Assembly: GCF_008329945.1 (NCBI RefSeq)
Contig: NZ_CP035807.1
Location: 806,001-870,000, forward strand
Source: Thiospirochaeta perfilievii
Lineage (GTDB): Bacteria > Spirochaetota > Spirochaetia > DSM-2461
DNA length: 64,000 nt
Reading direction: 5' to 3'
In this document: positions 1 through 64,000 of the stretch, in pieces
Layout: every line of letters starts with the position of its first letter
Position numbering within the stretch: the first letter of the stretch is position 1
The notes under the pieces: generated by a model
What the model saw: only the letters and a program-made list of their open reading frames with translations
The model's database searches: none
Told to the model about the DNA's origin: nothing
Translations under genes and position numbers: made by a program

Positions 1-504
1 AAAACAGACGGAACTTAGAAGAACTAAAAAGTCTCCCTTACCAATCCCGGAACCCTTTGTTACACTGATTAAGTATAGTCCTGTAACAGCAATAAACGCT
101 CCAATCCAAGTAGGTATACCTGTTTTATGTTTAAGAAAAACACCAAAGACTGGCACCAGTACTACGTATAGCCCTGTAATAAACCCCGCCTTACCTGCGG
201 TTGTAAACTGTAACCCTACCTGCTGAAGGGAAGCACCTAAGAAAAGAACTATACCTGCAATTAACCCAGCAATAAAAATATGCCTATTAGTTAATCTAAC
301 ATGCTGGGTATTCTGCTTAATACGTTTTTTTCTCATAAAAAATATTAAGGGAATTAATGAGACGGAACCAATGGCAAACCTCACTCCATTGTATAGGTAT
401 GGACCAATATACTCCATTCCTTTTAACTGGGCGACAAATGCAAAGCCCCAAATTGCTGATGTTAATAGTAGTAGAGCATCAGACCTTAATGTTTTATTTA
501 TCAT
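1..504 (-). CDS. EamA/DMT-family transporter, C-terminus cut by window edge
   Basis: Open frame of 168 codons read leftward from an ATG at 504 and still open at base 1, so only the N-terminal part is present. The translation begins MINKTLRSDALLLLTSAIWG and contains FVAQLKGMEYIGP, then several hydrophobic helices with LQQVGLQFTTAGKAGFITGL. This is the first EamA repeat of drug/metabolite-type inner-membrane transporters. Families of this type have about 10 helices and export amino acids or other metabolites; the substrate cannot be told here. It lies 12 bases downstream of the msrB-msrA gene on the same strand, so it is probably the last known member of a kinase-Msr-transporter operon. Confidence 0.85.
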   Translation of the reverse strand, partial: MINKTLRSDALLLLTSAIWGFAFVAQLKGMEYIGPYLYNGVRFAIGSVSLIPLIFFMRKKRIKQNTQHVRLTNRHIFIAGLIAGIVLFLGASLQQVGLQFTTAGKAGFITGLYVVLVPVFGVFLKHKTGIPTWIGAFIAVTGLYLISVTKGSGIGKGDFLVLLSSVCF

Positions 505-516
505 TTTTACCCTTAA

Positions 517-1347
517 TTAAAATATCTTTTTATATGTATGACAATACGGTTCTTTATTATTTTTTTGGTAATAATCTTGGTGATACTCTTCCGCTTTCCA
601 AAATTTACTCGCCTCAAAAAGCTCTGTAGCCACATCATACCCCTTACTCTTTAACAAGTTTATAACTTTTACAGCAGTTTCAAACTCTTCTTTATTTGAG
701 TAGAATATTGCTGATAAATATTGGGGACCAATATCTGGGCCTTGACCATTTTTCTGTGTAGAGTCATGAATTTCAAAAAAGAATTGAACTAACTCTCTAT
801 AACTTATTATTTTAGGATCATAACTAACCTTTACAACCTCTAAATGCCCTGTTTTTCCTGTACATACATCCTGGTAACTAGGATTATTTGTCACCCCACC
901 CATATAACCGGAGGTAACTAAATATACACCATCTTGCTTTTGAAATAGATGCTCAACACCCCAAAAACATCCACCTGCAAAGTATGCGGAACTAGATGGT
1001 TTAAACTTTATAGATAAGGAGTTTACACAGTATCTACTGTTTTTCTCAGTAAGGTTTTCACCTTTAAAAAGATGTCCTAGATGACCACCACAATTGGAAC
1101 AAAGAATCTCTGTTCTTCTACCATCAGCATCAATTTTTTTATCGATAGTCCCAGGTAGTTCATCATCGAAACTAGGCCACCCACACCCTGCATTAAACTT
1201 ATCGTCAGAGCTGTATAACCTAGTATCACACTGCTTACAGTGGTAAAACCCCTCTATAAAAAAGTCATCATACTCCCCTGAAAATGGTGCCTCAGTTCCC
1301 TTATATATAATTATATTCTCTTCTTCTTTTGTTAATTTATTACTCAT
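517..1347 (-). CDS. msrBA: Bifunctional methionine sulfoxide reductase MsrB-MsrA, cytosolic
   Basis: A 276-residue fusion with MsrB first and MsrA second. The MsrB half has two zinc-type cysteine pairs (CKQC at 37-40, CSNC at 83-86), the GWPSF motif and the catalytic Cys107 in RYCVNS. The MsrA half begins with GGCFWG (catalytic Cys127) and carries GPDIGPQY and the YHQDYY region. MsrA reduces the S epimer and MsrB the R epimer of methionine sulfoxide, using thioredoxin-type electrons. There is no signal peptide, so it should act in the cytoplasm. A second, exported MsrB-MsrA lies at 28881-29963. The start ATG at 1347 follows an AAGGA site and lies 20 bases after the histidine kinase stop, suggesting co-transcription. 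Confidence 0.95.
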   Translation of the reverse strand: MSNKLTKEEENIIIYKGTEAPFSGEYDDFFIEGFYHCKQCDTRLYSSDDKFNAGCGWPSFDDELPGTIDKKIDADGRRTEILCSNCGGHLGHLFKGENLTEKNSRYCVNSLSIKFKPSSSAYFAGGCFWGVEHLFQKQDGVYLVTSGYMGGVTNNPSYQDVCTGKTGHLEVVKVSYDPKIISYRELVQFFFEIHDSTQKNGQGPDIGPQYLSAIFYSNKEEFETAVKVINLLKSKGYDVATELFEASKFWKAEEYHQDYYQKNNKEPYCHTYKKIF

Positions 1348-1367
1348 ATATTTATCCTTAAAAAATC

Positions 1368-3257
1368 TTATACTATTTGAGATGGAAAGTCCAATAAAAA
1401 GGTTGTTCCATTATTTTTGGAACTTGTGCAAGATATCTGTCCTCCAAGCTTCTGTGTTACCAAGTTATATACAATATGCATTCCTAAACCACTTCCGCCT
1501 TTGCCTCTTTTTGTTGTAAAAAAAGGATCGTATATTTTTTTTACTTCCTCTGGGCTCATTCCCTTTCCATTATCTTTGTAAATAAAATGTATACGTTCAT
1601 TTTCTAAATATATATCAATGCTTATTACACCGTTAGGGATATTTTCAAACCCATGTTTTATTGAGTTTAATATAAGGTTTGTTAATATTTGGGCAATTGC
1701 TCCAGGATAACTTTTAACAGTTATAGATTCATCACAATTAACTTCTACTATATGGGTTGTTTTTTTAAAATTCGGATGTAGACTTGTAAGGATTTCATTA
1801 ATATATTTTTTCATTCTAAAAACCCGAACTTCTTCGCTTGATTGATCTACAGCAACCTGTTTAAAACTACTAATTAGATTAGAAGATCTTTTACTATTTG
1901 AAAGGATTAAAGATGTAGTACTTAACACGTTTTCACAATAAGTAGAAAACATACTTTTTGCCATAGTATTTTCTTTATAGGATTTATATAACTCTTCTGT
2001 TTTATCTTGTAGATATGATGCAGCTGTTACAATGATTCCAATAGGTGTATTTATTTCATGGGCTACACCGGCAACCATTCCTCCTAAACTTGCAAGCTTT
2101 TCAGACTCAATAACCTTCTCTTGAGCATCATTTAGGGATTCTAAAGCTGATCTTAAATCCTTTGTCTGCTTCTCCACCTCCCTTTCTAAAAGGACTTTGT
2201 TATTGTTTATTTTTAAGTATGCATCCTTTAGCTCTGTCTCTCTTTCTAATATAACTTTGGACATATTAGTTACTGATTTTGCTAGAAGATCCATCTCTTC
2301 TAATGCTAGTGACCTAATTGTTATATCATATTCACCTAGAGCTATCTCCCTTGTGGAGTTTAATAGGGCATTAATTCCGTTATATATAGTTTTACTAAAC
2401 CTTCTTCCTATAATAATAGCTATCGAAATTAGGGATATTAGTATTATTATTAGGGGAAGAACTAATTTATATATAGTTTGATAAATGTTATCCATAGGAG
2501 TATAGAGGGATACCTGCCACCCTGTTTCTGGCATTTGAACTGTTTTTATATAGTACTTCTCATTGTTATATGTAGCATACTCCTTCTGTTTTTCTTCAAA
2601 AAGGTTATTCTCCCTTAACAAGACTTTTTTATAATCTGGATGATATACATAGACTCCTCTCTGATCTGTAACAAAGACTAACCTACTTGAGTTTTCTCCA
2701 TTTAGTAGGGCTAGAATCTCATCCATTTCTTTTATTGATATAAAAAGAGTTATTACTCCATCGCTATATTTTTTACTTAGAGTTACTGCTGATGAGTTTG
2801 TTTTGCTTGAGAGGAATGTTGATGACCAGTATGGTTTATCACTATGGGTAACAATTTTAAAATACTCATGTCCAGAGATATCGGTTCCTAATAACCTTTC
2901 ATCATTTGGGTATAAAGCCCTAATGTTTCCATATAAATCAGAAACCTGTATAGACCAAATTTTTTCACTATTCTCTGTTAAGATCCCTAGAAGTTTATTA
3001 AAATCCTCTGATGAGGTATTTCTAGTTGATTCTAAATTCTCTTTAATTATATTTAGCTCTAAAAGAGGACCCCTTATATAATCTCTTATCATTTTGGATA
3101 AAAGAGATATTTTAATATCATCCTCTTTTTTTAACGCTTTCTGAAAACTATCAACGGATAAGATTGTATTCGAGACCCCTAGAACTATCATAGGTAGTAA
3201 AATTGTAAAAATTATAAAATTTAATAAGAATCTATGTATAGTTCTACTTTTCCTCAT
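1368..3257 (-). CDS. Membrane sensor histidine kinase with periplasmic Cache-like domain
   Basis: A 629-residue protein. One N-terminal transmembrane helix is followed by a roughly 220-residue extracytoplasmic region resembling a double Cache sensor (GTDISGHEYFK and VTDQRGVYVYHPDY are typical). A second helix lies near residues 263-285, then HAMP and coiled-coil segments. The kinase core has an H box around VAGVAHEINTPIGI, an N box NLILNSIKHG, G1 DNGKGMS, F box DPFFTT and G2 GSGLGMHIVYNL. It lacks a receiver domain and no response regulator gene is adjacent, so its partner is unknown. It is first in an apparent operon with msrBA and an EamA transporter, which suggests but does not prove a redox or small-molecule stress input. 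Confidence 0.9.
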   Translation of the reverse strand: MRKSRTIHRFLLNFIIFTILLPMIVLGVSNTILSVDSFQKALKKEDDIKISLLSKMIRDYIRGPLLELNIIKENLESTRNTSSEDFNKLLGILTENSEKIWSIQVSDLYGNIRALYPNDERLLGTDISGHEYFKIVTHSDKPYWSSTFLSSKTNSSAVTLSKKYSDGVITLFISIKEMDEILALLNGENSSRLVFVTDQRGVYVYHPDYKKVLLRENNLFEEKQKEYATYNNEKYYIKTVQMPETGWQVSLYTPMDNIYQTIYKLVLPLIIILISLISIAIIIGRRFSKTIYNGINALLNSTREIALGEYDITIRSLALEEMDLLAKSVTNMSKVILERETELKDAYLKINNNKVLLEREVEKQTKDLRSALESLNDAQEKVIESEKLASLGGMVAGVAHEINTPIGIIVTAASYLQDKTEELYKSYKENTMAKSMFSTYCENVLSTTSLILSNSKRSSNLISSFKQVAVDQSSEEVRVFRMKKYINEILTSLHPNFKKTTHIVEVNCDESITVKSYPGAIAQILTNLILNSIKHGFENIPNGVISIDIYLENERIHFIYKDNGKGMSPEEVKKIYDPFFTTKRGKGGSGLGMHIVYNLVTQKLGGQISCTSSKNNGTTFLLDFPSQIV

Positions 3258-3326
3258 ATTTCTCCAAGTTTACTAACCTAATCTAATCATAATTATAGTT
3301 TGATACCTATGGATCTACAATAAAAT

Positions 3327-3988
3327 TTATTTAACTATATTATATCCCCTAGACTTCCAATCCCCTATTCCATAACGTAGATTATATATATTAGTAAAAC
3401 CATTATCAATTAGTATTCTAGCAGCAACAGTACTTCTATTCCCAGACTGACAGTAGACTAATATTGGTTCATTTTTATACTTTTCTAGCTCTTTTATATC
3501 CCTTTTTAAAAATTGAACAGGTAGAAGTGTGGCATTTTCAATAAAACCAGCCTCATACTCCCCCTGTGTTCTAACATCTAAAATAAAGGGTTTAATATTA
3601 GCCATTAGTGTTAAGGCCTCTTTAGCTGTTACCTCACTATACTTAGGAGATTCCAGCTCTAAAACAGTAAGATGCCCCTTATAATCACCTAGGGTAAAAT
3701 CATATTTTCCACTTTTTTTAATTTTTATATATGATGTCTCGCTACTCTTTTTAGGAAGTTTTTGATTTATTTCTAAACCAGGTATCACTAGGTTTAATAA
3801 ATCATTATTTGGTGTTTCAAGTACTATGTAGTCCCCTCTATAAACTGTAAAATTCATATTTTTATAATCTTTTATATTAATAATTCTTAGTCCGCCATCT
3901 AGCCTACCTGAGATTTTACTCTCTTCAGCAGTGGTACATGCTGCTAGAATTATTAATAAAGCTATTATTGTTAAACTATTTTTTTCAT
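3327..3988 (-). CDS. Rhodanese-domain lipoprotein; signal peptide shifted out of frame by one base
   Basis: The continuous frame from the ATG at 3857 gives 176 residues with a C-terminal rhodanese domain (FILDVRTQGEYEAGFI; active-site loop CQSGNRS with the catalytic Cys), typical of thiosulfate or persulfide sulfurtransferases. Reading further upstream in the same frame gives ...LTIIALLIILAACTTAEES, a lipoprotein signal with lipobox LAAC. The only ATG with a good ribosome site (AGGAG at 3997-4001) is at 3988, and it is followed by seven A residues (3979-3985 on the plus strand as T). With seven A the frame stops after five codons; with eight it would run straight into the signal peptide and rhodanese domain, giving about 220 residues. 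The indel may be a phase switch, transcriptional slippage, a mutation or a sequencing error. Confidence 0.75.
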
Positions 3989-4101
3989 CTTAAAATCTCC
4001 TATATATTTAAAAGATAATATAAGACATTAATAATAACAAGTATTATTAAGATTGATTATAGGGTTAAGAATTAGTATTATTTATTTAATAGGAGTTTAC
4101 T

Positions 4102-5379
4102 ATGGTAACAAGAGAAGATGTTTTAAAAGTATTAAGTCAAATTGAAGACCCAGATCTTCATAAAGATATAGTTACATTAGGCTTTATTAAAGAGCTAATA
4201 ATAGATGGATCGACAGTTAGTTTTTCCATGGAATTAACAATAGCTGGTTGTCCCTTAAAGAATATGTTTAAGGAAGAAGCAGAGAGAGTTGTATTAGAGT
4301 TAGATGGGGTTGATAAGGTTAATATAGTAATGACCTCTAGGGATAGAAAAAGAAGCAATGATACCGAGAGTTTGAAAAATGTTAAAAATATTATTGCTGT
4401 AGCCTCTGCTAAAGGGGGTGTTGGAAAGTCCACAGTAACCGCCACATTAGCTAGCGAGTTCGCATCTAAAGGTTATAAAGTGGGTGTACTAGATACAGAC
4501 TTGTTTGGTCCATCTCTAGCAACCCTTTATAATCAACACGATGTTAAAATTTACCAAAAGGGTGAAATGATGATTCCATTTGAATCAAATGGGATGAAGT
4601 TTATGTCATTTGGTTATCTAATTGGTGACTCCCCTGCTATAATGCGTGGTCCTATGGTTTCTGGTTATATAACACAGATATTAACCCAGGTTGATTGGGG
4701 AGAACTTGACTACCTATTTATAGATATGCCTCCAGGGACTGGGGATATACAGTTAACAATATCCCAAACTATTAAGTTAGATGGGGCTGTTATAGTTACA
4801 ACGAGATCCTCCCTATCATTAGTTGATGTAGTTAAGGGTATCTTAATGTTTGAAAAAGTTGAGATACCTATTTTAGGTGTAGTAGAAAATATGTCCCACT
4901 TTGTATGTGATAGTTGTGATAAGGAACACCATATTTTTGGGGAACAACGGGGAGATTTATCCGAGCGGTTTGGTATTGAGACTCTAGCCCATATACCTAT
5001 AGAGGCTACTAGAGCTGTACCATTTGATAAATACAAAACTAACGACTTAAATAGTGAGTTAGCAAATAACTTAGTAAGACAGTTAGGTGCTATTACATCT
5101 AAGGCTATAACCCCACCACAGGTAGCTTTAAGTAAGGATTTAGTTACAATTACATGGGATGATGGAACAGTTAAGGAAGTTCCTAACAAAGAGTTAAGGG
5201 ATAGTTGTAAATGTGCTCTTTGTGTAGATGAGTATACAGGAAAGAAAACTCTTAAAAAAGAAGATATACCAGAAGATATTCATGGAGAGAAGGCAGTTCC
5301 CCTTGGGAATTATGCTGTTTCCATACAGTGGAGTGATGGCCATACATCTAGTATCTATCCCTATAGCTCTTTAAAGTAG
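4102..5379 (+). CDS. apbC: Mrp/ApbC-type iron-sulfur cluster carrier ATPase with C-terminal DUF971
   Basis: A 425-residue protein with three parts. Residues 1-80 are a MIP18/DUF59 domain with LTIAGCPL. The middle is a deviant-Walker P-loop ATPase (SAKGGVGKST at 102-111, DTDLFGPS, DMPPGTGD) with the cluster-binding pair Cys269 and Cys272 (VCDSC). The end, from about residue 335, is a DUF971/GBBH-N-like domain (ITWDDGTVKEVP, CKCALCVDEYTGK). Mrp/Nbp35 proteins bind a [4Fe-4S] cluster between subunits and pass it to target apoproteins. The DUF59-Mrp-DUF971 order is known in several phyla. The start follows an AGGAG site and the gene ends in a strong terminator, so it is probably monocistronic. 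Confidence 0.93.
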   Translation: MVTREDVLKVLSQIEDPDLHKDIVTLGFIKELIIDGSTVSFSMELTIAGCPLKNMFKEEAERVVLELDGVDKVNIVMTSRDRKRSNDTESLKNVKNIIAVASAKGGVGKSTVTATLASEFASKGYKVGVLDTDLFGPSLATLYNQHDVKIYQKGEMMIPFESNGMKFMSFGYLIGDSPAIMRGPMVSGYITQILTQVDWGELDYLFIDMPPGTGDIQLTISQTIKLDGAVIVTTRSSLSLVDVVKGILMFEKVEIPILGVVENMSHFVCDSCDKEHHIFGEQRGDLSERFGIETLAHIPIEATRAVPFDKYKTNDLNSELANNLVRQLGAITSKAITPPQVALSKDLVTITWDDGTVKEVPNKELRDSCKCALCVDEYTGKKTLKKEDIPEDIHGEKAVPLGNYAVSIQWSDGHTSSIYPYSSLK

Positions 5380-5391
5380 CTATATTTTATT

Positions 5392-5419
5392 AAAAGGGGC
5401 TTTTTTAGCCCCTTTTTTT
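5392..5419 (+). terminator. Rho-independent terminator after the Mrp gene
   Basis: AAAAGGGGC, a T-rich loop, then GCCCCTTTTTTT forms a short GC hairpin followed by a T tract, directly downstream of the 5379 stop codon. Confidence 0.9.
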
Positions 5420-5501
5420 ATATCTCTGTTTCCTATGTCTATTATAGTAATTGAGTAAATTAAGATTTTGAATTATGGTAGTTTACTTTACGGAGATTTT
5501 T

Positions 5502-6827
5502 ATGAATAAAAAGATGACTACTTTTGCAATAACACTACCACTTTTTTTTGAAACACTACTAAGAACACTATTAATGAATGTTGATACATTTATGTTAAGT
5601 CAATACTCTGATAAAGCTGTAGCTGCAGTTGGTACGATACAGCAATTTACTTTTTTTGTAATGGTGATCTATTTAATGGCTTCAACAGGTTCAAGTATAT
5701 TGATCTCCCAATATTTAGGGGCAAAAAAGAGTGAAGATGCATCTAAAATAGCCCAATCTGCTGTTTTAGCAAATATTGGACTAGCTATTATTCTAAGTAC
5801 CCTTTTATACCTTTTATCAGACCTAATTATTAATAGTTTAGGTTTAGAACCCCAGGTTAGACTCTTTGCTTCAGACTATTTTAAGGTCTATGTACGCTTC
5901 TCAATATTCCAGGCAGTAAGCCTAGTATTTGCAGGAATTGTACGGAGTTATGGATACTCATATATCCCCCTTTATGTAAATATTGGAGCTAATATAATAA
6001 ATATTATTGGGAACTATCTATTTATTTTTGGTGCCCTTGGTTTTCCCCAGCTTGGGGTAAAAGGTGTTGCTATATCCACTGTTTTCAGTCAAGGTGCTGG
6101 AGCTTTTGTTATGATGTTAATAATAACTAGAATCCCAGAGATCAATATGTTTGCAATTAGAAAAATAAAAACACTTGGTACATATATAAAAGACATCCTA
6201 AAAATAGGAGTCCCATCAGCAGGAGAGTTTCTATCCTACAATTTGGCTCAAATAGTAATTCTATACATGGTTTCATCCCTAGGAACAGCATCTTTAGCTT
6301 CGTACACATATACAATAAATTTTACAAGATTCGCCTATATGTTATCTATATCCCTTGGAAATGCGACCCAGATATTAGTTGGGTATAGTGTTGGTTCTAA
6401 GGATATGGATGGTGCTTATAAAATTTGCCTAAAAAATCTAAAAATTGGAATTATCTCTTCTTTAATATTAGCTGGGACAATTGCAATATTTAGATTCCCA
6501 CTTATTAAATTAGTGACACTAGACCCTACAATTACAGCAATAACCTCTACTCTACTACTCCTAGCAGTAATCCATGAGATAGCAAGACCTCTGAATTTAG
6601 TGGTTATTGCGGGATTAAGGGGAGCAGGTGATGTAAAATACCCTGTATTTACAGGAATAATTATGATGTGGAGTATAGCTGTAACTCTAGCATATCTATT
6701 TGGTATAAAATTAGGTTATGCAATGGCTGGAATATGGATTGCTAGGCTTATTGAGGAGTGGTTAAGAGGTGGAGTAATATTAAAAAGATGGCTCTCTAGA
6801 AGATGGGAATCAAAAATTTTAGTATAA
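5502..6827 (+). CDS. MATE-family multidrug/toxin exporter
   Basis: About 441 residues, almost entirely hydrophobic with roughly 12 transmembrane helices. It has MATE features such as LLMNVDTFMLSQYSDKAVAAVG near the N-terminus and the internal repeat around IGVPSAGEFLSYNLAQ. MATE proteins export cationic drugs or metabolites across the inner membrane against Na+ or H+. An in-frame ATG at 5475 is available, but the ATG at 5502 is preceded at the right distance by CGGAGATTTTT and gives a conventional N-terminus, so 5502 is preferred. The substrate is not predictable and no neighbour obviously shares its function. Confidence 0.9.
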   Translation: MNKKMTTFAITLPLFFETLLRTLLMNVDTFMLSQYSDKAVAAVGTIQQFTFFVMVIYLMASTGSSILISQYLGAKKSEDASKIAQSAVLANIGLAIILSTLLYLLSDLIINSLGLEPQVRLFASDYFKVYVRFSIFQAVSLVFAGIVRSYGYSYIPLYVNIGANIINIIGNYLFIFGALGFPQLGVKGVAISTVFSQGAGAFVMMLIITRIPEINMFAIRKIKTLGTYIKDILKIGVPSAGEFLSYNLAQIVILYMVSSLGTASLASYTYTINFTRFAYMLSISLGNATQILVGYSVGSKDMDGAYKICLKNLKIGIISSLILAGTIAIFRFPLIKLVTLDPTITAITSTLLLLAVIHEIARPLNLVVIAGLRGAGDVKYPVFTGIIMMWSIAVTLAYLFGIKLGYAMAGIWIARLIEEWLRGGVILKRWLSRRWESKILV

Positions 6828-6851
6828 TTTAAATGAAATACGAAAATCCCC

Positions 6852-6880
6852 TTCCTATATCAAACTAAAAACGTGATAAT
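6852..6880 (+). promoter_or_regulatory. Candidate leaderless promoter of the DUF1015 gene
   Basis: TTCCTA (6852-6857, weak -35), a 17-bp spacer and GATAAT (6875-6880). The -10 ends 7 nt before the ATG at 6888, and no Shine-Dalgarno sequence is visible. Confidence 0.4.
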
Positions 6881-6887
6881 ATATAGT

Positions 6888-8180
6888 ATGACAGATTTAT
6901 TAAAACGATTTTCTTTAATGGGTATACATATTCCAGAAATACTTCTTCCCAATAATGTGGATATGAATAAATGGGCAGTTATAGCCTGTGATCAATTTAC
7001 TTCTGAAAAAGAGTACTGGATTAAAACAACAGAAATTGTTGATGATGGTCCATCAACCCTTAGATTAATACTACCTGAAGTCTACCTAAACGATAAAGAT
7101 AAAAAAGATAAAATAGACAGTATAAAAAATACTATGCGTAAGTATATTGAGAATAGAGTTTTACAACCACTTAAACCTGGATTTATATTAGTAAATAGAT
7201 CTACACCCTATACAAAGTCTAGAAAGGGTTTAATTATGGCTATAGATCTAGAACAGTACTGCTTTAAAGATGGAACCCAGTGTTTAATTAGACCTACTGA
7301 GGGAACAGTAATTGAGAGACTGCCTCCCCGTATTGAAATTAGGGAAAATGCCCCCCTTGATATTCCCCATATTTTATTATTAATAAACGATGAGAAAAAA
7401 GAGATTATAGAGGAAGCTTTTACCTATATAGATGAGTATGAAAAAGTTTATAATTTTGATCTGATGCAAAATGGTGGGAAAATTGCAGGTTATCTAATTT
7501 CTAAGGAAGAGCATTTAAATAGGATATGTAAATCCTTTGAAAAACTGTTTAATAAAAACAAGATGTTATTTGCTGTAGGGGATGGGAACCACTCCCTAGC
7601 ATCGGCAAAGGAGATTTGGGAACAACTAAAACTAGAGGGTGCAGCGAGTGACCACCCTGGAAGATATGCCTTAGTTGAAGTTAATAATATATATAACGAA
7701 GGTATAATTTTTGAACCAATACATAGAGTTTTATATGGAGTTAGAACCAGTAGCTTTATTGAGTTCTTAAAAAAGAGGGCTACAACAACTGCACAATATA
7801 ACTTATCCGAGGATGATGTAAAAAAAGATCTAAAACTAGATAAAGAGGAGCATAGGGTAGGATTTTTAAATAGTGGGATTTGGGGGTTATTAACAATCAA
7901 CGAACCAGAATTTAAACTCTCCTATGAAGTTGTTCAAAGGGTTATCGATGAATTCTTAATTTTAAACCCTAAGTGTAGTGTGGATTATATTCATGGGGAT
8001 GGTATTGCTAAAAACTTAGGGCAGAAAGAGGATAATCTGGTTCTATACTTTCCGGCTATTAAGAAAAATCGTTTCTTTAAGATGATAGAGGAGGATGGTT
8101 CCCTGCCTAGGAAAACATTTTCAATTGGAGAAGCTGAAGAGAAACGTTACTATATTGAATCAAGAAAATTGACTAGTTGA
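6888..8180 (+). CDS. DUF1015 family protein
   Basis: About 430 residues matching the DUF1015 family (COG4198) throughout. Recognisable segments are PNNVDMNKWAVIACDQFTSE near the N-terminus, GDGNHSLASAKEIWE in the middle and DYIHGDG near the C-terminus. Its biochemical function is not established. It is common in anaerobes and spirochaetes, and the conserved GDGNHS segment could be a ligand or active site. A GTG at 6873 extends the frame by five codons, but the ATG at 6888 sits 7 nt after a GATAAT box and gives the family-typical start, so it is preferred. The TGA overlaps the -35 box of the next promoter. Confidence 0.9.
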   Translation: MTDLLKRFSLMGIHIPEILLPNNVDMNKWAVIACDQFTSEKEYWIKTTEIVDDGPSTLRLILPEVYLNDKDKKDKIDSIKNTMRKYIENRVLQPLKPGFILVNRSTPYTKSRKGLIMAIDLEQYCFKDGTQCLIRPTEGTVIERLPPRIEIRENAPLDIPHILLLINDEKKEIIEEAFTYIDEYEKVYNFDLMQNGGKIAGYLISKEEHLNRICKSFEKLFNKNKMLFAVGDGNHSLASAKEIWEQLKLEGAASDHPGRYALVEVNNIYNEGIIFEPIHRVLYGVRTSSFIEFLKKRATTTAQYNLSEDDVKKDLKLDKEEHRVGFLNSGIWGLLTINEPEFKLSYEVVQRVIDEFLILNPKCSVDYIHGDGIAKNLGQKEDNLVLYFPAIKKNRFFKMIEEDGSLPRKTFSIGEAEEKRYYIESRKLTS

Positions 8181-8205
8181 CTATTCCATAAGTTGTATCT
8201 ATTAT
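8177..8205 (+). promoter_or_regulatory. Sigma-70-type promoter of the acetate transporter
   Basis: TTGACT (8177-8182), a 17-bp spacer and TATTAT (8200-8205). It is followed by a leader of about 28 nt containing AGGAG before the ATG at 8239. Confidence 0.65.
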
Positions 8206-8238
8206 GTACCCTCATTTATTTAGATATTAGGAGTTTTT

Positions 8239-8826
8239 ATGTCAAATTATTCACCTGTAGAAGTAGTAGATAACAGTGCAAATCCAGCACCCCTAGGTTT
8301 AGTTGGTTTTGGTTTAACTACCCTACTATTAAACTTTCATAATGCAGGTTTTTTCCCACTAAATTCAATGATAATGGGAATGGGTATAGCTGTTGGAGGT
8401 ATTGCACAAGTAATAGCGGGTATTTTAGAGTCAAAGAAAAATAATACTTTTGGAACCACAGCCTTTACTCTATACGGTTTTTTTTGGATTAGCCTTGTAA
8501 TTACATGGACATTTCCAGCCCTTGGAATTGCAAATGAGTCTTCGGCAATTGCTATGGCTGTATACCTACTCTTCTGGGGAGTATTTACCCTTGGAATGTT
8601 TGTTGGAACTTTAAAGATAAATAGAGCTCTTCAAGTTGTATTTTCTACTTTAACCCTATTATTCTTTTTATTAGCAATTTCAGATTTCTCAGGAAGCCAT
8701 TTAGTAAAAAAAATTGCAGGGTTTGAGGGTATAATATGTGGACTTTCCGCTCTATATGCAGCTATAGCCCAGGTTTTAAACGAACTATATGGAAGAGAAG
8801 TTATGCCAATTGGTGTTGTTAAATAG
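8239..8826 (+). CDS. Acetate uptake transporter, GPR1/FUN34/YaaH (SatP) family
   Basis: A 195-residue protein with six hydrophobic segments and the family signature NPAPLGL at residues 15-21, close to the N-terminus as expected. The family moves acetate and succinate with protons, or forms acetate channels in the inner membrane. Length and helix count match bacterial SatP. The ATG follows TTAGGAGTTTTT, a good ribosome site. It has its own promoter at 8177-8205 and a strong terminator at 8851-8876, so it is a single-gene transcription unit. No acetate kinase or acetyl-CoA synthetase gene is near, but a long-chain acyl-CoA ligase lies at 24061-25758. Confidence 0.92.
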
Positions 8827-8850
8827 GTTTAAAATCCAAGTTATTATAGA

Positions 8851-8876
8851 AGTCTCCCTATGGGAGGCTTTTTTTT
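8851..8876 (+). terminator. Rho-independent terminator after the acetate transporter
   Basis: AGTCTCCC, loop TAT, GGGAGGCT, then a run of eight T. The stem includes one G-T pair. Confidence 0.88.
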
Positions 8877-8910
8877 GGCATAAAATTTGCATCTTATTAA
8901 ATATTGCTAG

Positions 8911-8982
8911 GTTCTAATAGAGATTATTATAACTTTAGCAAAATTTAGAACATAAGTGTAGTTTTAACATACTTTAAACTAC
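8911..8982 (+). repeat. Two inverted repeats ahead of a small orphan gene
   Basis: GTTCTAA (8911-8917) pairs with TTAGAAC (8945-8951), and GTAGTTT (8958-8964) pairs with AAACTAC (8976-8982). Both lie in the 175-nt region between the terminator and the ATG at 9001. They may be operators or a structured leader. A related GTAGTTTAAA/TTTAAACTAC pair occurs at 22550-22587. Confidence 0.4.
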
Positions 8983-9000
8983 CCATTTGTAGGAGATTTT

Positions 9001-9309
9001 ATGAATACCAGATTTAGACCCTTTGATACAGCAAAGGATATTATAAATGCTTGTGGATTAGACATAAGTTATTTTTATGATGATTTAATATTTTCGGATC
9101 ACTCCCTCTTTATTTTACAATTTGATGATCACCGCCCAGAAGTTATTAAACTGTTTTTTAACAGAGATTGTGAATTAGATAAAAAAATAGAGATAAAAGA
9201 TAAGCTTTATAAGGAAGGACTTGAGCGGGGTATAGCTCTAATGGATGAGGGGATGTTTTTCCTCAGGGATTCCCATGAAACAGGGGAAATATCAATATAT
9301 TATGAGTAG
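9001..9309 (+). CDS. Uncharacterised 102-residue soluble protein
   Basis: I do not recognise a family. The product is acidic and hydrophilic, with no signal peptide, membrane helix or cysteine cluster (one Cys near residue 19, one near 60). It contains FILQFDDHRPEVIKLFFNRDCE and ends in EISIYYE. Coding status is supported by a strong AGGAGATTTT ribosome site just before the ATG, isolation between a terminator and the next promoter, and codon use like its neighbours. Its leader carries two inverted repeats, which suggests regulated expression. It could be a small domain of unknown function specific to this lineage. Confidence 0.7.
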   Translation: MNTRFRPFDTAKDIINACGLDISYFYDDLIFSDHSLFILQFDDHRPEVIKLFFNRDCELDKKIEIKDKLYKEGLERGIALMDEGMFFLRDSHETGEISIYYE

Positions 9310-9332
9310 TAATAATTATAGAGAGACAAGCA

Positions 9333-9361
9333 TTGTAGTATCCTTATATTTATAAGATAAT
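9333..9361 (+). promoter_or_regulatory. Leaderless promoter of the ABC exporter
   Basis: TTGTAG (9333-9338), 17-bp spacer, GATAAT (9356-9361), then 6 nt to the ATG at 9368. No Shine-Dalgarno sequence lies between them. Confidence 0.55.
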
Positions 9362-9367
9362 ACTTAA

Positions 9368-11098
9368 ATGAATAATAAGCCTATACTTAAAAGATTTACA
9401 AACTACTACAAACCCCATAAAAGAATTTTCTTTATTGACCTATTTTGTGCACTATCAATAGCCATAATAGACCTATTATATCCAGCTTTTACTAGAACAA
9501 TTCTCCAGGATATACTACCTGAAGGAAATCTAAACAGCCTATTTACTCTATTAGCACTATTATTAGGTCTATATATTATTAGATGTTTTCTCGACTTTGT
9601 GGTTCTATACTGGGGACACATAATGGGTGTCTATATGGAAAGTGACATGAGAAGGGACCTATTTAACCATCTACAAAAACTACCCTTTAAGTTTTACGAT
9701 AACAATAGAACTGGAGAGCTTATGTCCAGGGTTGTTAATGATTTAAACGAAGTTTCAGAATTAGCCCACCATGGTCCTGAGGATATCTTCCTCTCTGTTG
9801 TTATGTTATTAGGTTCTTTTATATATTTAGTTCAGGTAGAGTGGCATTTAGCTGTCTTAATTTTCTGTATTATGATCCCACTAATTCTTTGGTTTACAAT
9901 AACAAGACGATCTAGCCTTGGTAAATCCTGGGCTACTGTTCGGGTTAAAATGGGAGAGATCAATTCAAGCCTTGAGAACTCTATTGCTGGAATTAGAGTA
10001 GCTAGAGCATTTACAAATGAGTTATTTGAGAAGTTACGTTTTAACAAGTCCAATAATGATTTTAGAGGGGCTAAAAGAGGGGCTTATAAATCCATGGCCC
10101 ACTTCCACGTAGGTGTAACCTTTTTAATGACACTTTTAAATATTGTTGTTTTAGCTGTTGGTGGTTATATGGTTTTTAAGGAGAGTATCGATATCCCTGA
10201 CCTACTAGCTTTTATGCTCTACATAAACCTTGTAATTGAACCTATTAAACGGTTCACAGGTTTTACTCAGCAGTATGAGAAGGGTATGGCAGGATTTAGA
10301 AGATTTTGTGACATTATGGATCAAGAACCAGATATTATAGATAGGGATGATGCTATAGAGTTAATAAATCCAAAGGGGAATATTGAACTTAATAATGTTA
10401 CATTTAGTTATGATGATGAAAATCATATACTATCTGATATAAACCTACATATTCCATCAGGTAAAACTGTAGCAATTGTAGGACCAACAGGTGCTGGAAA
10501 AACAACCCTATGCCATCTTATACCCAGATTTTACGAGGTTAATAGTGGATGTGTAAACATTGATGGTATTGATATAAGAGATACAACCCTATCTAGTTTA
10601 AGGAAGTCTGTTGGTTTTGTGCAACAGGATGTATTCCTATTTACTGGTACAATTAAAGAGAACATCTTATACGGAAGACCAGATGCAACAGATAGTGAGA
10701 TTAAAGAAGCTGCTCTAAAGGCAGAAATTGACGATTTTATAACCTCCCTTGATAATGGTTATGATACATGGATTGGAGAGAAGGGTATTTTACTCTCTGG
10801 GGGACAAAAACAGAGATTAGCAATTGCTAGGGCCTTTCTAAAAAATCCTCCTATTCTTATTTTAGATGAAGCAACATCCGCATTAGATAATCAGACAGAG
10901 AGAAAGATTCAAAAAGCACTAGAAGAGTTAAGCAGGGGAAGAACTACTCTGGTTATTGCCCATAGACTCTCTACTGTAAGGCATGCGGATAAAATTGTTG
11001 TATTAACTACAGATGGAATTGAAGACCAAGGAACACATGATGAACTTTTTGATAGGGATGGCCTATATAGGAATCTATACAATTCCCAATTTGTATAA
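9368..11098 (+). CDS. ABC exporter, fused permease and ATPase half-transporter
   Basis: A 576-residue protein with an N-terminal six-helix type IV exporter domain (about 1-310) and a C-terminal ATPase. The ATPase has Walker A GPTGAGKTT, Q-loop VQQDVFLF, signature LSGGQKQR, Walker B LILDEATSALD with the catalytic Glu, and the H-loop IAHRLST. All ATPase motifs are intact, so a homodimer of the MsbA/BmrA type is likely. The substrate is unknown; lipids or drugs are typical. The gene stands alone between a leaderless-type promoter and a hairpin at 11104-11130. Compare the heterodimeric pair at 32288-36216, whose ATP sites are asymmetric. Confidence 0.92.
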   Translation: MNNKPILKRFTNYYKPHKRIFFIDLFCALSIAIIDLLYPAFTRTILQDILPEGNLNSLFTLLALLLGLYIIRCFLDFVVLYWGHIMGVYMESDMRRDLFNHLQKLPFKFYDNNRTGELMSRVVNDLNEVSELAHHGPEDIFLSVVMLLGSFIYLVQVEWHLAVLIFCIMIPLILWFTITRRSSLGKSWATVRVKMGEINSSLENSIAGIRVARAFTNELFEKLRFNKSNNDFRGAKRGAYKSMAHFHVGVTFLMTLLNIVVLAVGGYMVFKESIDIPDLLAFMLYINLVIEPIKRFTGFTQQYEKGMAGFRRFCDIMDQEPDIIDRDDAIELINPKGNIELNNVTFSYDDENHILSDINLHIPSGKTVAIVGPTGAGKTTLCHLIPRFYEVNSGCVNIDGIDIRDTTLSSLRKSVGFVQQDVFLFTGTIKENILYGRPDATDSEIKEAALKAEIDDFITSLDNGYDTWIGEKGILLSGGQKQRLAIARAFLKNPPILILDEATSALDNQTERKIQKALEELSRGRTTLVIAHRLSTVRHADKIVVLTTDGIEDQGTHDELFDRDGLYRNLYNSQFV

Positions 11099-11103
11099 AA
11101 AAA

Positions 11104-11130
11104 TAGCCGACTAATTAATAATAGTCGGCT
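11104..11130 (+). terminator. Hairpin, probable terminator after the ABC exporter
   Basis: AGCCGACTA and TAGTCGGCT form a perfect 9-bp stem with a 9-nt loop right after the stop codon. The tail (CTATATCTTT) is only moderately T-rich, so termination may be weak. Confidence 0.6.
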
Positions 11131-11249
11131 CTATATCTTTAGGGGTAACTACCCCATAACATTGGATAGGGTTTTTAAATATTTCATAAAAAACTCCTTA
11201 TCTATAGCTAATTATATTACTATTATTAAGATTAATAAATAGATAAAAA

Positions 11250-11268
11250 ATGTCTTGCATCAGGACAT
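11250..11268 (+). promoter_or_regulatory. TetR operator candidate, copy 1 (upstream of -35)
   Basis: ATGTC-N9-GACAT palindrome 5 bp upstream of the TTGACA box. An identical half-site pair with the same spacing occurs at 11299-11317. Confidence 0.65.
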
Positions 11269-11272
11269 TATA

Positions 11273-11300
11273 TTGACATATCTCCATTGTAGGGTAAAAT
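11273..11300 (+). promoter_or_regulatory. Promoter of the TetR-GH3 operon
   Basis: TTGACA (11273-11278), 16-bp spacer and TAAAAT (11295-11300), ending 6 nt before the ATG at 11307. The mRNA is therefore probably leaderless. An extra GACAT half-site overlaps the -35 box. Confidence 0.65.
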
Positions 11301-11317
11301 GTCTCTATGAATGACAT
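11299..11317 (+). promoter_or_regulatory. TetR operator candidate, copy 2 (over -10 and start codon)
   Basis: Second ATGTC-N9-GACAT palindrome, starting at the end of the -10 box and covering the start codon. A repressor bound here would block initiation. Confidence 0.65.
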
Positions 11318-11975
11318 TAATATCTTCTATAATGAAACACCAACAAGATCAAAAACAAGAAAATCCATTCTATCTAATAGCTTAGAGCTATTTACATCTA
11401 AGGGGATTGAGTCTGTCTCTATGGCTGAAATTAGTAAACTGTGTGGTATTACTACTAGAAATTTATACCGTTACTACTCTTCTAAGGAGTTTTTAGTAGT
11501 TGATTCTACCTATGAAATATTTTTTAGAAGTATAAATACTCCACTTGATACCTCCTTTAATCAATTAACAGGTATAAAACAGTTAAAGGTTTTAATGTTT
11601 AATCTTATACATCTAAACCAAACAAAAGAGGATGAGATAGCATTTACTAAATATATTATGTATTTCGATATATATATATCTACCCTTTCCAAGGATCACC
11701 CTGCATTTATAAAATATACAAAGGAGTATCTACCACTAATTGAGAGTAGTAAGTCTACATCCATTAAAAATGCTTTAAAAAAGGGAATAGCTGATAGGTC
11801 CATACTTATACATGAGGAGGAGATAACCCTCTATGATACATATATTACCCAATCAATATTTAGCCTTATCATGCGAATTAATATAAAAGAGTATGAAAAT
11901 GAATCAATTAATCCAAAACTTATTTACAAACATATTGAGATAATTTTAAACCATTTAGGAGTTAATAATGAGTGA
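11307..11975 (+). CDS. TetR-family repressor controlling the adjacent GH3 gene
   Basis: A 222-residue protein with an N-terminal TetR helix-turn-helix (SNSLELFTSKGIESVSMAEI, CGITTRNLYRYYSSKE) and an all-helical ligand-binding remainder without a recognised subfamily. It is first in a two-gene operon and overlaps the beta-glucosidase start by 8 bases, so translational coupling is likely. Two identical ATGTC-N9-GACAT palindromes flank and overlap its promoter, a layout typical of autoregulation. The effector is probably a sugar or glycoside given the partner gene, but that is inference. Confidence 0.9.
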   Translation: MNDINIFYNETPTRSKTRKSILSNSLELFTSKGIESVSMAEISKLCGITTRNLYRYYSSKEFLVVDSTYEIFFRSINTPLDTSFNQLTGIKQLKVLMFNLIHLNQTKEDEIAFTKYIMYFDIYISTLSKDHPAFIKYTKEYLPLIESSKSTSIKNALKKGIADRSILIHEEEITLYDTYITQSIFSLIMRINIKEYENESINPKLIYKHIEIILNHLGVNNE

Positions 11976-14391
11976 AAACATTAGGGATCTTTTAAACAAA
12001 TTAACATTAGAAGAGAAGGCTAGTCTCTGTTCTGGAGAGGATTTTTGGCATTTAAAGGGGATACAAAGATTAAATATTCCATCAATTATGGTAACAGACG
12101 GTCCCCACGGTCTACGGAAACAGGAAGTTAAGGGAGACCATGTAGGCCTAGGTGGAAGTGTAAAAGCTACCTGTTTCCCCACAGCATCAGCTACAGCTAG
12201 TTCCTGGGATGAGGAGTTGATGTTTAATATGGGAGTAGCCCTATCTAAGGAGTGTTTAGCCGAGGATGTATCCGTATTGCTAGGACCTGGCGCTAATATA
12301 AAAAGATCCCCTCTATGTGGTAGAAATTTTGAATATATCTCAGAAGACCCCTATTTAACTGGAAAAATGGGGGCATCCCTAGTTAGAGGAGTTCAAAGTA
12401 ATGGCATTGGAACTTCACTGAAACACTTTGCCCTTAATAATCAAGAGTATAGAAGAATGGCTATTGAGTCTGTTGTTGATGATAGAGCCCTAAGGGAGAT
12501 ATATCTCCCAGGGTTTGAAACTATAATAAAAGAAGCCCAACCTTGGACAGTTATGTGTGCCTACAATATGTATAATGGGGAGTACTGTAGTGATAATAAA
12601 ACCCTCCTCACAAATATATTAAAGGAGGAGTGGGGACATACAGGCTTAGTTGTAACAGATTGGGGGGCTTGTAATAACAGAGTAGCAGGAATAAAGGCTG
12701 GGTTAGAACTAGAGATGCCATCTAGTGGAGGGGTAAATGATAAACTTATTGTTAAGGCGGTAAAGAATGGAACCCTCTCCATAGAGGAGGTAGACAGAGT
12801 TGTCCTTAGACTTCTAAATCTAATTTTTAAAGCTAATGAGGGAAAACAAAAAGATTATAGATACGATGTGGATGAGCATAATAACCTTGCTGCAGAGATT
12901 GCTGGTGAGTCAATGGTATTACTGAAAAACAGTGAGGAAATTCTACCTCTAAGTAGAGATGAAAGGATTCTAGTTGTTGGTGAGTTTGCAAAAAAACCTA
13001 GGTATCAAGGTGCGGGGAGCTCTTTAATAAATCCTACAAAAGTTACAACCCTCTTAGATGCCCTAGAGAACTTACAAATTAAATTCGATTATATACAGGG
13101 GTATAACATAGACTCTGATATTCCCAATATGGAGTTAATATCCCAGGCTGTAGATAGCGCTAAAACTTATGATAAAGTTGTAGTTATAGCTGGCTTAACA
13201 GATGACTATGAGTCTGAGGGCTTTGATCGAACCCATTTAGATATGCCTGATAGCCACAATAAGTTAATTGAATCCCTTTGTGAAGTTAATGAGAATATAG
13301 TTGTTATTTTACAAAATGGGGCTCCTGTTATCATGCCTTGGATAGGTGGTGTAAAAGCTGTTCTTGAAGGCTACTTAGGAGGCCAAGCATCTGGTACTGC
13401 AATGGTTAATATTATTTTTGGTATAGTAAATCCCAGTGGAAAAATTGCAGAGACCTTTCCCTTAAAACTCGAGGATGATTTAGCATCTAAATATTTTGGA
13501 ATGGGTCCTAAAACTGTAGAGTATAGAGAGAGTATATATGTTGGTTATAGGTACTATGATAAAGCGGAAAAGGATGTCTTATTCCCCTTTGGGTTTGGTC
13601 TAAGTTATACCAATTTTGAATATTCTGACTTAAAACTTAACAATAAAAACATTAGTGATAATGATAAATTACTTGTTAGTCTAAAAATTAAGAATGTTGG
13701 GGATGTTTATGGTAAAGAGATTATACAACTATATGTAAATGATGATATAAGTTCTGTTTTTAGACCACAAAAGGAGCTTAAAGCTTTTAAAAAAATTGGT
13801 CTTAACCCTGGAGAAGAGAGGGAAGTAAACTTTGAACTAACAAAAAGATCCTTTGCATTTTACGATGTAGAGTCAAAGGATTGGATTGTAGAGAGTGGCC
13901 TTTTTAATATTTTAATTGGTTCATCTAGTAGGGATATAAGATTAGAAGAGTCTGTCACTGTTACATCAGATATCAGAAGAATCATAGAAAACTTAGAGCC
14001 TAAAGCTCCAGAATATTACAATCTAATTGAATATAACACTATTAGTAACAGTAGTTTTATAGAACTTTTAGGTAGGGATCTACCGGTACAAAAGAGATTA
14101 AAAGGGGAAGATTTTACTATAACCTCAACAGTAGGAGATGTAAGTAGTACTTTTATTGGAAAGATTCTTTATAAAAATATTTCTAAAAATTTTCTAAAAC
14201 CACCTAGTGGGGAAGAGGAAGTAGACCCAACTATGAAGAGAATGATGGAGTCTATTATTTATGAGATGCCACTAAGGAGTTTAGTTCTAATGAGTGGGGG
14301 TAAAATATCCTTTAAAACTGTAAATATTCTACTTCAATTTATTAATAGTAACTATTTAAAGGGGTTTTTTGCTATCTTTAAACCTAGTTGA
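11968..14391 (+). CDS. Glycoside hydrolase family 3, beta-glucosidase-like
   Basis: An 807-residue protein with the GH3 N-terminal TIM barrel (VTDGPHGLRK, GPGANIKRSPLCGRNFEYISEDP), the catalytic nucleophile Asp231 in VVTDWGA, the alpha/beta sandwich domain (GAGSSLINP, PWIGGVKAVLEGYLGGQASG) and a fibronectin-III-like domain (PFGFGLSYTNFEYS). A C-terminal extension of roughly 120 residues follows. There is no signal peptide, so it should cleave imported oligosaccharides or glycosides in the cytoplasm. An AGGAG site in the end of the tetR gene serves this start. Its last 36 bases overlap the convergent MFS gene, leaving no room for a terminator. Confidence 0.93.
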   Translation: MSENIRDLLNKLTLEEKASLCSGEDFWHLKGIQRLNIPSIMVTDGPHGLRKQEVKGDHVGLGGSVKATCFPTASATASSWDEELMFNMGVALSKECLAEDVSVLLGPGANIKRSPLCGRNFEYISEDPYLTGKMGASLVRGVQSNGIGTSLKHFALNNQEYRRMAIESVVDDRALREIYLPGFETIIKEAQPWTVMCAYNMYNGEYCSDNKTLLTNILKEEWGHTGLVVTDWGACNNRVAGIKAGLELEMPSSGGVNDKLIVKAVKNGTLSIEEVDRVVLRLLNLIFKANEGKQKDYRYDVDEHNNLAAEIAGESMVLLKNSEEILPLSRDERILVVGEFAKKPRYQGAGSSLINPTKVTTLLDALENLQIKFDYIQGYNIDSDIPNMELISQAVDSAKTYDKVVVIAGLTDDYESEGFDRTHLDMPDSHNKLIESLCEVNENIVVILQNGAPVIMPWIGGVKAVLEGYLGGQASGTAMVNIIFGIVNPSGKIAETFPLKLEDDLASKYFGMGPKTVEYRESIYVGYRYYDKAEKDVLFPFGFGLSYTNFEYSDLKLNNKNISDNDKLLVSLKIKNVGDVYGKEIIQLYVNDDISSVFRPQKELKAFKKIGLNPGEEREVNFELTKRSFAFYDVESKDWIVESGLFNILIGSSSRDIRLEESVTVTSDIRRIIENLEPKAPEYYNLIEYNTISNSSFIELLGRDLPVQKRLKGEDFTITSTVGDVSSTFIGKILYKNISKNFLKPPSGEEEVDPTMKRMMESIIYEMPLRSLVLMSGGKISFKTVNILLQFINSNYLKGFFAIFKPS

Positions 14392-15519
14392 TATAAAAAA
14401 AACTACAGCTAATAGAAAGAGATATATAGGTGATAAGATAAAGCTTGTATGAAGCCCATACTTATCCCCTATAATTCCCATTAAAATTGTGGCAGAACTG
14501 TACCCTGGAGTTCCAAAACAAGATAGAAATATCATTAAAATTGTTATATCAACACCCATTACTGAACCGGCATATGACTGAATACTAGGCCATAAACAAG
14601 CTATTGTAAGACCCATAAATAACATTAGTATAAAAAGTGATGAGATATTTATTATAAAAAAGAATACAATGCTCAGCCCTAGGGAGAGAAGGGAAGATAT
14701 AAGAATAATATTTTTAAGTTTAAACCGATGGGCAATTCTACTGGTTAAGAGTCGCCCTAAAACCATTCCTATAGCAAATAAGGCAGCTCCTATAGCCCCA
14801 GCCCTTGGGTTTGTGTTGTACTCTAGCTGTATATAACTAGCACTCCAAAATGCAAAGGCACTCTCGGCTCCCCCAGCAAAAAAGAGTGAAAAACCAAAAA
14901 ACCAGAACCTTGGCTTTGAAATTATCTCCCCCATATGACTAAATTCTGTTCTTGATTTAGGAAGGTTAATTGTTTTACTAGATGGATATAGGGAAACAAT
15001 GATTAATACAACCAAAGCTAATATAACAAATATAACCCTCCAAGAGGTTCCCCTTGTTAATAGTTCACCAAAAAATAGAACACTAAAAGTTACACCTATA
15101 GGCCAAAAAGCATGGAGAAGGTTCATCTTTTTCCCATTATCCCCTGGGTGTAAATCCTCGACTAAAGGGGTTAATAAGCCTTCAAGGAAACCTTGCCCAA
15201 AACCTATAATTAGAACTAAAATTGTGGATAGAAGAAATGTTGAACTCTTTGTAAAAAGAAATAGACCAAGTGATAAAATAAGAAGAGCCACTTTAATTAA
15301 TCGTAATTTACCATATTTTCCAGCTAGGTAGCTACTAATTAATAGAACAACAAACTGGGCCATAGCAGATATAAAACCTAGGGATCCTCCCTGGGTTAAG
15401 GAGAAGTTCAACTCCTTAGATATTCTAACTAGGGATATAGGTATTATAGATGCGCTTGCAGCAAAAACAAACATTGTTGCCATTGCTGCAATTGAGGTTC
15501 TTTTTATATAATCTTTCAA
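14356..15519 (-). CDS. MFS transporter, TTG start
   Basis: About 387 residues with 12 predicted helices and MFS features (YLAGKYGKLRLIK between helices 2 and 3, LLHAFWPIGV in the middle). The nearest subgroup by eye is the sugar-transporting FHS/FucP-like group, but that is tentative. The longest frame begins at 15597 and would overlap the TetR gene by 62 bases. A TTG at 15517-15519 with GGAG seven bases before it starts the protein just before the first helix and removes the overlap, so I prefer it. It is the last gene of an AKR remnant-TetR-MFS group and converges on the GH3 gene. Confidence 0.85.
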   Translation of the reverse strand: MKDYIKRTSIAAMATMFVFAASASIIPISLVRISKELNFSLTQGGSLGFISAMAQFVVLLISSYLAGKYGKLRLIKVALLILSLGLFLFTKSSTFLLSTILVLIIGFGQGFLEGLLTPLVEDLHPGDNGKKMNLLHAFWPIGVTFSVLFFGELLTRGTSWRVIFVILALVVLIIVSLYPSSKTINLPKSRTEFSHMGEIISKPRFWFFGFSLFFAGGAESAFAFWSASYIQLEYNTNPRAGAIGAALFAIGMVLGRLLTSRIAHRFKLKNIILISSLLSLGLSIVFFFIINISSLFILMLFMGLTIACLWPSIQSYAGSVMGVDITILMIFLSCFGTPGYSSATILMGIIGDKYGLHTSFILSPIYLFLLAVVFFISTRFKDSKKPL

Positions 15520-15535
15520 ACTCAAACTCCAAATT

Positions 15536-16138
15536 CTAAATGTAGAACAGTTTCCTAAAATAAGAGATATAGTCACAGATTGTATCATATATTTCACTCT
15601 TATCTAAGGAGGAGTTTAATCCATCCTCTAATAGTTTATCTAGTGTAGATTTTAAAATTATTATTATTTTATCTAACTCTTTAGGACTCTTAAATAACTC
15701 AATATCTAAACCAGTTTTAAAGACCTCTTCTAATTTGTTATACGAGTCAGACTCTCTTTTTAAAATCTCACTCTTTATCCCTATATTATCATCACTACGT
15801 GCCTTTAATATAAACTCCATGGTACGTGGAAAATCTGTTAGAAGATTCAACATACTATCCATATAACTCTGTACTCTAATAAGTAGGTCTGGACTATTTA
15901 AATCAATATTATCTAGAATATAATCCTTAATCTGTTTCTCAGCATGATCAAATATATAGTAGAACATTAACTCTTTATTCATAAAGTATTGAAATATTGC
16001 ACCCTTGGATATTCCAGCTTTCTTGATTATTGCATTGGTTGATGCTCTATCATACCCCTTAGAGGCAAACTCCTCCATTGCACAGTTGAGTATTCTATTT
16101 TTTTTCTCTTGTGTTACGTTTTCAATTAATAGATTCAA
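15536..16138 (-). CDS. TetR-family regulator
   Basis: A 200-residue protein with a clear N-terminal TetR helix-turn-helix (NRILNCAMEEFASKGYDRAS, KKAGISKGAIFQYF) and a helical C-terminal domain. The start is a TTG at 16138, immediately after the stop of the aldo/keto reductase remnant. GGAGG lies about 14 bases upstream, which is long. No ATG is available before the HTH. It precedes the MFS gene by 16 bases on the same strand and probably regulates it. With its former upstream partner broken, its promoter may have been lost or replaced. Confidence 0.85.
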   Translation of the reverse strand: MNLLIENVTQEKKNRILNCAMEEFASKGYDRASTNAIIKKAGISKGAIFQYFMNKELMFYYIFDHAEKQIKDYILDNIDLNSPDLLIRVQSYMDSMLNLLTDFPRTMEFILKARSDDNIGIKSEILKRESDSYNKLEEVFKTGLDIELFKSPKELDKIIIILKSTLDKLLEDGLNSSLDKSEIYDTICDYISYFRKLFYI

Positions 16139-16139
16139 T

Positions 16140-16775
16140 TTATCTTTTTTTTCCTCCAGTAACTAGCCTACCAATAGCTGATAGAGATTTTACTAAAGGG
16201 CCCTCTAGATCTCTCTGAACTAGTTTAAACTTCTCCCTTATAGGAATAAATTGTGGGCATTTTTTTTCACATAGACCACACTCTATACATGATGATGTAA
16301 AGTGGGGTTTTCTATCTTCATACCCCATTCCAAGAAATGATATATGATGAAAACGTGCTCCTGTTTTAGAGAACATGTGGTAATCATTTAAATTTTTAAA
16401 GGCTGCGGGAATATCTATACCCATAGGACAAGGAAGACAGTAGGCGCAACCTGTACATGGTACTTGCTGTAGCTCATTAAACTTATCTCTAACATCGGAT
16501 AGAATTTTATTCTCTTCTTCTGTTAAACTACTAATATTTGAGTCTGAACAAGTCTCTAAATTCTCTTTTATATGTTCATCCTCGTTCATACCTGATAAAA
16601 CTAGGGTTACTGCAGGGTTGTCTAGAACAAAACGCAGAGCCCAATCGGCAGGTGTTCGATGGATTTTAGCCCTATTGTAGATCTTTTCTACAGGTTTAGG
16701 TATCTTAGTAACTAAAGAACCTCCCCTTAGGGGTTCCATAACAATAACTCCCATGCCCTTTTTATAGGCATACAA
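16140..16775 (-). pseudogene. Aldo/keto reductase with 4Fe-4S domain, N-terminal half missing
   Basis: Codes for the last 211 residues of a COG1453-type oxidoreductase, normally about 370-390 residues. The end of the barrel (GMGVIVMEPLRGG, PADWALRFVLDNPAV) and a C-terminal two-cluster ferredoxin-like domain remain (CTGCAYCLPCPMGI and CIECGLCEKKCPQF). The frame stays open upstream through ...TKEILSVIPLYAYKKG and hits a TGA inside the hairpin at 16796-16830, so no N-terminal barrel or catalytic Tyr/Lys region exists. The TTG at 16775 could start a fragment, but function is unlikely. The break coincides with a perfect inverted repeat, perhaps a deletion scar. Confidence 0.85.
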
Positions 16776-16795
16776 CGGTATAACACTTAGTATCT

Positions 16796-16830
16796 CCTTA
16801 GTAAATGACCACTTTGGTCATTTACTAAGG
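16796..16830. repeat. Perfect 16-bp inverted repeat at the pseudogene breakpoint
   Basis: CCTTAGTAAATGACCA, loop CTT, TGGTCATTTACTAAGG. Neither strand continues into a T tract, so it does not look like a simple terminator. It lies between the end of the peptide-transporter operon and the broken reductase. Confidence 0.85.
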
Positions 16831-16865
16831 ATAGATCCTAGGTATGTGAATAGTCAATCTTTTTC

Positions 16866-17840
16866 TTAATTTTCTATCCAACAGGCAACAGAGTGTCCCT
16901 TTGAAATTTCTTTTAAAGGTGGGTACTCTCTTTTACACCTCTCCATAGCATAGGGACATCTAGGATGAAAGTGACACCCCTTAGGGGGATTTAAAGGACT
17001 AGGAACATCCCCAATTACTACCCTTTTTTTATCCTGTCTATTATGGGGATTAGTTAGAGGGAATGCTTCAAAAAGAGCCTTGCTATAGGGGTGGACATGT
17101 CTCTCTACAAGCTCCTTTTTATCAGCAATTTCAACAATTCGCCCTAAATACATAACAATAATCCTAGTGGATATAAACTCTACAACCGATAGATCATGGG
17201 CTATAAATATGTAGGTGAGTTTATGTTTCTCCCAAAGGTCTAGTAGTAGGTTAATTATTTGTGCTTGGACTGATACATCTAGTGCAGAAACAGCTTCATC
17301 ACAAACAACTAACTCTGGATTTAAAGCTAGAGCTCTTGCAATACCAATTCTCTGTCTCTGCCCACCAGAGAACTGATGGGGAAATCTTTTTTTATATAGA
17401 GGGTTTATTCCAACTTCTTCCATGATGGATTCCACCTTTTTACTTCTCTCTATAATATTCCCTTCTTTATGAATCTTTAAGGGTTGTCCTATTAAAGCTT
17501 CTACTTTTTTCCGAGGATTTAAAGAGGAGAATGGGTCTTGGAATACCATCTGTATATCTTTTCTAATACTACTAAGTTCAGATTTTGTTAAAGAGAAAAG
17601 GTCTGTATTATTATATATAACCTCTCCTTCTGTCTTCTCATGTAACCTTAATATAGTTTTTCCTAACGTCGATTTACCACAACCTGATTCCCCAACAATC
17701 CCTAGGATCTCACCTTTTTGTAGAGTAAAGGAGATATCATCTAGTGCTTTAACGTATTGGGACTTTCCACCTATTTTAGTTGAGGGAATTTCATAATACT
17801 TTTTAAGGTTTTTAACCTCCATTAATACTTTATCATCCAT
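16866..17840 (-). CDS. Oligopeptide/dipeptide ABC importer ATPase (OppF/DppF type)
   Basis: A 324-residue ATPase with Walker A GESGCGKST, Q-loop MVFQDPFSSLNPR, signature FSGGQRQRIGIARAL, Walker B LVVCDEAVSALD and the C-terminal oligopeptide/dipeptide extension (PSPLNPPKGCHFHPRCPYAM, with cysteines that in this family can bind an Fe-S cluster). It is the last gene of a five-gene importer operon on the minus strand. It starts directly after the stop of the OppD-type gene (17841), indicating translational coupling. It pairs with that ATPase to drive the permease dimer. Confidence 0.94.
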   Translation of the reverse strand: MDDKVLMEVKNLKKYYEIPSTKIGGKSQYVKALDDISFTLQKGEILGIVGESGCGKSTLGKTILRLHEKTEGEVIYNNTDLFSLTKSELSSIRKDIQMVFQDPFSSLNPRKKVEALIGQPLKIHKEGNIIERSKKVESIMEEVGINPLYKKRFPHQFSGGQRQRIGIARALALNPELVVCDEAVSALDVSVQAQIINLLLDLWEKHKLTYIFIAHDLSVVEFISTRIIVMYLGRIVEIADKKELVERHVHPYSKALFEAFPLTNPHNRQDKKRVVIGDVPSPLNPPKGCHFHPRCPYAMERCKREYPPLKEISKGHSVACWIEN

Positions 17841-18842
17841 CTATATATCCCCCTTTAAAAAATCAGAAGCTTTAAAACACCAAATGGAGTGACCATCTTC
17901 TACACTAGACTCCTCTGGAAAACTAATATCACACTTTTTTTCATAGAAGGTACACCTATTAGCAAATGGACAACCTTCTCCAAGGGTTAATAGATCTGGA
18001 ACTGTACCATCTATAGCTTCTAACCTTGTTGAACTACTATACTTATCGTTGGAAGGTAGTGAATTTAAAAGACCTAGGGTATATGGGTGTTTAGGGTTAT
18101 CAAATATTTGATATACACTCCCCTCTTCCACCTTTCGCCCAGCGTACATTACAATTACCCTATCAGCTGTCTCTGCAACAACACCCATATCGTGGGTAAT
18201 AAGTAGTAGTGCCATATTAACACTCTCTTTTAAGTCTGCTAGTAGATCAAGAATTTGTGCCTGAATTGTAACATCTAACGCTGTTGTTGGTTCATCTGCT
18301 ATCATTAAACCAGGTTCTGGTGATGCTAAAGCCATGGCTATCATAACTCTCTGCCTCATACCGCCGGATAACTGATGGGGATAGTCGTTTAAAACTTTTT
18401 TAGGAGATGGAATTTTAACCTTACCTAATAACTCCTCTGCCTTAATTATAGCATCCCTCTTTTTCATCCCTTGATGGGTCATAAATACATCGGCTAACTG
18501 GGTTCCTATTTTAAAAACTGGGTTTAAACTAGTCATAGGCTCTTGGAATATCATGGATATATCGGTTCCACGCTTCTTTTGCATCTCATCCTCAGAGAGA
18601 TCTAGTAAATTTTCCCCATTAAACATAACCTTTCCAGACTCAATAATTCCAGGAGGCATGGGTATTAATCTGTTTATAGTATGGGCTGTAACGGATTTAC
18701 CACAACCTGATTCCCCAACTAGGGCTAAAGTCTCCCCCTTATCTATAGATAAAGAGAGATTACGAACGGCTCTAACAACTCCACGTCTTGTATTAAAATT
18801 AACACTTATATTTTCCATGGAAAGCAATTTTTCTTTTTTCAT
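17841..18842 (-). CDS. Oligopeptide/dipeptide ABC importer ATPase (OppD/DppD type)
   Basis: A 333-residue ATPase with Walker A GESGCGKSV, MIFQEPMTSLNPV, signature LSGGMRQRVMIAMAL, Walker B LMIADEPTTALD and H-loop LITHDMGVV. The C-terminal extension has the CPFANRCTFYEKKC cysteine motif of the OppD/DppD group. Its ATG is separated from the permease stop by a single base and its stop abuts the OppF-type start, so the two ATPases and the permeases are tightly co-translated. Confidence 0.94.
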   Translation of the reverse strand: MKKEKLLSMENISVNFNTRRGVVRAVRNLSLSIDKGETLALVGESGCGKSVTAHTINRLIPMPPGIIESGKVMFNGENLLDLSEDEMQKKRGTDISMIFQEPMTSLNPVFKIGTQLADVFMTHQGMKKRDAIIKAEELLGKVKIPSPKKVLNDYPHQLSGGMRQRVMIAMALASPEPGLMIADEPTTALDVTIQAQILDLLADLKESVNMALLLITHDMGVVAETADRVIVMYAGRKVEEGSVYQIFDNPKHPYTLGLLNSLPSNDKYSSSTRLEAIDGTVPDLLTLGEGCPFANRCTFYEKKCDISFPEESSVEDGHSIWCFKASDFLKGDI

Positions 18843-18843
18843 A

Positions 18844-19716
18844 CTAGTCCCTCATCCTAGGGTCTAAAATATCCCTTAATCCATCACCTAAAAGGTTAAA
18901 ACCTAATACAGCCAATAGAGTTGCAATACCAGGAAGGGTTACAATCCACCATGCACTTGTTACAAACTCCTTAGAACTAGCAATCATTAAACCCCATTCA
19001 GGTGTGGGAGGTTGCGCCCCTAAACCTAGAAAGGATAGTGCAGCAGAGTCTAATATAGCAGTTCCTATTCCAAGGGTAGCCTGAACAGAGATAGGAGCTA
19101 AACAGTTTGGTAGAATTGAAAAGATCATTAACTCCCAGTCTGGGGCTCCTAACGCTCTTTCAGCCATTACATAATCATTCTCTTTCTCTGCTAAAACTGA
19201 AGCCCTAACAACCCTGGCATAACTAGGTATCTGGGATATACCAATGGCTATCATCCCATTTGTTAGGGATGGACCTAGAATTGCTACAATAACAATTGTT
19301 AATAAAATATATGGAAAAGCCAACATAATATCTATTAACCTCATAATAATTTTATCTACAATACCACCATAAAAAGCACTAATTAAACCAATTATTGCAC
19401 CGCAGGTTAATGATATAGAGACTGCAAAAACACCAATTAACATTGAAATTCTTGCACCATATATTATCCTTGAGAGCATATCTCGACCAAGGTCATCTGA
19501 TCCTAGAATAAACCCATTTGTAAATGGAGCAGACTTTCGTAACTCAATATTTTGAGCAATAGGATCCATTGGGGATATAAGTGGCGCAAATAACCCAATT
19601 ATTATAAATACAAGAATAATAATTAATCCTGTAACAGCTGTTTTATTACTTTTAAATTGATGCCAATGTTCCCAAAAAAGAGAGTCCTTTTTAGGAAGTG
19701 TATTATCTACTTTCAT
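18844..19716 (-). CDS. Peptide ABC importer permease (DppC/OppC type)
   Basis: A 290-residue inner-membrane protein with an N-terminal OppC-type segment (WHQFKSNKTAVTGLIIIL), six helices, GSDDLGRDMLSRIIYGARIS and the EAA loop (ERALGAPDWELMIFSILPN) that contacts the ATPases. It starts after a GGAGG site 10 bases below the DppB-type gene and forms the heterodimeric channel with it. Confidence 0.93.
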   Translation of the reverse strand: MKVDNTLPKKDSLFWEHWHQFKSNKTAVTGLIIILVFIIIGLFAPLISPMDPIAQNIELRKSAPFTNGFILGSDDLGRDMLSRIIYGARISMLIGVFAVSISLTCGAIIGLISAFYGGIVDKIIMRLIDIMLAFPYILLTIVIVAILGPSLTNGMIAIGISQIPSYARVVRASVLAEKENDYVMAERALGAPDWELMIFSILPNCLAPISVQATLGIGTAILDSAALSFLGLGAQPPTPEWGLMIASSKEFVTSAWWIVTLPGIATLLAVLGFNLLGDGLRDILDPRMRD

Positions 19717-19726
19717 AACTTCCTCC

Positions 19727-20740
19727 CTACTGTAACCTAATTTTTGGATTTACTATTGAATATAAAATATCAACTACTAAATTAATTAAAACAAAACAGG
19801 TTGATATAATTATTATACCACCTTGAACAGCAGGATAGTCCCTAGCTTCAATAGCTTGATAGAGCCACTTACCAATCCCTGGCCATGCAAAAATTGTTTC
19901 TGTTAAAATTGCTCCGGATAATAAAAGTCCAAACTGAAGCCCAATAACTGTAATAACTGGTAGTAGGGCATTTCTTAATGCGTACCTATAGATAACTCTA
20001 CTCTCTTTAATACCAGCAGACCTTACAGTCTTTATATAGTCCTGTTTTAAGACCTCTAACATACTACTTCTTGTTGTTCTAGCAATAATTGCCAAAGGAA
20101 TAGTCCCTAAGGCTATAGATGGTAGAATCAAATGGTGTAGTGCTGATGTAAAGTATTCAGGATGTCCAGTAAAAATATATTTAAAAGTATCTAATAGATA
20201 AAAATTTGTTTCTGGGGAGAAGTAGTATCTAATGTTTATTCTTCCACCTGTAGGGAATAGGTTTAGTCCTACAGAAAAAACCATAATCATTACTAGTGCT
20301 AACCAGAAAACAGGCATAGATACACCAAAAAGAGCACCTACCATTGCAGAAAAATCTACCCAAGTATTCTTTTTAGTAGCTGATATAACACCAATTAATA
20401 TACCAAGAATTGTTGCAAATATCATAGCACAAATAGCCAACTCTATAGTTGCAGGGAATCTCTCTTTAATCTCGTTCATAACTTTTTGACCAGATTTAAT
20501 AGATTTTCCAAAATCTAGATGGGCAACCCTCTGCATATATAATCCGTACTGCTGAATTAAAGGTTTATCAAGTCCAAGATCTTCCCTTAGTCTTTCAATT
20601 TTCTCTTTACTCGCTCTCTCACCAAGCATTACCCGAGCCGGATCACCTGGAGCCAATGCTATCATGAAAAATACCAAAGTAACCACTCCTATAAGTGTGG
20701 GTATTAATAATAATAGTCGATTTATTATGTATTTTAACAT
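19727..20740 (-). CDS. Peptide ABC importer permease (DppB/OppB type)
   Basis: A 337-residue permease that starts with the characteristic MLKYIINRLLLLIPTLIGV and has the APGDPARVMLGERAS segment after helix 1. The EAA-type loop is TVRSAGIKESRVIYRYALRN. It is second in the operon, separated from the binding-protein gene by an intercistronic terminator, so it is probably made in smaller amounts than the binding protein. Confidence 0.93.
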   Translation of the reverse strand: MLKYIINRLLLLIPTLIGVVTLVFFMIALAPGDPARVMLGERASKEKIERLREDLGLDKPLIQQYGLYMQRVAHLDFGKSIKSGQKVMNEIKERFPATIELAICAMIFATILGILIGVISATKKNTWVDFSAMVGALFGVSMPVFWLALVMIMVFSVGLNLFPTGGRINIRYYFSPETNFYLLDTFKYIFTGHPEYFTSALHHLILPSIALGTIPLAIIARTTRSSMLEVLKQDYIKTVRSAGIKESRVIYRYALRNALLPVITVIGLQFGLLLSGAILTETIFAWPGIGKWLYQAIEARDYPAVQGGIIIISTCFVLINLVVDILYSIVNPKIRLQ

Positions 20741-20763
20741 ATTACCTTCTTAATAAATGGATT

Positions 20764-20788
20764 AAAAAAAACCGCCAAATCCTGGCGG
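20764..20788 (-). terminator. Intercistronic terminator between binding protein and permease genes
   Basis: On the minus strand CCGCCA, loop GGATT, TGGCGG is followed by a run of T. A partly read-through terminator here would raise binding protein over permease, a common design for such operons. Confidence 0.8.
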
Positions 20789-20796
20789 CTTAATAC

Positions 20797-22404
20797 TTAT
20801 TTTTTTAACCAAACCTTAGTAAATACTCTTCGACCAGTAGGATATAATACAAAGTCTTGAACACTCTCTTTCATAGGTTCAGAAACAATAGAGTGGGCAA
20901 TAGGTACCCAAGGAGCTTCCTCATGGAAGATAACCTGAGCTTCCCTATATAACTGGGTTCTCTTAGCTGGGTCCATCTCCTCTTTTGCCTTAGCACATAG
21001 CTCTGTAAACTCTGAGTTTTTCCAGAAAGCTATATTTCCAGCTGGTTTTTCAGCTGCCATCTCAGATAGTAGTACCCATAAAAAGTTATCAGGATCTCCA
21101 TTATCACCAGTCCAGCCTAACATAGCAGCTTGATGCTCACCCTGATCTGTTTTATCTAAGTATGTACCCCACTCGTAGGATATAATTTCAACTTCAATTC
21201 CAACTTTAGCAAGTTGAGCCTGCATAATTTCAGCAACTTTTTTACCATTAGGATTATATGGTCTAGCTACAGGCATTGCCCAAATTTCAGTTTTAAACCC
21301 ATCTGCGTAACCAGCTTCAGCTAATAACTCTTTTGCTTTTTCAGGGTTATACTCATAGGCTACAATATCGTCATTATATGACCACATTGTTGGAGGAAGA
21401 GGATTTTTAGCAGGTTTACCAGCTTCACCATAAACCCCAGCTACAATTTCGTTTCTATCAATTGCGTAGTTCATAGCTTGTCTTACTAATTTATTATCAT
21501 AGGGTGCTTTCTCATTATTTAAAGCAAGATAACCTACATTAAGTCCCTCTTGTTGAATAACCTTAATACCATCAGTTGACTTCATATCAGCTAAATCCTC
21601 TGGGGATGGGAAGTCTATAACATCAACCTCACCCTTTTGAAGGGCTAACCATCTTGATGTTGCATCTGGTATTACCTTTATGATTAAACGATCTAAATAT
21701 ACATCACCACCCCAGAAGTCAGGGTTTCGTTCATATACAATAGAGTCATCTTTTATCCATGATACAAATTTAAATGGTCCAGTACCTACAGGATTTGTTG
21801 CTAAATCAGCACCATATTTTTCAGCAGCTGTAGGTGAGATAATTGCAGCAAAATCCATTGCTAAGTTAGCAATAAAAGGAGCTTCTTTTTTCTTCAGCTT
21901 AAATTCTACAGTCAGATCATCTATTGCAGTTACACTCTCTACAATATTATCCATATCCATATAACCCCAGTATTTCCAAGGTCCAAAACTATATGCAGGG
22001 TGATCTTTAACAAATTGACGTTCAAAAGAGTAAACTACAGCATCTGCATTTAGTGGTGTACCATCATGAAACTTAACACCCTCTCTTAAAAAGAATTTAA
22101 CAGACAGTCCATCACTTGCAAACTCCCAAGATTTTGCCAAAGCTGGTTGAATAGAGGTTTCACCTGGAACAAACTCAACTAAAGTATCATATACAGGTGT
22201 ACTTCCATAAAAGGATTCACCATCAGTCTCTCTTCCTGGATCTAAACCTACAGAATCACCTGACCGTGCAAAGACAAGAACTCCGCCAAATTTACTATCA
22301 CTATCCTTATTAACTACAGTTTCACTCTCTTTCTGACAAGAGAAGGATAAAACAGATAAGATAGCTACCACTAATAAGGCAACTAGTTTCTCAATTTTTT
22401 TCAT
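20797..22404 (-). CDS. Family 5 peptide-binding lipoprotein of the ABC importer
   Basis: A 535-residue substrate-binding protein of the OppA/DppA/NikA family (SBP_bac_5). The signal peptide ends VAILSVLSFSC, giving a lipid-anchored Cys; the lipobox has Ser at -3 and Leu at -4, a spirochaete-like arrangement. Family landmarks are LAKSWEFASDGLSVKFFLREGVKFHDGTP (in part), NPVGTGPFKFV, and AMNYAIDRNEIV. The ligand may be peptides, nickel chelates or sugars; the sequence does not decide. It is first in the operon with AGGAG before the ATG and two upstream promoters at 22504-22531 and 22610-22637. Confidence 0.93.
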   Translation of the reverse strand: MKKIEKLVALLVVAILSVLSFSCQKESETVVNKDSDSKFGGVLVFARSGDSVGLDPGRETDGESFYGSTPVYDTLVEFVPGETSIQPALAKSWEFASDGLSVKFFLREGVKFHDGTPLNADAVVYSFERQFVKDHPAYSFGPWKYWGYMDMDNIVESVTAIDDLTVEFKLKKKEAPFIANLAMDFAAIISPTAAEKYGADLATNPVGTGPFKFVSWIKDDSIVYERNPDFWGGDVYLDRLIIKVIPDATSRWLALQKGEVDVIDFPSPEDLADMKSTDGIKVIQQEGLNVGYLALNNEKAPYDNKLVRQAMNYAIDRNEIVAGVYGEAGKPAKNPLPPTMWSYNDDIVAYEYNPEKAKELLAEAGYADGFKTEIWAMPVARPYNPNGKKVAEIMQAQLAKVGIEVEIISYEWGTYLDKTDQGEHQAAMLGWTGDNGDPDNFLWVLLSEMAAEKPAGNIAFWKNSEFTELCAKAKEEMDPAKRTQLYREAQVIFHEEAPWVPIAHSIVSEPMKESVQDFVLYPTGRRVFTKVWLKK

Positions 22405-22503
22405 ATTTACTCCTATAAATATTTTTATTCACTATTAAATACTGCAAATACCATGCCATGAGATAAAACCCACAGAAAACGCTTACAATACAATTTTAAG
22501 TGA

Positions 22504-22531
22504 ATTATAGCACAAGAATGTAGGATTGCAA
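22504..22531 (-). promoter_or_regulatory. Proximal promoter (P1) of the peptide importer operon
   Basis: On the minus strand TTGCAA (22531-22526), 16-bp spacer, then TATAAT (22509-22504) with an extended TG element (TGTGCTATAAT). It gives a leader of about 90 nt. Confidence 0.65.
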
Positions 22532-22549
22532 CAACATTATTACAATTAA

Positions 22550-22587
22550 GTAGTTTAAAAACAGCTACCATTGAGCATTTAAACTAC
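22550..22587. repeat. 10-bp inverted repeat between the two importer promoters
   Basis: GTAGTTTAAA (22550-22559) and TTTAAACTAC (22578-22587). It may be an operator site between P1 and P2. Confidence 0.45.
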
Positions 22588-22609
22588 AATAACTAAAATT
22601 AACGGTTAC

Positions 22610-22637
22610 TTTATAGCACATAGAGCCTAACAAGCAA
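22610..22637 (-). promoter_or_regulatory. Distal promoter (P2) of the peptide importer operon
   Basis: On the minus strand TTGCTT (22637-22632), 16-bp spacer ending in TGTGC, then TATAAA (22615-22610). Its layout matches P1, including the TGTGCTATAA core. Confidence 0.5.
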
Positions 22638-22991
22638 CAAAACAACCATTTTTTTAGCTTAATCTTCGCAAAAATTAGTAAAAAAACTACTAGATTAGTA
22701 TTTATACACTATGACTCTACGAAATATTTAAATTTCACAAATAATTATACGAATAACTTAGAACCTACAGGTGGAAATATCTTGAACTTAATTTACTTTT
22801 TATAGATAAAACTAAATAAAACCAAAACTTACCCCAATAAATAAATTTTTTATTAGCTACAATTAAAGGGCTATCTCCTTTTTTATACTAGAAGCATCAA
22901 CTGTATAAAGATACACTTTATATTTATAAAGATATTTTTAAATTAAAAGCTTATATAATACTAACTATATCTGATATAATATTTACGTTCA
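22638..22991. other. Non-coding spacer, nothing further recognised
   Basis: Very AT-rich stretch between the importer promoters and the HTH-EIIA gene. I see no ORF with a ribosome site, no RNA gene and no strong hairpin. TATAAT at 22992-22997 is a likely -10 for the gene starting at 23015, without a convincing -35. Confidence 0.4.
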
Positions 22992-23014
22992 TATAATATA
23001 TGCAAGGGGTAAGT

Positions 23015-23707
23015 ATGAAGGAGATTTTAACATTACAAGAAGTAGCCGAATACCTACAGTTATCAGATAAAACAATATTAAAAATGGTTAAGTCAGGAGA
23101 AATTCCATGTGCAAAAATAGCAAATCAGTGGAGATTCTCAAAGGTTATGTTAGATGATTGGATAACTGCAAAGATGGAGGTTATTCCTCAAAATGATTTT
23201 TCAAGATTAGTTGAAAAGGAGTTTGATTTTATACAGATATCCAGACTTATTGATGAGTCTTCTATACTTCCTGAGTTAAAGGGAACAACAGGCCCTCAAG
23301 TTATTACAGAACTTGCTGAAAATGCTTACAAAAATGAACTTATTGCCAATAAAGAGGAGTTTATAAAGAAACTTTTAGAAAGGGAGCAGATTACTTCTAC
23401 TTCTATTGGTCAAGGTATAGCCCTTCCCCATTTAAGAAAGCCCTGTGGCACAATTGTTACAGAACCAAAAATTGTTATAGGTAAATCCACTGAGGGTATA
23501 GACTTTTCATCAATGGATGGGAAAAAAACATATATTTTTCTACTACTACTATCAGATAGCGAAGTTGTACACCTAAAAATCCTCTCAAAACTATCACAAA
23601 TCCTCTCAATTAATGGGAATATTGATAAGTTAAAGAAAATTAAAGAACCTAAAGAGTTTATTAAGTTCTTTATTATTGGAGAACAACAGATAAATAATAA
23701 AGAGTAA
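23015..23707 (+). CDS. Excisionase-type HTH fused to PTS EIIA (fructose/nitrogen type)
   Basis: About 230 residues. The first 55 are a MerR/excisionase-like DNA-binding domain (LTLQEVAEYLQLSDKTILKM, GEIPCAKIANQWRFSK). Residues from about 70 form a type-2 PTS EIIA domain with the phosphorylatable His in GIALPHLR. This architecture occurs in spirochaetes and some Firmicutes and is thought to couple phosphotransfer state to DNA binding or other regulation. No PTS sugar permease is nearby, so the role is probably regulatory like PtsN. An ATG exists at 23000, but the ATG at 23015 has AAGGGG at proper distance and starts right before the HTH. Confidence 0.88.
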   Translation: MKEILTLQEVAEYLQLSDKTILKMVKSGEIPCAKIANQWRFSKVMLDDWITAKMEVIPQNDFSRLVEKEFDFIQISRLIDESSILPELKGTTGPQVITELAENAYKNELIANKEEFIKKLLEREQITSTSIGQGIALPHLRKPCGTIVTEPKIVIGKSTEGIDFSSMDGKKTYIFLLLLSDSEVVHLKILSKLSQILSINGNIDKLKKIKEPKEFIKFFIIGEQQINNKE

Positions 23708-23709
23708 AA

Positions 23710-24024
23710 TTAATATCTCTCTTTTTTACACCTTCTTTTCCCGGCTCTACCACTTCCTCCAAAGAAAGTACTAGCTCCTATAAGAAAACCGAGGTCATAG
23801 AGTCCTCCAGAATTATGAACCTCATAGATTGAAATAGTGTCATTAAATAGAGAACCTATAAATGAGAAAAGCAGTATAAAACCATGCCATAACCCCCTAA
23901 AAAAACCAGCCAAATATTCCTGACTATTTGGGACTTTCTCAGCAACATTAACACCTGCAGTACAGGATGTTAAAAATAGTGCAACAACAAAAATTGCTGT
24001 TATCAAAGTAATTTTTTTCTTCAT
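23710..24024 (-). CDS. Small lipoprotein of unknown function
   Basis: A 104-residue product with a signal peptide and lipobox ending FLTSC. A hydrophobic stretch follows (GFFRGLWHGFILLFSFIGSL) and then YEVHNSGGLYDLGFLIGAS, a sequence style seen in small uncharacterised proteins of many bacteria. The tail is basic (GRAGKRRCKKERY). It may sit in the inner membrane by both its lipid and a helix. It ends two bases from the convergent HTH-EIIA gene and lies 36 bases downstream of the acyl-CoA synthetase gene on the same strand, possibly co-transcribed with it. Confidence 0.8.
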   Translation of the reverse strand: MKKKITLITAIFVVALFLTSCTAGVNVAEKVPNSQEYLAGFFRGLWHGFILLFSFIGSLFNDTISIYEVHNSGGLYDLGFLIGASTFFGGSGRAGKRRCKKERY

Positions 24025-24060
24025 AGGTTCTCCCTTTTTTATATCAATTTTAATATTTTT

Positions 24061-25758
24061 TTATGTTTTCAAATTCCTTATTAACAACATTCCTTCTAAT
24101 TTTTTAGTAGTTGTCATAGGTAGAGCCTCTTTAGCAATGTAGAGACGGTCAATATGCTTATAACTTGTTAAAGTTTTATTTACATCTTTAACTATAGATG
24201 AAAAGAAGCTCTTAATTTCATCCTCTGTTTTTCCCTCACAAAACTCAGTTGTTGGATAAAAAATAACTTCTATACCCTCGGAGAGATATCTAGAATCCTT
24301 TAAATATCCTTTAACCAAAACTTGTTCAATCTCATTATATAGTTGGAATGCATCTTCTAACTCTTCAGGATAAACATTTTTACCACCTTCTGTAACAATA
24401 AGTGAGGATTTTCTACCTGTTAAATATAGATAGTTATCACTGTCTAGATAACCAACATCACCTGTTTTTAAATATCCATCACTGGTAAAAGCATTTTTTG
24501 TTGCCTCTTCATTCTTATAATACCCCAACATAATATTTGGACCCTTTGCAACAATATCACCTATACCCTCAGCATCCTTATTTATGATCTTAACATCAAC
24601 ATTTGATATTATCTTACCAACAGAATCTACCTTATAATGCTCCTTAGGATTTAAAGCTAACATTGGAGCTGCCTCTGTTAATCCATACCCTTGAACAAAG
24701 TCAATTCCCAATTGATTAAAGTGCTTAAATGTAGATGGGGCTAGAGGACCACCACCAGAAATACATATTCTTATATTTTGTAATGATGCCTTTTTTAGTA
24801 AAAAGTTAAACATTTTTTTCCCTGGATTAACCTTAAAACTCTTCTTAATAAATCCACTAATTGACATTAAAAATCTAATTACACCATATAAAACTATACT
24901 CTTCTTTTTTACCCCATTTAATAAACCATTTAATATTTTATTAAATAACATAGGAACACCAAGGAACATAGTAACTTTACCCTTGTTAAAATCCTCTAGT
25001 ATTTTTGCAAAAACTAACTGTTTACCAAATATAACCTCAGCTCCAACGTAAATTGCTTCAAAAAATACTGAAGTCATAGTATATGAGTGATGTATTGGTA
25101 GTAGGGCGTAAAAAACATCAGTAGAGTATATTTTTAAATTACTTTGAGCTAGAAAAACATCACTTGAGAAGTTTTTATGGGTTAACATTACACCCTTAGA
25201 CACTCCAGTAGTCCCAGAGGTATATAGAATTGCTGCTATATCACTCTCAACAGGTTTCTCAAAACTGTTATCAACATCATCTAAATCTAGTATGTAGTTT
25301 TCAGAACCACTGTTTAAACTAATATAACCTAAAAGGTCAACACTGTTATCCTTAATAAACTGATACTTATCAACTTCGGAGAACATTAATTTGGAATCGG
25401 ATAACTTTATTAATTCTACTATCTCATTATTACTTAACGCATAATCTATAGGAACTACAACCGCCCCCATATTCACAATGCCTAAGTATGCTAAAGCCCA
25501 CTCTGGGGAGTTTTTACCTGCAAGGGCTACATTATCCCCTTTTTTTATACCCTTAAAAGATAGATATCTTGATATTTTATTTATAATTACATTGGATTCT
25601 TTATATGTTAATGTAAACTCGTTAGGATTAAAAATAGTGAATGCCCTATTATTGGGAAATTCATCAGTAGTAATGTCAAACATTTCTGGTATTGTTGGCC
25701 ACTCTCCTGCTATTTTATCTCCTTTATATTTGTCTAATTTTTTCCATGGACTGTACAT
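24061..25758 (-). CDS. Long-chain fatty acid-CoA ligase / AMP-forming synthetase
   Basis: A 565-residue member of the adenylate-forming superfamily. Motifs are ILYTSGTTGVSKGVMLTHKN (phosphate loop), QGYGLTEAAPMLA, and GYLKTGDVGYLDSDNYLYLTGRKSS with the hinge. The C-terminal lysine region is TTTKKLEG. The enzyme activates a carboxylate (likely a long-chain fatty acid) to acyl-AMP and then acyl-CoA in the cytoplasm, for phospholipid synthesis or recycling. The start has AGGTGAT upstream. The chain lacks the longer insertions of eukaryotic ACSL proteins but matches bacterial FadD-like lengths. Confidence 0.92.
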   Translation of the reverse strand: MYSPWKKLDKYKGDKIAGEWPTIPEMFDITTDEFPNNRAFTIFNPNEFTLTYKESNVIINKISRYLSFKGIKKGDNVALAGKNSPEWALAYLGIVNMGAVVVPIDYALSNNEIVELIKLSDSKLMFSEVDKYQFIKDNSVDLLGYISLNSGSENYILDLDDVDNSFEKPVESDIAAILYTSGTTGVSKGVMLTHKNFSSDVFLAQSNLKIYSTDVFYALLPIHHSYTMTSVFFEAIYVGAEVIFGKQLVFAKILEDFNKGKVTMFLGVPMLFNKILNGLLNGVKKKSIVLYGVIRFLMSISGFIKKSFKVNPGKKMFNFLLKKASLQNIRICISGGGPLAPSTFKHFNQLGIDFVQGYGLTEAAPMLALNPKEHYKVDSVGKIISNVDVKIINKDAEGIGDIVAKGPNIMLGYYKNEEATKNAFTSDGYLKTGDVGYLDSDNYLYLTGRKSSLIVTEGGKNVYPEELEDAFQLYNEIEQVLVKGYLKDSRYLSEGIEVIFYPTTEFCEGKTEDEIKSFFSSIVKDVNKTLTSYKHIDRLYIAKEALPMTTTKKLEGMLLIRNLKT

Positions 25759-25829
25759 TTATCACCTCGTTAACAAACAATATAATTCTATTTCCCTAAT
25801 TTGACAAATATGTTTAAAAAAAAATATTC

Positions 25830-25858
25830 TTGTATTCTATAAATAGTGTTAATACAAT
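25830..25858 (+). promoter_or_regulatory. Leaderless promoter of the REC-ATPase gene
   Basis: TTGTAT (25830-25835), 17-bp spacer, TACAAT (25853-25858), 6 nt to the ATG at 25865. No Shine-Dalgarno sequence is present. Confidence 0.6.
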
Positions 25859-25864
25859 TACTTT

Positions 25865-27133
25865 ATGAGTAAAATAATTGTTGTAGATGATGATAAAACT
25901 CAAACTGTGTTAGTAAAAACTATTTTAACTAAATATTACCATGAAGTAATATGTTATAATGATCCAAGATTTATGTTAACAGAATATTTTCAAGGTAAAG
26001 CCGATCTAATATTATCTGATATTCATATGCCACACCTTAATGGATTAGAACTATTTAAAGCTATAAGAGTTAAAGATAAAGATATTCCATTTATAATATT
26101 TACATCTAATAATGATATAAAAAGTGTTATTGAACACTTTGAAAAGGGTATTTCCGATTATTTAATAAAACCTATTCTTTCCGATGACCTTATATACAGA
26201 GTATCTAGGGTAATCGATAGATCAATAATGGAGAAGAAACTCCACAAAATTGAGCTTGAAAGAGATCTTATTGAATTAGAAAAAAATAAGCTTAGTAATT
26301 GGAGAGATCTATATGCCGGAAAAGATATTAAGCAGACTAAGCAGATGATAACATATTTTACCCGTTCAATTAACTCTGGGGGAGGTTATGTCTGGCTGGA
26401 TATTTTAAATGGTCTTCCAACAAATGAAGATGGAAGTCTACTATTAGATAGTGATCTTTTAAATCTTGTTACCGAGTCAGCATCTAACCAGAGAAAAGCC
26501 TTTGAGTATCTAGATTTTATTACTAATTTGCCTGAATTAAATATGGAAACTTTAGAAATTAGAAGTTTGTATCACAAAGTAAAAGATCATTTTACAAATA
26601 GACTAGAGGATCTTTTTCATAATAGTAGTAGAGAGTTATCCGTAAACCTTGGGTTAACAGAACTAGATGGAGAAGTAGAAATAGATTATGAGATGTTTAT
26701 AGACATTTTTGAGGAAGTTTGTATAAATGGGATAAAATACTCTCCAAATAAGTCCAAAATATTTATTGAGGTATATAAAATTAGTAATCAAAGTCTAATG
26801 CGGTATAGTCCTCAAAAGGATACAAAAAATTGGCTTCTATTTGAAGTTCGAAACGAGGTAATACCAAAAGAGATATTGACAAATGGAGACCAGGGAGTTA
26901 TTGGAATACCCTACGACTATATAGAACTAGTATTTGATATGTTCTATACAATTGAGTCCTACCCAACTACCCATCCAGAGGAAAAGTGGGCCAATGGAAC
27001 TGGTTTATATATTTGCCGAAACCAAATAAATAAAATGAATGGTGGCCTAGAGTGTAAGAATATTATTGATTATACAAATGGCCAAAAGAAACCCTATGTA
27101 CAATTTAAACTTTATCTACCAATCTCTAATTAA
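25865..27133 (+). CDS. Receiver domain fused to a GHKL-type ATPase domain
   Basis: A 422-residue soluble protein. Residues 1-120 are a response-regulator receiver (VVDDD near 7-10, phosphoacceptor Asp52 in LILSDIHMP, Lys in LIKPI). After a coiled-coil linker and a helical region, the C-terminal half resembles a histidine-kinase ATPase domain (N-box-like FEEVCINGIKYSP, G2-like NGTGLYICRNQINKMNGGLE). I see no standard H box, so it may be a kinase with a divergent phosphotransfer region, or an ATPase regulated by phosphorylation. No DNA-binding domain is present. It stands alone under a leaderless-type promoter. Confidence 0.82.
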   Translation: MSKIIVVDDDKTQTVLVKTILTKYYHEVICYNDPRFMLTEYFQGKADLILSDIHMPHLNGLELFKAIRVKDKDIPFIIFTSNNDIKSVIEHFEKGISDYLIKPILSDDLIYRVSRVIDRSIMEKKLHKIELERDLIELEKNKLSNWRDLYAGKDIKQTKQMITYFTRSINSGGGYVWLDILNGLPTNEDGSLLLDSDLLNLVTESASNQRKAFEYLDFITNLPELNMETLEIRSLYHKVKDHFTNRLEDLFHNSSRELSVNLGLTELDGEVEIDYEMFIDIFEEVCINGIKYSPNKSKIFIEVYKISNQSLMRYSPQKDTKNWLLFEVRNEVIPKEILTNGDQGVIGIPYDYIELVFDMFYTIESYPTTHPEEKWANGTGLYICRNQINKMNGGLECKNIIDYTNGQKKPYVQFKLYLPISN

Positions 27134-27216
27134 ATAATAAAAGTTATCATTTTCATTAAAACCAGTAATGATTTAATATAGAAATAGGATTAAACTTAAC
27201 AAAGGTGGTATCTTAT

Positions 27217-28833
27217 ATGATAATTCTTATACTTTTTGCTTTTTTATCTGGAATAATAACAATATTATCTCCCTGTATACTTCCAATGCTCCCAGTTATA
27301 CTAACTGGATCGATAGGGAATAGAAGGCGTCCCTACGGTATTATTACCGGCTTTATAATTAGCTTTGTAGTTTTTACCCTATCTTTAACATTCCTAGTGG
27401 ATTTTTTAAATGTTCCTACTAATACCCTTAGAACCGTAGCCTATATAAGCTTAATATTATTTGGTCTTATAATGCTTACTCCAAAGCTAAAAGAAACTTT
27501 TGAAATTTTAGTCTCCCTAATCAATAGAGGTGGAGACCATAAGAAGAGAGATGGATTTAGTGGTGGTTTTTTTATAGGCCTAACACTAGGAATTATTTGG
27601 ACTCCATGTGTTGGACCAATAATGGCCTCTGTTATTACACTTGCTGCTACTCAAAATGTAAATTTAGACTCTGTATTTATAATTCTATCCTACTCTATAG
27701 GAACTGCACTACCTATGCTTGCGGTTATATATGGAGGAAAAGCAATTATTACAAAAGTACCTTTTTTAACTAGAAATCCTGAAAAACTAGAGAGATTTTT
27801 TGGAATAATTATGATTATAGTAGGGATATCTATAGCTTTTAATCTAGATAGGCAGTTTCAGAACAGGATTTTGAATCTATTTCCCAACTACGGCAGTGGT
27901 CTTACGGCCTTTGAAAATAGTGATATTGTACAAAATGCCCTTGGTAATAATCTAGAAGATAGTGGTGATTTTAGAACTTCTAAAGAGCCTGAAAAAGGGA
28001 AACTTGGATATTATGGTTTAGCTCCCGAACCTCTTTTAGGCCTTAAAGGGAGTGTTGTTATAGTCGATTTTTGGACTTATAGCTGTGTGAATTGTGTTAG
28101 AACTATCCCCTATCTTAGATCATGGTATGAGAATTATAAGGGTTTAGGGTTGGAGATAGTTGGTGTTCATACCCCAGAGTTTGTCTTTGAAAGGGATAAA
28201 AATAACGTTGATAAAGCTGTTAAAGATTTAGGAATTACATGGCCTGTAATACAAGATAATGACTACTCAATTTGGAACTCCTATAACAATAGATACTGGC
28301 CTGCAAAATATTTTATAGATATAAATGGAGTTGTTAGATATTTTCACTTTGGGGAAGGTGATTATGAAACATCAGAAAAGGTTATTAGAGCACTGCTTAT
28401 AGAGGCTGGTGTTGAAATTGATAACAAACCAACAAATATGTTGGAAGAGGAAAATCAGAGTAATACACCTGAAATTTATCTTGGATATAGTCGATCTAGG
28501 GGTTTTAAATCGGTTGAGAAAATATTAGCAGATAAGAGTAGATTCTACTCTTTAGTTAGTAATTTAGAAAATGGTATGTGGAGTTTAAGTGGTAACTGGT
28601 TAATAACAGAAGAGTATATTATTCCCCAGGATAGTGGGGATTTAGTACTAAATTTCTTCTCAAAAGATCTCTATATAGTCATTGAACCTGAGGGAACTAG
28701 TGGTTTTATAGAAGTATACCTTAATAATGAAAAAGTTCAGGAAATTAGACCTACACAGAGCAGATTATATAAACTTTTAGAGTTGGATAATAGTGGTTCA
28801 AACACACTAAGATTGAGGGTAGATGGCCCTTGA
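27217..28833 (+). CDS. dipZ: DipZ-type CcdA-thioredoxin fusion, transmembrane electron carrier
   Basis: About 538 residues. The N-terminal CcdA domain has redox cysteines in SPCILPML (Cys20) and TPCVGPIM (Cys131), with six or so helices. A periplasmic TlpA/thioredoxin-like domain carries FWTYSCVNCVRTIP (Cys290, Cys293), followed by a C-terminal beta-rich domain typical of DipZ. The protein should carry electrons from cytosolic thioredoxin across the membrane to periplasmic acceptors. The exported MsrB-MsrA encoded 47 bases downstream is the obvious client. GTG at 27205 is in frame, but ATG at 27217 follows AAAGGTGG and starts the first helix. Confidence 0.92.
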   Translation: MIILILFAFLSGIITILSPCILPMLPVILTGSIGNRRRPYGIITGFIISFVVFTLSLTFLVDFLNVPTNTLRTVAYISLILFGLIMLTPKLKETFEILVSLINRGGDHKKRDGFSGGFFIGLTLGIIWTPCVGPIMASVITLAATQNVNLDSVFIILSYSIGTALPMLAVIYGGKAIITKVPFLTRNPEKLERFFGIIMIIVGISIAFNLDRQFQNRILNLFPNYGSGLTAFENSDIVQNALGNNLEDSGDFRTSKEPEKGKLGYYGLAPEPLLGLKGSVVIVDFWTYSCVNCVRTIPYLRSWYENYKGLGLEIVGVHTPEFVFERDKNNVDKAVKDLGITWPVIQDNDYSIWNSYNNRYWPAKYFIDINGVVRYFHFGEGDYETSEKVIRALLIEAGVEIDNKPTNMLEEENQSNTPEIYLGYSRSRGFKSVEKILADKSRFYSLVSNLENGMWSLSGNWLITEEYIIPQDSGDLVLNFFSKDLYIVIEPEGTSGFIEVYLNNEKVQEIRPTQSRLYKLLELDNSGSNTLRLRVDGP

Positions 28834-28880
28834 GGCTGTTTGCATTTACATTTGGATAAGTATCCTAGGAGGATATAAGT

Positions 28881-29963
28881 ATGAGAAAGTACAATATAAT
28901 AGTAATTTTAATAGTAGTAGCTATTGGTTTTCCTATATTTTCAAAGGGAAACAAGGATAGTTATAAACCTGAAATAGAGGGGGTTTTACCTCCTAATACC
29001 AGTGGGGAATATATAAAACCTAGTATCAAAGAGTTACAAGAGAGGTTAACAAATATCCAATTTTTAGTTACACAAAAAAACTCAACAGAGAGAGCATATA
29101 ATAATAGATACTGGGACAACCACGATGAAGGAATCTATGTGGATATAGTTTCTGGGGAACCCCTATTTAGTTCTACAGATAAGTTTGACTCAGGCACAGG
29201 ATGGCCAAGTTTTACTAAACCCTTAGAACCCACAAATATAGTTAACTTAGAGGATAAAAGCTACAATTTAACAAGGGTTGAAGTAAGAAGTCTATATGCA
29301 GACTCCCACCTGGGACACCTTTTTTCTGATGGTCCAAAACCTACTGGGAATAGATACTGTATAAATTCTGCATCCCTTCTTTTTATACCAAAGGATGAAT
29401 TAAAGAGTTCAGGTTACGGTTATTACCTATATCTTTTTAATGATATAGAGTTTGAGACAGCTGTTTTTGCGGGAGGTTGTTTTTGGGGTGTAGAAGCTAT
29501 TTTTGAATCTATAAATGGTGTTATAGATGTTAAATCCGGTTACTCTGGTGGTAAAAAAAGCAGTGCTAATTATAAGAGTGTAAGTTCAGGCCTAACAAAA
29601 CATGCAGAAGCGGTTTTAGTTGAGTTTGATCCTAGTATAATTACTTATAATCAACTTTTAGAGGTATTTTTTAGAGTTGCCCATGATCCCACACAATTAA
29701 ATTATCAAGGTCCAGATAAGGGTCCTCAATATAGGTCCCAGATATTTTACACTAACAATTATCAGAGGGATAAGGCCAAGGATTATATAAAAAGTTTAGA
29801 AGATGATGTAGTTACTCTACTATCTAAATTAGAAGAGTTTTATGTGGCAGAGACATACCATCAAGATTTTTTAAAATTAAACCCAAATAATCCATATATT
29901 CTTTACTGGGATATGCCTAAACTAGATCATTTAAAAAGGGAGTTTCCAGAACTTTTAAAATAA
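28881..29963 (+). CDS. msrBA: Exported bifunctional MsrB-MsrA
   Basis: A 360-residue protein with an N-terminal signal or anchor ([18 protein letters not shown]) and a linker of about 30 residues. An MsrB domain follows (GWPSF; catalytic Cys160 in NRYCINSAS), then an MsrA domain (Cys200 in [25 protein letters not shown]). Unlike the cytosolic copy at 517-1347, its MsrB half lacks both zinc CxxC pairs, a known variant form. It should repair methionine sulfoxide in envelope proteins, with electrons from DipZ encoded immediately upstream. This resembles a split version of Neisseria PilB (Trx-MsrA-MsrB). AGGAGG precedes the ATG. Confidence 0.93.
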
Positions 29964-30356
29964 GATCTCTTCTCTTCCTGCTTTTTTTCTAATTGAATTT
30001 ATAACCTTACTAATTTTTTTATTAGAAAAGAATTTATACTCTAGGGATTTTTTTCCTGGAAAGTTTATAAAAAGTAACCCTAGAGTTATGGATAAAAGCC
30101 CCTGTCCAGGAATAAATAACATAATAACTCCAAGAATTATAAAAATATATCCAACTATATTTTTTAAAATTAAAACAAAGTATCTAATAAATAAGTTTTT
30201 ATATCTATATAAAGGTTTATTTGCTCCCTTAAAATAGTCAGGAGAGAGGTTTATAATTACAAATGGAATTATAATCAAACTAACTAAAAAAGTTATTGCG
30301 CTAAAGATTGTAAAAATGAGTATTAACTCTCTATGTAATATTAAAAAATCAAACAT
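29955..30356 (-). CDS. PGPGW-like small membrane protein
   Basis: A 133-residue protein with three or four hydrophobic helices. The segment [22 protein letters not shown] matches the putative transmembrane PGPGW family, with PGQG in place of the family PGPG. The function is unknown. Its last 9 bases overlap the convergent msrBA stop region. It diverges from the MarR gene, with about 90 bases of shared promoter region. Confidence 0.75.
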
Positions 30357-30414
30357 TGTTTATAATTATATTTACAAATCTAAAAAAAACAATTAAATTA
30401 AGCATAATTAATAG

Positions 30415-30432
30415 TTAAGTAAGCTTACCTAT
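30415..30432. promoter_or_regulatory. MarR operator candidate
   Basis: Perfect palindrome GTAAGCTTAC at 30419-30428 within the longer imperfect dyad TTAAGTAAGCTTACCTA. It lies 20 bases ahead of the MarR start codon, in the divergent promoter region. Confidence 0.5.
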
Positions 30433-30448
30433 ATATACAGGGGTTATA

Positions 30449-30910
30449 ATGAATAGTAAAGAAGAATTTAGTGAAGCGATAAAAAACTGGATGAGTGCAT
30501 CTATGCATACTTTTATGAGGCAACTACATATATATGCTAAGCAAAACAGTCTCTCAATTACCCAGATAAATACACTTTTAAGAATAAAAAAGCATGGACC
30601 AATTCAAGTTAGTGACGTAAGTAGAAGCCTTGATATAAGTAGACCTGCAGCTAGCCAATTAATGGATAAGATGGTACAGAGGGATTTTCTTAAAAGAGAG
30701 GAGAGTAGAGATGATCGTAGGGTTAAATTCCACAACTTAACACCTAATGGAGAGAAACTATTAAAAGGCTTTTTTGAATCTGTTAAAGGAATACAAGCGG
30801 AGCTAGTAGATAGCTACAGTGAAAATGAGTATGGAAAATATAGGGATTTATTAAACTCTTTAACAAATAACCTATTACAAAATCAAGAAAAGGATAAAAA
30901 GGAGGAATGA
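30449..30910 (+). CDS. MarR-family regulator of the ABC exporter operon
   Basis: A 153-residue winged-helix protein: HTH around HGPIQVSDVSRSLDISRPAASQLMDKM and wing with REESRDDRRVKFHNLT. It is the regulator of a MarR-ABC-ABC operon, an arrangement common for drug exporters. The last codons have been altered by an IS110 insertion. The present end is KDKKEE then TGA; joining the flanks across the element gives KDKKEFRC then TAA, with that stop overlapping the ABC start codon. The regulator is probably still functional because only its tail changed. AGGGG precedes the ATG. Confidence 0.9.
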   Translation: MNSKEEFSEAIKNWMSASMHTFMRQLHIYAKQNSLSITQINTLLRIKKHGPIQVSDVSRSLDISRPAASQLMDKMVQRDFLKREESRDDRRVKFHNLTPNGEKLLKGFFESVKGIQAELVDSYSENEYGKYRDLLNSLTNNLLQNQEKDKKEE

Positions 30911-30960
30911 TAAAAAGTAAATATAACCCCTTTGGTTGATAGACTGTTTTATAATTAGTA

Positions 30961-31097
30961 AGACAGCAAAGCTACTGTTCGTCATATTTATTGGTCTGCG
31001 AGACCGCAAAGGAGATTGAAGAGCTGTAGCCGTAACATTCAATGGTCTGCGAGACCGAATAGGAGATTGGAGTTAATCAACCGTACAGGAGCTGTCT
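30961..31097 (+). ncRNA. Candidate bridge RNA of the IS110 element
   Basis: Closed by AGACAGC (30961-30967) pairing with GCTGTCT (31091-31097), and preceded by TATAAT at 30950-30955. Inside are two modules 51 nt apart. Each has hairpin GGTCTGCGAGACC (30993, 31044), then AAAGGAG (31008-31014) or ATAGGAG (31059-31065), then ATTG, an 8-nt variable block (31022-31029, 31073-31080) and CCGTA (31030, 31081). The first 7-mer equals the left flank of the insertion and the second equals the right end of the element. That is what left target and left donor guides of a bridge RNA should do. Confidence 0.7.
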
Positions 31098-31114
31098 AAT
31101 ATAGGGGGCAATAT

Positions 31115-32227
31115 ATGAAACTTAGTATAGGTTCAGACCTACACAAAACACAATTTACAACACTTTCACTTAGTGAAGATCGTAAAATTGAAGAATCAGG
31201 AATGTATCCAACAAATAAAACGGGGTATGGAGAATTCTTAAAACAGGTTAAAGAATGGATAGAGCAAGGATACGAAATATCTATTGCTGTTGAATCAACT
31301 GGAAATGCAAGATTTTTTAGAAACAAAATGATTAGTGCAGGAATTGAAGTAAAAGTTGTGAATACACTGAAGTTCAAAGTTATAAATGAGTCTGTGAAGA
31401 AAACAGATAAGCATGATGCAAGAACATTAGCAGAGTTTTTGGAAAAAGATATGCTTCCAGAGTCGATTTTATGTTCTCAGGAAAGTGAAGATATCAGAAG
31501 AATATTAAAGTCACGATCTATTTTAGTAAAAACTGTTGTTTCTTTAAAAAATCAAGTTCATGGTCTATTACTTGGATATGGTATTGAATCCAAAAGAGGA
31601 CAGTTGCAAAGTAAAAAAGAGAGGCAGCGAATCCTTGTGGGTCTCGAAGACCATAGGTTTAACGGAAACGCCGCCAATGCGGTAAGACCGCTACTTAATA
31701 CGATAGATCAGGTATCATCAGAAGTCAAGATTTTAGAAAAAGTCTTAGCTAAAATGGTTGAAGAAGATGAAGATGTTGCACTTCTTCAAACAATACCTGG
31801 TGTTGGAATAATAACAGCATCAACAATAAGAGCATTTACTGATGATATTGAAAGATACAGTAGTGCAAAAAAATATGCAGCACATGCAGGACTTGTTCCA
31901 TGGGTTCAAAACTCAAATATGACAATACATCATGGTCATATAACGAAAAGAGGACCAGTAGAGCTTAGAACTGCATTTGTACAAACTGTAATGGGAATGA
32001 TTAGAAGTAAAAAACATACTATGGGATACAGATTAATGAGTAGGTATACAGATATGAAAAAACATAAAGGTTCTGGGAAAAGTATTATAGCTACAGCCAG
32101 AAAAATGAGTACCATAGTTTATACAATACTAAAAACTAGAGAACCATTTGATCCTCAGAAAATGGCTCACAATAGTAAATATAGAGAAATGCAGGCGACA
32201 GCATTAGGTGCCGCACTTGCTGTGTAG
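31115..32227 (+). CDS. IS110-family recombinase (DEDD transposase)
   Basis: A 370-residue protein with an N-terminal DEDD RuvC-like domain (SIGSDLHKTQF, AVESTGNARFF, KTDKHDARTLAEFL) and a C-terminal Transposase_20 domain. The latter has LLQTIPGVGIITAS, AAHAGLVPWVQNSN and GHITKRGPVELRTAFVQ, the Tnp domain that holds the catalytic serine in IS110 enzymes. Full length for the family with no frameshift, so probably active. IS110 recombinases act with an RNA encoded in the element that pairs with target and donor DNA. GGGGG precedes the ATG. Confidence 0.95.
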   Translation: MKLSIGSDLHKTQFTTLSLSEDRKIEESGMYPTNKTGYGEFLKQVKEWIEQGYEISIAVESTGNARFFRNKMISAGIEVKVVNTLKFKVINESVKKTDKHDARTLAEFLEKDMLPESILCSQESEDIRRILKSRSILVKTVVSLKNQVHGLLLGYGIESKRGQLQSKKERQRILVGLEDHRFNGNAANAVRPLLNTIDQVSSEVKILEKVLAKMVEEDEDVALLQTIPGVGIITASTIRAFTDDIERYSSAKKYAAHAGLVPWVQNSNMTIHHGHITKRGPVELRTAFVQTVMGMIRSKKHTMGYRLMSRYTDMKKHKGSGKSIIATARKMSTIVYTILKTREPFDPQKMAHNSKYREMQATALGAALAV

Positions 32228-32287
32228 AACAGCACGATATATGCTTTTTTACGGAAGGGTATATATTGACTTTTTATAGGAGTTTAG

Positions 32288-34363
32288 ATGCTAAAGTTAA
32301 TTAAATATCTAAAGCCGTATATTGGAGCAATAATATTAGCAGTAATCCTGCTATATACCCAGGTTAATATGGATTTAGCCCTGCCCGACTTAATGTCAAA
32401 AATAATAAATACAGGGATACAGCAGAGTGGAATAGATGATGTTATACCAGAGATTCTTCGGGATGATCTATATATAAGTATATCACAAGAGTTTGATGGA
32501 AAAGATTTACAAATTCTTGAAAGTATATATCAAAAGAGTACAAAAGTTGAAGTTTTGAAAAAGAAATATACAGATATAGAGAATTATAATGTTTTAATTC
32601 TTAATAAAAAGATAAAGACTACCCCAAATTTTGACCTTTTATTTGCTAAAACTCTGCTTAAGATAAGTGGAATGCCATCATTTGATAAGATGGGTGAGAG
32701 TTTTATAAATCAGGCAGCTACTACAATTATTAAATCAGAGTATACACTACTAGGTGTTAATATGGGAAAATTACAGAGGGATTATATAATTAAAACAGGT
32801 GGTATAATGTTATTAGTTACACTACTATCTGTTTTTTGTGCCGTATCTGTTGGTTTTATTGGAGCTAAAACTTCTGCCGGAACAGCTAAAACAATCCGGT
32901 TTGACCTTTTTTCCAAGGTTGAAAGTTTCTCCAGTGCAGAGTTTGATAGGTTCTCAACAGCATCATTAATTACAAGATCTACAAATGATATTACACAAAT
33001 ACAACAGATAATCTTTATGACCCTTCGAATGGTTGTATATGCTCCACTAATGGGTATAGGGGGATTTTTTAGGGCTCTATCTAAAGCCCCATCTATGGGT
33101 TGGATTATTGGAATAGCGGTAATTGTACTTTTAGGGATTATATCTGTAGTTATATCTATATCTATGCCAAAATTTAAAACTGTTCAAAAACTAGTTGATA
33201 GATTAAACCTGGTAGCCAGGGAAAACCTATCTGGTCTTCTTGTTGTTAGAGCTTTTAATAGACAGGATTTTGAGGAAGAGAGATTTGATAAGGTAAATAG
33301 AGACCTTACATCTACAAACCTCTTTATCGCTAGAACTATGGTTGTATTAATGCCAATAATTTCATTAATTATGAACGGTTTAGCTGTATCCATTATTTGG
33401 GTTGGCTCAAAGCAGGTCTCCCTAGGTACAATGCAGGTTGGAGATATGATGGCTTTTATACAGTATGCAATGCAGATAGTTATGTCTTTTATGATGATGT
33501 CTATGGTCTTTATTACCCTGCCTAGAGCTTCTGTTTCGGGAAAGAGGGTTTCTGAGGTTTTAGATATTAAGCCGAGTATAAATGATAAGATAGATCCTAC
33601 AGATCTTCCAAAAAACTTAAAAGGAGAAGTTACCTTTAACAGTGTAAGTTTTAAATATCCTGGAGGTGAAGTTAATGCATTAACTGATATTAGTTTTACA
33701 GCAAAACCGGGAACAACAACTGCTTTTATTGGTTCTACCGGTTCTGGAAAGAGCTCTATCATAAACCTTATTCCACGGTTTTACGATGTAACAAAGGGTA
33801 ATATAACTATTGATGGCGTCGATATAAGGGATATAAGGCAGGAGGCTCTAAGGGATGTTATAGGTTATGTTCCTCAAAAAAACGTTCTATTTAGTGGAAC
33901 AATAGAGTCTAATTTAAAATATGGTAATAAAAATGGAACAACTGAGGATTTTAACTTAGCAACCTCAACAGCCCAAGCAACAGACTTCATTTTAGAGAAA
34001 GATGAGGGATACAGTTTTACCATATCCCAGGATGGAAGTAATGTATCGGGAGGCCAAAGGCAGCGGTTGGCAATTAGTCGAGCATTAATGAAAAAAGCAC
34101 CTATCTATATTTTTGATGATAGTTTTTCCGCTCTAGATTTTAAAACAGACGCAAAACTTAGAAGGGATTTAAAATTAAATACCGGAAAAAGCACAATAAT
34201 TTTAGTAGCCCAAAGAGTTGCAACTATAATGAGTGCAGAACAGATAATTGTTTTAGATGAGGGTAAGATTGTAGGAAGAGGAACCCACAAAGAGCTACTT
34301 AAAACCTGCCCTGAATATTTAGAGATTACAACCTCACAACTAGGAGTACAGGAGAGAGTATGA
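32288..34363 (+). CDS. Heterodimeric ABC exporter subunit with degenerate ATPase site
   Basis: A 691-residue half-transporter. An insertion of about 120 residues between the first and second helices makes it longer than usual. Walker A is GSTGSGKSS and the signature is intact (VSGGQRQRLAISRAL), but Walker B reads IYIFDDSFSALD, with Asp in place of the catalytic Glu. Such a site is non-hydrolytic. It pairs with the next gene, which overlaps by 4 bases (ATGA). The SD (ATAGGAG) used for its start comes from the right end of the IS110 element; the ATG itself is probably the original one. Confidence 0.92.
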   Translation: MLKLIKYLKPYIGAIILAVILLYTQVNMDLALPDLMSKIINTGIQQSGIDDVIPEILRDDLYISISQEFDGKDLQILESIYQKSTKVEVLKKKYTDIENYNVLILNKKIKTTPNFDLLFAKTLLKISGMPSFDKMGESFINQAATTIIKSEYTLLGVNMGKLQRDYIIKTGGIMLLVTLLSVFCAVSVGFIGAKTSAGTAKTIRFDLFSKVESFSSAEFDRFSTASLITRSTNDITQIQQIIFMTLRMVVYAPLMGIGGFFRALSKAPSMGWIIGIAVIVLLGIISVVISISMPKFKTVQKLVDRLNLVARENLSGLLVVRAFNRQDFEEERFDKVNRDLTSTNLFIARTMVVLMPIISLIMNGLAVSIIWVGSKQVSLGTMQVGDMMAFIQYAMQIVMSFMMMSMVFITLPRASVSGKRVSEVLDIKPSINDKIDPTDLPKNLKGEVTFNSVSFKYPGGEVNALTDISFTAKPGTTTAFIGSTGSGKSSIINLIPRFYDVTKGNITIDGVDIRDIRQEALRDVIGYVPQKNVLFSGTIESNLKYGNKNGTTEDFNLATSTAQATDFILEKDEGYSFTISQDGSNVSGGQRQRLAISRALMKKAPIYIFDDSFSALDFKTDAKLRRDLKLNTGKSTIILVAQRVATIMSAEQIIVLDEGKIVGRGTHKELLKTCPEYLEITTSQLGVQERV

Positions 34364-36216
34364 GCCAAAATAAAAATAAACAAAATAGGCCACCAATGGG
34401 ATTTGGTGGAGGACATGGAAGAGCTGGATTAAGTGGTGAGAAGGCAAAAAACTTTAAAGGGACAATTAGCCGTTTAGTAAGTTATATGTCACCATATAAA
34501 TTAAAAATATTTATAGTTATACTAGTTTCTATTCTCTCAACTGTATCCATGATTATTGGACCTAAGGTTATGGGAAAAGCAACAACTAAACTCTTTGAAG
34601 GTATAAAACTTCAAATAAGTGGTAGGGGTAAAATAGACTTTAGTTATATTGGAAATATACTTCTTTGGACACTAGGACTATATCTCTTTTCAGCCCTATT
34701 CTCATATATTATGGGGTGGATTATGACATCTGTTTCAACAGATATAACATATAGACTACGTAGAGACCTATCCCATAAGATGAATAAGATTCCACTATCC
34801 TACTACGATAAAACAAAACATGGTCAGATATTGTCAAGGATTACCAATGACATAGATACAGTAAATCAAACTCTATCCCAAAGTTTAACCCAGATAATAA
34901 CATCTATTTTTACTGTTTTAGGTGTTATGGTTATGATGTTCTCTATAAACTGGCTAATGACACTAGCAGCTCTATTAATTCTCCCATTATCAATGAGTAT
35001 TGTGGGTAAAATAATTAAAAAATCACAAAAGTATTTTAAAGAGCAACAAGCTTCCCTTGGTAATGCAAATGGGCATATAGAGGAGATGTACTCAGGTCAC
35101 TTAGTTATGAAGGCCTTTAACGGTGAGCAGGAGAGTATAAAAACCTTTGAAACCTATAACCAGAGCTTATATAAATCTGCATGGAAGTCTCAGTTTTTAT
35201 CAGGAATGATGATGCCGGTTATGATGTTTGTTGGTAACTTAGGTTATGTAATAATAAGTATTTTAGGTGGGTATTTAGTTGTGAAGGGAACTATTTCTGT
35301 TGGGGAGATACAAGCTTTTATACAGTATGTTAGAAGTTTTAATCAACCTATCGGTCAGCTAGCTAATATATCTAATATATTACAACAGACAGCTGCTGCT
35401 GCAGAGAGGGTTTTCGAGTTTATGGATGAGGATCAGGAGATAGCAGAAACAGATAATCCAATAAAAATAGATAGTATAACTGGAAGGGTAGAATTTAAAA
35501 ATATCCATTTTTCATATACTCCAGAGAAACCTATAATAAATAACTTCTCAGCAATTGCAGAGCCTGGAACAAAGGTAGCAATAGTAGGACCAACAGGTGC
35601 AGGTAAGACTACTATGGTTAAACTTCTAATGAGATTTTACGATGTAAACCAGGGTGAAATACTAATTGATAATCATAACATTAAGGATTTTATTAGAGGT
35701 GATCTACGGTCTAACTTTGCAATGGTTTTACAAGATACATGGTTATACAATGAGACAATAATGGAGAATATTAGGTATGGTAACCCAAAAGCTACAGACG
35801 ATCAGGTATACTCTGCTGCAAAGGCAGCCCATGCTGACCATTTTATATTAACCCAGCCTGATGGCTATAATATGGTTTTAAATGAAGAGAGCAATAATAT
35901 ATCCCAGGGGCAAAAACAGCTTCTAACAATAGCAAGGGCTATTTTAGCAGACCCCAAAATATTAATTTTAGATGAAGCTACTAGTTCAGTAGATACTAGA
36001 ACTGAAGGGTTAATACAAAAAGCTATGGATAATTTAATGGAAAATAGAACTAGTTTTGTAATAGCCCATAGACTATCAACAATTAAAAATGCAGATACTA
36101 TTTTAGTAATGGAACACGGAGATATTGTTGAGCAAGGTAACCACAACGAACTACTTAAAAGTAACGGATTATATGCAGACCTATACCAGAGTCAATTTGA
36201 TATTCCTGTTGCTTAA
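34360..36216 (+). CDS. Heterodimeric ABC exporter subunit with catalytic ATPase site
   Basis: A 618-residue half-transporter with a cytosolic N-terminal extension (GFGGGHGRAGLSGEK), six helices and an ATPase. Walker A GPTGAGKTT, Walker B LILDEATSSVD with the catalytic Glu, H-loop IAHRLST. The signature is degenerate (ISQGQKQ). Combined with the partner, the dimer has one canonical ATP site (this Walker B with the partner's VSGGQ) and one degenerate site, like BmrCD, LmrCD or TmrAB. Drug or lipid export under MarR control is likely. Confidence 0.93.
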   Translation: MSQNKNKQNRPPMGFGGGHGRAGLSGEKAKNFKGTISRLVSYMSPYKLKIFIVILVSILSTVSMIIGPKVMGKATTKLFEGIKLQISGRGKIDFSYIGNILLWTLGLYLFSALFSYIMGWIMTSVSTDITYRLRRDLSHKMNKIPLSYYDKTKHGQILSRITNDIDTVNQTLSQSLTQIITSIFTVLGVMVMMFSINWLMTLAALLILPLSMSIVGKIIKKSQKYFKEQQASLGNANGHIEEMYSGHLVMKAFNGEQESIKTFETYNQSLYKSAWKSQFLSGMMMPVMMFVGNLGYVIISILGGYLVVKGTISVGEIQAFIQYVRSFNQPIGQLANISNILQQTAAAAERVFEFMDEDQEIAETDNPIKIDSITGRVEFKNIHFSYTPEKPIINNFSAIAEPGTKVAIVGPTGAGKTTMVKLLMRFYDVNQGEILIDNHNIKDFIRGDLRSNFAMVLQDTWLYNETIMENIRYGNPKATDDQVYSAAKAAHADHFILTQPDGYNMVLNEESNNISQGQKQLLTIARAILADPKILILDEATSSVDTRTEGLIQKAMDNLMENRTSFVIAHRLSTIKNADTILVMEHGDIVEQGNHNELLKSNGLYADLYQSQFDIPVA

Positions 36217-36222
36217 ATAACA

Positions 36223-36249
36223 AGGGGGGAAGTACCCCTCCCCTCTTTT
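36223..36249 (+). terminator. Probable terminator after the ABC exporter pair
   Basis: AGGGGGG and CTCCCCT-type arms form a GC-rich hairpin followed by CTTTTA. It lies between convergent genes and may serve both. Confidence 0.55.
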
Positions 36250-37615
36250 ATATGTAATCCTCTACACTTCCTCCATTTAGATTTATTATCTCTAATAGTG
36301 TTAAATAGAGCTCTCCATATATGTTATTAATATCTTTTTGTCTATTTAGAAGCTCTAACTCTACTGTTTTAACATTAATCTGTGTAGAAGAACCAATTTC
36401 TAATAACTCCTTCTCCCTATCTAAAAGTATTTCATCATACTCAATATTCTTTTTAAGGAGGGAGATCTTATCCTTTAATAACTTAACCTTAGAGTTTAAT
36501 ATTCTATTATTATCATTTACATTTTTTTGTGACTCAAGTAGTGACTCTCTAGCAATTTTAATAGCAGTATCATCCACATTTATACTCTGTTTTTTACTTC
36601 CACCATCTAAAATATTAATGTTAACTCCTAAGCCAAAGTTAATATCTAAATCACTATTAGTTTTGAAATAAACACTTAAAGTTGGCGCATCAATTATTCG
36701 ATTTAACTTTTTATTTAAAATTTGCTTCTCTAACTCTAATAAAGCTTTTTTCTCGTTACTGTTTTGGGATTCTTTAACTACAGTTGAGGTTTCTATACCC
36801 TCTAGAATATTTAGATCAAAAGTATAATCCTTTACCCTCTCTAAACCTAACAATCTCTCCAAGTTTATCTCGGCCATTTCTAAATTGTATTTAACATCAA
36901 AAAGACTCTCCTCCTGCTTAGCTACATCAAGTTCTAACGCAAGAAGATCAGAAGATGATATTCTACCAACCTCTCTATCATCCCTAGCCATAACAACTCT
37001 CTCTTGGGCTATATCTAAACCCTTTGATAGTAGATCAATACTATTTCTTAAAATATTTATATTCTGTATCGATGTTAAAACAGTAATAATTAACTGATTC
37101 CTTGTACCAACTTCGTTTAGTTCTGCAATTTCATGACTTATCTCGGATTTCCGTAAACTACTTTTAAATAGTTTAAAATCTATAATTTTGTTATTAGCTA
37201 GTATTGGTTGACGTAGACTAAACTCCAAAGATGGGGTCTGGGATGTATCCCAATCCCCAGTACTTGATTTAGTTAAACGATAGATATCACTTAAACCAAT
37301 CGAGAGACTACCTCCTGTGGATATATTCTGGGTTAGTAGAAGCTTACCAGATAGAGTCTGGGTTTCCGAATTAATATTAGAATAGCCGTATAGAGGTGAT
37401 GAAAATGTGTCTGTAGTAAATGTTAGGTTAGGTTTTGAACTACTTAAAACACCTTCATATACGGATTTAGCAATATCACTATTATATTTAGAAACCTTAA
37501 CCGTATAGTTGTTTTTTACTAAAAGTTGAATAACATCCTTAGGGGTTAATGTTTTCTCATTGGAAAATAGTATGGAACAAAGACCTAATAGTATTAATAA
37601 ATATGTTTTTTTCAT
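36248..37615 (-). CDS. TolC-family outer membrane efflux protein
   Basis: A 455-residue protein with a signal peptide (TYLLILLGLCSILFSNEK) and two long alpha-helical coiled-coil repeats typical of TolC/OMF proteins (for example LSKGLDIAQERVVMARDDRE and KDKISLLKKNIEYDEILLDR). It would form the trimeric outer-membrane tunnel for the RND pump. It is the last gene of a three-gene operon and its ATG overlaps the pump stop codon by 4 bases. Confidence 0.9.
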   Translation of the reverse strand: MKKTYLLILLGLCSILFSNEKTLTPKDVIQLLVKNNYTVKVSKYNSDIAKSVYEGVLSSSKPNLTFTTDTFSSPLYGYSNINSETQTLSGKLLLTQNISTGGSLSIGLSDIYRLTKSSTGDWDTSQTPSLEFSLRQPILANNKIIDFKLFKSSLRKSEISHEIAELNEVGTRNQLIITVLTSIQNINILRNSIDLLSKGLDIAQERVVMARDDREVGRISSSDLLALELDVAKQEESLFDVKYNLEMAEINLERLLGLERVKDYTFDLNILEGIETSTVVKESQNSNEKKALLELEKQILNKKLNRIIDAPTLSVYFKTNSDLDINFGLGVNINILDGGSKKQSINVDDTAIKIARESLLESQKNVNDNNRILNSKVKLLKDKISLLKKNIEYDEILLDREKELLEIGSSTQINVKTVELELLNRQKDINNIYGELYLTLLEIINLNGGSVEDYI

Positions 37616-40600
37616 TTTTTTCCTTCCTTATCAAATAGAGCTCCATATACAAGTGGTATTACAATTAGTGCTGTTAAGGTAGAGAATATCAATCCAAAAA
37701 TAATTGATCCAGCCATAGGACTCCAAACAACTGACTTTCCCCCTATTCCAATAGCTGTAGGTAAAAGACCTGCAATTGTTGTTAAAGATGTTAATAGTAT
37801 TGGCCTTAACCTTGTCTCTGCAGATTCAATTATTGCATCTCTAACACTGTACCCCTTCTCCCTTAACTCATTTATAAAGCTTAGTAAAACAATAGAGTCA
37901 TTAACGGCTATACCAGCTAGTGCAACACCAGAATATAAAACAGTAGTCGAAAATGGAGTTTTAGAAATAAATAGGTAGAGTATAACCCCTGCAAAAGCGA
38001 AGGGAATTGTTAAAATTATTAAAAAAGGTTGAATATAGGATTTAAACTGTGCTCCTAAAATAAGATATATTAAAAATAGACCTATTAAAAATACTCGTAA
38101 AATCTGAAATAGAAGATTACCTAAATCTGCAAACTCCCCTCCTACAACAAGTTCTATTTCAGGATATCTATTTTGTAATTCCTCCTGAAAGTAGCTTTTT
38201 ATATCCCTATTTATATCCTTTACACTATCATTAGAGTACGCCTCACTCTCAATTGTAACCTCCCTTTTACCATCAACTCGTTTTATACCACCTAGAGCGT
38301 TTCCCTGAACAATATTTGCTACAGAAGAGAATGGTATCAATCTACCATCTGGTAAAGGTATCATTAATTCATCTATATAAGTTAAAGATAGCTCTTCATC
38401 ATTATTATATCTAACAATAACTTCGACCTCTTTGTTATCCTTGAAAAATGTTGTTGCTGTTCTACCCTCTACACTATCTCTTAAAAATGAACCTAGGGTT
38501 AAAACATCCAATCCTAGTGCAGAGGCCCTATCCTCGTTTAGTTTAACTCTTAACTCAGGACTTCCCTTCTCAAGATTGTTCTCTATATTATAAAGGTCAG
38601 AATAGTTACTTAGTCTACCTATAATAGAGTTAGAGGCACTAATTAGATTATCATAATTCTCCCCAAAGAGTCTAAAAGAGATAGGTTTAGATGTGGGAGG
38701 ACCATTTGTAGCCTTACTAAACTTAACATTTTCAGCTCCTGGTATATTTATAGTTTCCCATTGAACCTCATTCATAATATCAGTTATAGATCTTGTTCTA
38801 CCCTGGGTTCTCTCAGATAGATCAACCACTATTTGGGATACATTTGATCTGCTTGTATTACCACTACTTCCAGAGGAGAAACCAACAGATGAGATAACTG
38901 ACACAATCTCACCATTACCAACTAATGGAAGAATCTTCTTTTCGAACTCTTTAGTTATATCATTAGTTTTAGATATAGGGGTTCCTGGAGACATTTCGAT
39001 ATCTATATAAAAAAGTGTAAAATCCTCGGCACTAAAAAGATCCTGATTAAGTAGAGGGACTAGACTAAATGCAGCTACAACAACTAGAAAAAGCATGGGT
39101 AGAACAATCTTTTTTTTACTATAAACACTTTTTATTAAACTCTTGAATCCGTTCTGAAACCTTGTGAATCTCTGGAAAACAACACTCTCTTTTTTCCCGT
39201 GGGGCCAGTCAGCATAGTGGGATGGAATAAATACTATTGCTTCAAATGTAGATGCAATTAAAGCTATTGATACTGTAAATGGGATTACTCTTAAGAACTT
39301 ACCTATTGTTCCAGGTAGAATCATTAATGGAAGAAAGGCTGCTACTGTAGTTCCTGTTGCGGCTATAACTGGGATAACAACTTGATTTACCCCCTGGATT
39401 GCAGCCTCTTTTCTACTTAATCCTCCATGTTGTAGTCTAAAACTATTCTCTGTTATTACTATAGCATGGTCTACAATTAATCCTAGAACCAAAACCATTC
39501 CAAATAGAGTATTTGTATTAAAAGTCTCTCCAAAATACTCTAAAACCACAAAGGTTATAGCAAATGTAACAGGAATACCAAGGGCTGTAATCATAGCATT
39601 CCTAAACCCTACAAAAAATAGTAGAATTATTACTAATAAAATCAGACCAAATATAGCATTGTTTAATAGAACATTAATACTATCCTTTATTTGAATAGTA
39701 GAGTCCCCTGAAAGGGTGATCTTAAGACCAACAGGCAGTTTTTTTTCAAGATCTTCGATCTCTTTCTTAACACCCTCTATTACACCAACTGAGTTTCCCC
39801 GTGGGATTTTAGATACTCTTAAGGCGATAGAAGTCTCTCCGTTAAACCTAGAGATAATTCCCTTTGGATCATAGGTATCTAAAACTGTTGCAATATCGCT
39901 AACTTTTACGACACTACTATTAGACTCACCTCTTCTTACAATTACCCTATTAAAATTCTCTATATTATCCAACTCTCCTACTGTTCTAAGTAGATAATCT
40001 CTGGATTCTGTCTCTAGGGTTCCTCCTGGAACATTTACATTTTGTAGGGAGACTGCACGAACTATTTCATTTATTGAGATACCTAAGCTATTTAACTTTA
40101 GCCTATTAGCCTCAATTACAACCTGTTTCTCCCGTAACCCAATAATATCAACACCTGAAACTTCAGGAACACTCTTTATCCTATTCTCTAAAAGTGTTGC
40201 CTCGTTGGCTAATACATCATAGGAGGAATCACCAGATATTATCACCTCTATGACAGGGAGAAAGTCCGATGAGGAGAAGTCATCTATTAAAGCAGGAAGA
40301 GTTCCATCCGGAAGAAGGACCTTGCTAAATCTTGTTCTAACATCTTGAAAGAGGGACTCAAAGTCACTATTTGATATACCGTCATCAAACTCTACCCTAA
40401 CAACACTTAAACCCTCTGAACTTACAGACTGAATTGTTTTTAATTTATCAATAGACTTAAGCTCATTCTCTACAGGTATGGTAACACTTTTTTCAATATC
40501 TTCAGCTGATACTCCAGGGTATGGAACAATTACATTTACCCAAAAAAAAGGGACCTCGGAAAACTGCTCCCTAGGGAGTTTATTTAGGCTTAAAAAACCT

Positions 40601-40671
40601 AATACAAGAATTGTAACAATTGCTATATTTATAAGAACTGGGTTTCTTACAGAAAATTTACCTATACTCAT
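37612..40671 (-). CDS. RND-family efflux pump (AcrB/HAE1-like)
   Basis: About 1019 residues with 12 helices, two large periplasmic loops and RND motifs (RNPVLINIAIVTILV start, PGVSAEDIEKSVTIPVE, FGMVLVLGLIVDHAIVITEN, LAGIAVNDSIVLL). In the proton relay of helix 4 the motif is VDH, so the first Asp is kept while the second position is His. It should export hydrophobic or amphiphilic compounds from the inner membrane or periplasm. The frame opens at a GTG (40677), but ATG at 40671 has GGAG six bases before it and makes a 4-base ATGA overlap with the adaptor stop. Confidence 0.93.
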   Translation of the reverse strand: MSIGKFSVRNPVLINIAIVTILVLGFLSLNKLPREQFSEVPFFWVNVIVPYPGVSAEDIEKSVTIPVENELKSIDKLKTIQSVSSEGLSVVRVEFDDGISNSDFESLFQDVRTRFSKVLLPDGTLPALIDDFSSSDFLPVIEVIISGDSSYDVLANEATLLENRIKSVPEVSGVDIIGLREKQVVIEANRLKLNSLGISINEIVRAVSLQNVNVPGGTLETESRDYLLRTVGELDNIENFNRVIVRRGESNSSVVKVSDIATVLDTYDPKGIISRFNGETSIALRVSKIPRGNSVGVIEGVKKEIEDLEKKLPVGLKITLSGDSTIQIKDSINVLLNNAIFGLILLVIILLFFVGFRNAMITALGIPVTFAITFVVLEYFGETFNTNTLFGMVLVLGLIVDHAIVITENSFRLQHGGLSRKEAAIQGVNQVVIPVIAATGTTVAAFLPLMILPGTIGKFLRVIPFTVSIALIASTFEAIVFIPSHYADWPHGKKESVVFQRFTRFQNGFKSLIKSVYSKKKIVLPMLFLVVVAAFSLVPLLNQDLFSAEDFTLFYIDIEMSPGTPISKTNDITKEFEKKILPLVGNGEIVSVISSVGFSSGSSGNTSRSNVSQIVVDLSERTQGRTRSITDIMNEVQWETINIPGAENVKFSKATNGPPTSKPISFRLFGENYDNLISASNSIIGRLSNYSDLYNIENNLEKGSPELRVKLNEDRASALGLDVLTLGSFLRDSVEGRTATTFFKDNKEVEVIVRYNNDEELSLTYIDELMIPLPDGRLIPFSSVANIVQGNALGGIKRVDGKREVTIESEAYSNDSVKDINRDIKSYFQEELQNRYPEIELVVGGEFADLGNLLFQILRVFLIGLFLIYLILGAQFKSYIQPFLIILTIPFAFAGVILYLFISKTPFSTTVLYSGVALAGIAVNDSIVLLSFINELREKGYSVRDAIIESAETRLRPILLTSLTTIAGLLPTAIGIGGKSVVWSPMAGSIIFGLIFSTLTALIVIPLVYGALFDKEGKK

Positions 40672-41756
40672 AACCACTCTCCACTACTTCCAATTATAGT
40701 AGAATTAACCTTAATTCCAGGTTTAATACTATTAAGTCCGCTAATAATTATAGTTTCATTCTCACTTAGCTGGGTTTTAGGATCAATTGATGTTCTACTT
40801 CCAACCACCTCACCCTTTATTATCTCCCTTGGTTCAGCTACTCCATTATTTTCTACAAAAATATACTCTTTCCCCTCTCGCACTACAATGGAGTCTGTAG
40901 GAACAATATAAAGAGCATTTGTATCGTTTGTTTCAATTGTGACAGAGCAACTCATCCCTGCTCTAATTACATCCTTTTGACTATTATCTGCCTCTACAAT
41001 AACTTTGTAACTACCAGTTGATGCATCACTACCTGCCGCTATTGCAACAACATTTCCAATAAGAGGTTGACTATTTTTTATAGAGACAAGCTTTATATTT
41101 ACCTTACTATTAAGTTTAATTAATCCTATCTGTCTCTCCCCTAAAGAGACCTCTACTCTAATTTTTGAAAGATCTACAATCTTAGCAATTTTTTGACCTT
41201 GATTAAGAAAGTTTCCCTGGGTAACACCACTATCCTTCCATGCTACTGCACCAAAGATTGGAGATTTTATAGATGCATCCTCTACTGTTTTTAGAGCTGT
41301 TTCATAGAGAACTTTTGCTCCATTGGCAGAACTTCTAGCTCTAGTTAAATCCGAAAGGGATGCAGAACCTTTTTTATAAAACTTCTCTGTACTTACTAAG
41401 TCTAAATCGGCATTTTCAAACTGCTCCTTAGCCTGTTCTAGGGACAGCTTTGCAATAGAATTATCTACATTAACTAGAACTTCTGTTGTGTCTACCTCTT
41501 CCCCAATTTCAAAATCTACACTCTCAATTATACCCCTGGTTTCAGAGATAATATATGCCTCTTTTATACCTGAAATTAAACCAGAGGATGTAACAGTTGG
41601 GTATAATACTCCCTTTGTTAGGTTTAAAGATTCAACGGCGACAACTGTATCACTTTTATCCATATCCCATGTTGCCGAAGATAAATCATCTACTTCCTTT
41701 GAACAGGAAAAGGCTACAGTAAGGATTATTATATTTAATATCATTTTCTTTAACAT
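40668..41756 (-). CDS. RND periplasmic adaptor lipoprotein (MFP family)
   Basis: A 362-residue membrane fusion protein. The signal peptide ends ILTVAFSC (lipid-anchored Cys, Val at -4, Phe at -2). A split lipoyl domain surrounds a helical hairpin (EQFENADLDLVSTEKFYKKG, ARSSANGAKVLYETALKTVE), followed by a beta-barrel (EVSLGERQIGLIKLNSKVNI) and a membrane-proximal domain. It links the RND pump to TolC. It heads the efflux operon, 100 bases from the divergent XRE-CarH-like regulator gene, the likely controller. Confidence 0.92.
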   Translation of the reverse strand: MLKKMILNIIILTVAFSCSKEVDDLSSATWDMDKSDTVVAVESLNLTKGVLYPTVTSSGLISGIKEAYIISETRGIIESVDFEIGEEVDTTEVLVNVDNSIAKLSLEQAKEQFENADLDLVSTEKFYKKGSASLSDLTRARSSANGAKVLYETALKTVEDASIKSPIFGAVAWKDSGVTQGNFLNQGQKIAKIVDLSKIRVEVSLGERQIGLIKLNSKVNIKLVSIKNSQPLIGNVVAIAAGSDASTGSYKVIVEADNSQKDVIRAGMSCSVTIETNDTNALYIVPTDSIVVREGKEYIFVENNGVAEPREIIKGEVVGSRTSIDPKTQLSENETIIISGLNSIKPGIKVNSTIIGSSGEWL

Positions 41757-41821
41757 TTACTACTCCTTTTATTCTATAGATAAAGAATAATACACAATCC
41801 GTGATTAGTAAACCTATTAGA

Positions 41822-41850
41822 TTGATAAATATCACTTAATGTGTTAAAAT
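41822..41850 (+). promoter_or_regulatory. Leaderless promoter of the XRE-B12 regulator, in the shared divergent region
   Basis: TTGATA (41822-41827), 17-bp spacer, TAAAAT (41845-41850), 6 nt to the ATG at 41857. GTGAT (41801-41805) and ATCAC (41831-41835) form an inverted pair in the region, a weak operator candidate. Confidence 0.6.
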
Positions 41851-41856
41851 AAGAGT

Positions 41857-42735
41857 ATGGAAAGTAAAAGTAGCTTTGGGGAAAGATTTAAGACCCTAAG
41901 AAAGAGTAAAAAGCTTACACAAAAAGAGGTAGCTAAAGAACTAGGCCTAGGTCAATCTGCTATTGCAAACTATGAACAAGGTACTAGATTCCCTGATGAG
42001 AAGACTCTAAGGCAGATAACAAAATATTTTAATACATCTTTAGACTATCTAATGAATATTAAAACAGAGGGTACTGATATTAAAAATAGAGTTGAAATAA
42101 GTTCCCTGTTTACTAAATATAAAAAACTAATTCTTTCAAATAAATTCCCGGAAGCTCTAAAGCTAATTTTAAATGCCCAAGACAGTGGGATAGATATTAT
42201 TGAAATTTTTAATAGTATTTTCCTCCCCCTCTTAAAACACACTGGAGAGTTATGGGAGTGCTCCATTATAGATGTGGCCAAAGAGCATTTAATTTCAGAG
42301 GAGTTAGAGAGAACAATAGTTATTTTAACTTATAGATCAAAAACAAAAGAGCTAAAAAACATAAGATGTGTTTGTGCGACTCCTGGAGGAGAGTTACACC
42401 GAATATCCATAAGAATAGTTTCTGAAATATTAAAGAGAGAGGGATATCCCACATGGTTCTTAGGTGTAAATACTCCAACAAAGGATATAATTGAACTTTG
42501 TAAGAAAAATAGTATAGATTTTTTAATACTATCATCAACAATGCCCTCATCTATAGATTCAGCTAATAATATAATCTATGGTATTCGATTAGATAAATCC
42601 CTAGATAACTGTAAAATAATAGTTGGAGGTCCAGCTTATGAGAAGGATAGAAGAGCAGAAAAAGTAACTAGGGCAGATTTTGTTATAAATAACCTGCAAG
42701 GGATAGTAGATACTGTTAATAATCTAGCTAACTAA
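41857..42735 (+). CDS. XRE-type regulator with CarH-like cobalamin-binding photosensor domains
   Basis: A 292-residue protein. Residues 7-66 are a Cro/C1-type HTH (LTQKEVAKELGLGQSAIANY). Residues about 80-160 form a B12-binding helical bundle containing Trp133-X9-Glu143-His144 (WECSIIDVAKEH), the motif that in CarH photoreceptors caps the adenosyl group of AdoCbl. Residues about 168-290 are a Rossmann B12 domain: GGELHRISIRI has the E-x-H pattern with His181 as possible lower ligand, then FLGVNTP and VGGPAYE. CarH and LitR have MerR-type HTHs, so the XRE HTH is unusual. Glu134 stands where T. thermophilus CarH has the light-state His. It diverges from the RND efflux operon. Confidence 0.88.
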   Translation: MESKSSFGERFKTLRKSKKLTQKEVAKELGLGQSAIANYEQGTRFPDEKTLRQITKYFNTSLDYLMNIKTEGTDIKNRVEISSLFTKYKKLILSNKFPEALKLILNAQDSGIDIIEIFNSIFLPLLKHTGELWECSIIDVAKEHLISEELERTIVILTYRSKTKELKNIRCVCATPGGELHRISIRIVSEILKREGYPTWFLGVNTPTKDIIELCKKNSIDFLILSSTMPSSIDSANNIIYGIRLDKSLDNCKIIVGGPAYEKDRRAEKVTRADFVINNLQGIVDTVNNLAN

Positions 42736-42742
42736 GGAAGTT

Positions 42743-44962
42743 TTAAAAGTCTCTCCTGCCACTTATATGGTGTTCACTCTGTTGTATCCTATGCTGATTC
42801 TCTAACTGTATAGTAAAATATAGACTTGCAATTGCCATAGTAGGAGAGATATCTCTCTTTCTAAAGTGTATTATCTCTAACCTAAGAGGTTCAAATGGTT
42901 CTAATAACTTAAACTCTCTACACCGTTTTGAAGACCAGGACCAAATTTTATAATAATTCTTTTCAGATAGATAACAATGGAGTTCTGCAAGCTCTTTATC
43001 TGTAACCTTTATGTCATACAACTCCTCTAAAATAGTGTTAAACCCAGACTCTATATCGATATTTAAATCATAAAAGAATTCATCTATTGGTGGTGTAAAA
43101 TTTAACCTTGTACAGCCAATATTAATTAGAGTCTGTTGGAATCTAAAACTAGCCTTCTCTTTAATAAGTAGAAAAATACTACTCCAGTAATTACCATTAT
43201 TCTCTATTAAACTAATTGCAATAATAAGGTTAATATAGGTTCTTACATCCAAATTTTTAAGCTTTAACATATCAATAATCTCCCTATGAAAGCTAAAGTC
43301 ATTTACCCTTGCTAAGGATTTTGCAGCAATAGATTTTACATAGGGATACTTCTCTTTAAAAATTTTCCTTAAAACAGTTTTAGATCTCTCATCATCATAG
43401 GCACCTAGGGCAAAAATAGCACTCTGTCTCCACCATGATAGCTTATCCTGGGCCTCCTCTATAATCTCATCTAGAAGCTCATACCTTGGATAAGAGAAAA
43501 GAGATCTGATTACCATCTCCTTATCCTTAAGGTTGGACAACTTTAACCTTTTTTGTATCTCCTCGGTTGCTAACATTGTATCATCCGACTCTAATTCAAC
43601 TAAAATAAGTTGTTTTTTTACTTTGTCACTTGTTCTATTTAACTTATCTAAATTATGAATAGTCTTTCTATTTTTTGGACTTATTAGAGTTAATAAAAAC
43701 TCAAATGCTGTTAAACAACCCTTCTCTCCAATAAAAAAAGATATAATAAAATTAAAAGTAGCTAAAAATGCCATTAATAAAAAACTCAAACTATACTCAT
43801 TATTTAGTTCTAAACTTAGCACTGTAGGAAGATCTGCTAAAAAACCACCTAGAATTCCAATAATTAAGGATATAAAAGAGAAGACAACAGCCAAAGAGGA
43901 TGTAAAACCGATTCGATCTCCCTCGGGTATTGAGTTTATTATTAAACGATCTAAAAGTAGACGAATCATACCTATAAAATACATTGAGATAATACCTAAA
44001 ACAAAAAAGAGGATGGGATTTGTTGTAGGTTTTGAGATACTCCAGACTATAGATATAATAATTATTATTAAGTTAACAGGTATTAATAAGGGTTTACTTC
44101 CAAAGCGATCTAAAAAAGGTCTAGCCGTCCTACTAGCAAAGATAACCCCTAGGAAGTTTATCATAGTGTATATAAATATAATATTTGAATTTATATTAAC
44201 CTCTTTTTTAAGGAATGGGATGGAGAAGTTAAACAGGACAAAAAGGGACATTCCCCCACAATATAATAAAATAATCAAAAATGTCTGTTTTTGTTTTAAG
44301 TATAACCTAAATGTAAAAAAAGCCTCTCTAAGGCTTCTTTTTGGAATAGACTCCCTAATTGGAACTTTTATTATTGCAAAAGATGCAAAGGTATTTAATA
44401 TAAAACCCAGTAATAAAAGGGACAAAATTCCTAGTAGTTCATTGCTTTTAAAAAATGTTAATGCTGAAAAACTAATAAACCTTGATAACATCATAGAGGA
44501 GTATAAGATTATAATGATTAGGGATGTATAATCACCTCTGTTTGTTGGTTTTGTTATACAACTCTGAATTACATGATTTAATGGGTAAGCTATATTTCTA
44601 AACAGACAGTAGAGAGTGTATACTACAATAATTACATAAACAGATATCCTATTTGGTAAAAAGGGTGTTAATCCATAAAAGATAGTAATACCACCTCTAA
44701 GTAACCAGGCAATAAAGAATAATTTTATAATTCTTGTATTTGGGAATAAAATAGGAACAAAAAATACTACTATCCCTGTTAAATATACTGCGGATGAAAT
44801 ATAACCTAATTGCATATTACTTGCACCAAAATTTAATGCCATTAGATATATAATTGTTTCTGCTAAAAAACTGTAACTTAGACCATTTATAAAAGTATAT
44901 TTAATATAACTTTTTTGGCCTATTTCCTTCTCTTTTCTTGATAGAAAATTATTATATTCCAT
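42743..44962 (-). CDS. MFS transporter fused to C-terminal HEAT-like repeats
   Basis: A 739-residue protein. Residues 1 to about 420 form 12 membrane helices of MFS type (FGASNMQLGYISSAVYLTGI, RPFLDRFGSKPLLIPVNL). After it comes a cytosolic region with HEAT/PBS-like helical pairs (DKLSWWRQSAIFALGAYDDE, FKEKYPYVKSIAAKSLARVN). HEAT repeats bind proteins, so the transporter may be regulated by or scaffolded to a partner. The substrate is unknown. It ends eight bases from the convergent XRE-B12 gene. Confidence 0.8.
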   Translation of the reverse strand: MEYNNFLSRKEKEIGQKSYIKYTFINGLSYSFLAETIIYLMALNFGASNMQLGYISSAVYLTGIVVFFVPILFPNTRIIKLFFIAWLLRGGITIFYGLTPFLPNRISVYVIIVVYTLYCLFRNIAYPLNHVIQSCITKPTNRGDYTSLIIIILYSSMMLSRFISFSALTFFKSNELLGILSLLLLGFILNTFASFAIIKVPIRESIPKRSLREAFFTFRLYLKQKQTFLIILLYCGGMSLFVLFNFSIPFLKKEVNINSNIIFIYTMINFLGVIFASRTARPFLDRFGSKPLLIPVNLIIIIISIVWSISKPTTNPILFFVLGIISMYFIGMIRLLLDRLIINSIPEGDRIGFTSSLAVVFSFISLIIGILGGFLADLPTVLSLELNNEYSLSFLLMAFLATFNFIISFFIGEKGCLTAFEFLLTLISPKNRKTIHNLDKLNRTSDKVKKQLILVELESDDTMLATEEIQKRLKLSNLKDKEMVIRSLFSYPRYELLDEIIEEAQDKLSWWRQSAIFALGAYDDERSKTVLRKIFKEKYPYVKSIAAKSLARVNDFSFHREIIDMLKLKNLDVRTYINLIIAISLIENNGNYWSSIFLLIKEKASFRFQQTLINIGCTRLNFTPPIDEFFYDLNIDIESGFNTILEELYDIKVTDKELAELHCYLSEKNYYKIWSWSSKRCREFKLLEPFEPLRLEIIHFRKRDISPTMAIASLYFTIQLENQHRIQQSEHHISGRRDF

Positions 44963-45118
44963 GTAACAACCTAATTGTACTGTATTAAAATATAATAAGG
45001 TTATTTTTAATTTTATTAAAGATTTTATATAAAATTGTTTGCGCTATTTATAATAGAGGATTATATTATAAATATGTTCATAGAACAATTTATCCGAATT
45101 TCTAGGAGGTTTTAAAAT

Positions 45119-45151
45119 ATGAATAGTAAGGGTGAACCACCAAATTATTAA
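45119..45151 (+). CDS. Micro-ORF MNSKGEPPNY with strong ribosome site
   Basis: Ten codons and TAA, preceded by TAGGAGG nine bases upstream. The only coding evidence is the ribosome site and its place within a terminated transcript. It may be a peptide, or the SD may serve another purpose. Confidence 0.3.
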   Translation: MNSKGEPPNY

Positions 45152-45221
45152 GTTAAATTTTTCGACAATAAATTATAAATGATAGTTCCTTACAGGAATT
45201 ATGGTGAAAAAATCACTGTAA

Positions 45222-45259
45222 AGCACAGGTAGTCATTAAGGGCTCTGTGCTTTTTTTTT
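45222..45259 (+). terminator. Rho-independent terminator of the orphan plus-strand unit
   Basis: AGCACAG (45222-45228) pairs with CTGTGCT (45245-45251), followed by nine T on the plus strand. The minus-strand side has no T tract, so it serves plus-strand transcription. Confidence 0.85.
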
Positions 45260-45265
45260 GATAAA

Positions 45266-46333
45266 TCAATTAGAAATGAAACTAGATAATACGTCTTCTT
45301 CAAAATAGGGTTCTTGATTGACCCAAAACATATAATTTACTTTTAAAAAATCCTTAGCAAAACCATGGAGTAGTGGAACTATGTTTTTTCTCTTATCTTT
45401 TACTAAAACAGAATTTGTTTGCCCAATATAGTTTCCATCTTGTACAGCAATACCTAGGGGTACAGAGTAGCAATTTTCATGCATCATAGCTAAGGCATGA
45501 TTTAATTGCCCCTTTCTGCGAACCATTAAATCAGGAGCCCCAAGACCAACCCCAATTTTTTCTCCATATTGATATATAGATTTTAAATAACCATTGTCCT
45601 CCCAGGGTAACCACTCTCCAGGCATAAAATTTGCATATACCATAGTGGTTGAATTTGGAAAAGCTTTTTTTAATGCCAACATATTTATCTTTATAGAACT
45701 ATTATATAAGGTTGGAGAAAATGTCTTATCATACTCTTTTGTTATGCCTACAGCTGTCTCCTGTAAATTTATTCCTTCAATTTTACCATCAAACTCTTTA
45801 CCTAGTGCATTAAGTAATAGGGCAAACCTTATTTGTACATTTGTATTCCAACGTTTTGCAGCCCAACCAAAAACTTCACCATTATCTTCTCTCTGGTAAA
45901 TCTCCCCTCCATTATAATCATCTGTTCGTAAATATTCAGGAACAGAGTGGTTTTTAGGGTTAAAAGTTGCATCTTGTATCTGAATAAATAGTTTCTTACC
46001 CTTGTTTTTTAAATAAGTATAATCTTCCAAAACGGCTGAAAAATCATATACACCCTTTGACGGTTCTAATTGTACCCAAGAGTACATAATTTGAGCCCCT
46101 TCAAACCTGAAATTTTCTAAAAATGGATGATTAACTATTGCATCCCTATCCCTGGAAAAGTAGACAAAATGTTTAATTTCATCCTCCCTAATAGGACCCT
46201 TTATATCCTCATATTTTTTATATGCATCCATATATCTTTCACTTGGATTATCCCACTGAGCACTAACATTAAAGTTAATTGCTACTACTAAAATTGTTAG
46301 TAGAAAATTGTTTTTTAAAAAAAATTTATTCAT
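45266..46333 (-). CDS. Exported glycoside hydrolase-like TIM-barrel protein
   Basis: A 355-residue protein with a signal peptide (LLTILVVAINFNVSAQ). The sequence MYSWVQLEPSKGVYDFS and GINLQETAVG resemble the early strands and the acid/base strand of clan-A type hydrolases such as GH5, GH42 or related TIM barrels (NLQE with Glu). FWVNQEP lies close to the C-terminus, another possible catalytic Glu. I cannot name the family. It would act in the periplasm or outside the cell on a polysaccharide. It is separated from the upstream two-component genes by 87 bases on the same strand and may be under their control. Confidence 0.65.
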   Translation of the reverse strand: MNKFFLKNNFLLTILVVAINFNVSAQWDNPSERYMDAYKKYEDIKGPIREDEIKHFVYFSRDRDAIVNHPFLENFRFEGAQIMYSWVQLEPSKGVYDFSAVLEDYTYLKNKGKKLFIQIQDATFNPKNHSVPEYLRTDDYNGGEIYQREDNGEVFGWAAKRWNTNVQIRFALLLNALGKEFDGKIEGINLQETAVGITKEYDKTFSPTLYNSSIKINMLALKKAFPNSTTMVYANFMPGEWLPWEDNGYLKSIYQYGEKIGVGLGAPDLMVRRKGQLNHALAMMHENCYSVPLGIAVQDGNYIGQTNSVLVKDKRKNIVPLLHGFAKDFLKVNYMFWVNQEPYFEEDVLSSFISN

Positions 46334-46420
46334 CTTAATCTCCTTTATTTTTATATTATTTCATAAACAAAGAGAAAAATATTTACATAAACATAGTTAA
46401 ATTGTGACAATTTTATGACA

Positions 46421-47887
46421 CTACATATTGCTAAATTTCACTATAAAGATAGTACCTTTAGGTTTATTATCCATACATTTAATAGTGTGATTATTACTCT
46501 GTAATATATTTTTAACAATAGATAACCCTAGACCTGAATGTAGTTTTTCTCCATCTACTATTAGCCGATTTGAATAAAATCTTCTAAATATTTTACACTT
46601 TTCTTCTTGGGGTATCCCCGGACCTAAATCCTTTATTAAAAGAGATGGTGAATCCCCATCTGTATAATATTTTATGGTTACACTCCCAGGCTCAGGGGAA
46701 AAACTTAATGCATTATCAATTAAATTTGTTAAAATAGATATAAATTGGGGCTCGGATAGTTTAACTCTCTTTTTCGTTTTAATAAAAGTTTTTATTTCCG
46801 CTTTATGGTATAAAGGTTGTAGTTTTTCTATTATCTCACTGGGGGAACACCATTTAGATAAGTTATCCACTCTATCATAGAGACTATACTCTCTAATATC
46901 AAATAATAACTTTTCTAATCTTCCTGACTCCTTTGATAATAGGGATAACATGGAACTACTTATTGCATCGTCTTGTAAATTTATTTGAAGAATCTCAATA
47001 CCATTTCTTATACCTGTTAAAGGATTTTTTAGTTCATGAAGCACATCACTACTAAATGTTCTAAGAGAATCCTTCTGATCTATAAGTTCCATGGATGTTA
47101 TATAGAAGGCTTTTGATAGAAGACCTATCTCATCAACTCTATTCCTCATTGAAAATATATCTTTTGGGCTCTTATTTTCACTTTTTACAAGCTTAACTTC
47201 ATTAGTTAAAACTTTAAGTGGTTTAATTATTAATCTATAATAGACAAAGTTAATAATTATAGAAATTAATATTGAAATGATAGATACTAATAAAAGATAG
47301 ATTTTGTATATTTTACTGTTTTTTATAAGGTCAAATTTATCAGAGAGTACAATTAGAGAATATTTCACCCCATTATCTAAACTGAAATTACTAAGAGAGT
47401 ATATAAAACGGTAATCTATAATACTAAAACTATTTTCCCCACTCTTTATAAACTTTGACATCCTATTAATAATCTCTTTATCACTTAGTTTAGGTGGGGA
47501 AGCATCCCCTATAGATTCTCCAATTATCCTAGTAAATGGCAGATCATAATTAAAGGATTCGATAGCGTAATTTGTTAACCACCTTGTATCATAAATAGGT
47601 TTTAAATTTATTGAGTTTATAACTAATACTCTTTGATATGGGGCAATAACTGGTATAAAAGTAATATATTCCATAGAAAGATTATCTTTAAGGCCGTACA
47701 TAATGGTTCTACTTAATTCTCTGTTAGTTAAACTCCTTAGGTTTAGGGCCTTATAATCCTTAGACTTAATAATAAGAAATCCACTTATTGGAATAAAAAC
47801 TAATATAGCATTTAGAATTATAATCCAGAGAATTCTACTATAAATAATCCTCTTAAGCTTATTTTTTATATCTATATCCAAGGCCAT
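46421..47887 (-). CDS. Two-component sensor histidine kinase
   Basis: About 488 residues from the ATG at 47887. An N-terminal helix is followed by a periplasmic region of about 190 residues, a second helix (YLLLVSIISILISIIINFVY), HAMP, then a kinase core with H box SSDVLHELKNPLTGIRNG, N box LIDNALSFS, G1 DLGPGIP, and G2 HSGLGLSIVKNIL. The design resembles ChvG/CreC-like kinases. The open frame extends to 47965, but that would overlap the response-regulator gene by over 100 bases. ATG 47887 or TTG 47881 gives a short overlap and a usual cytosolic lead-in; the exact start is uncertain. Confidence 0.87.
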   Translation of the reverse strand: MALDIDIKNKLKRIIYSRILWIIILNAILVFIPISGFLIIKSKDYKALNLRSLTNRELSRTIMYGLKDNLSMEYITFIPVIAPYQRVLVINSINLKPIYDTRWLTNYAIESFNYDLPFTRIIGESIGDASPPKLSDKEIINRMSKFIKSGENSFSIIDYRFIYSLSNFSLDNGVKYSLIVLSDKFDLIKNSKIYKIYLLLVSIISILISIIINFVYYRLIIKPLKVLTNEVKLVKSENKSPKDIFSMRNRVDEIGLLSKAFYITSMELIDQKDSLRTFSSDVLHELKNPLTGIRNGIEILQINLQDDAISSSMLSLLSKESGRLEKLLFDIREYSLYDRVDNLSKWCSPSEIIEKLQPLYHKAEIKTFIKTKKRVKLSEPQFISILTNLIDNALSFSPEPGSVTIKYYTDGDSPSLLIKDLGPGIPQEEKCKIFRRFYSNRLIVDGEKLHSGLGLSIVKNILQSNNHTIKCMDNKPKGTIFIVKFSNM

Positions 47888-48551
47888 AAACTGATTCAAT
47901 TCCTTTAAAGTCACTATAGATGTTAATAATTTTCTTTCTAATTCTTGTAATATGTGTATCAACATTCCTATCAGAGATGTAGGTATCCTCAGGATAAGCC
48001 TGCGCCATTAACTCATCCCTAGAAAAGACAATATTAGGGCTTTCAAATAGTGTTTTAAAAATTCGAAACTCTGTAACAGACATATTAATTAAACTTCCAT
48101 TAAAAAAAATTTGATACGCTCCATCATCAATGAAAAAACCACTAAGGTTACTTTTAAACCTTTTAGAAGTGGTTTGATAAAGATCAACTCTTCTTAAGCA
48201 AACAGCGACTCTAACTAGTAACTCTTTAATAGAGAAGGGTTTTGCTAAATAATCATCACCTCCCCTCTCTAAAGCTTCAATTTTTGTAATTTCATCTACA
48301 ATAGAGGAAATAAAAATAATAGGGATATTGTACTCCATCTTTCTGAAAATAGAGCAAAATGTTATTCCATCAACTCCTGGCATCATTATATCTAAAATTA
48401 TCAAATCTGGAGGATCTACCTTAATCTTCCCCAGTGCTTCAGAGCTGGAATTATATATAGTTGTAGTATAACCTTGGGCTTCTAAGGCTACGCTAAGTGT
48501 TTTTTGAATACTAATTTCATCATCAATAATAGCTATATGTTTTTTAGTCAT
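47859..48551 (-). CDS. OmpR-family response regulator
   Basis: A 230-residue protein with a receiver domain (IIDDE near 8-12, phosphoacceptor Asp54 in LIILDIMMPG, Lys in LAKPFSIKEL) and a C-terminal winged helix (SVTEFRIFKTLFESPNIVFS, RNVDTHITRIRKKI, GLGYRYKK). It is the partner of the kinase immediately downstream and overlaps the upstream aldo/keto reductase by 4 bases, so all three are probably one operon. Confidence 0.94.
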   Translation of the reverse strand: MTKKHIAIIDDEISIQKTLSVALEAQGYTTTIYNSSSEALGKIKVDPPDLIILDIMMPGVDGITFCSIFRKMEYNIPIIFISSIVDEITKIEALERGGDDYLAKPFSIKELLVRVAVCLRRVDLYQTTSKRFKSNLSGFFIDDGAYQIFFNGSLINMSVTEFRIFKTLFESPNIVFSRDELMAQAYPEDTYISDRNVDTHITRIRKKIINIYSDFKGIESVYGLGYRYKK

Positions 48552-49540
48552 TTTACAATTTTATCAATTAGATCCAACTCATCTTTAGAGAACTCACTGT
48601 TTTCTAATGCACCAATACAATCTTTAATCTGACTTGATCTACTTGCTCCAATTATTACAGAACTAACGGATTTGTGTCTTAAATTCCAAGATAAGGACAT
48701 TTGGGCAAGTGTTTGTCCCCTGCTCTGTGCAATACTGTTCAGTTTTAGGACTCTACTAACTACATCATCTGTAATATCATCTGGTTTTAAGAACCTACCA
48801 TCCTTTTTTGCCCTAGAGTCATTTGGGATACCATTTAAATACTTATTAGTTAATATCCCTTTTTCTAGGGGAGAGAAGGTTACAACCCCAATATTCTCAC
48901 TATCATGTAGATCTAATAGTCCATTTTCAACTCTTCTATCAAACATATTGTATTTAACTTGGTGAAGTAAACATGGAGTTCCTAAATCTTTTAGGATTGC
49001 AAAAGCTTCCTTTGCTTTTTCTGGCAAGTAGTAGTTTGAAAGCCCAATATACATTGCCCTACCTGACCTTACTATATAGTCTAAAGCAGTCATAGTCTCT
49101 AATAGTGGGGTATCTGGATCTGGTCTATGGTGATAAAATACATCAACATAATCTAAGCCCAATCTTTTTAAACTCTGATCACAGCTAGAAATAAGATATT
49201 TTCTAGAACCCCAATTACCATAGGGACCTGGCCACATATCGTACCCAGCCTTTGTAGATATTATAAGTTCATCTCTATATGGTTTCAAATCCTTTTTAAG
49301 TATTAATCCAAAGTTCTCCTCTGCACTTCCAGGGGGCGGTCCATAGTTATTTGCAAGATCAAAGTGGGTGATTCCTAAATCAAAAGAGACTCTAGCCATA
49401 TCACGACTATTTTCAAAAACAGTTGAGTCACTAAAATTATGCCATAATCCTAGTGATATCTTAGGTAATAAAATACCAGAAGACCCACACCTTTTATACT
49501 CCATACTATTATATCTATCTTTATCCGCTATATATTCCAT
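48548..49540 (-). CDS. Aldo/keto reductase, YghZ/Kv-beta-like
   Basis: A 330-residue NADPH-dependent barrel protein of the YghZ (L-glyceraldehyde 3-phosphate reductase) type: MEYKRCGSSGILLPKISLG, FDLANNYGPPPGSAEENFG (catalytic Asp and Tyr), STKAGYDMWPGPYG (Lys), VFYHHRPDPDTPL (His) and VIIGASRSSQIKDC for cofactor phosphate binding. It heads the AKR-regulator-kinase operon. Detoxification of aldehydes such as methylglyoxal is likely, but the substrate is not proven. Full length, unlike the remnant at 16140-16775, which belongs to another AKR subgroup. Confidence 0.92.
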   Translation of the reverse strand: MEYIADKDRYNSMEYKRCGSSGILLPKISLGLWHNFSDSTVFENSRDMARVSFDLGITHFDLANNYGPPPGSAEENFGLILKKDLKPYRDELIISTKAGYDMWPGPYGNWGSRKYLISSCDQSLKRLGLDYVDVFYHHRPDPDTPLLETMTALDYIVRSGRAMYIGLSNYYLPEKAKEAFAILKDLGTPCLLHQVKYNMFDRRVENGLLDLHDSENIGVVTFSPLEKGILTNKYLNGIPNDSRAKKDGRFLKPDDITDDVVSRVLKLNSIAQSRGQTLAQMSLSWNLRHKSVSSVIIGASRSSQIKDCIGALENSEFSKDELDLIDKIVK

Positions 49541-49672
49541 TTAAAAATAGTAACACCCAATTCTATTATGGGATATGGGAAAATTTACTAATTTATTGTA
49601 AAATCTTCTACATTTTTAACACTAAATAAAAAATAATAACTCATTTGCTAATTATTATATTATGATGTATAT

Positions 49673-51616
49673 ATGAGGTTTAAAATTCTCTTTTTACTAT
49701 TTATACTAATGAACTCATCCCTTTACTCCCAATCTTTTATTACTAAAGATCTATCCAATAAAAGTGTTTTATTATTAAACTCATACCATAAAGGTTTTAG
49801 ATGGACTGATGATATTACCCATGAAGTAATTAAGGGTTTATCACCCTATGAAATCGAGTTGCATATAGAATTTATGGATTCAAAAAGGGGATGGGATAGG
49901 GAGTATCAGTTAAAATTAGCAGATTTACTAAAGTATAAAGTAGGTAGGCACAATTATGATTTAATTTTGACCTCTGATGATAATGCATTTAACTTTGTTA
50001 TAGAAAATAGAGCAGAGATATTTAAAAACAAACCTATTATCTTTTGTGGAGTGAATAATCTTTTAGCTGACAAAGCCTCAAAATACCGTGATATTACTGG
50101 TATTAACGAAGAGATAGATATTATAGGAAGCTTGGACTTAATTAAAAAACTTCACCCTAAAATAGAGAAAATATCTATTATTACTGATAATACAACAACA
50201 GGACAAAGATTACAAAAAGGTATTAATGAAGTAATACCCCTCTACCCTGAACTCTCAATAAAATTAGATTATAACTTAACTGGAGATGAACTTATTAATT
50301 TAGTAGAGAGTAGTGGAAAGGATACAGTAATACTTTTTACACTATTCTACACAGATAAAAATAATGACTATTATGAAAACATTCTATCTGAGATCTATAA
50401 GGTATCTATAAATCCAATATATGGAACATGGGACTTTAACTTAAATAACGGTATTATTGGAGGAGTACTGGTTACCGGCTCCTCCCAGGGAGAGTTTGTA
50501 GCCCAAAAAGCACTAGAGATTTTAGGGGGTAAGGATATAAATTCAATACCTATAGAGTATAGAACTCCAACAAAAACAATTTTAGATTATAATCTCCTTA
50601 ATAGATATGCCATGGATATCCCACAGAACTCTCAGATTGAGTTAATAAACAAACCTGATACCTTCTACAATAAGTACGGTTATATAATAAATATTATTAT
50701 AACAATTGTAGTTATTCTTTTATTATCATTATTAATAATAAGTTATGCCTTTTTAAAATCTAAAAGGGCTGAGAGTGAACTTAATAACTATAAAGCCCAC
50801 TTAGAAGAGGTGGTTTTAGAGCGAACAGAGGAACTACAGGAGAATATAATTGAGTTAAAAAATACCCAGGATGAGTTAGTTGAGTCTAAAAAAATGGCAT
50901 ACCTAGGTAGTTTAGTAGCTGGCGTAGCTCATAAACTTAATACACCAATAGGAATTGGTATAACATCCGTTACCCATTTACGATCTAAATCTTTAAAGTT
51001 ACATAAGGAGTTTTCTTTAAACCAATTAAAAAAGAGTTCCTTAATGGATTACCTATTAGAATCCAAGGAAGCGTTGGATTTAATAAATTCGAACCTTAAT
51101 AAAGCAGCAGATATTATTACTGTTTTTAAACAGGTAGCCGTTGATGAAATAGAAGATAAGAAAGATAGAGTCAACCTATCCGAATTAGTTCATGGAGTAG
51201 TAAATAGAATAATATCTCCTATTAAAGGGTTTAACTTCGATATAAACATCTTCTGCCCAGATACTATTTATCTAGATACTTCTCCAGAAATATTAATTAC
51301 AATATTTACAAATCTTATTAGAAACTCCCTTGAGCACGGTCTTAAAGATCTTATGTATGGAAGTATAAATATAATTATAAATAGAGATAAGGATATTATT
51401 AATATTAAATACTACGATAGTGGACACGGTATATCTAAAGATGTTATAGGTAGGATTTTTGAACCTTTCTTCTCTACTAAGAAATCAAATGGTAATTTAG
51501 GATTAGGATTAAACATAGTATACAATCTAGTTGTAAATAAATTAAAAGGTTCAATAAAGTGTGTTAATGAAAATGACTATACAATATTCTATATTAAACT
51601 TTCTGTTAATAAATAA
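49673..51616 (+). CDS. Sensor histidine kinase with periplasmic-binding-protein-like sensor
   Basis: A 647-residue protein. After a signal peptide (FLLFILMNSSLYSQS), residues about 30-320 resemble the ABC substrate-binding (PF04392-like) sensor: LLLNSYHKGFRWTDDIT, DLILTSDDNAFNFV, KPIIFCGVNN. A transmembrane helix follows (IINIIITIVVILLLSLLIIS), then a coiled coil and a kinase core with H box VAGVAHKLNTPIGIG, N box LIRNSLEHGL, G1 DSGHGIS, F EPFFST and G2 LGLGLNIVYNL. The kinase core is similar in type to that at 1368-3257. No response regulator is adjacent. FapA lies 44 bases downstream under its own promoter. Confidence 0.88.
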   Translation: MRFKILFLLFILMNSSLYSQSFITKDLSNKSVLLLNSYHKGFRWTDDITHEVIKGLSPYEIELHIEFMDSKRGWDREYQLKLADLLKYKVGRHNYDLILTSDDNAFNFVIENRAEIFKNKPIIFCGVNNLLADKASKYRDITGINEEIDIIGSLDLIKKLHPKIEKISIITDNTTTGQRLQKGINEVIPLYPELSIKLDYNLTGDELINLVESSGKDTVILFTLFYTDKNNDYYENILSEIYKVSINPIYGTWDFNLNNGIIGGVLVTGSSQGEFVAQKALEILGGKDINSIPIEYRTPTKTILDYNLLNRYAMDIPQNSQIELINKPDTFYNKYGYIINIIITIVVILLLSLLIISYAFLKSKRAESELNNYKAHLEEVVLERTEELQENIIELKNTQDELVESKKMAYLGSLVAGVAHKLNTPIGIGITSVTHLRSKSLKLHKEFSLNQLKKSSLMDYLLESKEALDLINSNLNKAADIITVFKQVAVDEIEDKKDRVNLSELVHGVVNRIISPIKGFNFDINIFCPDTIYLDTSPEILITIFTNLIRNSLEHGLKDLMYGSINIIINRDKDIINIKYYDSGHGISKDVIGRIFEPFFSTKKSNGNLGLGLNIVYNLVVNKLKGSIKCVNENDYTIFYIKLSVNK

Positions 51617-51624
51617 ATTTATAT

Positions 51625-51654
51625 TTGTAATAAGCAAATATAATTGTATATAAT
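51625..51654 (+). promoter_or_regulatory. Leaderless promoter of the FapA gene
   Basis: TTGTAA (51625-51630), 18-bp spacer, TATAAT (51649-51654), 6 nt to the GTG at 51661. No ribosome site is present. Confidence 0.55.
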
Positions 51655-51660
51655 GTAGTT

Positions 51661-53184
51661 GTGGATAAAGATAAGTATCATCATATAAAAGATAAAACAA
51701 TCTCAAGGGTAAATAGTATACTAGAAGATAAGTATATAAATGATTTAATAAATGAAACTACTGACATGTTAGATGAAATAACCTCTGGAGATGATATTCC
51801 AGAGCAGGAACAAAAGGTCTTTCCTGGGGCTATAAATATAGTTATGGAACCTATGAAGATGACTGCAACTTTAGAGATTCTAAAGCCTATTAATTCAAGT
51901 AACGAAATAACTATTGGTAAAGTAAAAGAGTTAATAAATGAGCTTGGGGATTTCTTTGAGAGCCGTGTAGACTGGGCTCTTATTCATGATATATATTCAA
52001 GGGTTATAGATGATGATGAAATAGTCCCACCTGAAATTATTGCTAGGGGTATAAAAGTAGAAGCCTATATTCCTGAGCATATAATATTAGAAGAGAAATT
52101 GTTATCTACATATATGCCACTGATTACCAGCCATGGTAGGGCTGATTATCATAAAATTAATTCCCTAGTGTTTGTAAAAAAAGGTGAATTTATTGGTAAA
52201 ATAATTCCCTCTACACCTGGAGTAGTTGGTAAAAAACTTGATGGATCCGATATCCCCTTCCCTAAAATGATCATTAATAACTATGTAGCTGATCAAAATA
52301 TCTATATAGAAGATAACAAACTATTTTCAAAAATAGATGGAACATTTAAAATTGTAGATAATAGACTTATGGTAGCCCCATGTCTTCTTATACAAAGTGA
52401 TATAGATTATCATACAGGTGATATAGTTTTTACCGGGGATGTTGAAATTGGAGGTTCTATTAGAAGTGGATTTTCTGTGACTTCTGGTGGGGATCTTTTA
52501 ATAAAAGGAGCTGTGGAACCTACCAATATTTCTTGTAATAGCAACCTAGTTGTTAATGAAGGGATTTTTGGGTCAAAAACTTCACTAATTGATGTTAAGG
52601 GTAATTTAAATACAAAACATATTGAGAATGTTAGGTTAAAATCAATTGGGAACCTTTTTGTTAGGAATAGTATTATGACATCCCATATCTTAACAAATGG
52701 TAAAATAACTATGGATAAAAATGGAACAATATTAGGTTCAATTGTATATAGTCTAAATGGAATAACATGCCATAATGTTGGTAATGAGTTAGGGGTACAT
52801 ACAGAAATTTATTTAGGGATAGACTATATTGTAATGGAAAAACTAAAAGAGATTCAGGAAGTATCTACTATAATTACAAATGAGATGGAAGAACTACAAC
52901 AAGAGATTAATATTATGGAGACTAGAGAGGAGAGAGATAAGGGAAAATATCTCTTTTTATCCTTAAAAAACAGACTTAACAGTCTTAATAACCACTCTAG
53001 ATCTTTACTAAAATCCCTTGATAAAAATGATAGAAGTTCATTAACTGTCACTGGAACAATATACCCTGGATCAAGAATAAACATATGTCATATATCTATA
53101 GATATAAAAGAGCCACTAAAAAATGTTACTCTTTTTCTTAATAAAGACCACGGTAGAATTGACTGGACAGGTTTTACTAAATAA
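51661..53184 (+). CDS. FapA family (DUF342) protein
   Basis: A 507-residue protein with a GTG start. An N-terminal segment is followed by the DUF342 region, whose parallel beta-helix repeats are visible (GDIVFTGDVEIGGSIRSGFSV, GGDLLIKGAVEPTNI, KGNLNTKHIENVRLKSIGNL). A coiled coil (IITNEMEELQQEINIMETRE) and a final beta segment follow. FapA-type proteins act in polymer assembly, flagellar or chemotaxis-linked roles; the exact role is not settled. The C-terminal 8 bases overlap the convergent DUF554 gene. The GTG is 6 nt after a -10 box, which supports it as the start of a leaderless message. Confidence 0.87.
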   Translation: MDKDKYHHIKDKTISRVNSILEDKYINDLINETTDMLDEITSGDDIPEQEQKVFPGAINIVMEPMKMTATLEILKPINSSNEITIGKVKELINELGDFFESRVDWALIHDIYSRVIDDDEIVPPEIIARGIKVEAYIPEHIILEEKLLSTYMPLITSHGRADYHKINSLVFVKKGEFIGKIIPSTPGVVGKKLDGSDIPFPKMIINNYVADQNIYIEDNKLFSKIDGTFKIVDNRLMVAPCLLIQSDIDYHTGDIVFTGDVEIGGSIRSGFSVTSGGDLLIKGAVEPTNISCNSNLVVNEGIFGSKTSLIDVKGNLNTKHIENVRLKSIGNLFVRNSIMTSHILTNGKITMDKNGTILGSIVYSLNGITCHNVGNELGVHTEIYLGIDYIVMEKLKEIQEVSTIITNEMEELQQEINIMETREERDKGKYLFLSLKNRLNSLNNHSRSLLKSLDKNDRSSLTVTGTIYPGSRINICHISIDIKEPLKNVTLFLNKDHGRIDWTGFTK

Positions 53185-53866
53185 AAAGATAGTATATTGG
53201 GGGTATTAATATTGCCGGTAGATAATTAGCAGTTTTAATTTTTTTTATGTTTAATAAATTTAGTCCTAGGCTAAAAATTAAAATTCCACCTATTATAGAT
53301 ATCTCCCTAATTGTCTCCACTGTTAAAACAGGCTCAATAAACTTTGCAAGAAGTGTAATACTCCCCTGATATATTAAAACAGCAATAGATGAGAAAATTA
53401 CCCCTATACCAAGTGTGGATGTCAAAATAATTGATGTAACCCCATCTAATACAGATTTTGCATATAACATATCGTGTTTACCCTGTAGTCCACTCTCTAG
53501 GGATCCAAGAATAGCCATTGTTCCTACACAAAAAATCAGACTAGCTGTAACAAAGCCCTTAGCAATATTGTGTTCGCCCCCTCTTCCTACTCTATTTTGA
53601 AGAGAGTCTCCCAATCTGTTTAGTCTAAGATCAATATCGATAAACTCACCAATTAAACCGCCGATAACAATTGAAATTATAAAGAGTATAGGTTCTCCAC
53701 CATTTAAAATTCCATTAAGTGTTGTTGACATTCCAATAAATAGGACAGATAACCCAACACCATTCATTACAATAGTTTTATACTTCTCTTTTAAACCATT
53801 TTTAATTAATAGACCCAAAATAGATCCTAGAATTATAACAAGAGTATTTACATATGTTCCTAACAT
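53177..53866 (-). CDS. DUF554 family membrane protein
   Basis: A 229-residue protein with about seven helices. The start MLGTYVNTLVIILGSILGLL and the central GFVTASLIFCVGTMAILGSL match DUF554 (YdfK-like) proteins, possible transporters of unknown substrate. It shares one base with the cobO stop (TAATG), so it is co-translated with cobO. Confidence 0.88.
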   Translation of the reverse strand: MLGTYVNTLVIILGSILGLLIKNGLKEKYKTIVMNGVGLSVLFIGMSTTLNGILNGGEPILFIISIVIGGLIGEFIDIDLRLNRLGDSLQNRVGRGGEHNIAKGFVTASLIFCVGTMAILGSLESGLQGKHDMLYAKSVLDGVTSIILTSTLGIGVIFSSIAVLIYQGSITLLAKFIEPVLTVETIREISIIGGILIFSLGLNLLNIKKIKTANYLPAILIPPIYYLFI

Positions 53867-54459
53867 TAAAATTCTATTCCTTTTTGTGCCTTAATACCAG
53901 ATTCAAATGCATGCTTTATCATTACCATCTCAGTTACTGTATCTGCAATTTCTATTACTTCACTAGGAGCATTTCTACCAGTTAAGATTATATTTAGTGA
54001 GTCAGGTTTATTAGCTAATACCTCTACAACCTCTTTTATATCTAAAAACTTATATGCTAAGGCTAAGTTTATCTCATCAAGAACTAGCAGTTGAAACTTA
54101 TTATCTTTATCCCGGCATATCTCCTTTGCAACTTCCCAGCCCTTAAGAGCAGCTAAAATATCCTTCTCTTTATCCTGGGTATCCCATGTGAATCCAGCTC
54201 CTGAGACAATATGGGTAATAGATTCGAATTTTTTAAATATATTCATCTCTCCTGTTGTCCAGGAACCTTTAATAAATTGAATTACTGCAACATTTAACCC
54301 CTGTCCAACGGCACGAAATACTGTACCAAAGGCGGATGAACTTTTACCCTTTCCATCACCTGTATTTACTATAATTATACCCCTATCAATAGAGGCATTT
54401 TTAACCTTATTACTCTGTGTCTCTTTTAACTCTTTCATTTTATCTTTATAGGAATCCAC
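53866..54459 (-). CDS. cobO: Cob(I)yrinic acid a,c-diamide adenosyltransferase (CobO/BtuR)
   Basis: A 197-residue P-loop enzyme with RGIIIVNTGDGKGKSSSAFG, VAVIQFIKGSW, LLVLDEINLALAY and LILTGRNAP-type segments (here NIILTGRNAPSEVIE). It adenosylates cobalamin or cobyrinate to give the AdoCbl form. No other cobalamin biosynthesis genes are in the window, so it may serve salvage. It matters for the XRE-CarH-like regulator at 41857, whose light-sensitive ligand would be AdoCbl. It is co-transcribed with DUF554 and perhaps with the DUF2202 gene 68 bases upstream. Confidence 0.93.
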   Translation of the reverse strand: MDSYKDKMKELKETQSNKVKNASIDRGIIIVNTGDGKGKSSSAFGTVFRAVGQGLNVAVIQFIKGSWTTGEMNIFKKFESITHIVSGAGFTWDTQDKEKDILAALKGWEVAKEICRDKDNKFQLLVLDEINLALAYKFLDIKEVVEVLANKPDSLNIILTGRNAPSEVIEIADTVTEMVMIKHAFESGIKAQKGIEF

Positions 54460-54527
54460 ATAGCTATCCTTAACAATTATTTTAAGTTAATAATCATATT
54501 TAATAGATAAAAAGGCAAGAAGTAATA

Positions 54528-55016
54528 CTATCTTTCTAACTGTCTCCTAAAAGCTTTTAAATGATTTTCGGATGCTTTTTTTAGGAATTCGAAAACATTT
54601 CTTACATCTAAGGGAAGGTCTTCCTTTAAGAATTTATTATACATTGCAATATTTTTTACCTCTGCATCAACTCCTATTTTAGCTGCTTCCTCTACATTTT
54701 TAGGTATATATAAATGACTTGTTGTATCAACTTTTGGAATTTCAATATTGTAAGATGAGTATAACTCCTTTAGGTAGGCAATATGAGTTTTTTCAGATTC
54801 GATGATATTAGTAAAAGGTTTTATTGGTCCAAACTTCTCAATAAGTGCTTCATACTCATTTAATGCTAAATATTCATCCTCTATAGCATACTCTAACATC
54901 TCTTCTAAAGTGTAATTAGACTCATTAAGTGCACCATCTGCACCAAAATTTTCTCCAAAAATAAAACTAGTAAAACCACCAAGTGATAATAAAATTAAAC
55001 CTATAATCTTTTTCAT
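54528..55016 (-). CDS. Exported DUF2202 ferritin-like protein
   Basis: About 162 residues with a signal peptide (IIGLILLSLGGFTSFIFG) and a four-helix ferritin-like domain. Metal-ligand type residues repeat in EDEYLALNEYEALIEKFG, IIESEKTHIAYLKELY, DAEVKNIAMYNKFL and ASENHLKAFRR, the pattern of the DUF2202 family. It could bind a di-iron centre in the periplasm; the function is unknown. ATG 55016 follows GGAGGAAGTT and is preferred over ATG 55028, which itself overlaps that ribosome site. Confidence 0.88.
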   Translation of the reverse strand: MKKIIGLILLSLGGFTSFIFGENFGADGALNESNYTLEEMLEYAIEDEYLALNEYEALIEKFGPIKPFTNIIESEKTHIAYLKELYSSYNIEIPKVDTTSHLYIPKNVEEAAKIGVDAEVKNIAMYNKFLKEDLPLDVRNVFEFLKKASENHLKAFRRQLER

Positions 55017-55099
55017 AACTTCCTCCATTTAATCTAACTTAATTATACTTATAATTGTAAACAAGATATAAATAAAGTATATTTATTTAGGAGTATAAT

Positions 55100-55936
55100 A
55101 TGGTAAAAATTAGAGTAATTTCAAATAATAATGCTTTAGAAGGGTTTACCAATGAACATGGATTCTCAGTTTTAATTGAAACAGAAACAAGTTCAACCCT
55201 ATTGGATACTGGAAGTGGGGAAGCATTTATTCATAATATTAATATATTATCTATAGATATATCAAATATAGATAGTCTTGTACTTTCCCATGGTCACTTT
55301 GATCACTGTGGTAATATTAACTATATATTAAATAATAATAACAGAATAAAAATTTATCATCACCCCCAGCTTTTAGTAGAGAGATACTCTATCCATAAAG
55401 ACCGAGATCCAATGGTCAAGTTTATTGGTGTAAATGAGGTAAATAAGAAATCACTTAAAAATTGCCACTCTTTTTTGACAGAAGATATAACCAAGATATC
55501 AAATAATATTTTTATCACAGGGAGTATTCCTAGATTATCTAATGAAGATACAGGTGGACCTTTTTTCTTTGACACAATTGGAGAGAAGAGAGATCTGATT
55601 TTAGATGATCAAGCTATATGGTTAAATACCAAGAAAGGTTTATTAATTATTACAGGTTGTTGCCACTCAGGGATAATAAATACAGTTGAATATATAAAAA
55701 AATATAGCGGAATAGATAGAGTTTATGGAATAGTTGGAGGTCTTCACCTTTCAAAAGCCTTAGATAAAAGAGTTATTGAAACTACAAAATATCTGAACTC
55801 TTTAAACCTAACAATGATTGCACCAGGACATTGCACAGGGGATCATATTGTGGAAAAACTTAATAAAGATCTTAACTGTAGGGTTATAGATGTTTATGCA
55901 GGTTTAGATATTATTTTAGATGTAAATATAGATTAA
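55100..55936 (+). CDS. MBL-fold metallohydrolase of the ORP-like cluster
   Basis: A 278-residue metallo-beta-lactamase-fold protein with the metal motif SHGHFDHCGN, TGCCHSGIINT and GGLHLSKA, and a final PGHCTGDH. It resembles archaeal 7,8-dihydropterin-6-methyl-phosphate synthase-like proteins that often sit beside NifX-type genes in anaerobes. It precedes the three NifX-family genes by 64 bases. A redox or cofactor role is inferred from this context only. An AGGAG site precedes the ATG. Confidence 0.88.
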   Translation: MVKIRVISNNNALEGFTNEHGFSVLIETETSSTLLDTGSGEAFIHNINILSIDISNIDSLVLSHGHFDHCGNINYILNNNNRIKIYHHPQLLVERYSIHKDRDPMVKFIGVNEVNKKSLKNCHSFLTEDITKISNNIFITGSIPRLSNEDTGGPFFFDTIGEKRDLILDDQAIWLNTKKGLLIITGCCHSGIINTVEYIKKYSGIDRVYGIVGGLHLSKALDKRVIETTKYLNSLNLTMIAPGHCTGDHIVEKLNKDLNCRVIDVYAGLDIILDVNID

Positions 55937-55964
55937 TATATTCGTTTTTTAATATATATTATTA

Positions 55965-55990
55965 TTGACTTATTGTAGGTTTAGCTACAA
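55965..55990 (+). promoter_or_regulatory. Promoter-like box with internal inverted repeat before the first NifX-type gene
   Basis: TTGACT at 55965-55970, then TTGTAG-GTTTAG-CTACAA (55973-55990), a perfect 6-bp dyad. A weak -10 (AAACTT) would end 6 nt before the ATG. There is no ribosome site. Confidence 0.4.
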
Positions 55991-56000
55991 ACTTTAACTT

Positions 56001-56330
56001 ATGATAGCAATTCCAGTAGTTTCAAAAAAAATAAAAAGTAATATTTCCATCTGTTTTGGTAGATGTAACTACTTTGCAGTGGTAGATGATAATGGTCAAA
56101 TTACTTTTTTAGAAAATAAGTGTAAAAATAGTCCAGCAGAGGCTGGTATCATAGCAGTCAAGTTATTACTAGAGAATAATATTAAAATTATAATCTCTAG
56201 TAATATCGGTTCTACCACAAAAAGTTATTTAAAAAACAGTTCCATAACAGTATATGATGCAGGGAATTTAGAGACAGCGGATAAGGCCCTTTCCTTTTTA
56301 AAGTTAAATAAATTAGTAAAAATGATTTAA
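56001..56330 (+). CDS. NifX/NifB-C-terminal family protein, copy 1
   Basis: A 109-residue member of the dinitrogenase iron-molybdenum cofactor biosynthesis family (PF02579): IAIPVVSKKIKSNISICFGR, CNYFAVVDDNGQITFLENKC, IIISSNIGSTTKSYL. It is related to copy 3 at 57063-57422 (FGRCNYF and QITFLEN in both) but more diverged, and the glycine-rich end of the fold is altered. The family binds metal-sulfur clusters such as FeMo-co precursors or the Mo-Cu cluster of orange protein. No nitrogenase genes are present. Confidence 0.88.
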   Translation: MIAIPVVSKKIKSNISICFGRCNYFAVVDDNGQITFLENKCKNSPAEAGIIAVKLLLENNIKIIISSNIGSTTKSYLKNSSITVYDAGNLETADKALSFLKLNKLVKMI

Positions 56331-56341
56331 TTCTTGTAAAT

Positions 56342-56396
56342 TGCATATGCACACTATTGACAACAACACTCTACAGGTACATAATGTGCATATACA
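56342..56396 (+). promoter_or_regulatory. Promoter of the ORP-like operon flanked by inverted half-sites
   Basis: TTGACA (56357-56362), 17-bp spacer, CATAAT (56380-56385). TGCATATGCACA lies just upstream (56342-56353) and the inverted TGTGCATATACA lies at and after the -10. A repressor dimer pair, possibly the DUF134 protein of this operon, could bind both. Confidence 0.65.
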
Positions 56397-56416
56397 CAGA
56401 ACTTAAGGAGGATAAT

Positions 56417-56764
56417 ATGAGAATTGGAATACCAACAAACGATAGAAAAACAGTAGAGGGTCACTTTGGACATTGTAAAGAATTTGTACTTTTTGACATT
56501 GAAGATGGGAAAGTTACTAATACTAGTTATGTAACTCCTCCAGCCCACGCACCAGGAGTTATACCTAAATTTCTAGCGGACAACAAAACAAATGCAATTA
56601 TATGCGGTGGAATGGGTCAAATGGCTATTAACATTTTTAAAGAGAATAACATTGATGTTATTTTAGGCGCTCAAGGATCTGTAGATGAAAATCTACAGGA
56701 ATTTATTAAAGGTGAATTAGAGTCAACAGGTACAGCCTGTGAACATGACCATGATCACCACTAA
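56417..56764 (+). CDS. NifX/ORP-like metal-cluster protein, copy 2, with His-rich tail
   Basis: About 115 residues in the PF02579 family: MRIGIPTNDRKTVEGHFGHC, FVLFDIEDGKV, PGVIPKFLADNKTNAIICGG, MGQMAINIF. The C-terminal tail HDHDHH could bind metal. An earlier in-frame ATG at 56357 falls in the -35 box, whereas ATG 56417 follows AAGGAGG, so it is the start. Among the three copies this most resembles Desulfovibrio ORP-type proteins by its GHFGHC start. Confidence 0.9.
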   Translation: MRIGIPTNDRKTVEGHFGHCKEFVLFDIEDGKVTNTSYVTPPAHAPGVIPKFLADNKTNAIICGGMGQMAINIFKENNIDVILGAQGSVDENLQEFIKGELESTGTACEHDHDHH

Positions 56765-56775
56765 GGAGAATTAAC

Positions 56776-57066
56776 ATGAACGGAAATAGAAAAGGACCAG
56801 AAAATAAAGGAAGTAAAACAGGTAGGGGATTAGGTTTTTGTACAGGACAAAACAAAGCAGGTAGATATTTTGAAACCAATACAGAGGGTAAAACCGTTGA
56901 GTTTGGTTTGCAACAGGGTAATGGGATGAAAAACCGTGGACGTCGAGGAATGGGTCAAGGCCTAAGAATGGGTCAAGGCCTAAGAATGGGTCGAGGAATG
57001 GGTCGAGGAATGGGCCGAGGAATGGGTCAAGGCCTAAGAATGGGCAGAACTGAGGAGAATGCATGA
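56776..57066 (+). CDS. DUF5320-like small protein with Gly-Met-Arg repeats
   Basis: A 96-residue protein. The start has the DUF5320-like pattern KTGRGLGFCTG. Residues about 57-90 are simple repeats of MGQGLR and MGRG, very basic and Met-rich. Such proteins are frequent in NifX/MinD-type clusters of anaerobes, but their role is unknown; metal or nucleic acid binding is possible. AAGGAG precedes the ATG and the stop overlaps the next gene (ATGA). Confidence 0.8.
   Translation: MNGNRKGPENKGSKTGRGLGFCTGQNKAGRYFETNTEGKTVEFGLQQGNGMKNRGRRGMGQGLRMGQGLRMGRGMGRGMGRGMGQGLRMGRTEENA
56950..57039 (+). repeat. In-frame tandem repeats of 18 and 12 bp
   Basis: ATGGGTCAAGGCCTAAGA occurs twice, then three 12-bp ATGGGTCGAGGA-type units, then the 18-bp unit once more. 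All units are multiples of three, so length changes would keep the frame. Confidence 0.95.
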
Positions 57067-57422
57067 TTATTGGAATCCCTGTAAAAGAGAAAGGTGCTGA
57101 TCCACTGATTGATGAGCGATTTGGACGTTGCAATTACTTTTGTATTATAGACGATAAAGAGCAAATTACTTTTTTAGAAAATAGTGCAAAGGATCAGGCA
57201 TCTGGTGCAGGTGGTCAATCAGTTAAATTATTAGCTGATGAAGATGTGGATACAATAATATCACCCCATATTGGACCTAAAGCAATGGATGCAATAAAAC
57301 TACTGAATATTAATGTTTTTTCCCTAGGAGACTCTATAACAGTAACTCAGGCGTTAAAAAATATTAAGGCTGGGAAATTAGAATTAGTAGATTCAGAAAA
57401 AAAAGGTTTAAAAAGGGTTTAG
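57063..57422 (+). CDS. NifX-family metal-cluster protein, copy 3
   Basis: A 119-residue PF02579 protein: MIIGIPVKEKGADPLIDERF, GRCNYFCIIDDKEQITFLEN, ASGAGGQSVKLLADEDVDTI and ISPHIGPKAMDAIKLLN. It has the fuller AGGQ glycine segment that copy 1 lacks. It overlaps the DUF5320-like gene by 4 bases and abuts the first MinD-type ATPase, so it is in the same operon. Confidence 0.9.
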   Translation: MIIGIPVKEKGADPLIDERFGRCNYFCIIDDKEQITFLENSAKDQASGAGGQSVKLLADEDVDTIISPHIGPKAMDAIKLLNINVFSLGDSITVTQALKNIKAGKLELVDSEKKGLKRV

Positions 57423-57423
57423 G

Positions 57424-58260
57424 ATGAACATAGTTGTTTTAAGTGGTAAAGGTGGGACAGGTAAAACAACTGTATCTATAAATCTTGAAGCTGTATCTGG
57501 TAATAATACATCATTATTAGATTGTGATGTAGAAGAACCCAATAGTCATCTATTTTGTACTAAGCCATTTGATACTATAGATGACGTTGGTGTTTATTAT
57601 CCAGAAATTTCAGAAGATTTATGTATACACTGTGGAAAATGTGGATCTTTCTGTCAATTCCATGCAATCTTAAATACTAAAAGAGCAAATATTGTTATGC
57701 CAGAATTATGTCATGATTGTGGTGGTTGTAAGTTAGTTTGCCCTGTGGATGCAATTGAATTTAAGTCAAGAAGTATTGGAAGTATAAGAAAGGGGAAAAC
57801 TGATAAAAACCAAAATTTTATTGATGGAATTTTAAATACAGGAGAGTTCTCTAGTACCAAGATAATCCAACAAGTCTTAAAAGAAGGTCTAACTACAGAT
57901 GATAGAATTATCGATGCACCCCCAGGTTCTGCATGTGCTGCTGTAGAGACAGTCCAAGGTGCTGACTTAGGATTAATAGTAACAGAACCAACTCCCTTTG
58001 CTTTAAGTGATATGAAGATGGTTGTTGAGATGTTAGAAAATCTGAACATAGAAACTGCTGTTTTTATTAACAAGTCTGGAGAGAACGAAGAAAAACTTAT
58101 TGAATATTGCAAAGAAAAAAAATTACCTATATTGGGAAGACTTCCATTTAATAACAGTTATGCACAAAGCTATGCAGAGGGAAAAGTTTTAGTAAATGAG
58201 TTTCCTGAGGTAAAAGAGATATTTACAAACCTATGGAGGATTATAAAAGATGAGTATTAA
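57424..58260 (+). CDS. MinD-superfamily ATPase with inserted ferredoxin domain, copy A
   Basis: A 278-residue protein of COG1149 type. Deviant Walker A SGKGGTGKTT at the N-terminus, switch DCDVEEPNSH, then two [4Fe-4S] sets (CIHCGKCGSFCQF and CHDCGGCKLVCPV) inserted, and IIDAPPGSAC. These paired ATPases accompany NifX/ORP proteins and are thought to use ATP to assemble or deliver metal-sulfur clusters. It overlaps copy B by 11 bases. Confidence 0.92.
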   Translation: MNIVVLSGKGGTGKTTVSINLEAVSGNNTSLLDCDVEEPNSHLFCTKPFDTIDDVGVYYPEISEDLCIHCGKCGSFCQFHAILNTKRANIVMPELCHDCGGCKLVCPVDAIEFKSRSIGSIRKGKTDKNQNFIDGILNTGEFSSTKIIQQVLKEGLTTDDRIIDAPPGSACAAVETVQGADLGLIVTEPTPFALSDMKMVVEMLENLNIETAVFINKSGENEEKLIEYCKEKKLPILGRLPFNNSYAQSYAEGKVLVNEFPEVKEIFTNLWRIIKDEY

Positions 58261-59104
58261 AGAGATTGTATTCATATCTGGAAAGGGTGGTACAGGAAAA
58301 ACAACTATGACCTCCTCATTCATCCCTAGGTTTGAAAATTTAGTAATTGCAGATTGTGATGTAGATGCACCAGATCTTGATATATTATTAAAACCACAAA
58401 TATTAACAACAGAGGACTTTATAGCAACAACAAAAGCTGTTATAAATAGTGATAAGTGTTTAAATTGTGGAAAATGTATAAGTTTTTGTAATTTTAATGC
58501 TATTGAAGCTGGTGATAAAACTCCAATAATTAAAGAGTCTCACTGTGAAGGGTGTAAAACATGTACCCTAGTTTGTAAGCCAAATGCTATAGAGATAAAG
58601 CCTTATAAAACAGGTGTTATTTATAAATCCACAACAGATTATGGTAGTATGATACATGCAAGACTAACTCCCGGAGAAGAGGTATCAGGAAGACTTGTTT
58701 CAGAAGTTAGAAAACGCGCAAAATTAACAGCTGAGAATAATAATAATGAGATAATTATTATAGATGGACCTCCAGGTATCGCTTGTAATGTAATTTCTGC
58801 AATTACTGGATCAAGCCTGGCTATTATTGTAACAGAACCAACAGTTTCAGGGTTTCATGATCTTGTTAGAGTTAACGATACTGCAAATAAACTTAGAGTT
58901 AAATGTGCAGTTATTATTAATAAGTTTGGATTATCTGATAGATATACTAAAGAGATTGAAGATTATTGCGAAAGGAATAGTATATCAATTTTAGGTAAAG
59001 TATCACTAAACAAGGAAATTTTAAGAAGTGTGAACAAACTAGAAATCCCTAATATAAATAACCATGATATGGTTAACAAAATAAAGGAAATAATTTATAA
59101 TTAG
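58250..59104 (+). CDS. MinD-superfamily ATPase with inserted ferredoxin domain, copy B
   Basis: A 284-residue paralogue of the preceding protein: SGKGGTGKTTMTSS, DCDVDAPDLD, CLNCGKCISFCNF, CEGCKTCTLVCKP, IIDGPPGIAC and TEPTVSGFHDL. Two such genes in tandem are typical, suggesting an obligate heterodimer. GGAGGA precedes the ATG within the end of copy A. Confidence 0.92.
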   Translation: MSIKEIVFISGKGGTGKTTMTSSFIPRFENLVIADCDVDAPDLDILLKPQILTTEDFIATTKAVINSDKCLNCGKCISFCNFNAIEAGDKTPIIKESHCEGCKTCTLVCKPNAIEIKPYKTGVIYKSTTDYGSMIHARLTPGEEVSGRLVSEVRKRAKLTAENNNNEIIIIDGPPGIACNVISAITGSSLAIIVTEPTVSGFHDLVRVNDTANKLRVKCAVIINKFGLSDRYTKEIEDYCERNSISILGKVSLNKEILRSVNKLEIPNINNHDMVNKIKEIIYN

Positions 59105-59116
59105 ATAAGAGGGATT

Positions 59117-59398
59117 ATGCCAAGAAGAAGAAAAAATCGAAACTGTAGGATACTAGATGGGGATAGAAATTTCAAACCTTCTGGTATTCCTAGATCCGAA
59201 CTTAATAAAATAATCCTTGACCTTGATGAATTCGAGGCATTAAGACTATGTGACTATGATGGTCTCAATCAAATTGAGGCTGGTGAAGCATTAGGTGTTT
59301 CAAGGGGAACAGTTCAAAGGCTCTTACTATCAGGTAGAAAAAAAATTGTTGAAGCTATTTTAGATTCTAATGAGCTCATTATTAAAGGTAACCATTAA
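59117..59398 (+). CDS. DUF134 family DNA-binding protein
   Basis: A 93-residue protein: start MPRRRKNRNCRI, then LDEFEALRLCDYDGLNQIEA, and a sigma-like HTH GEALGVSRGTVQRLLLSGRK. DUF134 proteins are small HTH regulators found beside NifX/MinD-type genes in anaerobes. It may act on the inverted TGCATATGCACA sites of this operon. AGAGGG precedes the ATG. Confidence 0.9.
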   Translation: MPRRRKNRNCRILDGDRNFKPSGIPRSELNKIILDLDEFEALRLCDYDGLNQIEAGEALGVSRGTVQRLLLSGRKKIVEAILDSNELIIKGNH

Positions 59399-59490
59399 CC
59401 ACTAAGATATAAATTAATACCTATACTGATATTAGGGATTTTTTTATCAATCTATATGCAAATTCAAATATATATACAAGGAGATATGTT

Positions 59491-60831
59491 ATGATAAATT
59501 TTATATCATTATTACAAAAAAAGTTAGTTATAGTTATACCTATAGTCATGTTATTAGGTTTTTTATTTGGCATACAAAAGGATGTTTCATTTTTAAAGGG
59601 AGGGATTATTCCTTTAACATTTTTAATGGTCTACCCTATGATGGTAACACTGCCATTAAAAAAAGTGCTAGAAGGGGGTGATTCAAAGGTTCAGCTTACG
59701 GCACAATTTATAAACTTTGCAGTAACACCATTTATTGCATATGGCTTAGGTATTTTATTTTTTCCAAACAGTAAATTTTTAGCTCTTGGACTACTTCTAA
59801 CAGGGTTATTACCTACTTCAGGAATGACAATTTCATGGACTGGTATGGCAAAGGGTAATATGGCTGCAGCTGTTAAAATGACTGTATTAGGCCTTTTAAT
59901 AGGTTCTCTACTCACACCTGTCTATATAAAATTTCTAATGGGAGCATCTGTAGAAATAGATATAATAGGAATATTCATACAGGTTGCTGAGATTGTAGTG
60001 CTTCCATTAATTCTTGGAAATATTACACAAAAAATATTAATATCTAGGTTTGGAATGGCCCATTATCAAGAGAAGTTAAAGAAAAATTTCCCTCCATTCT
60101 CTACTTTAGGAGTAATTGGTATTGTGTTTGTTGCCATGGCACTTAAAGCTAAAAGTATTATGGGTAATCCATCAGCCCTTCTAATAATTTTTATTCCCCT
60201 ACTACTTCTATATATCATCAATTTTTTAATTAGTACTATTATAGGGAAGATGTTCTTTAAACGAGACGATGCTATTGCCCTTCTTTATGGAACAGTTTTA
60301 AGAAATCTATCAATTGCTCTAGCTATTGCTATGACTGCCTTTGGGAAGGAAGGTGCCGATATTGCCCTAGTAGTAGCCCTTGGATATATAATTCAAATTC
60401 AGTTATCAGCATGGGCTGTTAAATTCACTGATAAAGTTTATGGCCCAGCGGGTGTTACAGAATCCTCAAATATTATGCACTATGGCATATATACGCTTCA
60501 TAGTAGAAATACGGTAAATGATGCTTTAAAAATGTTAGCAACTGAAGATATACACTCTATAGTAGTTATTGATGATTTGGAGAAACCTATTGGGATATTA
60601 ACTCAAAAAGTAATTATTAAGTTACTTGCAAATAAAACACCTAAAGATACAGTAATATCAGATTGCACTTTAGAGCCTGTAATTACCACTGGTCTTCATA
60701 TACCTATAGAAAAAATAATAAAAACGATGGATGAGAATCAAGAGTTTAAAGTTCTTGTAACTGATGTTAAAGAGAACATAATAGGGGTTCTTACCGCAAG
60801 TGATATCATAAAATCAACTATAAATAAATAA
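59491..60831 (+). CDS. BASS/ACR3-like transporter with two C-terminal CBS domains
   Basis: A 446-residue protein. Residues 1 to about 315 have about 10 helices of the bile acid:Na+ symporter/arsenite ACR3-like superfamily (PLTFLMVYPMMVTLPL, LLPTSGMTISWTGMAKGNMA, YGTVLRNLSIALAIAM). Residues about 325-446 hold two CBS motifs (MHYGIYTLHSRNTVNDALKM, IEKIIKTMDENQEFKVLVTD). CBS pairs sense adenine nucleotides. ACR3 proteins normally lack CBS. The gene directly follows the ORP-like operon and may move a metal or oxyanion needed for it. The ACR3 Cys motif is absent, so arsenite is doubtful. Confidence 0.82.
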   Translation: MINFISLLQKKLVIVIPIVMLLGFLFGIQKDVSFLKGGIIPLTFLMVYPMMVTLPLKKVLEGGDSKVQLTAQFINFAVTPFIAYGLGILFFPNSKFLALGLLLTGLLPTSGMTISWTGMAKGNMAAAVKMTVLGLLIGSLLTPVYIKFLMGASVEIDIIGIFIQVAEIVVLPLILGNITQKILISRFGMAHYQEKLKKNFPPFSTLGVIGIVFVAMALKAKSIMGNPSALLIIFIPLLLLYIINFLISTIIGKMFFKRDDAIALLYGTVLRNLSIALAIAMTAFGKEGADIALVVALGYIIQIQLSAWAVKFTDKVYGPAGVTESSNIMHYGIYTLHSRNTVNDALKMLATEDIHSIVVIDDLEKPIGILTQKVIIKLLANKTPKDTVISDCTLEPVITTGLHIPIEKIIKTMDENQEFKVLVTDVKENIIGVLTASDIIKSTINK

Positions 60832-60846
60832 AGTATTTCCAAAGTG

Positions 60847-60885
60847 GGGCTTTGCTATAATATAAATGCAAAGTCCTTTTTTTTT
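60847..60885 (+). terminator. Rho-independent terminator after the transporter-CBS gene
   Basis: GGGGCTTTGC and GCAAAGTCC pair with a 12-nt loop (one G-T pair), followed by about nine T. Confidence 0.85.
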
Positions 60886-60894
60886 ATTTTTTCA

Positions 60895-60922
60895 TTGACA
60901 AAAGCTCTTTTATAGTTATTAT
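60895..60922 (+). promoter_or_regulatory. Promoter of the SLAC1-like gene
   Basis: TTGACA (60895-60900), 16-bp spacer, TATTAT (60917-60922). A leader of about 25 nt with AGGAG leads to the ATG at 60953. Confidence 0.65.
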
Positions 60923-60952
60923 ATACAGAAAACAATATATTCAGGAGTTAAT

Positions 60953-62071
60953 ATGAATAAGAAATTTTCACCATTAAGCTTTTTATCATCTCTAGGAGCA
61001 GGAGGAATTGCAATAATCCCATTTGCCTTTTTCCAGTATACCTATCACACTAAACCAGGTTTAGTTACATTCAACGCAATAGATCATGGAAGTTTAAATT
61101 TTGCCCAATTAGGACTATTTTATTTTTTTGAAACTGTAATGATAATTTTTACACTAATTCACTTTTTTTTAACTTTTAAAAATCTAAAAGAGTTAAATTA
61201 TTGGTCAAAAACCGATGAGTTTAAGACTTTTACTCAAGATCCACTAAGTAATGCTGCTTTAATGACTCCCTTTTTATCATTAGCAATGACAATGAATGTT
61301 TTTATTGGACCCATAAGGTTCTTTATTCCATTCTTTTCAAAGAATTTTCAAGGTATGATGTTACCAGCACTTATTGCGCTAATAATATTAGCTTCTGTCG
61401 CCCTATATTGGGAAATAAAGCTATTAAAGATATCCTTTGTTAATAGTTTTGATGTTAGTAAAATTAACTTTGGATGGTTAATTCAACCCTTTGCACTTGG
61501 AATGATTGCAGTTACAGCATCAGGGATAGCAGCTATGTCTAAAACTGAAACTTATGCTCACATTGGCGCATTTATCACATTTACAATGGGTTCAATGGCA
61601 CTTTTCCTTTTAGCAGTAAAACTAAACTCTATTTTTAAAAGTCACTTTGCTGCAAAAGGATTACCAGCTAAACAGTTTATGCCTAGCTATTTAATTGTTT
61701 TACCTATAGTAACAATTTTATCTATAGCAGGATTTAGATTAACCCACTACTTCCACAACTTTTTTCATGTAGATCTTCACGCTTTAGGTATAATAATTAT
61801 AGCTGGTTCTTTCGCCTTTGAAACTTGGTACCTACTATTTGGATTAGCTCTTTTAAAGAATTACTTAAAAGATGATTTTAAACTAAAAGAGTATTATGTA
61901 TCCCAATGGGGTTTAGTATGTCCATTTGTAGCATATGGAACACTAGGTACTATGATGTGGCGAAATTTTGTACCAAATCTACTTCTATATGTAGTAATTA
62001 TTATAAGTGCCCTAACAGCTATAACATTCTTTATTATATTAGCTAGGAAGCAGATTAAATACGCAAAATAA
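60953..62071 (+). CDS. Ten-helix membrane protein, possible SLAC1/TDT-family transporter
   Basis: A 372-residue protein with about 10 helices. The segments LGAGGIAIIPFAFFQYTYH, LMTPFLSLAMTMNVFIGPIR and AFETWYLLFGLALLKNYL recall the voltage-dependent anion channel/tellurite-resistance (SLAC1/TehA) fold. The match is by eye and remote, so other families are possible. It lies alone between a terminator and a hairpin, with a strong promoter. The substrate is unknown. Confidence 0.6.
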   Translation: MNKKFSPLSFLSSLGAGGIAIIPFAFFQYTYHTKPGLVTFNAIDHGSLNFAQLGLFYFFETVMIIFTLIHFFLTFKNLKELNYWSKTDEFKTFTQDPLSNAALMTPFLSLAMTMNVFIGPIRFFIPFFSKNFQGMMLPALIALIILASVALYWEIKLLKISFVNSFDVSKINFGWLIQPFALGMIAVTASGIAAMSKTETYAHIGAFITFTMGSMALFLLAVKLNSIFKSHFAAKGLPAKQFMPSYLIVLPIVTILSIAGFRLTHYFHNFFHVDLHALGIIIIAGSFAFETWYLLFGLALLKNYLKDDFKLKEYYVSQWGLVCPFVAYGTLGTMMWRNFVPNLLLYVVIIISALTAITFFIILARKQIKYAK

Positions 62072-62079
62072 GAGATAGA

Positions 62080-62105
62080 GGTACTTCTTAATTGAAGTAC
62101 CTTTT
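62080..62105 (+). terminator. Rho-independent terminator after the SLAC1-like gene
   Basis: GGTACTTC (62080-62087) and GAAGTACC (62094-62101), 6-nt loop, followed by TTTT. Confidence 0.75.
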
Positions 62106-62135
62106 AAATATACTTATTTTATGGTTATATTATTT

Positions 62136-62891
62136 ATGGATAATTTGAATTCAATAATTGATTTAAAAAGGTTAAACCTTATAAAAAAACAAATAACCCC
62201 AAGGGAATCTAAAAAGTTAGAGAAGAAATTAAGTTTACTTTTTAAAGGTTTTAGTAAGGATAGTCTGAATTTTATATCTATAATTGATAGATTTAATGAT
62301 CCCTCCTTTGATCAGAATAAATTAGAAAAATATAATACAGGTACTAGAGAAATAGTTATTATAAATAGAGATTATAAAATAAAAGATGCTATTTCCAATA
62401 TCTTAAAAGAGGACTTTATAGGTTTTGATACAGAACAGAGACCGACATTTAAAAGGGGTGAGAAACAAAAAAACTTTGCACTAATTCAGATAGCAACAAA
62501 GGACTTCTGTTACCTATTCCAGACTAAATATTTACATGATATTAAACCAATTATTAAAATTATAACTAATGAGAAAATAATTAAAGTTGGATTTGATCTT
62601 AAAAATGATAATAAAGAGTTTAAAAATCAACTTAATATTGAACCAAAAAACATATTTGACCTATCTCCTTTTATGAAAAGAAATCTACTTCATAAAAATC
62701 AAATAGGAGTAAAAAATAGTGTTGCACTTATTCTTTTAAAGCAAATGCAAAAGTCTAAAAAGATTGCTATGTCAAACTGGGAAAATAGGATTTTAAATGA
62801 AAATCAGATAAAATATGCCTCCGAAGATGCAACAGCACCCTATGATATTTTTAGTTATCTATACAATAATTTCCCAACAATAATAAGCTAA
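62136..62891 (+). CDS. DEDD 3'-5' exonuclease domain protein
   Basis: About 251 residues. A basic N-terminal third precedes a DEDDy exonuclease domain like RNase D or the WRN nuclease: Exo I FIGFDTEQRP, Exo II VGFDLKNDNKE and Exo III YASEDATAPYDIF (Asp and Tyr). It should trim RNA or DNA ends in the cytoplasm. Bacterial RNase D has HRDC domains that are absent here, so it is a stand-alone nuclease. ATG 62121 is also in frame; neither start has a clear ribosome site, and I place it at 62136. Confidence 0.82.
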   Translation: MDNLNSIIDLKRLNLIKKQITPRESKKLEKKLSLLFKGFSKDSLNFISIIDRFNDPSFDQNKLEKYNTGTREIVIINRDYKIKDAISNILKEDFIGFDTEQRPTFKRGEKQKNFALIQIATKDFCYLFQTKYLHDIKPIIKIITNEKIIKVGFDLKNDNKEFKNQLNIEPKNIFDLSPFMKRNLLHKNQIGVKNSVALILLKQMQKSKKIAMSNWENRILNENQIKYASEDATAPYDIFSYLYNNFPTIIS

Positions 62892-62960
62892 AAAACCTCA
62901 TCAAGGATGAATTATTATTGATAAGTAGAAGTACAGCCTTTTCTACGGGACTATACTCTA

Positions 62961-62997
62961 CTCTTAATTATTACATAATTTTGAGAGTTATTTTTTT
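62961..62997. terminator. Hairpin between convergent genes
   Basis: CTCTTAATTAT and ATAATTTTGAGAG pair imperfectly and lead into a T run on the plus strand. It probably ends the exonuclease transcript. Confidence 0.5.
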
Positions 62998-63965
62998 GTT
63001 TCTAACAACCGGATTAATCCTGTAAAACCTACAAATGCAATTCCAGCAATTGGCCAAATAATCCATGTAATCCCCCATTCCATTGTCCATAAGCTCCAAC
63101 CTATATAACCAGCTGTAACTAAAGGCCAATAGAAACCGGCGAACTTTTCATCCCTCTCAATCTCCAGTTTTCTATCTTTACTAAAGTCCCCTTCTCCCAA
63201 TAGAAAATTATAACAATTATTCTCTGTTACTTTAGGTATCAAAATAAATAGAGATACTCCGACTATAACTAACATAAGTATTAACATAAGAAATAGGATC
63301 ATGTCAGACTCTGTATATAAACTAGAAACAAATAATGGAACTACACTAATAATAAACATAGCAGTACATAAAGATAAAGTCTTAGTATATATACCTTGAA
63401 ACCTTTGTAACTTTTCTACAATAATACCTCTAACTCCATAACTTAAATCAAAATTACTTTTTTCAAGTTCATCTATAAATAGTGATTGTGGACTCTTTCG
63501 TAAAAAAAAGATAACAGCAATTGTTATAAAAACAAATAGGGATGTCAAACCAATACCCTCGGCTAATTCTTCTGATAAATACCCTTTTTCGGCTTCTGAT
63601 AATGCTGATAAAAATAGAAATGGAACTATTGATAAAATAGATATTAATACACCGATGGATATATTTTTAGCCAGCCAAACTTTTGTTTTAATATAGTTAG
63701 TTGTATCTTCGATGGAAATACTTAATACACCAGACTCTTTGTCTTCCCCTGTATAATCTATAAGTTCCATATCATCCTTTAATAAAAAATCAGTAGTTAC
63801 TCCAAATAATTCAGATAATCGTATTATTTTATTCAAGTCGGGTATACTCGTTGTACTTTCCCATTTTGAAACTGATTGTCTCGATATTTCTAATTTTTCT
63901 GCAAGTTCTTCTTGAGATAACCCAAGTTGTTTTCTAAGTTTTGTAATTTTTTGAGCTAGTATCAT
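62988..63965 (-). CDS. XRE-family regulator with C-terminal membrane domain
   Basis: About 325 residues. An N-terminal Cro/C1 HTH (ITKLRKQLGLSQEELAEKLE, SRQSVSKWESTTSIPDLNKI) is followed by a linker and about six hydrophobic helices (VLISILSIVPFLFLSALS, SLFVFITIAVIFFLR, and four others). Membrane-anchored XRE proteins of this type are common in Firmicutes and some spirochaetes and may sense envelope state. The longest frame begins with a TTG at 63983, but the ATG at 63965 has GGAAG five bases ahead and starts right before the HTH. Confidence 0.85.
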   Translation of the reverse strand: MILAQKITKLRKQLGLSQEELAEKLEISRQSVSKWESTTSIPDLNKIIRLSELFGVTTDFLLKDDMELIDYTGEDKESGVLSISIEDTTNYIKTKVWLAKNISIGVLISILSIVPFLFLSALSEAEKGYLSEELAEGIGLTSLFVFITIAVIFFLRKSPQSLFIDELEKSNFDLSYGVRGIIVEKLQRFQGIYTKTLSLCTAMFIISVVPLFVSSLYTESDMILFLMLILMLVIVGVSLFILIPKVTENNCYNFLLGEGDFSKDRKLEIERDEKFAGFYWPLVTAGYIGWSLWTMEWGITWIIWPIAGIAFVGFTGLIRLLETKK

Positions 63966-64000
63966 TTGTACTTCCTTTTTCAATTTTATAGTAGAAATAT

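Follow-up and report, generated by a model that had tools for sequence, protein, structure and literature searches.

A regulator encoded in a 64,000-nucleotide stretch of the Thiospirochaeta perfilievii genome (hereafter the window) consists, by its sequence, of a Cro/C1-type (XRE) HTH joined to a CarH-type cobalamin domain, and there is a reasonable likelihood that in the dark it uses AdoCbl to repress its own gene (xre) and a divergent RND efflux operon, and that light lifts this repression. The fusion had been proposed from the DNA letters, and it is borne out by Pfam and by an alignment of homologues; the open reading frame is exact (+ strand, 292 residues), and W133-x9-E143-H144, E179-x-H181 and Glu134 each stand at the positions given in the original prediction. 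The features on which the analysis rests are collected in Table 1.

Table 1. Features of the regulator locus and of cobO, in window coordinates
Feature	Coordinates	Strand	Remarks
TolC-type outer-membrane efflux protein, third operon gene	36248..37615	-	Pfam OEP
RND permease (AcrB-type)	37612..40677	-	Pfam ACR_tran 2e-190; conserved neighbour
RND membrane fusion protein, first gene of the divergent operon	40668..41756	-	Pfam HlyD_3, HlyD_D23; SD AAGGAG at 41763-41768
Predicted RND-operon -10 (TATTAT)	41787..41792	-	Directly adjoins palindrome 1; similar layout in L039, L042, L076
Operator-like palindrome 1, CACAATCCGTG (- strand: CACGGATTGTG)	41793..41803	.	Abuts the RND-operon -10
Predicted xre promoter, TTGATA-17-TAAAAT	41822..41850	+	-10 at 41845-41850; consensus match alone not above shuffle expectation
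Operator-like palindrome 2, CACTTAATGTG	41833..41843	.	Lies in the -35/-10 spacer of the xre promoter
XRE-CarH-like regulator CDS	41857..42735	+	292 aa; intact ORF, full-length homologues exist
Cro/C1-type (XRE) HTH, residues 6-67	41872..42057	+	Pfam HTH_19/HTH_3; ImmR DNA-binding domain 7t8i, E 1e-9
Helical-bundle cobalamin subdomain, residues 87-152	42115..42312	+	Pfam B12-binding_2; holds G130, W133, E134, E143, H144
G130 codon	42244-42246	+	
W133 codon	42253-42255	+	
E134 codon	42256-42258	+	
E143 codon	42283-42285	+	
H144 codon	42286-42288	+	
Rossmann cobalamin subdomain, residues 170-277	42364..42687	+	Pfam B12-binding; holds H181, GVNTP 203-207
H181 codon	42397-42399	+	Predicted lower Co ligand
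cobO, ATP:corrinoid adenosyltransferase	53866..54459	-	Pfam PF02572 3e-63

Domain architecture and the light-type signature

The head of the regulator is matched by the Pfam models HTH_19 (residues 8-67, E 2.5e-15) and HTH_3 (residues 12-65, E 9.3e-15), the HTH being of Cro/C1 type with no MerR-type winged HTH found, and the sensory part is matched by B12-binding_2 (residues 87-152, E 2.1e-7) and B12-binding (residues 170-277, E 5.6e-14). By sequence search, the nearest solved chains are those of CtMerR (8JBS), a photocobilin (8J2W) and CarH (5C8A), and, for the head, ImmR (7T8I). The NCBIfam CarH equivalog NF052513 is matched by the cobalamin part alone, and its cut-off is missed (52.6 bits against 400); the corrinoid methyltransferase models of the MtbC/MtaC type also remain below their curated cut-offs (pyl_corrinoid, 53.9 against 215; MtbC, 40.5 against 350). 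The single-sequence AlphaFold2 model of the regulator was poor (pLDDT 43), and Foldseek with that model gave no useful match; by profile match, the family profile covers both subdomains of 8JBS and 5C8A.

Light-responsive cobalamin domains have been described by the elements GxxW, EH, GxxH and GxxxP, a signature that has been verified in four proteins and rests on association, few of its bearers having been tested (Yu et al. 2024, PMC11796333); a cobalamin domain lacking it showed no binding of AdoCbl or MeCbl (PMC11796333). All four elements are present in the regulator, as GELW (130-133), EH (143-144), GELH (178-181) and GVNTP (203-207), the glycine of GxxW and the GxxxP element being additions to the motifs listed originally. 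The pocket residues W133 and E143-H144 and the lower-ligand residue H181, on whose conservation the original prediction had staked itself, are all present and are invariant in 15 homologues.

Full-length XRE-cobalamin fusions were found in 14 further genomes in a search of 60 relatives, in approximately 32 genomes of the class out of a sample of 297 (our own tally of matches that span HTH and cobalamin domain alike) and, outside the class, in 3 of 348 genomes of a phylum that includes a Lachnospiraceae genome. A single-protein search of genome contigs returned HTH relatives only, and viral contigs gave two matches, both restricted to the HTH and including a LexA/CI-like repressor. The first 15 homologues, with 21-38% identity to the window protein, were aligned, and the only invariant residues of the sensory part are G130, W133, E143, H144, S147, H181, G203, P207, S226 and G258; by sequence, this set is made up of the light-signature residues together with the SxL and GG positions commonly seen in cobalamin domains. 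GxxW-x9-EH is retained in 29 of 31 XRE fusions and is absent from all five methyltransferase-type control domains (MetH- or MtbC-like). Invariance at such identities, together with this absence from the controls, places the conservation of the motif far beyond chance.

Against the family profile, the verified light sensors (CtMerR, 3e-26; SasPcob, 2e-20; AbDPcob, 5e-19; TtCarH, 5e-18) outscore methionine synthase (3e-15). In the domain tree, the XRE fusions form one weakly supported group (53/65), apart from MerR-type CarH (66/71) and from the methyltransferase domains (100/99). Weak as it is, this grouping would rather suggest an independent origin of the family, in which an XRE head was fused to a light-type domain, than a recent exchange of the head on CarH. 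The loci L020, L021 and L103 encode standalone cobalamin-domain proteins that share the light signature and have a further N-terminal region; the L103 locus also encodes a hybrid histidine kinase.

In TtCarH the light-state ligand is His132; the regulator has Glu134 at this position, and a His after the Trp occurs in none of the 31 XRE homologues. The corresponding residue is Arg in CtMerR, Gln in SasPcob and Tyr in AbDPcob, and CtMerR, without the His, still passes from an AdoCbl tetramer to a monomer in the light (PMC11796333), so that the caution about Glu134 expressed in the original prediction was correct but does no damage to it. As TtCarH H132A stays mostly tetrameric (PMC10442372) whereas CtMerR switches, the route must differ when the His is missing. 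Since there is no His at position 134, the light end state would probably be aquo/hydroxo-cobalamin, by analogy with CtMerR, and not the bis-His adduct of T. thermophilus CarH.

Gene neighbourhoods and cofactor supply

The neighbour genes of 15 homologues were clustered. An RND permease and a membrane fusion protein adjoin the regulator in 11 of the 15 genomes, that of the window included; the pair is divergent in six of these (again with the window) and lies downstream on the same strand in five, and RND genes are not adjacent to the other four homologues. A DNA photolyase gene (Pfam DNA_photolyase) stands beside or near the regulator in four genomes of two genera (L040 and L041; L051 and L052), and the 4-base overlap of the photolyase and regulator ORFs in L040 and L041 suggests that they form one operon. 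PF00875 photolyases occur in 7 of 18 surveyed genomes, being the regulator-linked copy in four of them. A RudS-type gene (2-thiouracil desulfurase plus DUF1722; TudS-DUF1722) is located near the regulator in L045, L051 and L052; light operons that combine RudS genes with photolyase and LitR have been reported (PMC11417400). Lipocalin and DUF1295 genes are neighbours in L046 and L050. A link to carotenoids was rejected, as phytoene synthase is found in 4 of 18 genomes and never near the regulator gene. Both photolyase and phytoene synthase are absent from the window's own genome; consequently, the light context is missing locally and comes from the relatives, and no target other than the RND operon is evident there.

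Several further arrangements were observed. At L045, a MerR-type CarH is found two genes from the XRE form, the MerR-type and XRE-type genes (L045:7845-8759 and 10606-11544) flanking one DegV/DAK2 gene. A thiol-peroxidase-like gene (by translation) lies directly upstream of the XRE-CarH/RND operon in L048 (8056-8556) and L047 (8061-8561). In the window, the regulator converges on a gene for an MFS transporter fused to HEAT repeats (42743-44962, - strand) with a gap of only 7 bases, and no relative of this gene was present among the homologue neighbourhoods compared.

A supply of AdoCbl in the cell is plausible, since cobO is present, the single cobalamin riboswitch of the genome is located near BtuF-like and BtuC-like uptake genes (by translation), and methionine synthase is encoded. 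CobO had been pointed out at 11 kb from the regulator, and the PF02572 match indeed lies at 11.1 kb, a distance that is by itself no evidence. The window also contains two MsrA-MsrB type methionine sulfoxide reductase fusions (by translation; 517-1347 and 28881-29963), the second of which sits behind a CcdA/thioredoxin-like gene.

The same surroundings could belong to a corrinoid sensor, in which AdoCbl, its absence or its redox state sets RND repression and light plays a minor part in an organism that lives in the dark. The lack of photolyase and phytoene synthase in the regulator's own genome, the corrinoid economy represented by riboswitch-controlled cobalamin uptake and cobO, and the fact that an RND pump is no classical light gene are all in keeping with such a sensor; however, the invariant Trp and Glu-His constitute the adenosyl pocket of light sensors and are absent from the methyltransferase-type domains tested, and photolyase and RudS genes adjoin the regulator gene in relatives. 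We therefore consider a pure corrinoid sensor unlikely. It is less probable still that the cobalamin domain has lost B12 binding and serves as a platform for dimerisation or protein interaction, in the manner of M. xanthus CarA or of class II LitR. B12-independent cases are known among MerR relatives (PMC8156234, PMC9758184), and the XRE-cobalamin fusions L099 and L100, from another phylum, have lost the EH motif with the Rossmann His kept and are possibly B12-independent like CarA; but the binding residues are kept in the window protein and 28 relatives, and drift would have removed them.

Promoters and a candidate operator

The upstream regions of the homologues have in common an 11-bp palindrome, CAC-N5-GTG, located directly before the -10. 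Two such palindromes stand 40 bp apart in the window, one per divergent promoter, and both fall within 41757-41856, the region suggested earlier for footprinting, which was thus well chosen. CAC-N5-GTG has three copies in the window, two of them in the xre/RND intergenic region, and ACACANNNNGTGAT has four copies in the 3.7 Mb genome, two in that same region and two inside ORFs; the latter were rejected as further sites. In the closest homologue (L039, from G001), sites are found at -64 and -24, the same positions as in the window; the first reads CACAAATTGTG-TTATAAT before its RND gene, and the site at -24 is the weaker form AACAAAATGTG. The palindrome pairs of L042 and L076 are 51 and 50 bp apart, respectively.

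In a small hold-out set, strict CAC-N5-GTG was present within 80 bp in 5 of 12 upstream regions, against 0.19 expected. The enrichment occurs with a spacer of 5 only; other spacer lengths never exceeded 1 of 27 upstream regions. The extended motif CAC-N5-GTG-TTAWWWT has 0-3 copies per genome, with one at the xre locus in 9 of 11 tested genomes carrying the gene and none at all in three same-family genomes where the search found no XRE-CarH, although the pattern was read beforehand from part of the scanned genomes and some scans reused the sequences that had suggested it. Its extra copies were considered as second targets, and none of those examined was convincing. Taken together, these patterns make CAC-N5-GTG the probable operator of the regulator.

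The xre -10 is only 6 nt from the ATG in the window and 6-7 nt from it in most relatives from AT-rich genomes, where for the most part no Shine-Dalgarno sequence was seen before xre; with so short a distance and no such sequence, the xre mRNA is probably leaderless. Leaderless mRNA is known for lambda cI transcribed from PRM.

That the regulator is instead an activator, or has its regulon elsewhere with the RND genes as incidental neighbours, would suit the four of 15 homologues lacking them but is the least credible reading, as the RND linkage persists in two gene arrangements, the palindromes between -35 and -10 are in the position of a repressor site, and the extended motif comes close to being unique in each genome, with no plausible second target among the copies examined.

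Proposed mechanism and relation to known systems

Under the favoured reading of a light-released dark repressor, we infer AdoCbl binding, a response to light, a change of oligomer and the direction of control as follows. In the dark, AdoCbl would be held between the helical bundle, with Trp133, Glu143 and His144 round the adenosyl group, and the Rossmann domain, with His181 on the cobalt, and the bound cofactor would keep the regulator oligomeric. The XRE heads would then occupy the two CAC-N5-GTG palindromes at the -10 elements, and both xre and the RND efflux operon would be repressed. Green or blue light would cleave the Co-C bond, the oligomer would loosen, the XRE heads would leave, and the pump and the regulator would be made. 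Given the position of the regulator beside the efflux operon and the two matching sites between them, it probably switches the pump on in the light.

A more extended picture is tentative at best, namely a family of light-sensing repressors apart from MerR-type CarH, in which a lambda-CI-like head is combined with the B12 photoswitch, AdoCbl tetramers bridge two palindromes spaced by approximately 40 or 50 bp between divergent promoters, and an RND pump is released in the light, perhaps to remove photosensitisers. Speculatively, an AdoCbl-held tetramer touching both sites would suit a spacing of approximately 40 or 50 bp; that the pump exports a photosensitiser is a guess.

CarH and class I LitR (T. 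thermophilus, B. megaterium) likewise have a two-part AdoCbl domain with the W, EH and Rossmann His and an N-terminal DNA-binding head, and dark repression is expected in the regulator too. On the other hand, their head is of MerR type, whereas that of the regulator is XRE and no His follows its Trp; their operator consists of 11-bp direct repeats (nAnnTnnACAn), whereas the candidate operator here is an 11-bp palindrome; and the likely target of the regulator, unlike theirs, is an efflux operon. Among solved structures, CtMerR (PDB 8JBS/8JBT; 3e-26) comes closest to the cobalamin domain of the family; it is a light sensor that also has no His at the 132 position but carries a MerR head and falls on a separate, weakly supported branch of the domain tree. 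The photocobilins SasPcob and AbDPcob (8J2W-8J2Y) have the same light signature and a non-His residue at the 132 position; they contain a biliverdin-binding globin domain, which the regulator lacks, and no HTH. With Cro/C1 repressors such as ImmR and P22 c2, the regulator shares the HTH (7t8i, 1e-9; P22 c2) and a palindromic site over its own promoter, features represented here by HTH_3/HTH_19 and by the candidate operator CAC-N5-GTG conserved at promoters; those repressors have a cleavable or phage-type domain, whereas the sensory domain of the regulator is the cobalamin domain.

Fusions of light-type cobalamin domains to HTHs have already been catalogued, with the HTH type unstated (PMC11796333), and of the 37 proteobacterial B12-domain regulators noted in P2TF, 2 lack a MerR head (PMC3532121). 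In the open-access literature, to which our search extended (subscription journals lay outside it), no description was found of an XRE-cobalamin photoreceptor, its operator or an efflux target. The finding is thus new only in part: what would set it apart from known CarH-like sensing is the type of HTH, the palindrome as operator and efflux as the target.

If the proposal is true, B12-based light sensing would have acquired a DNA-binding head of another type, unrelated to the first, and light control would be widened to RND-type efflux. An operator as short and easily predicted as CAC-N5-GTG beside the -10 would offer synthetic biology a CI-type green-light switch, and the family would provide a natural test of light action without the bis-His adduct.
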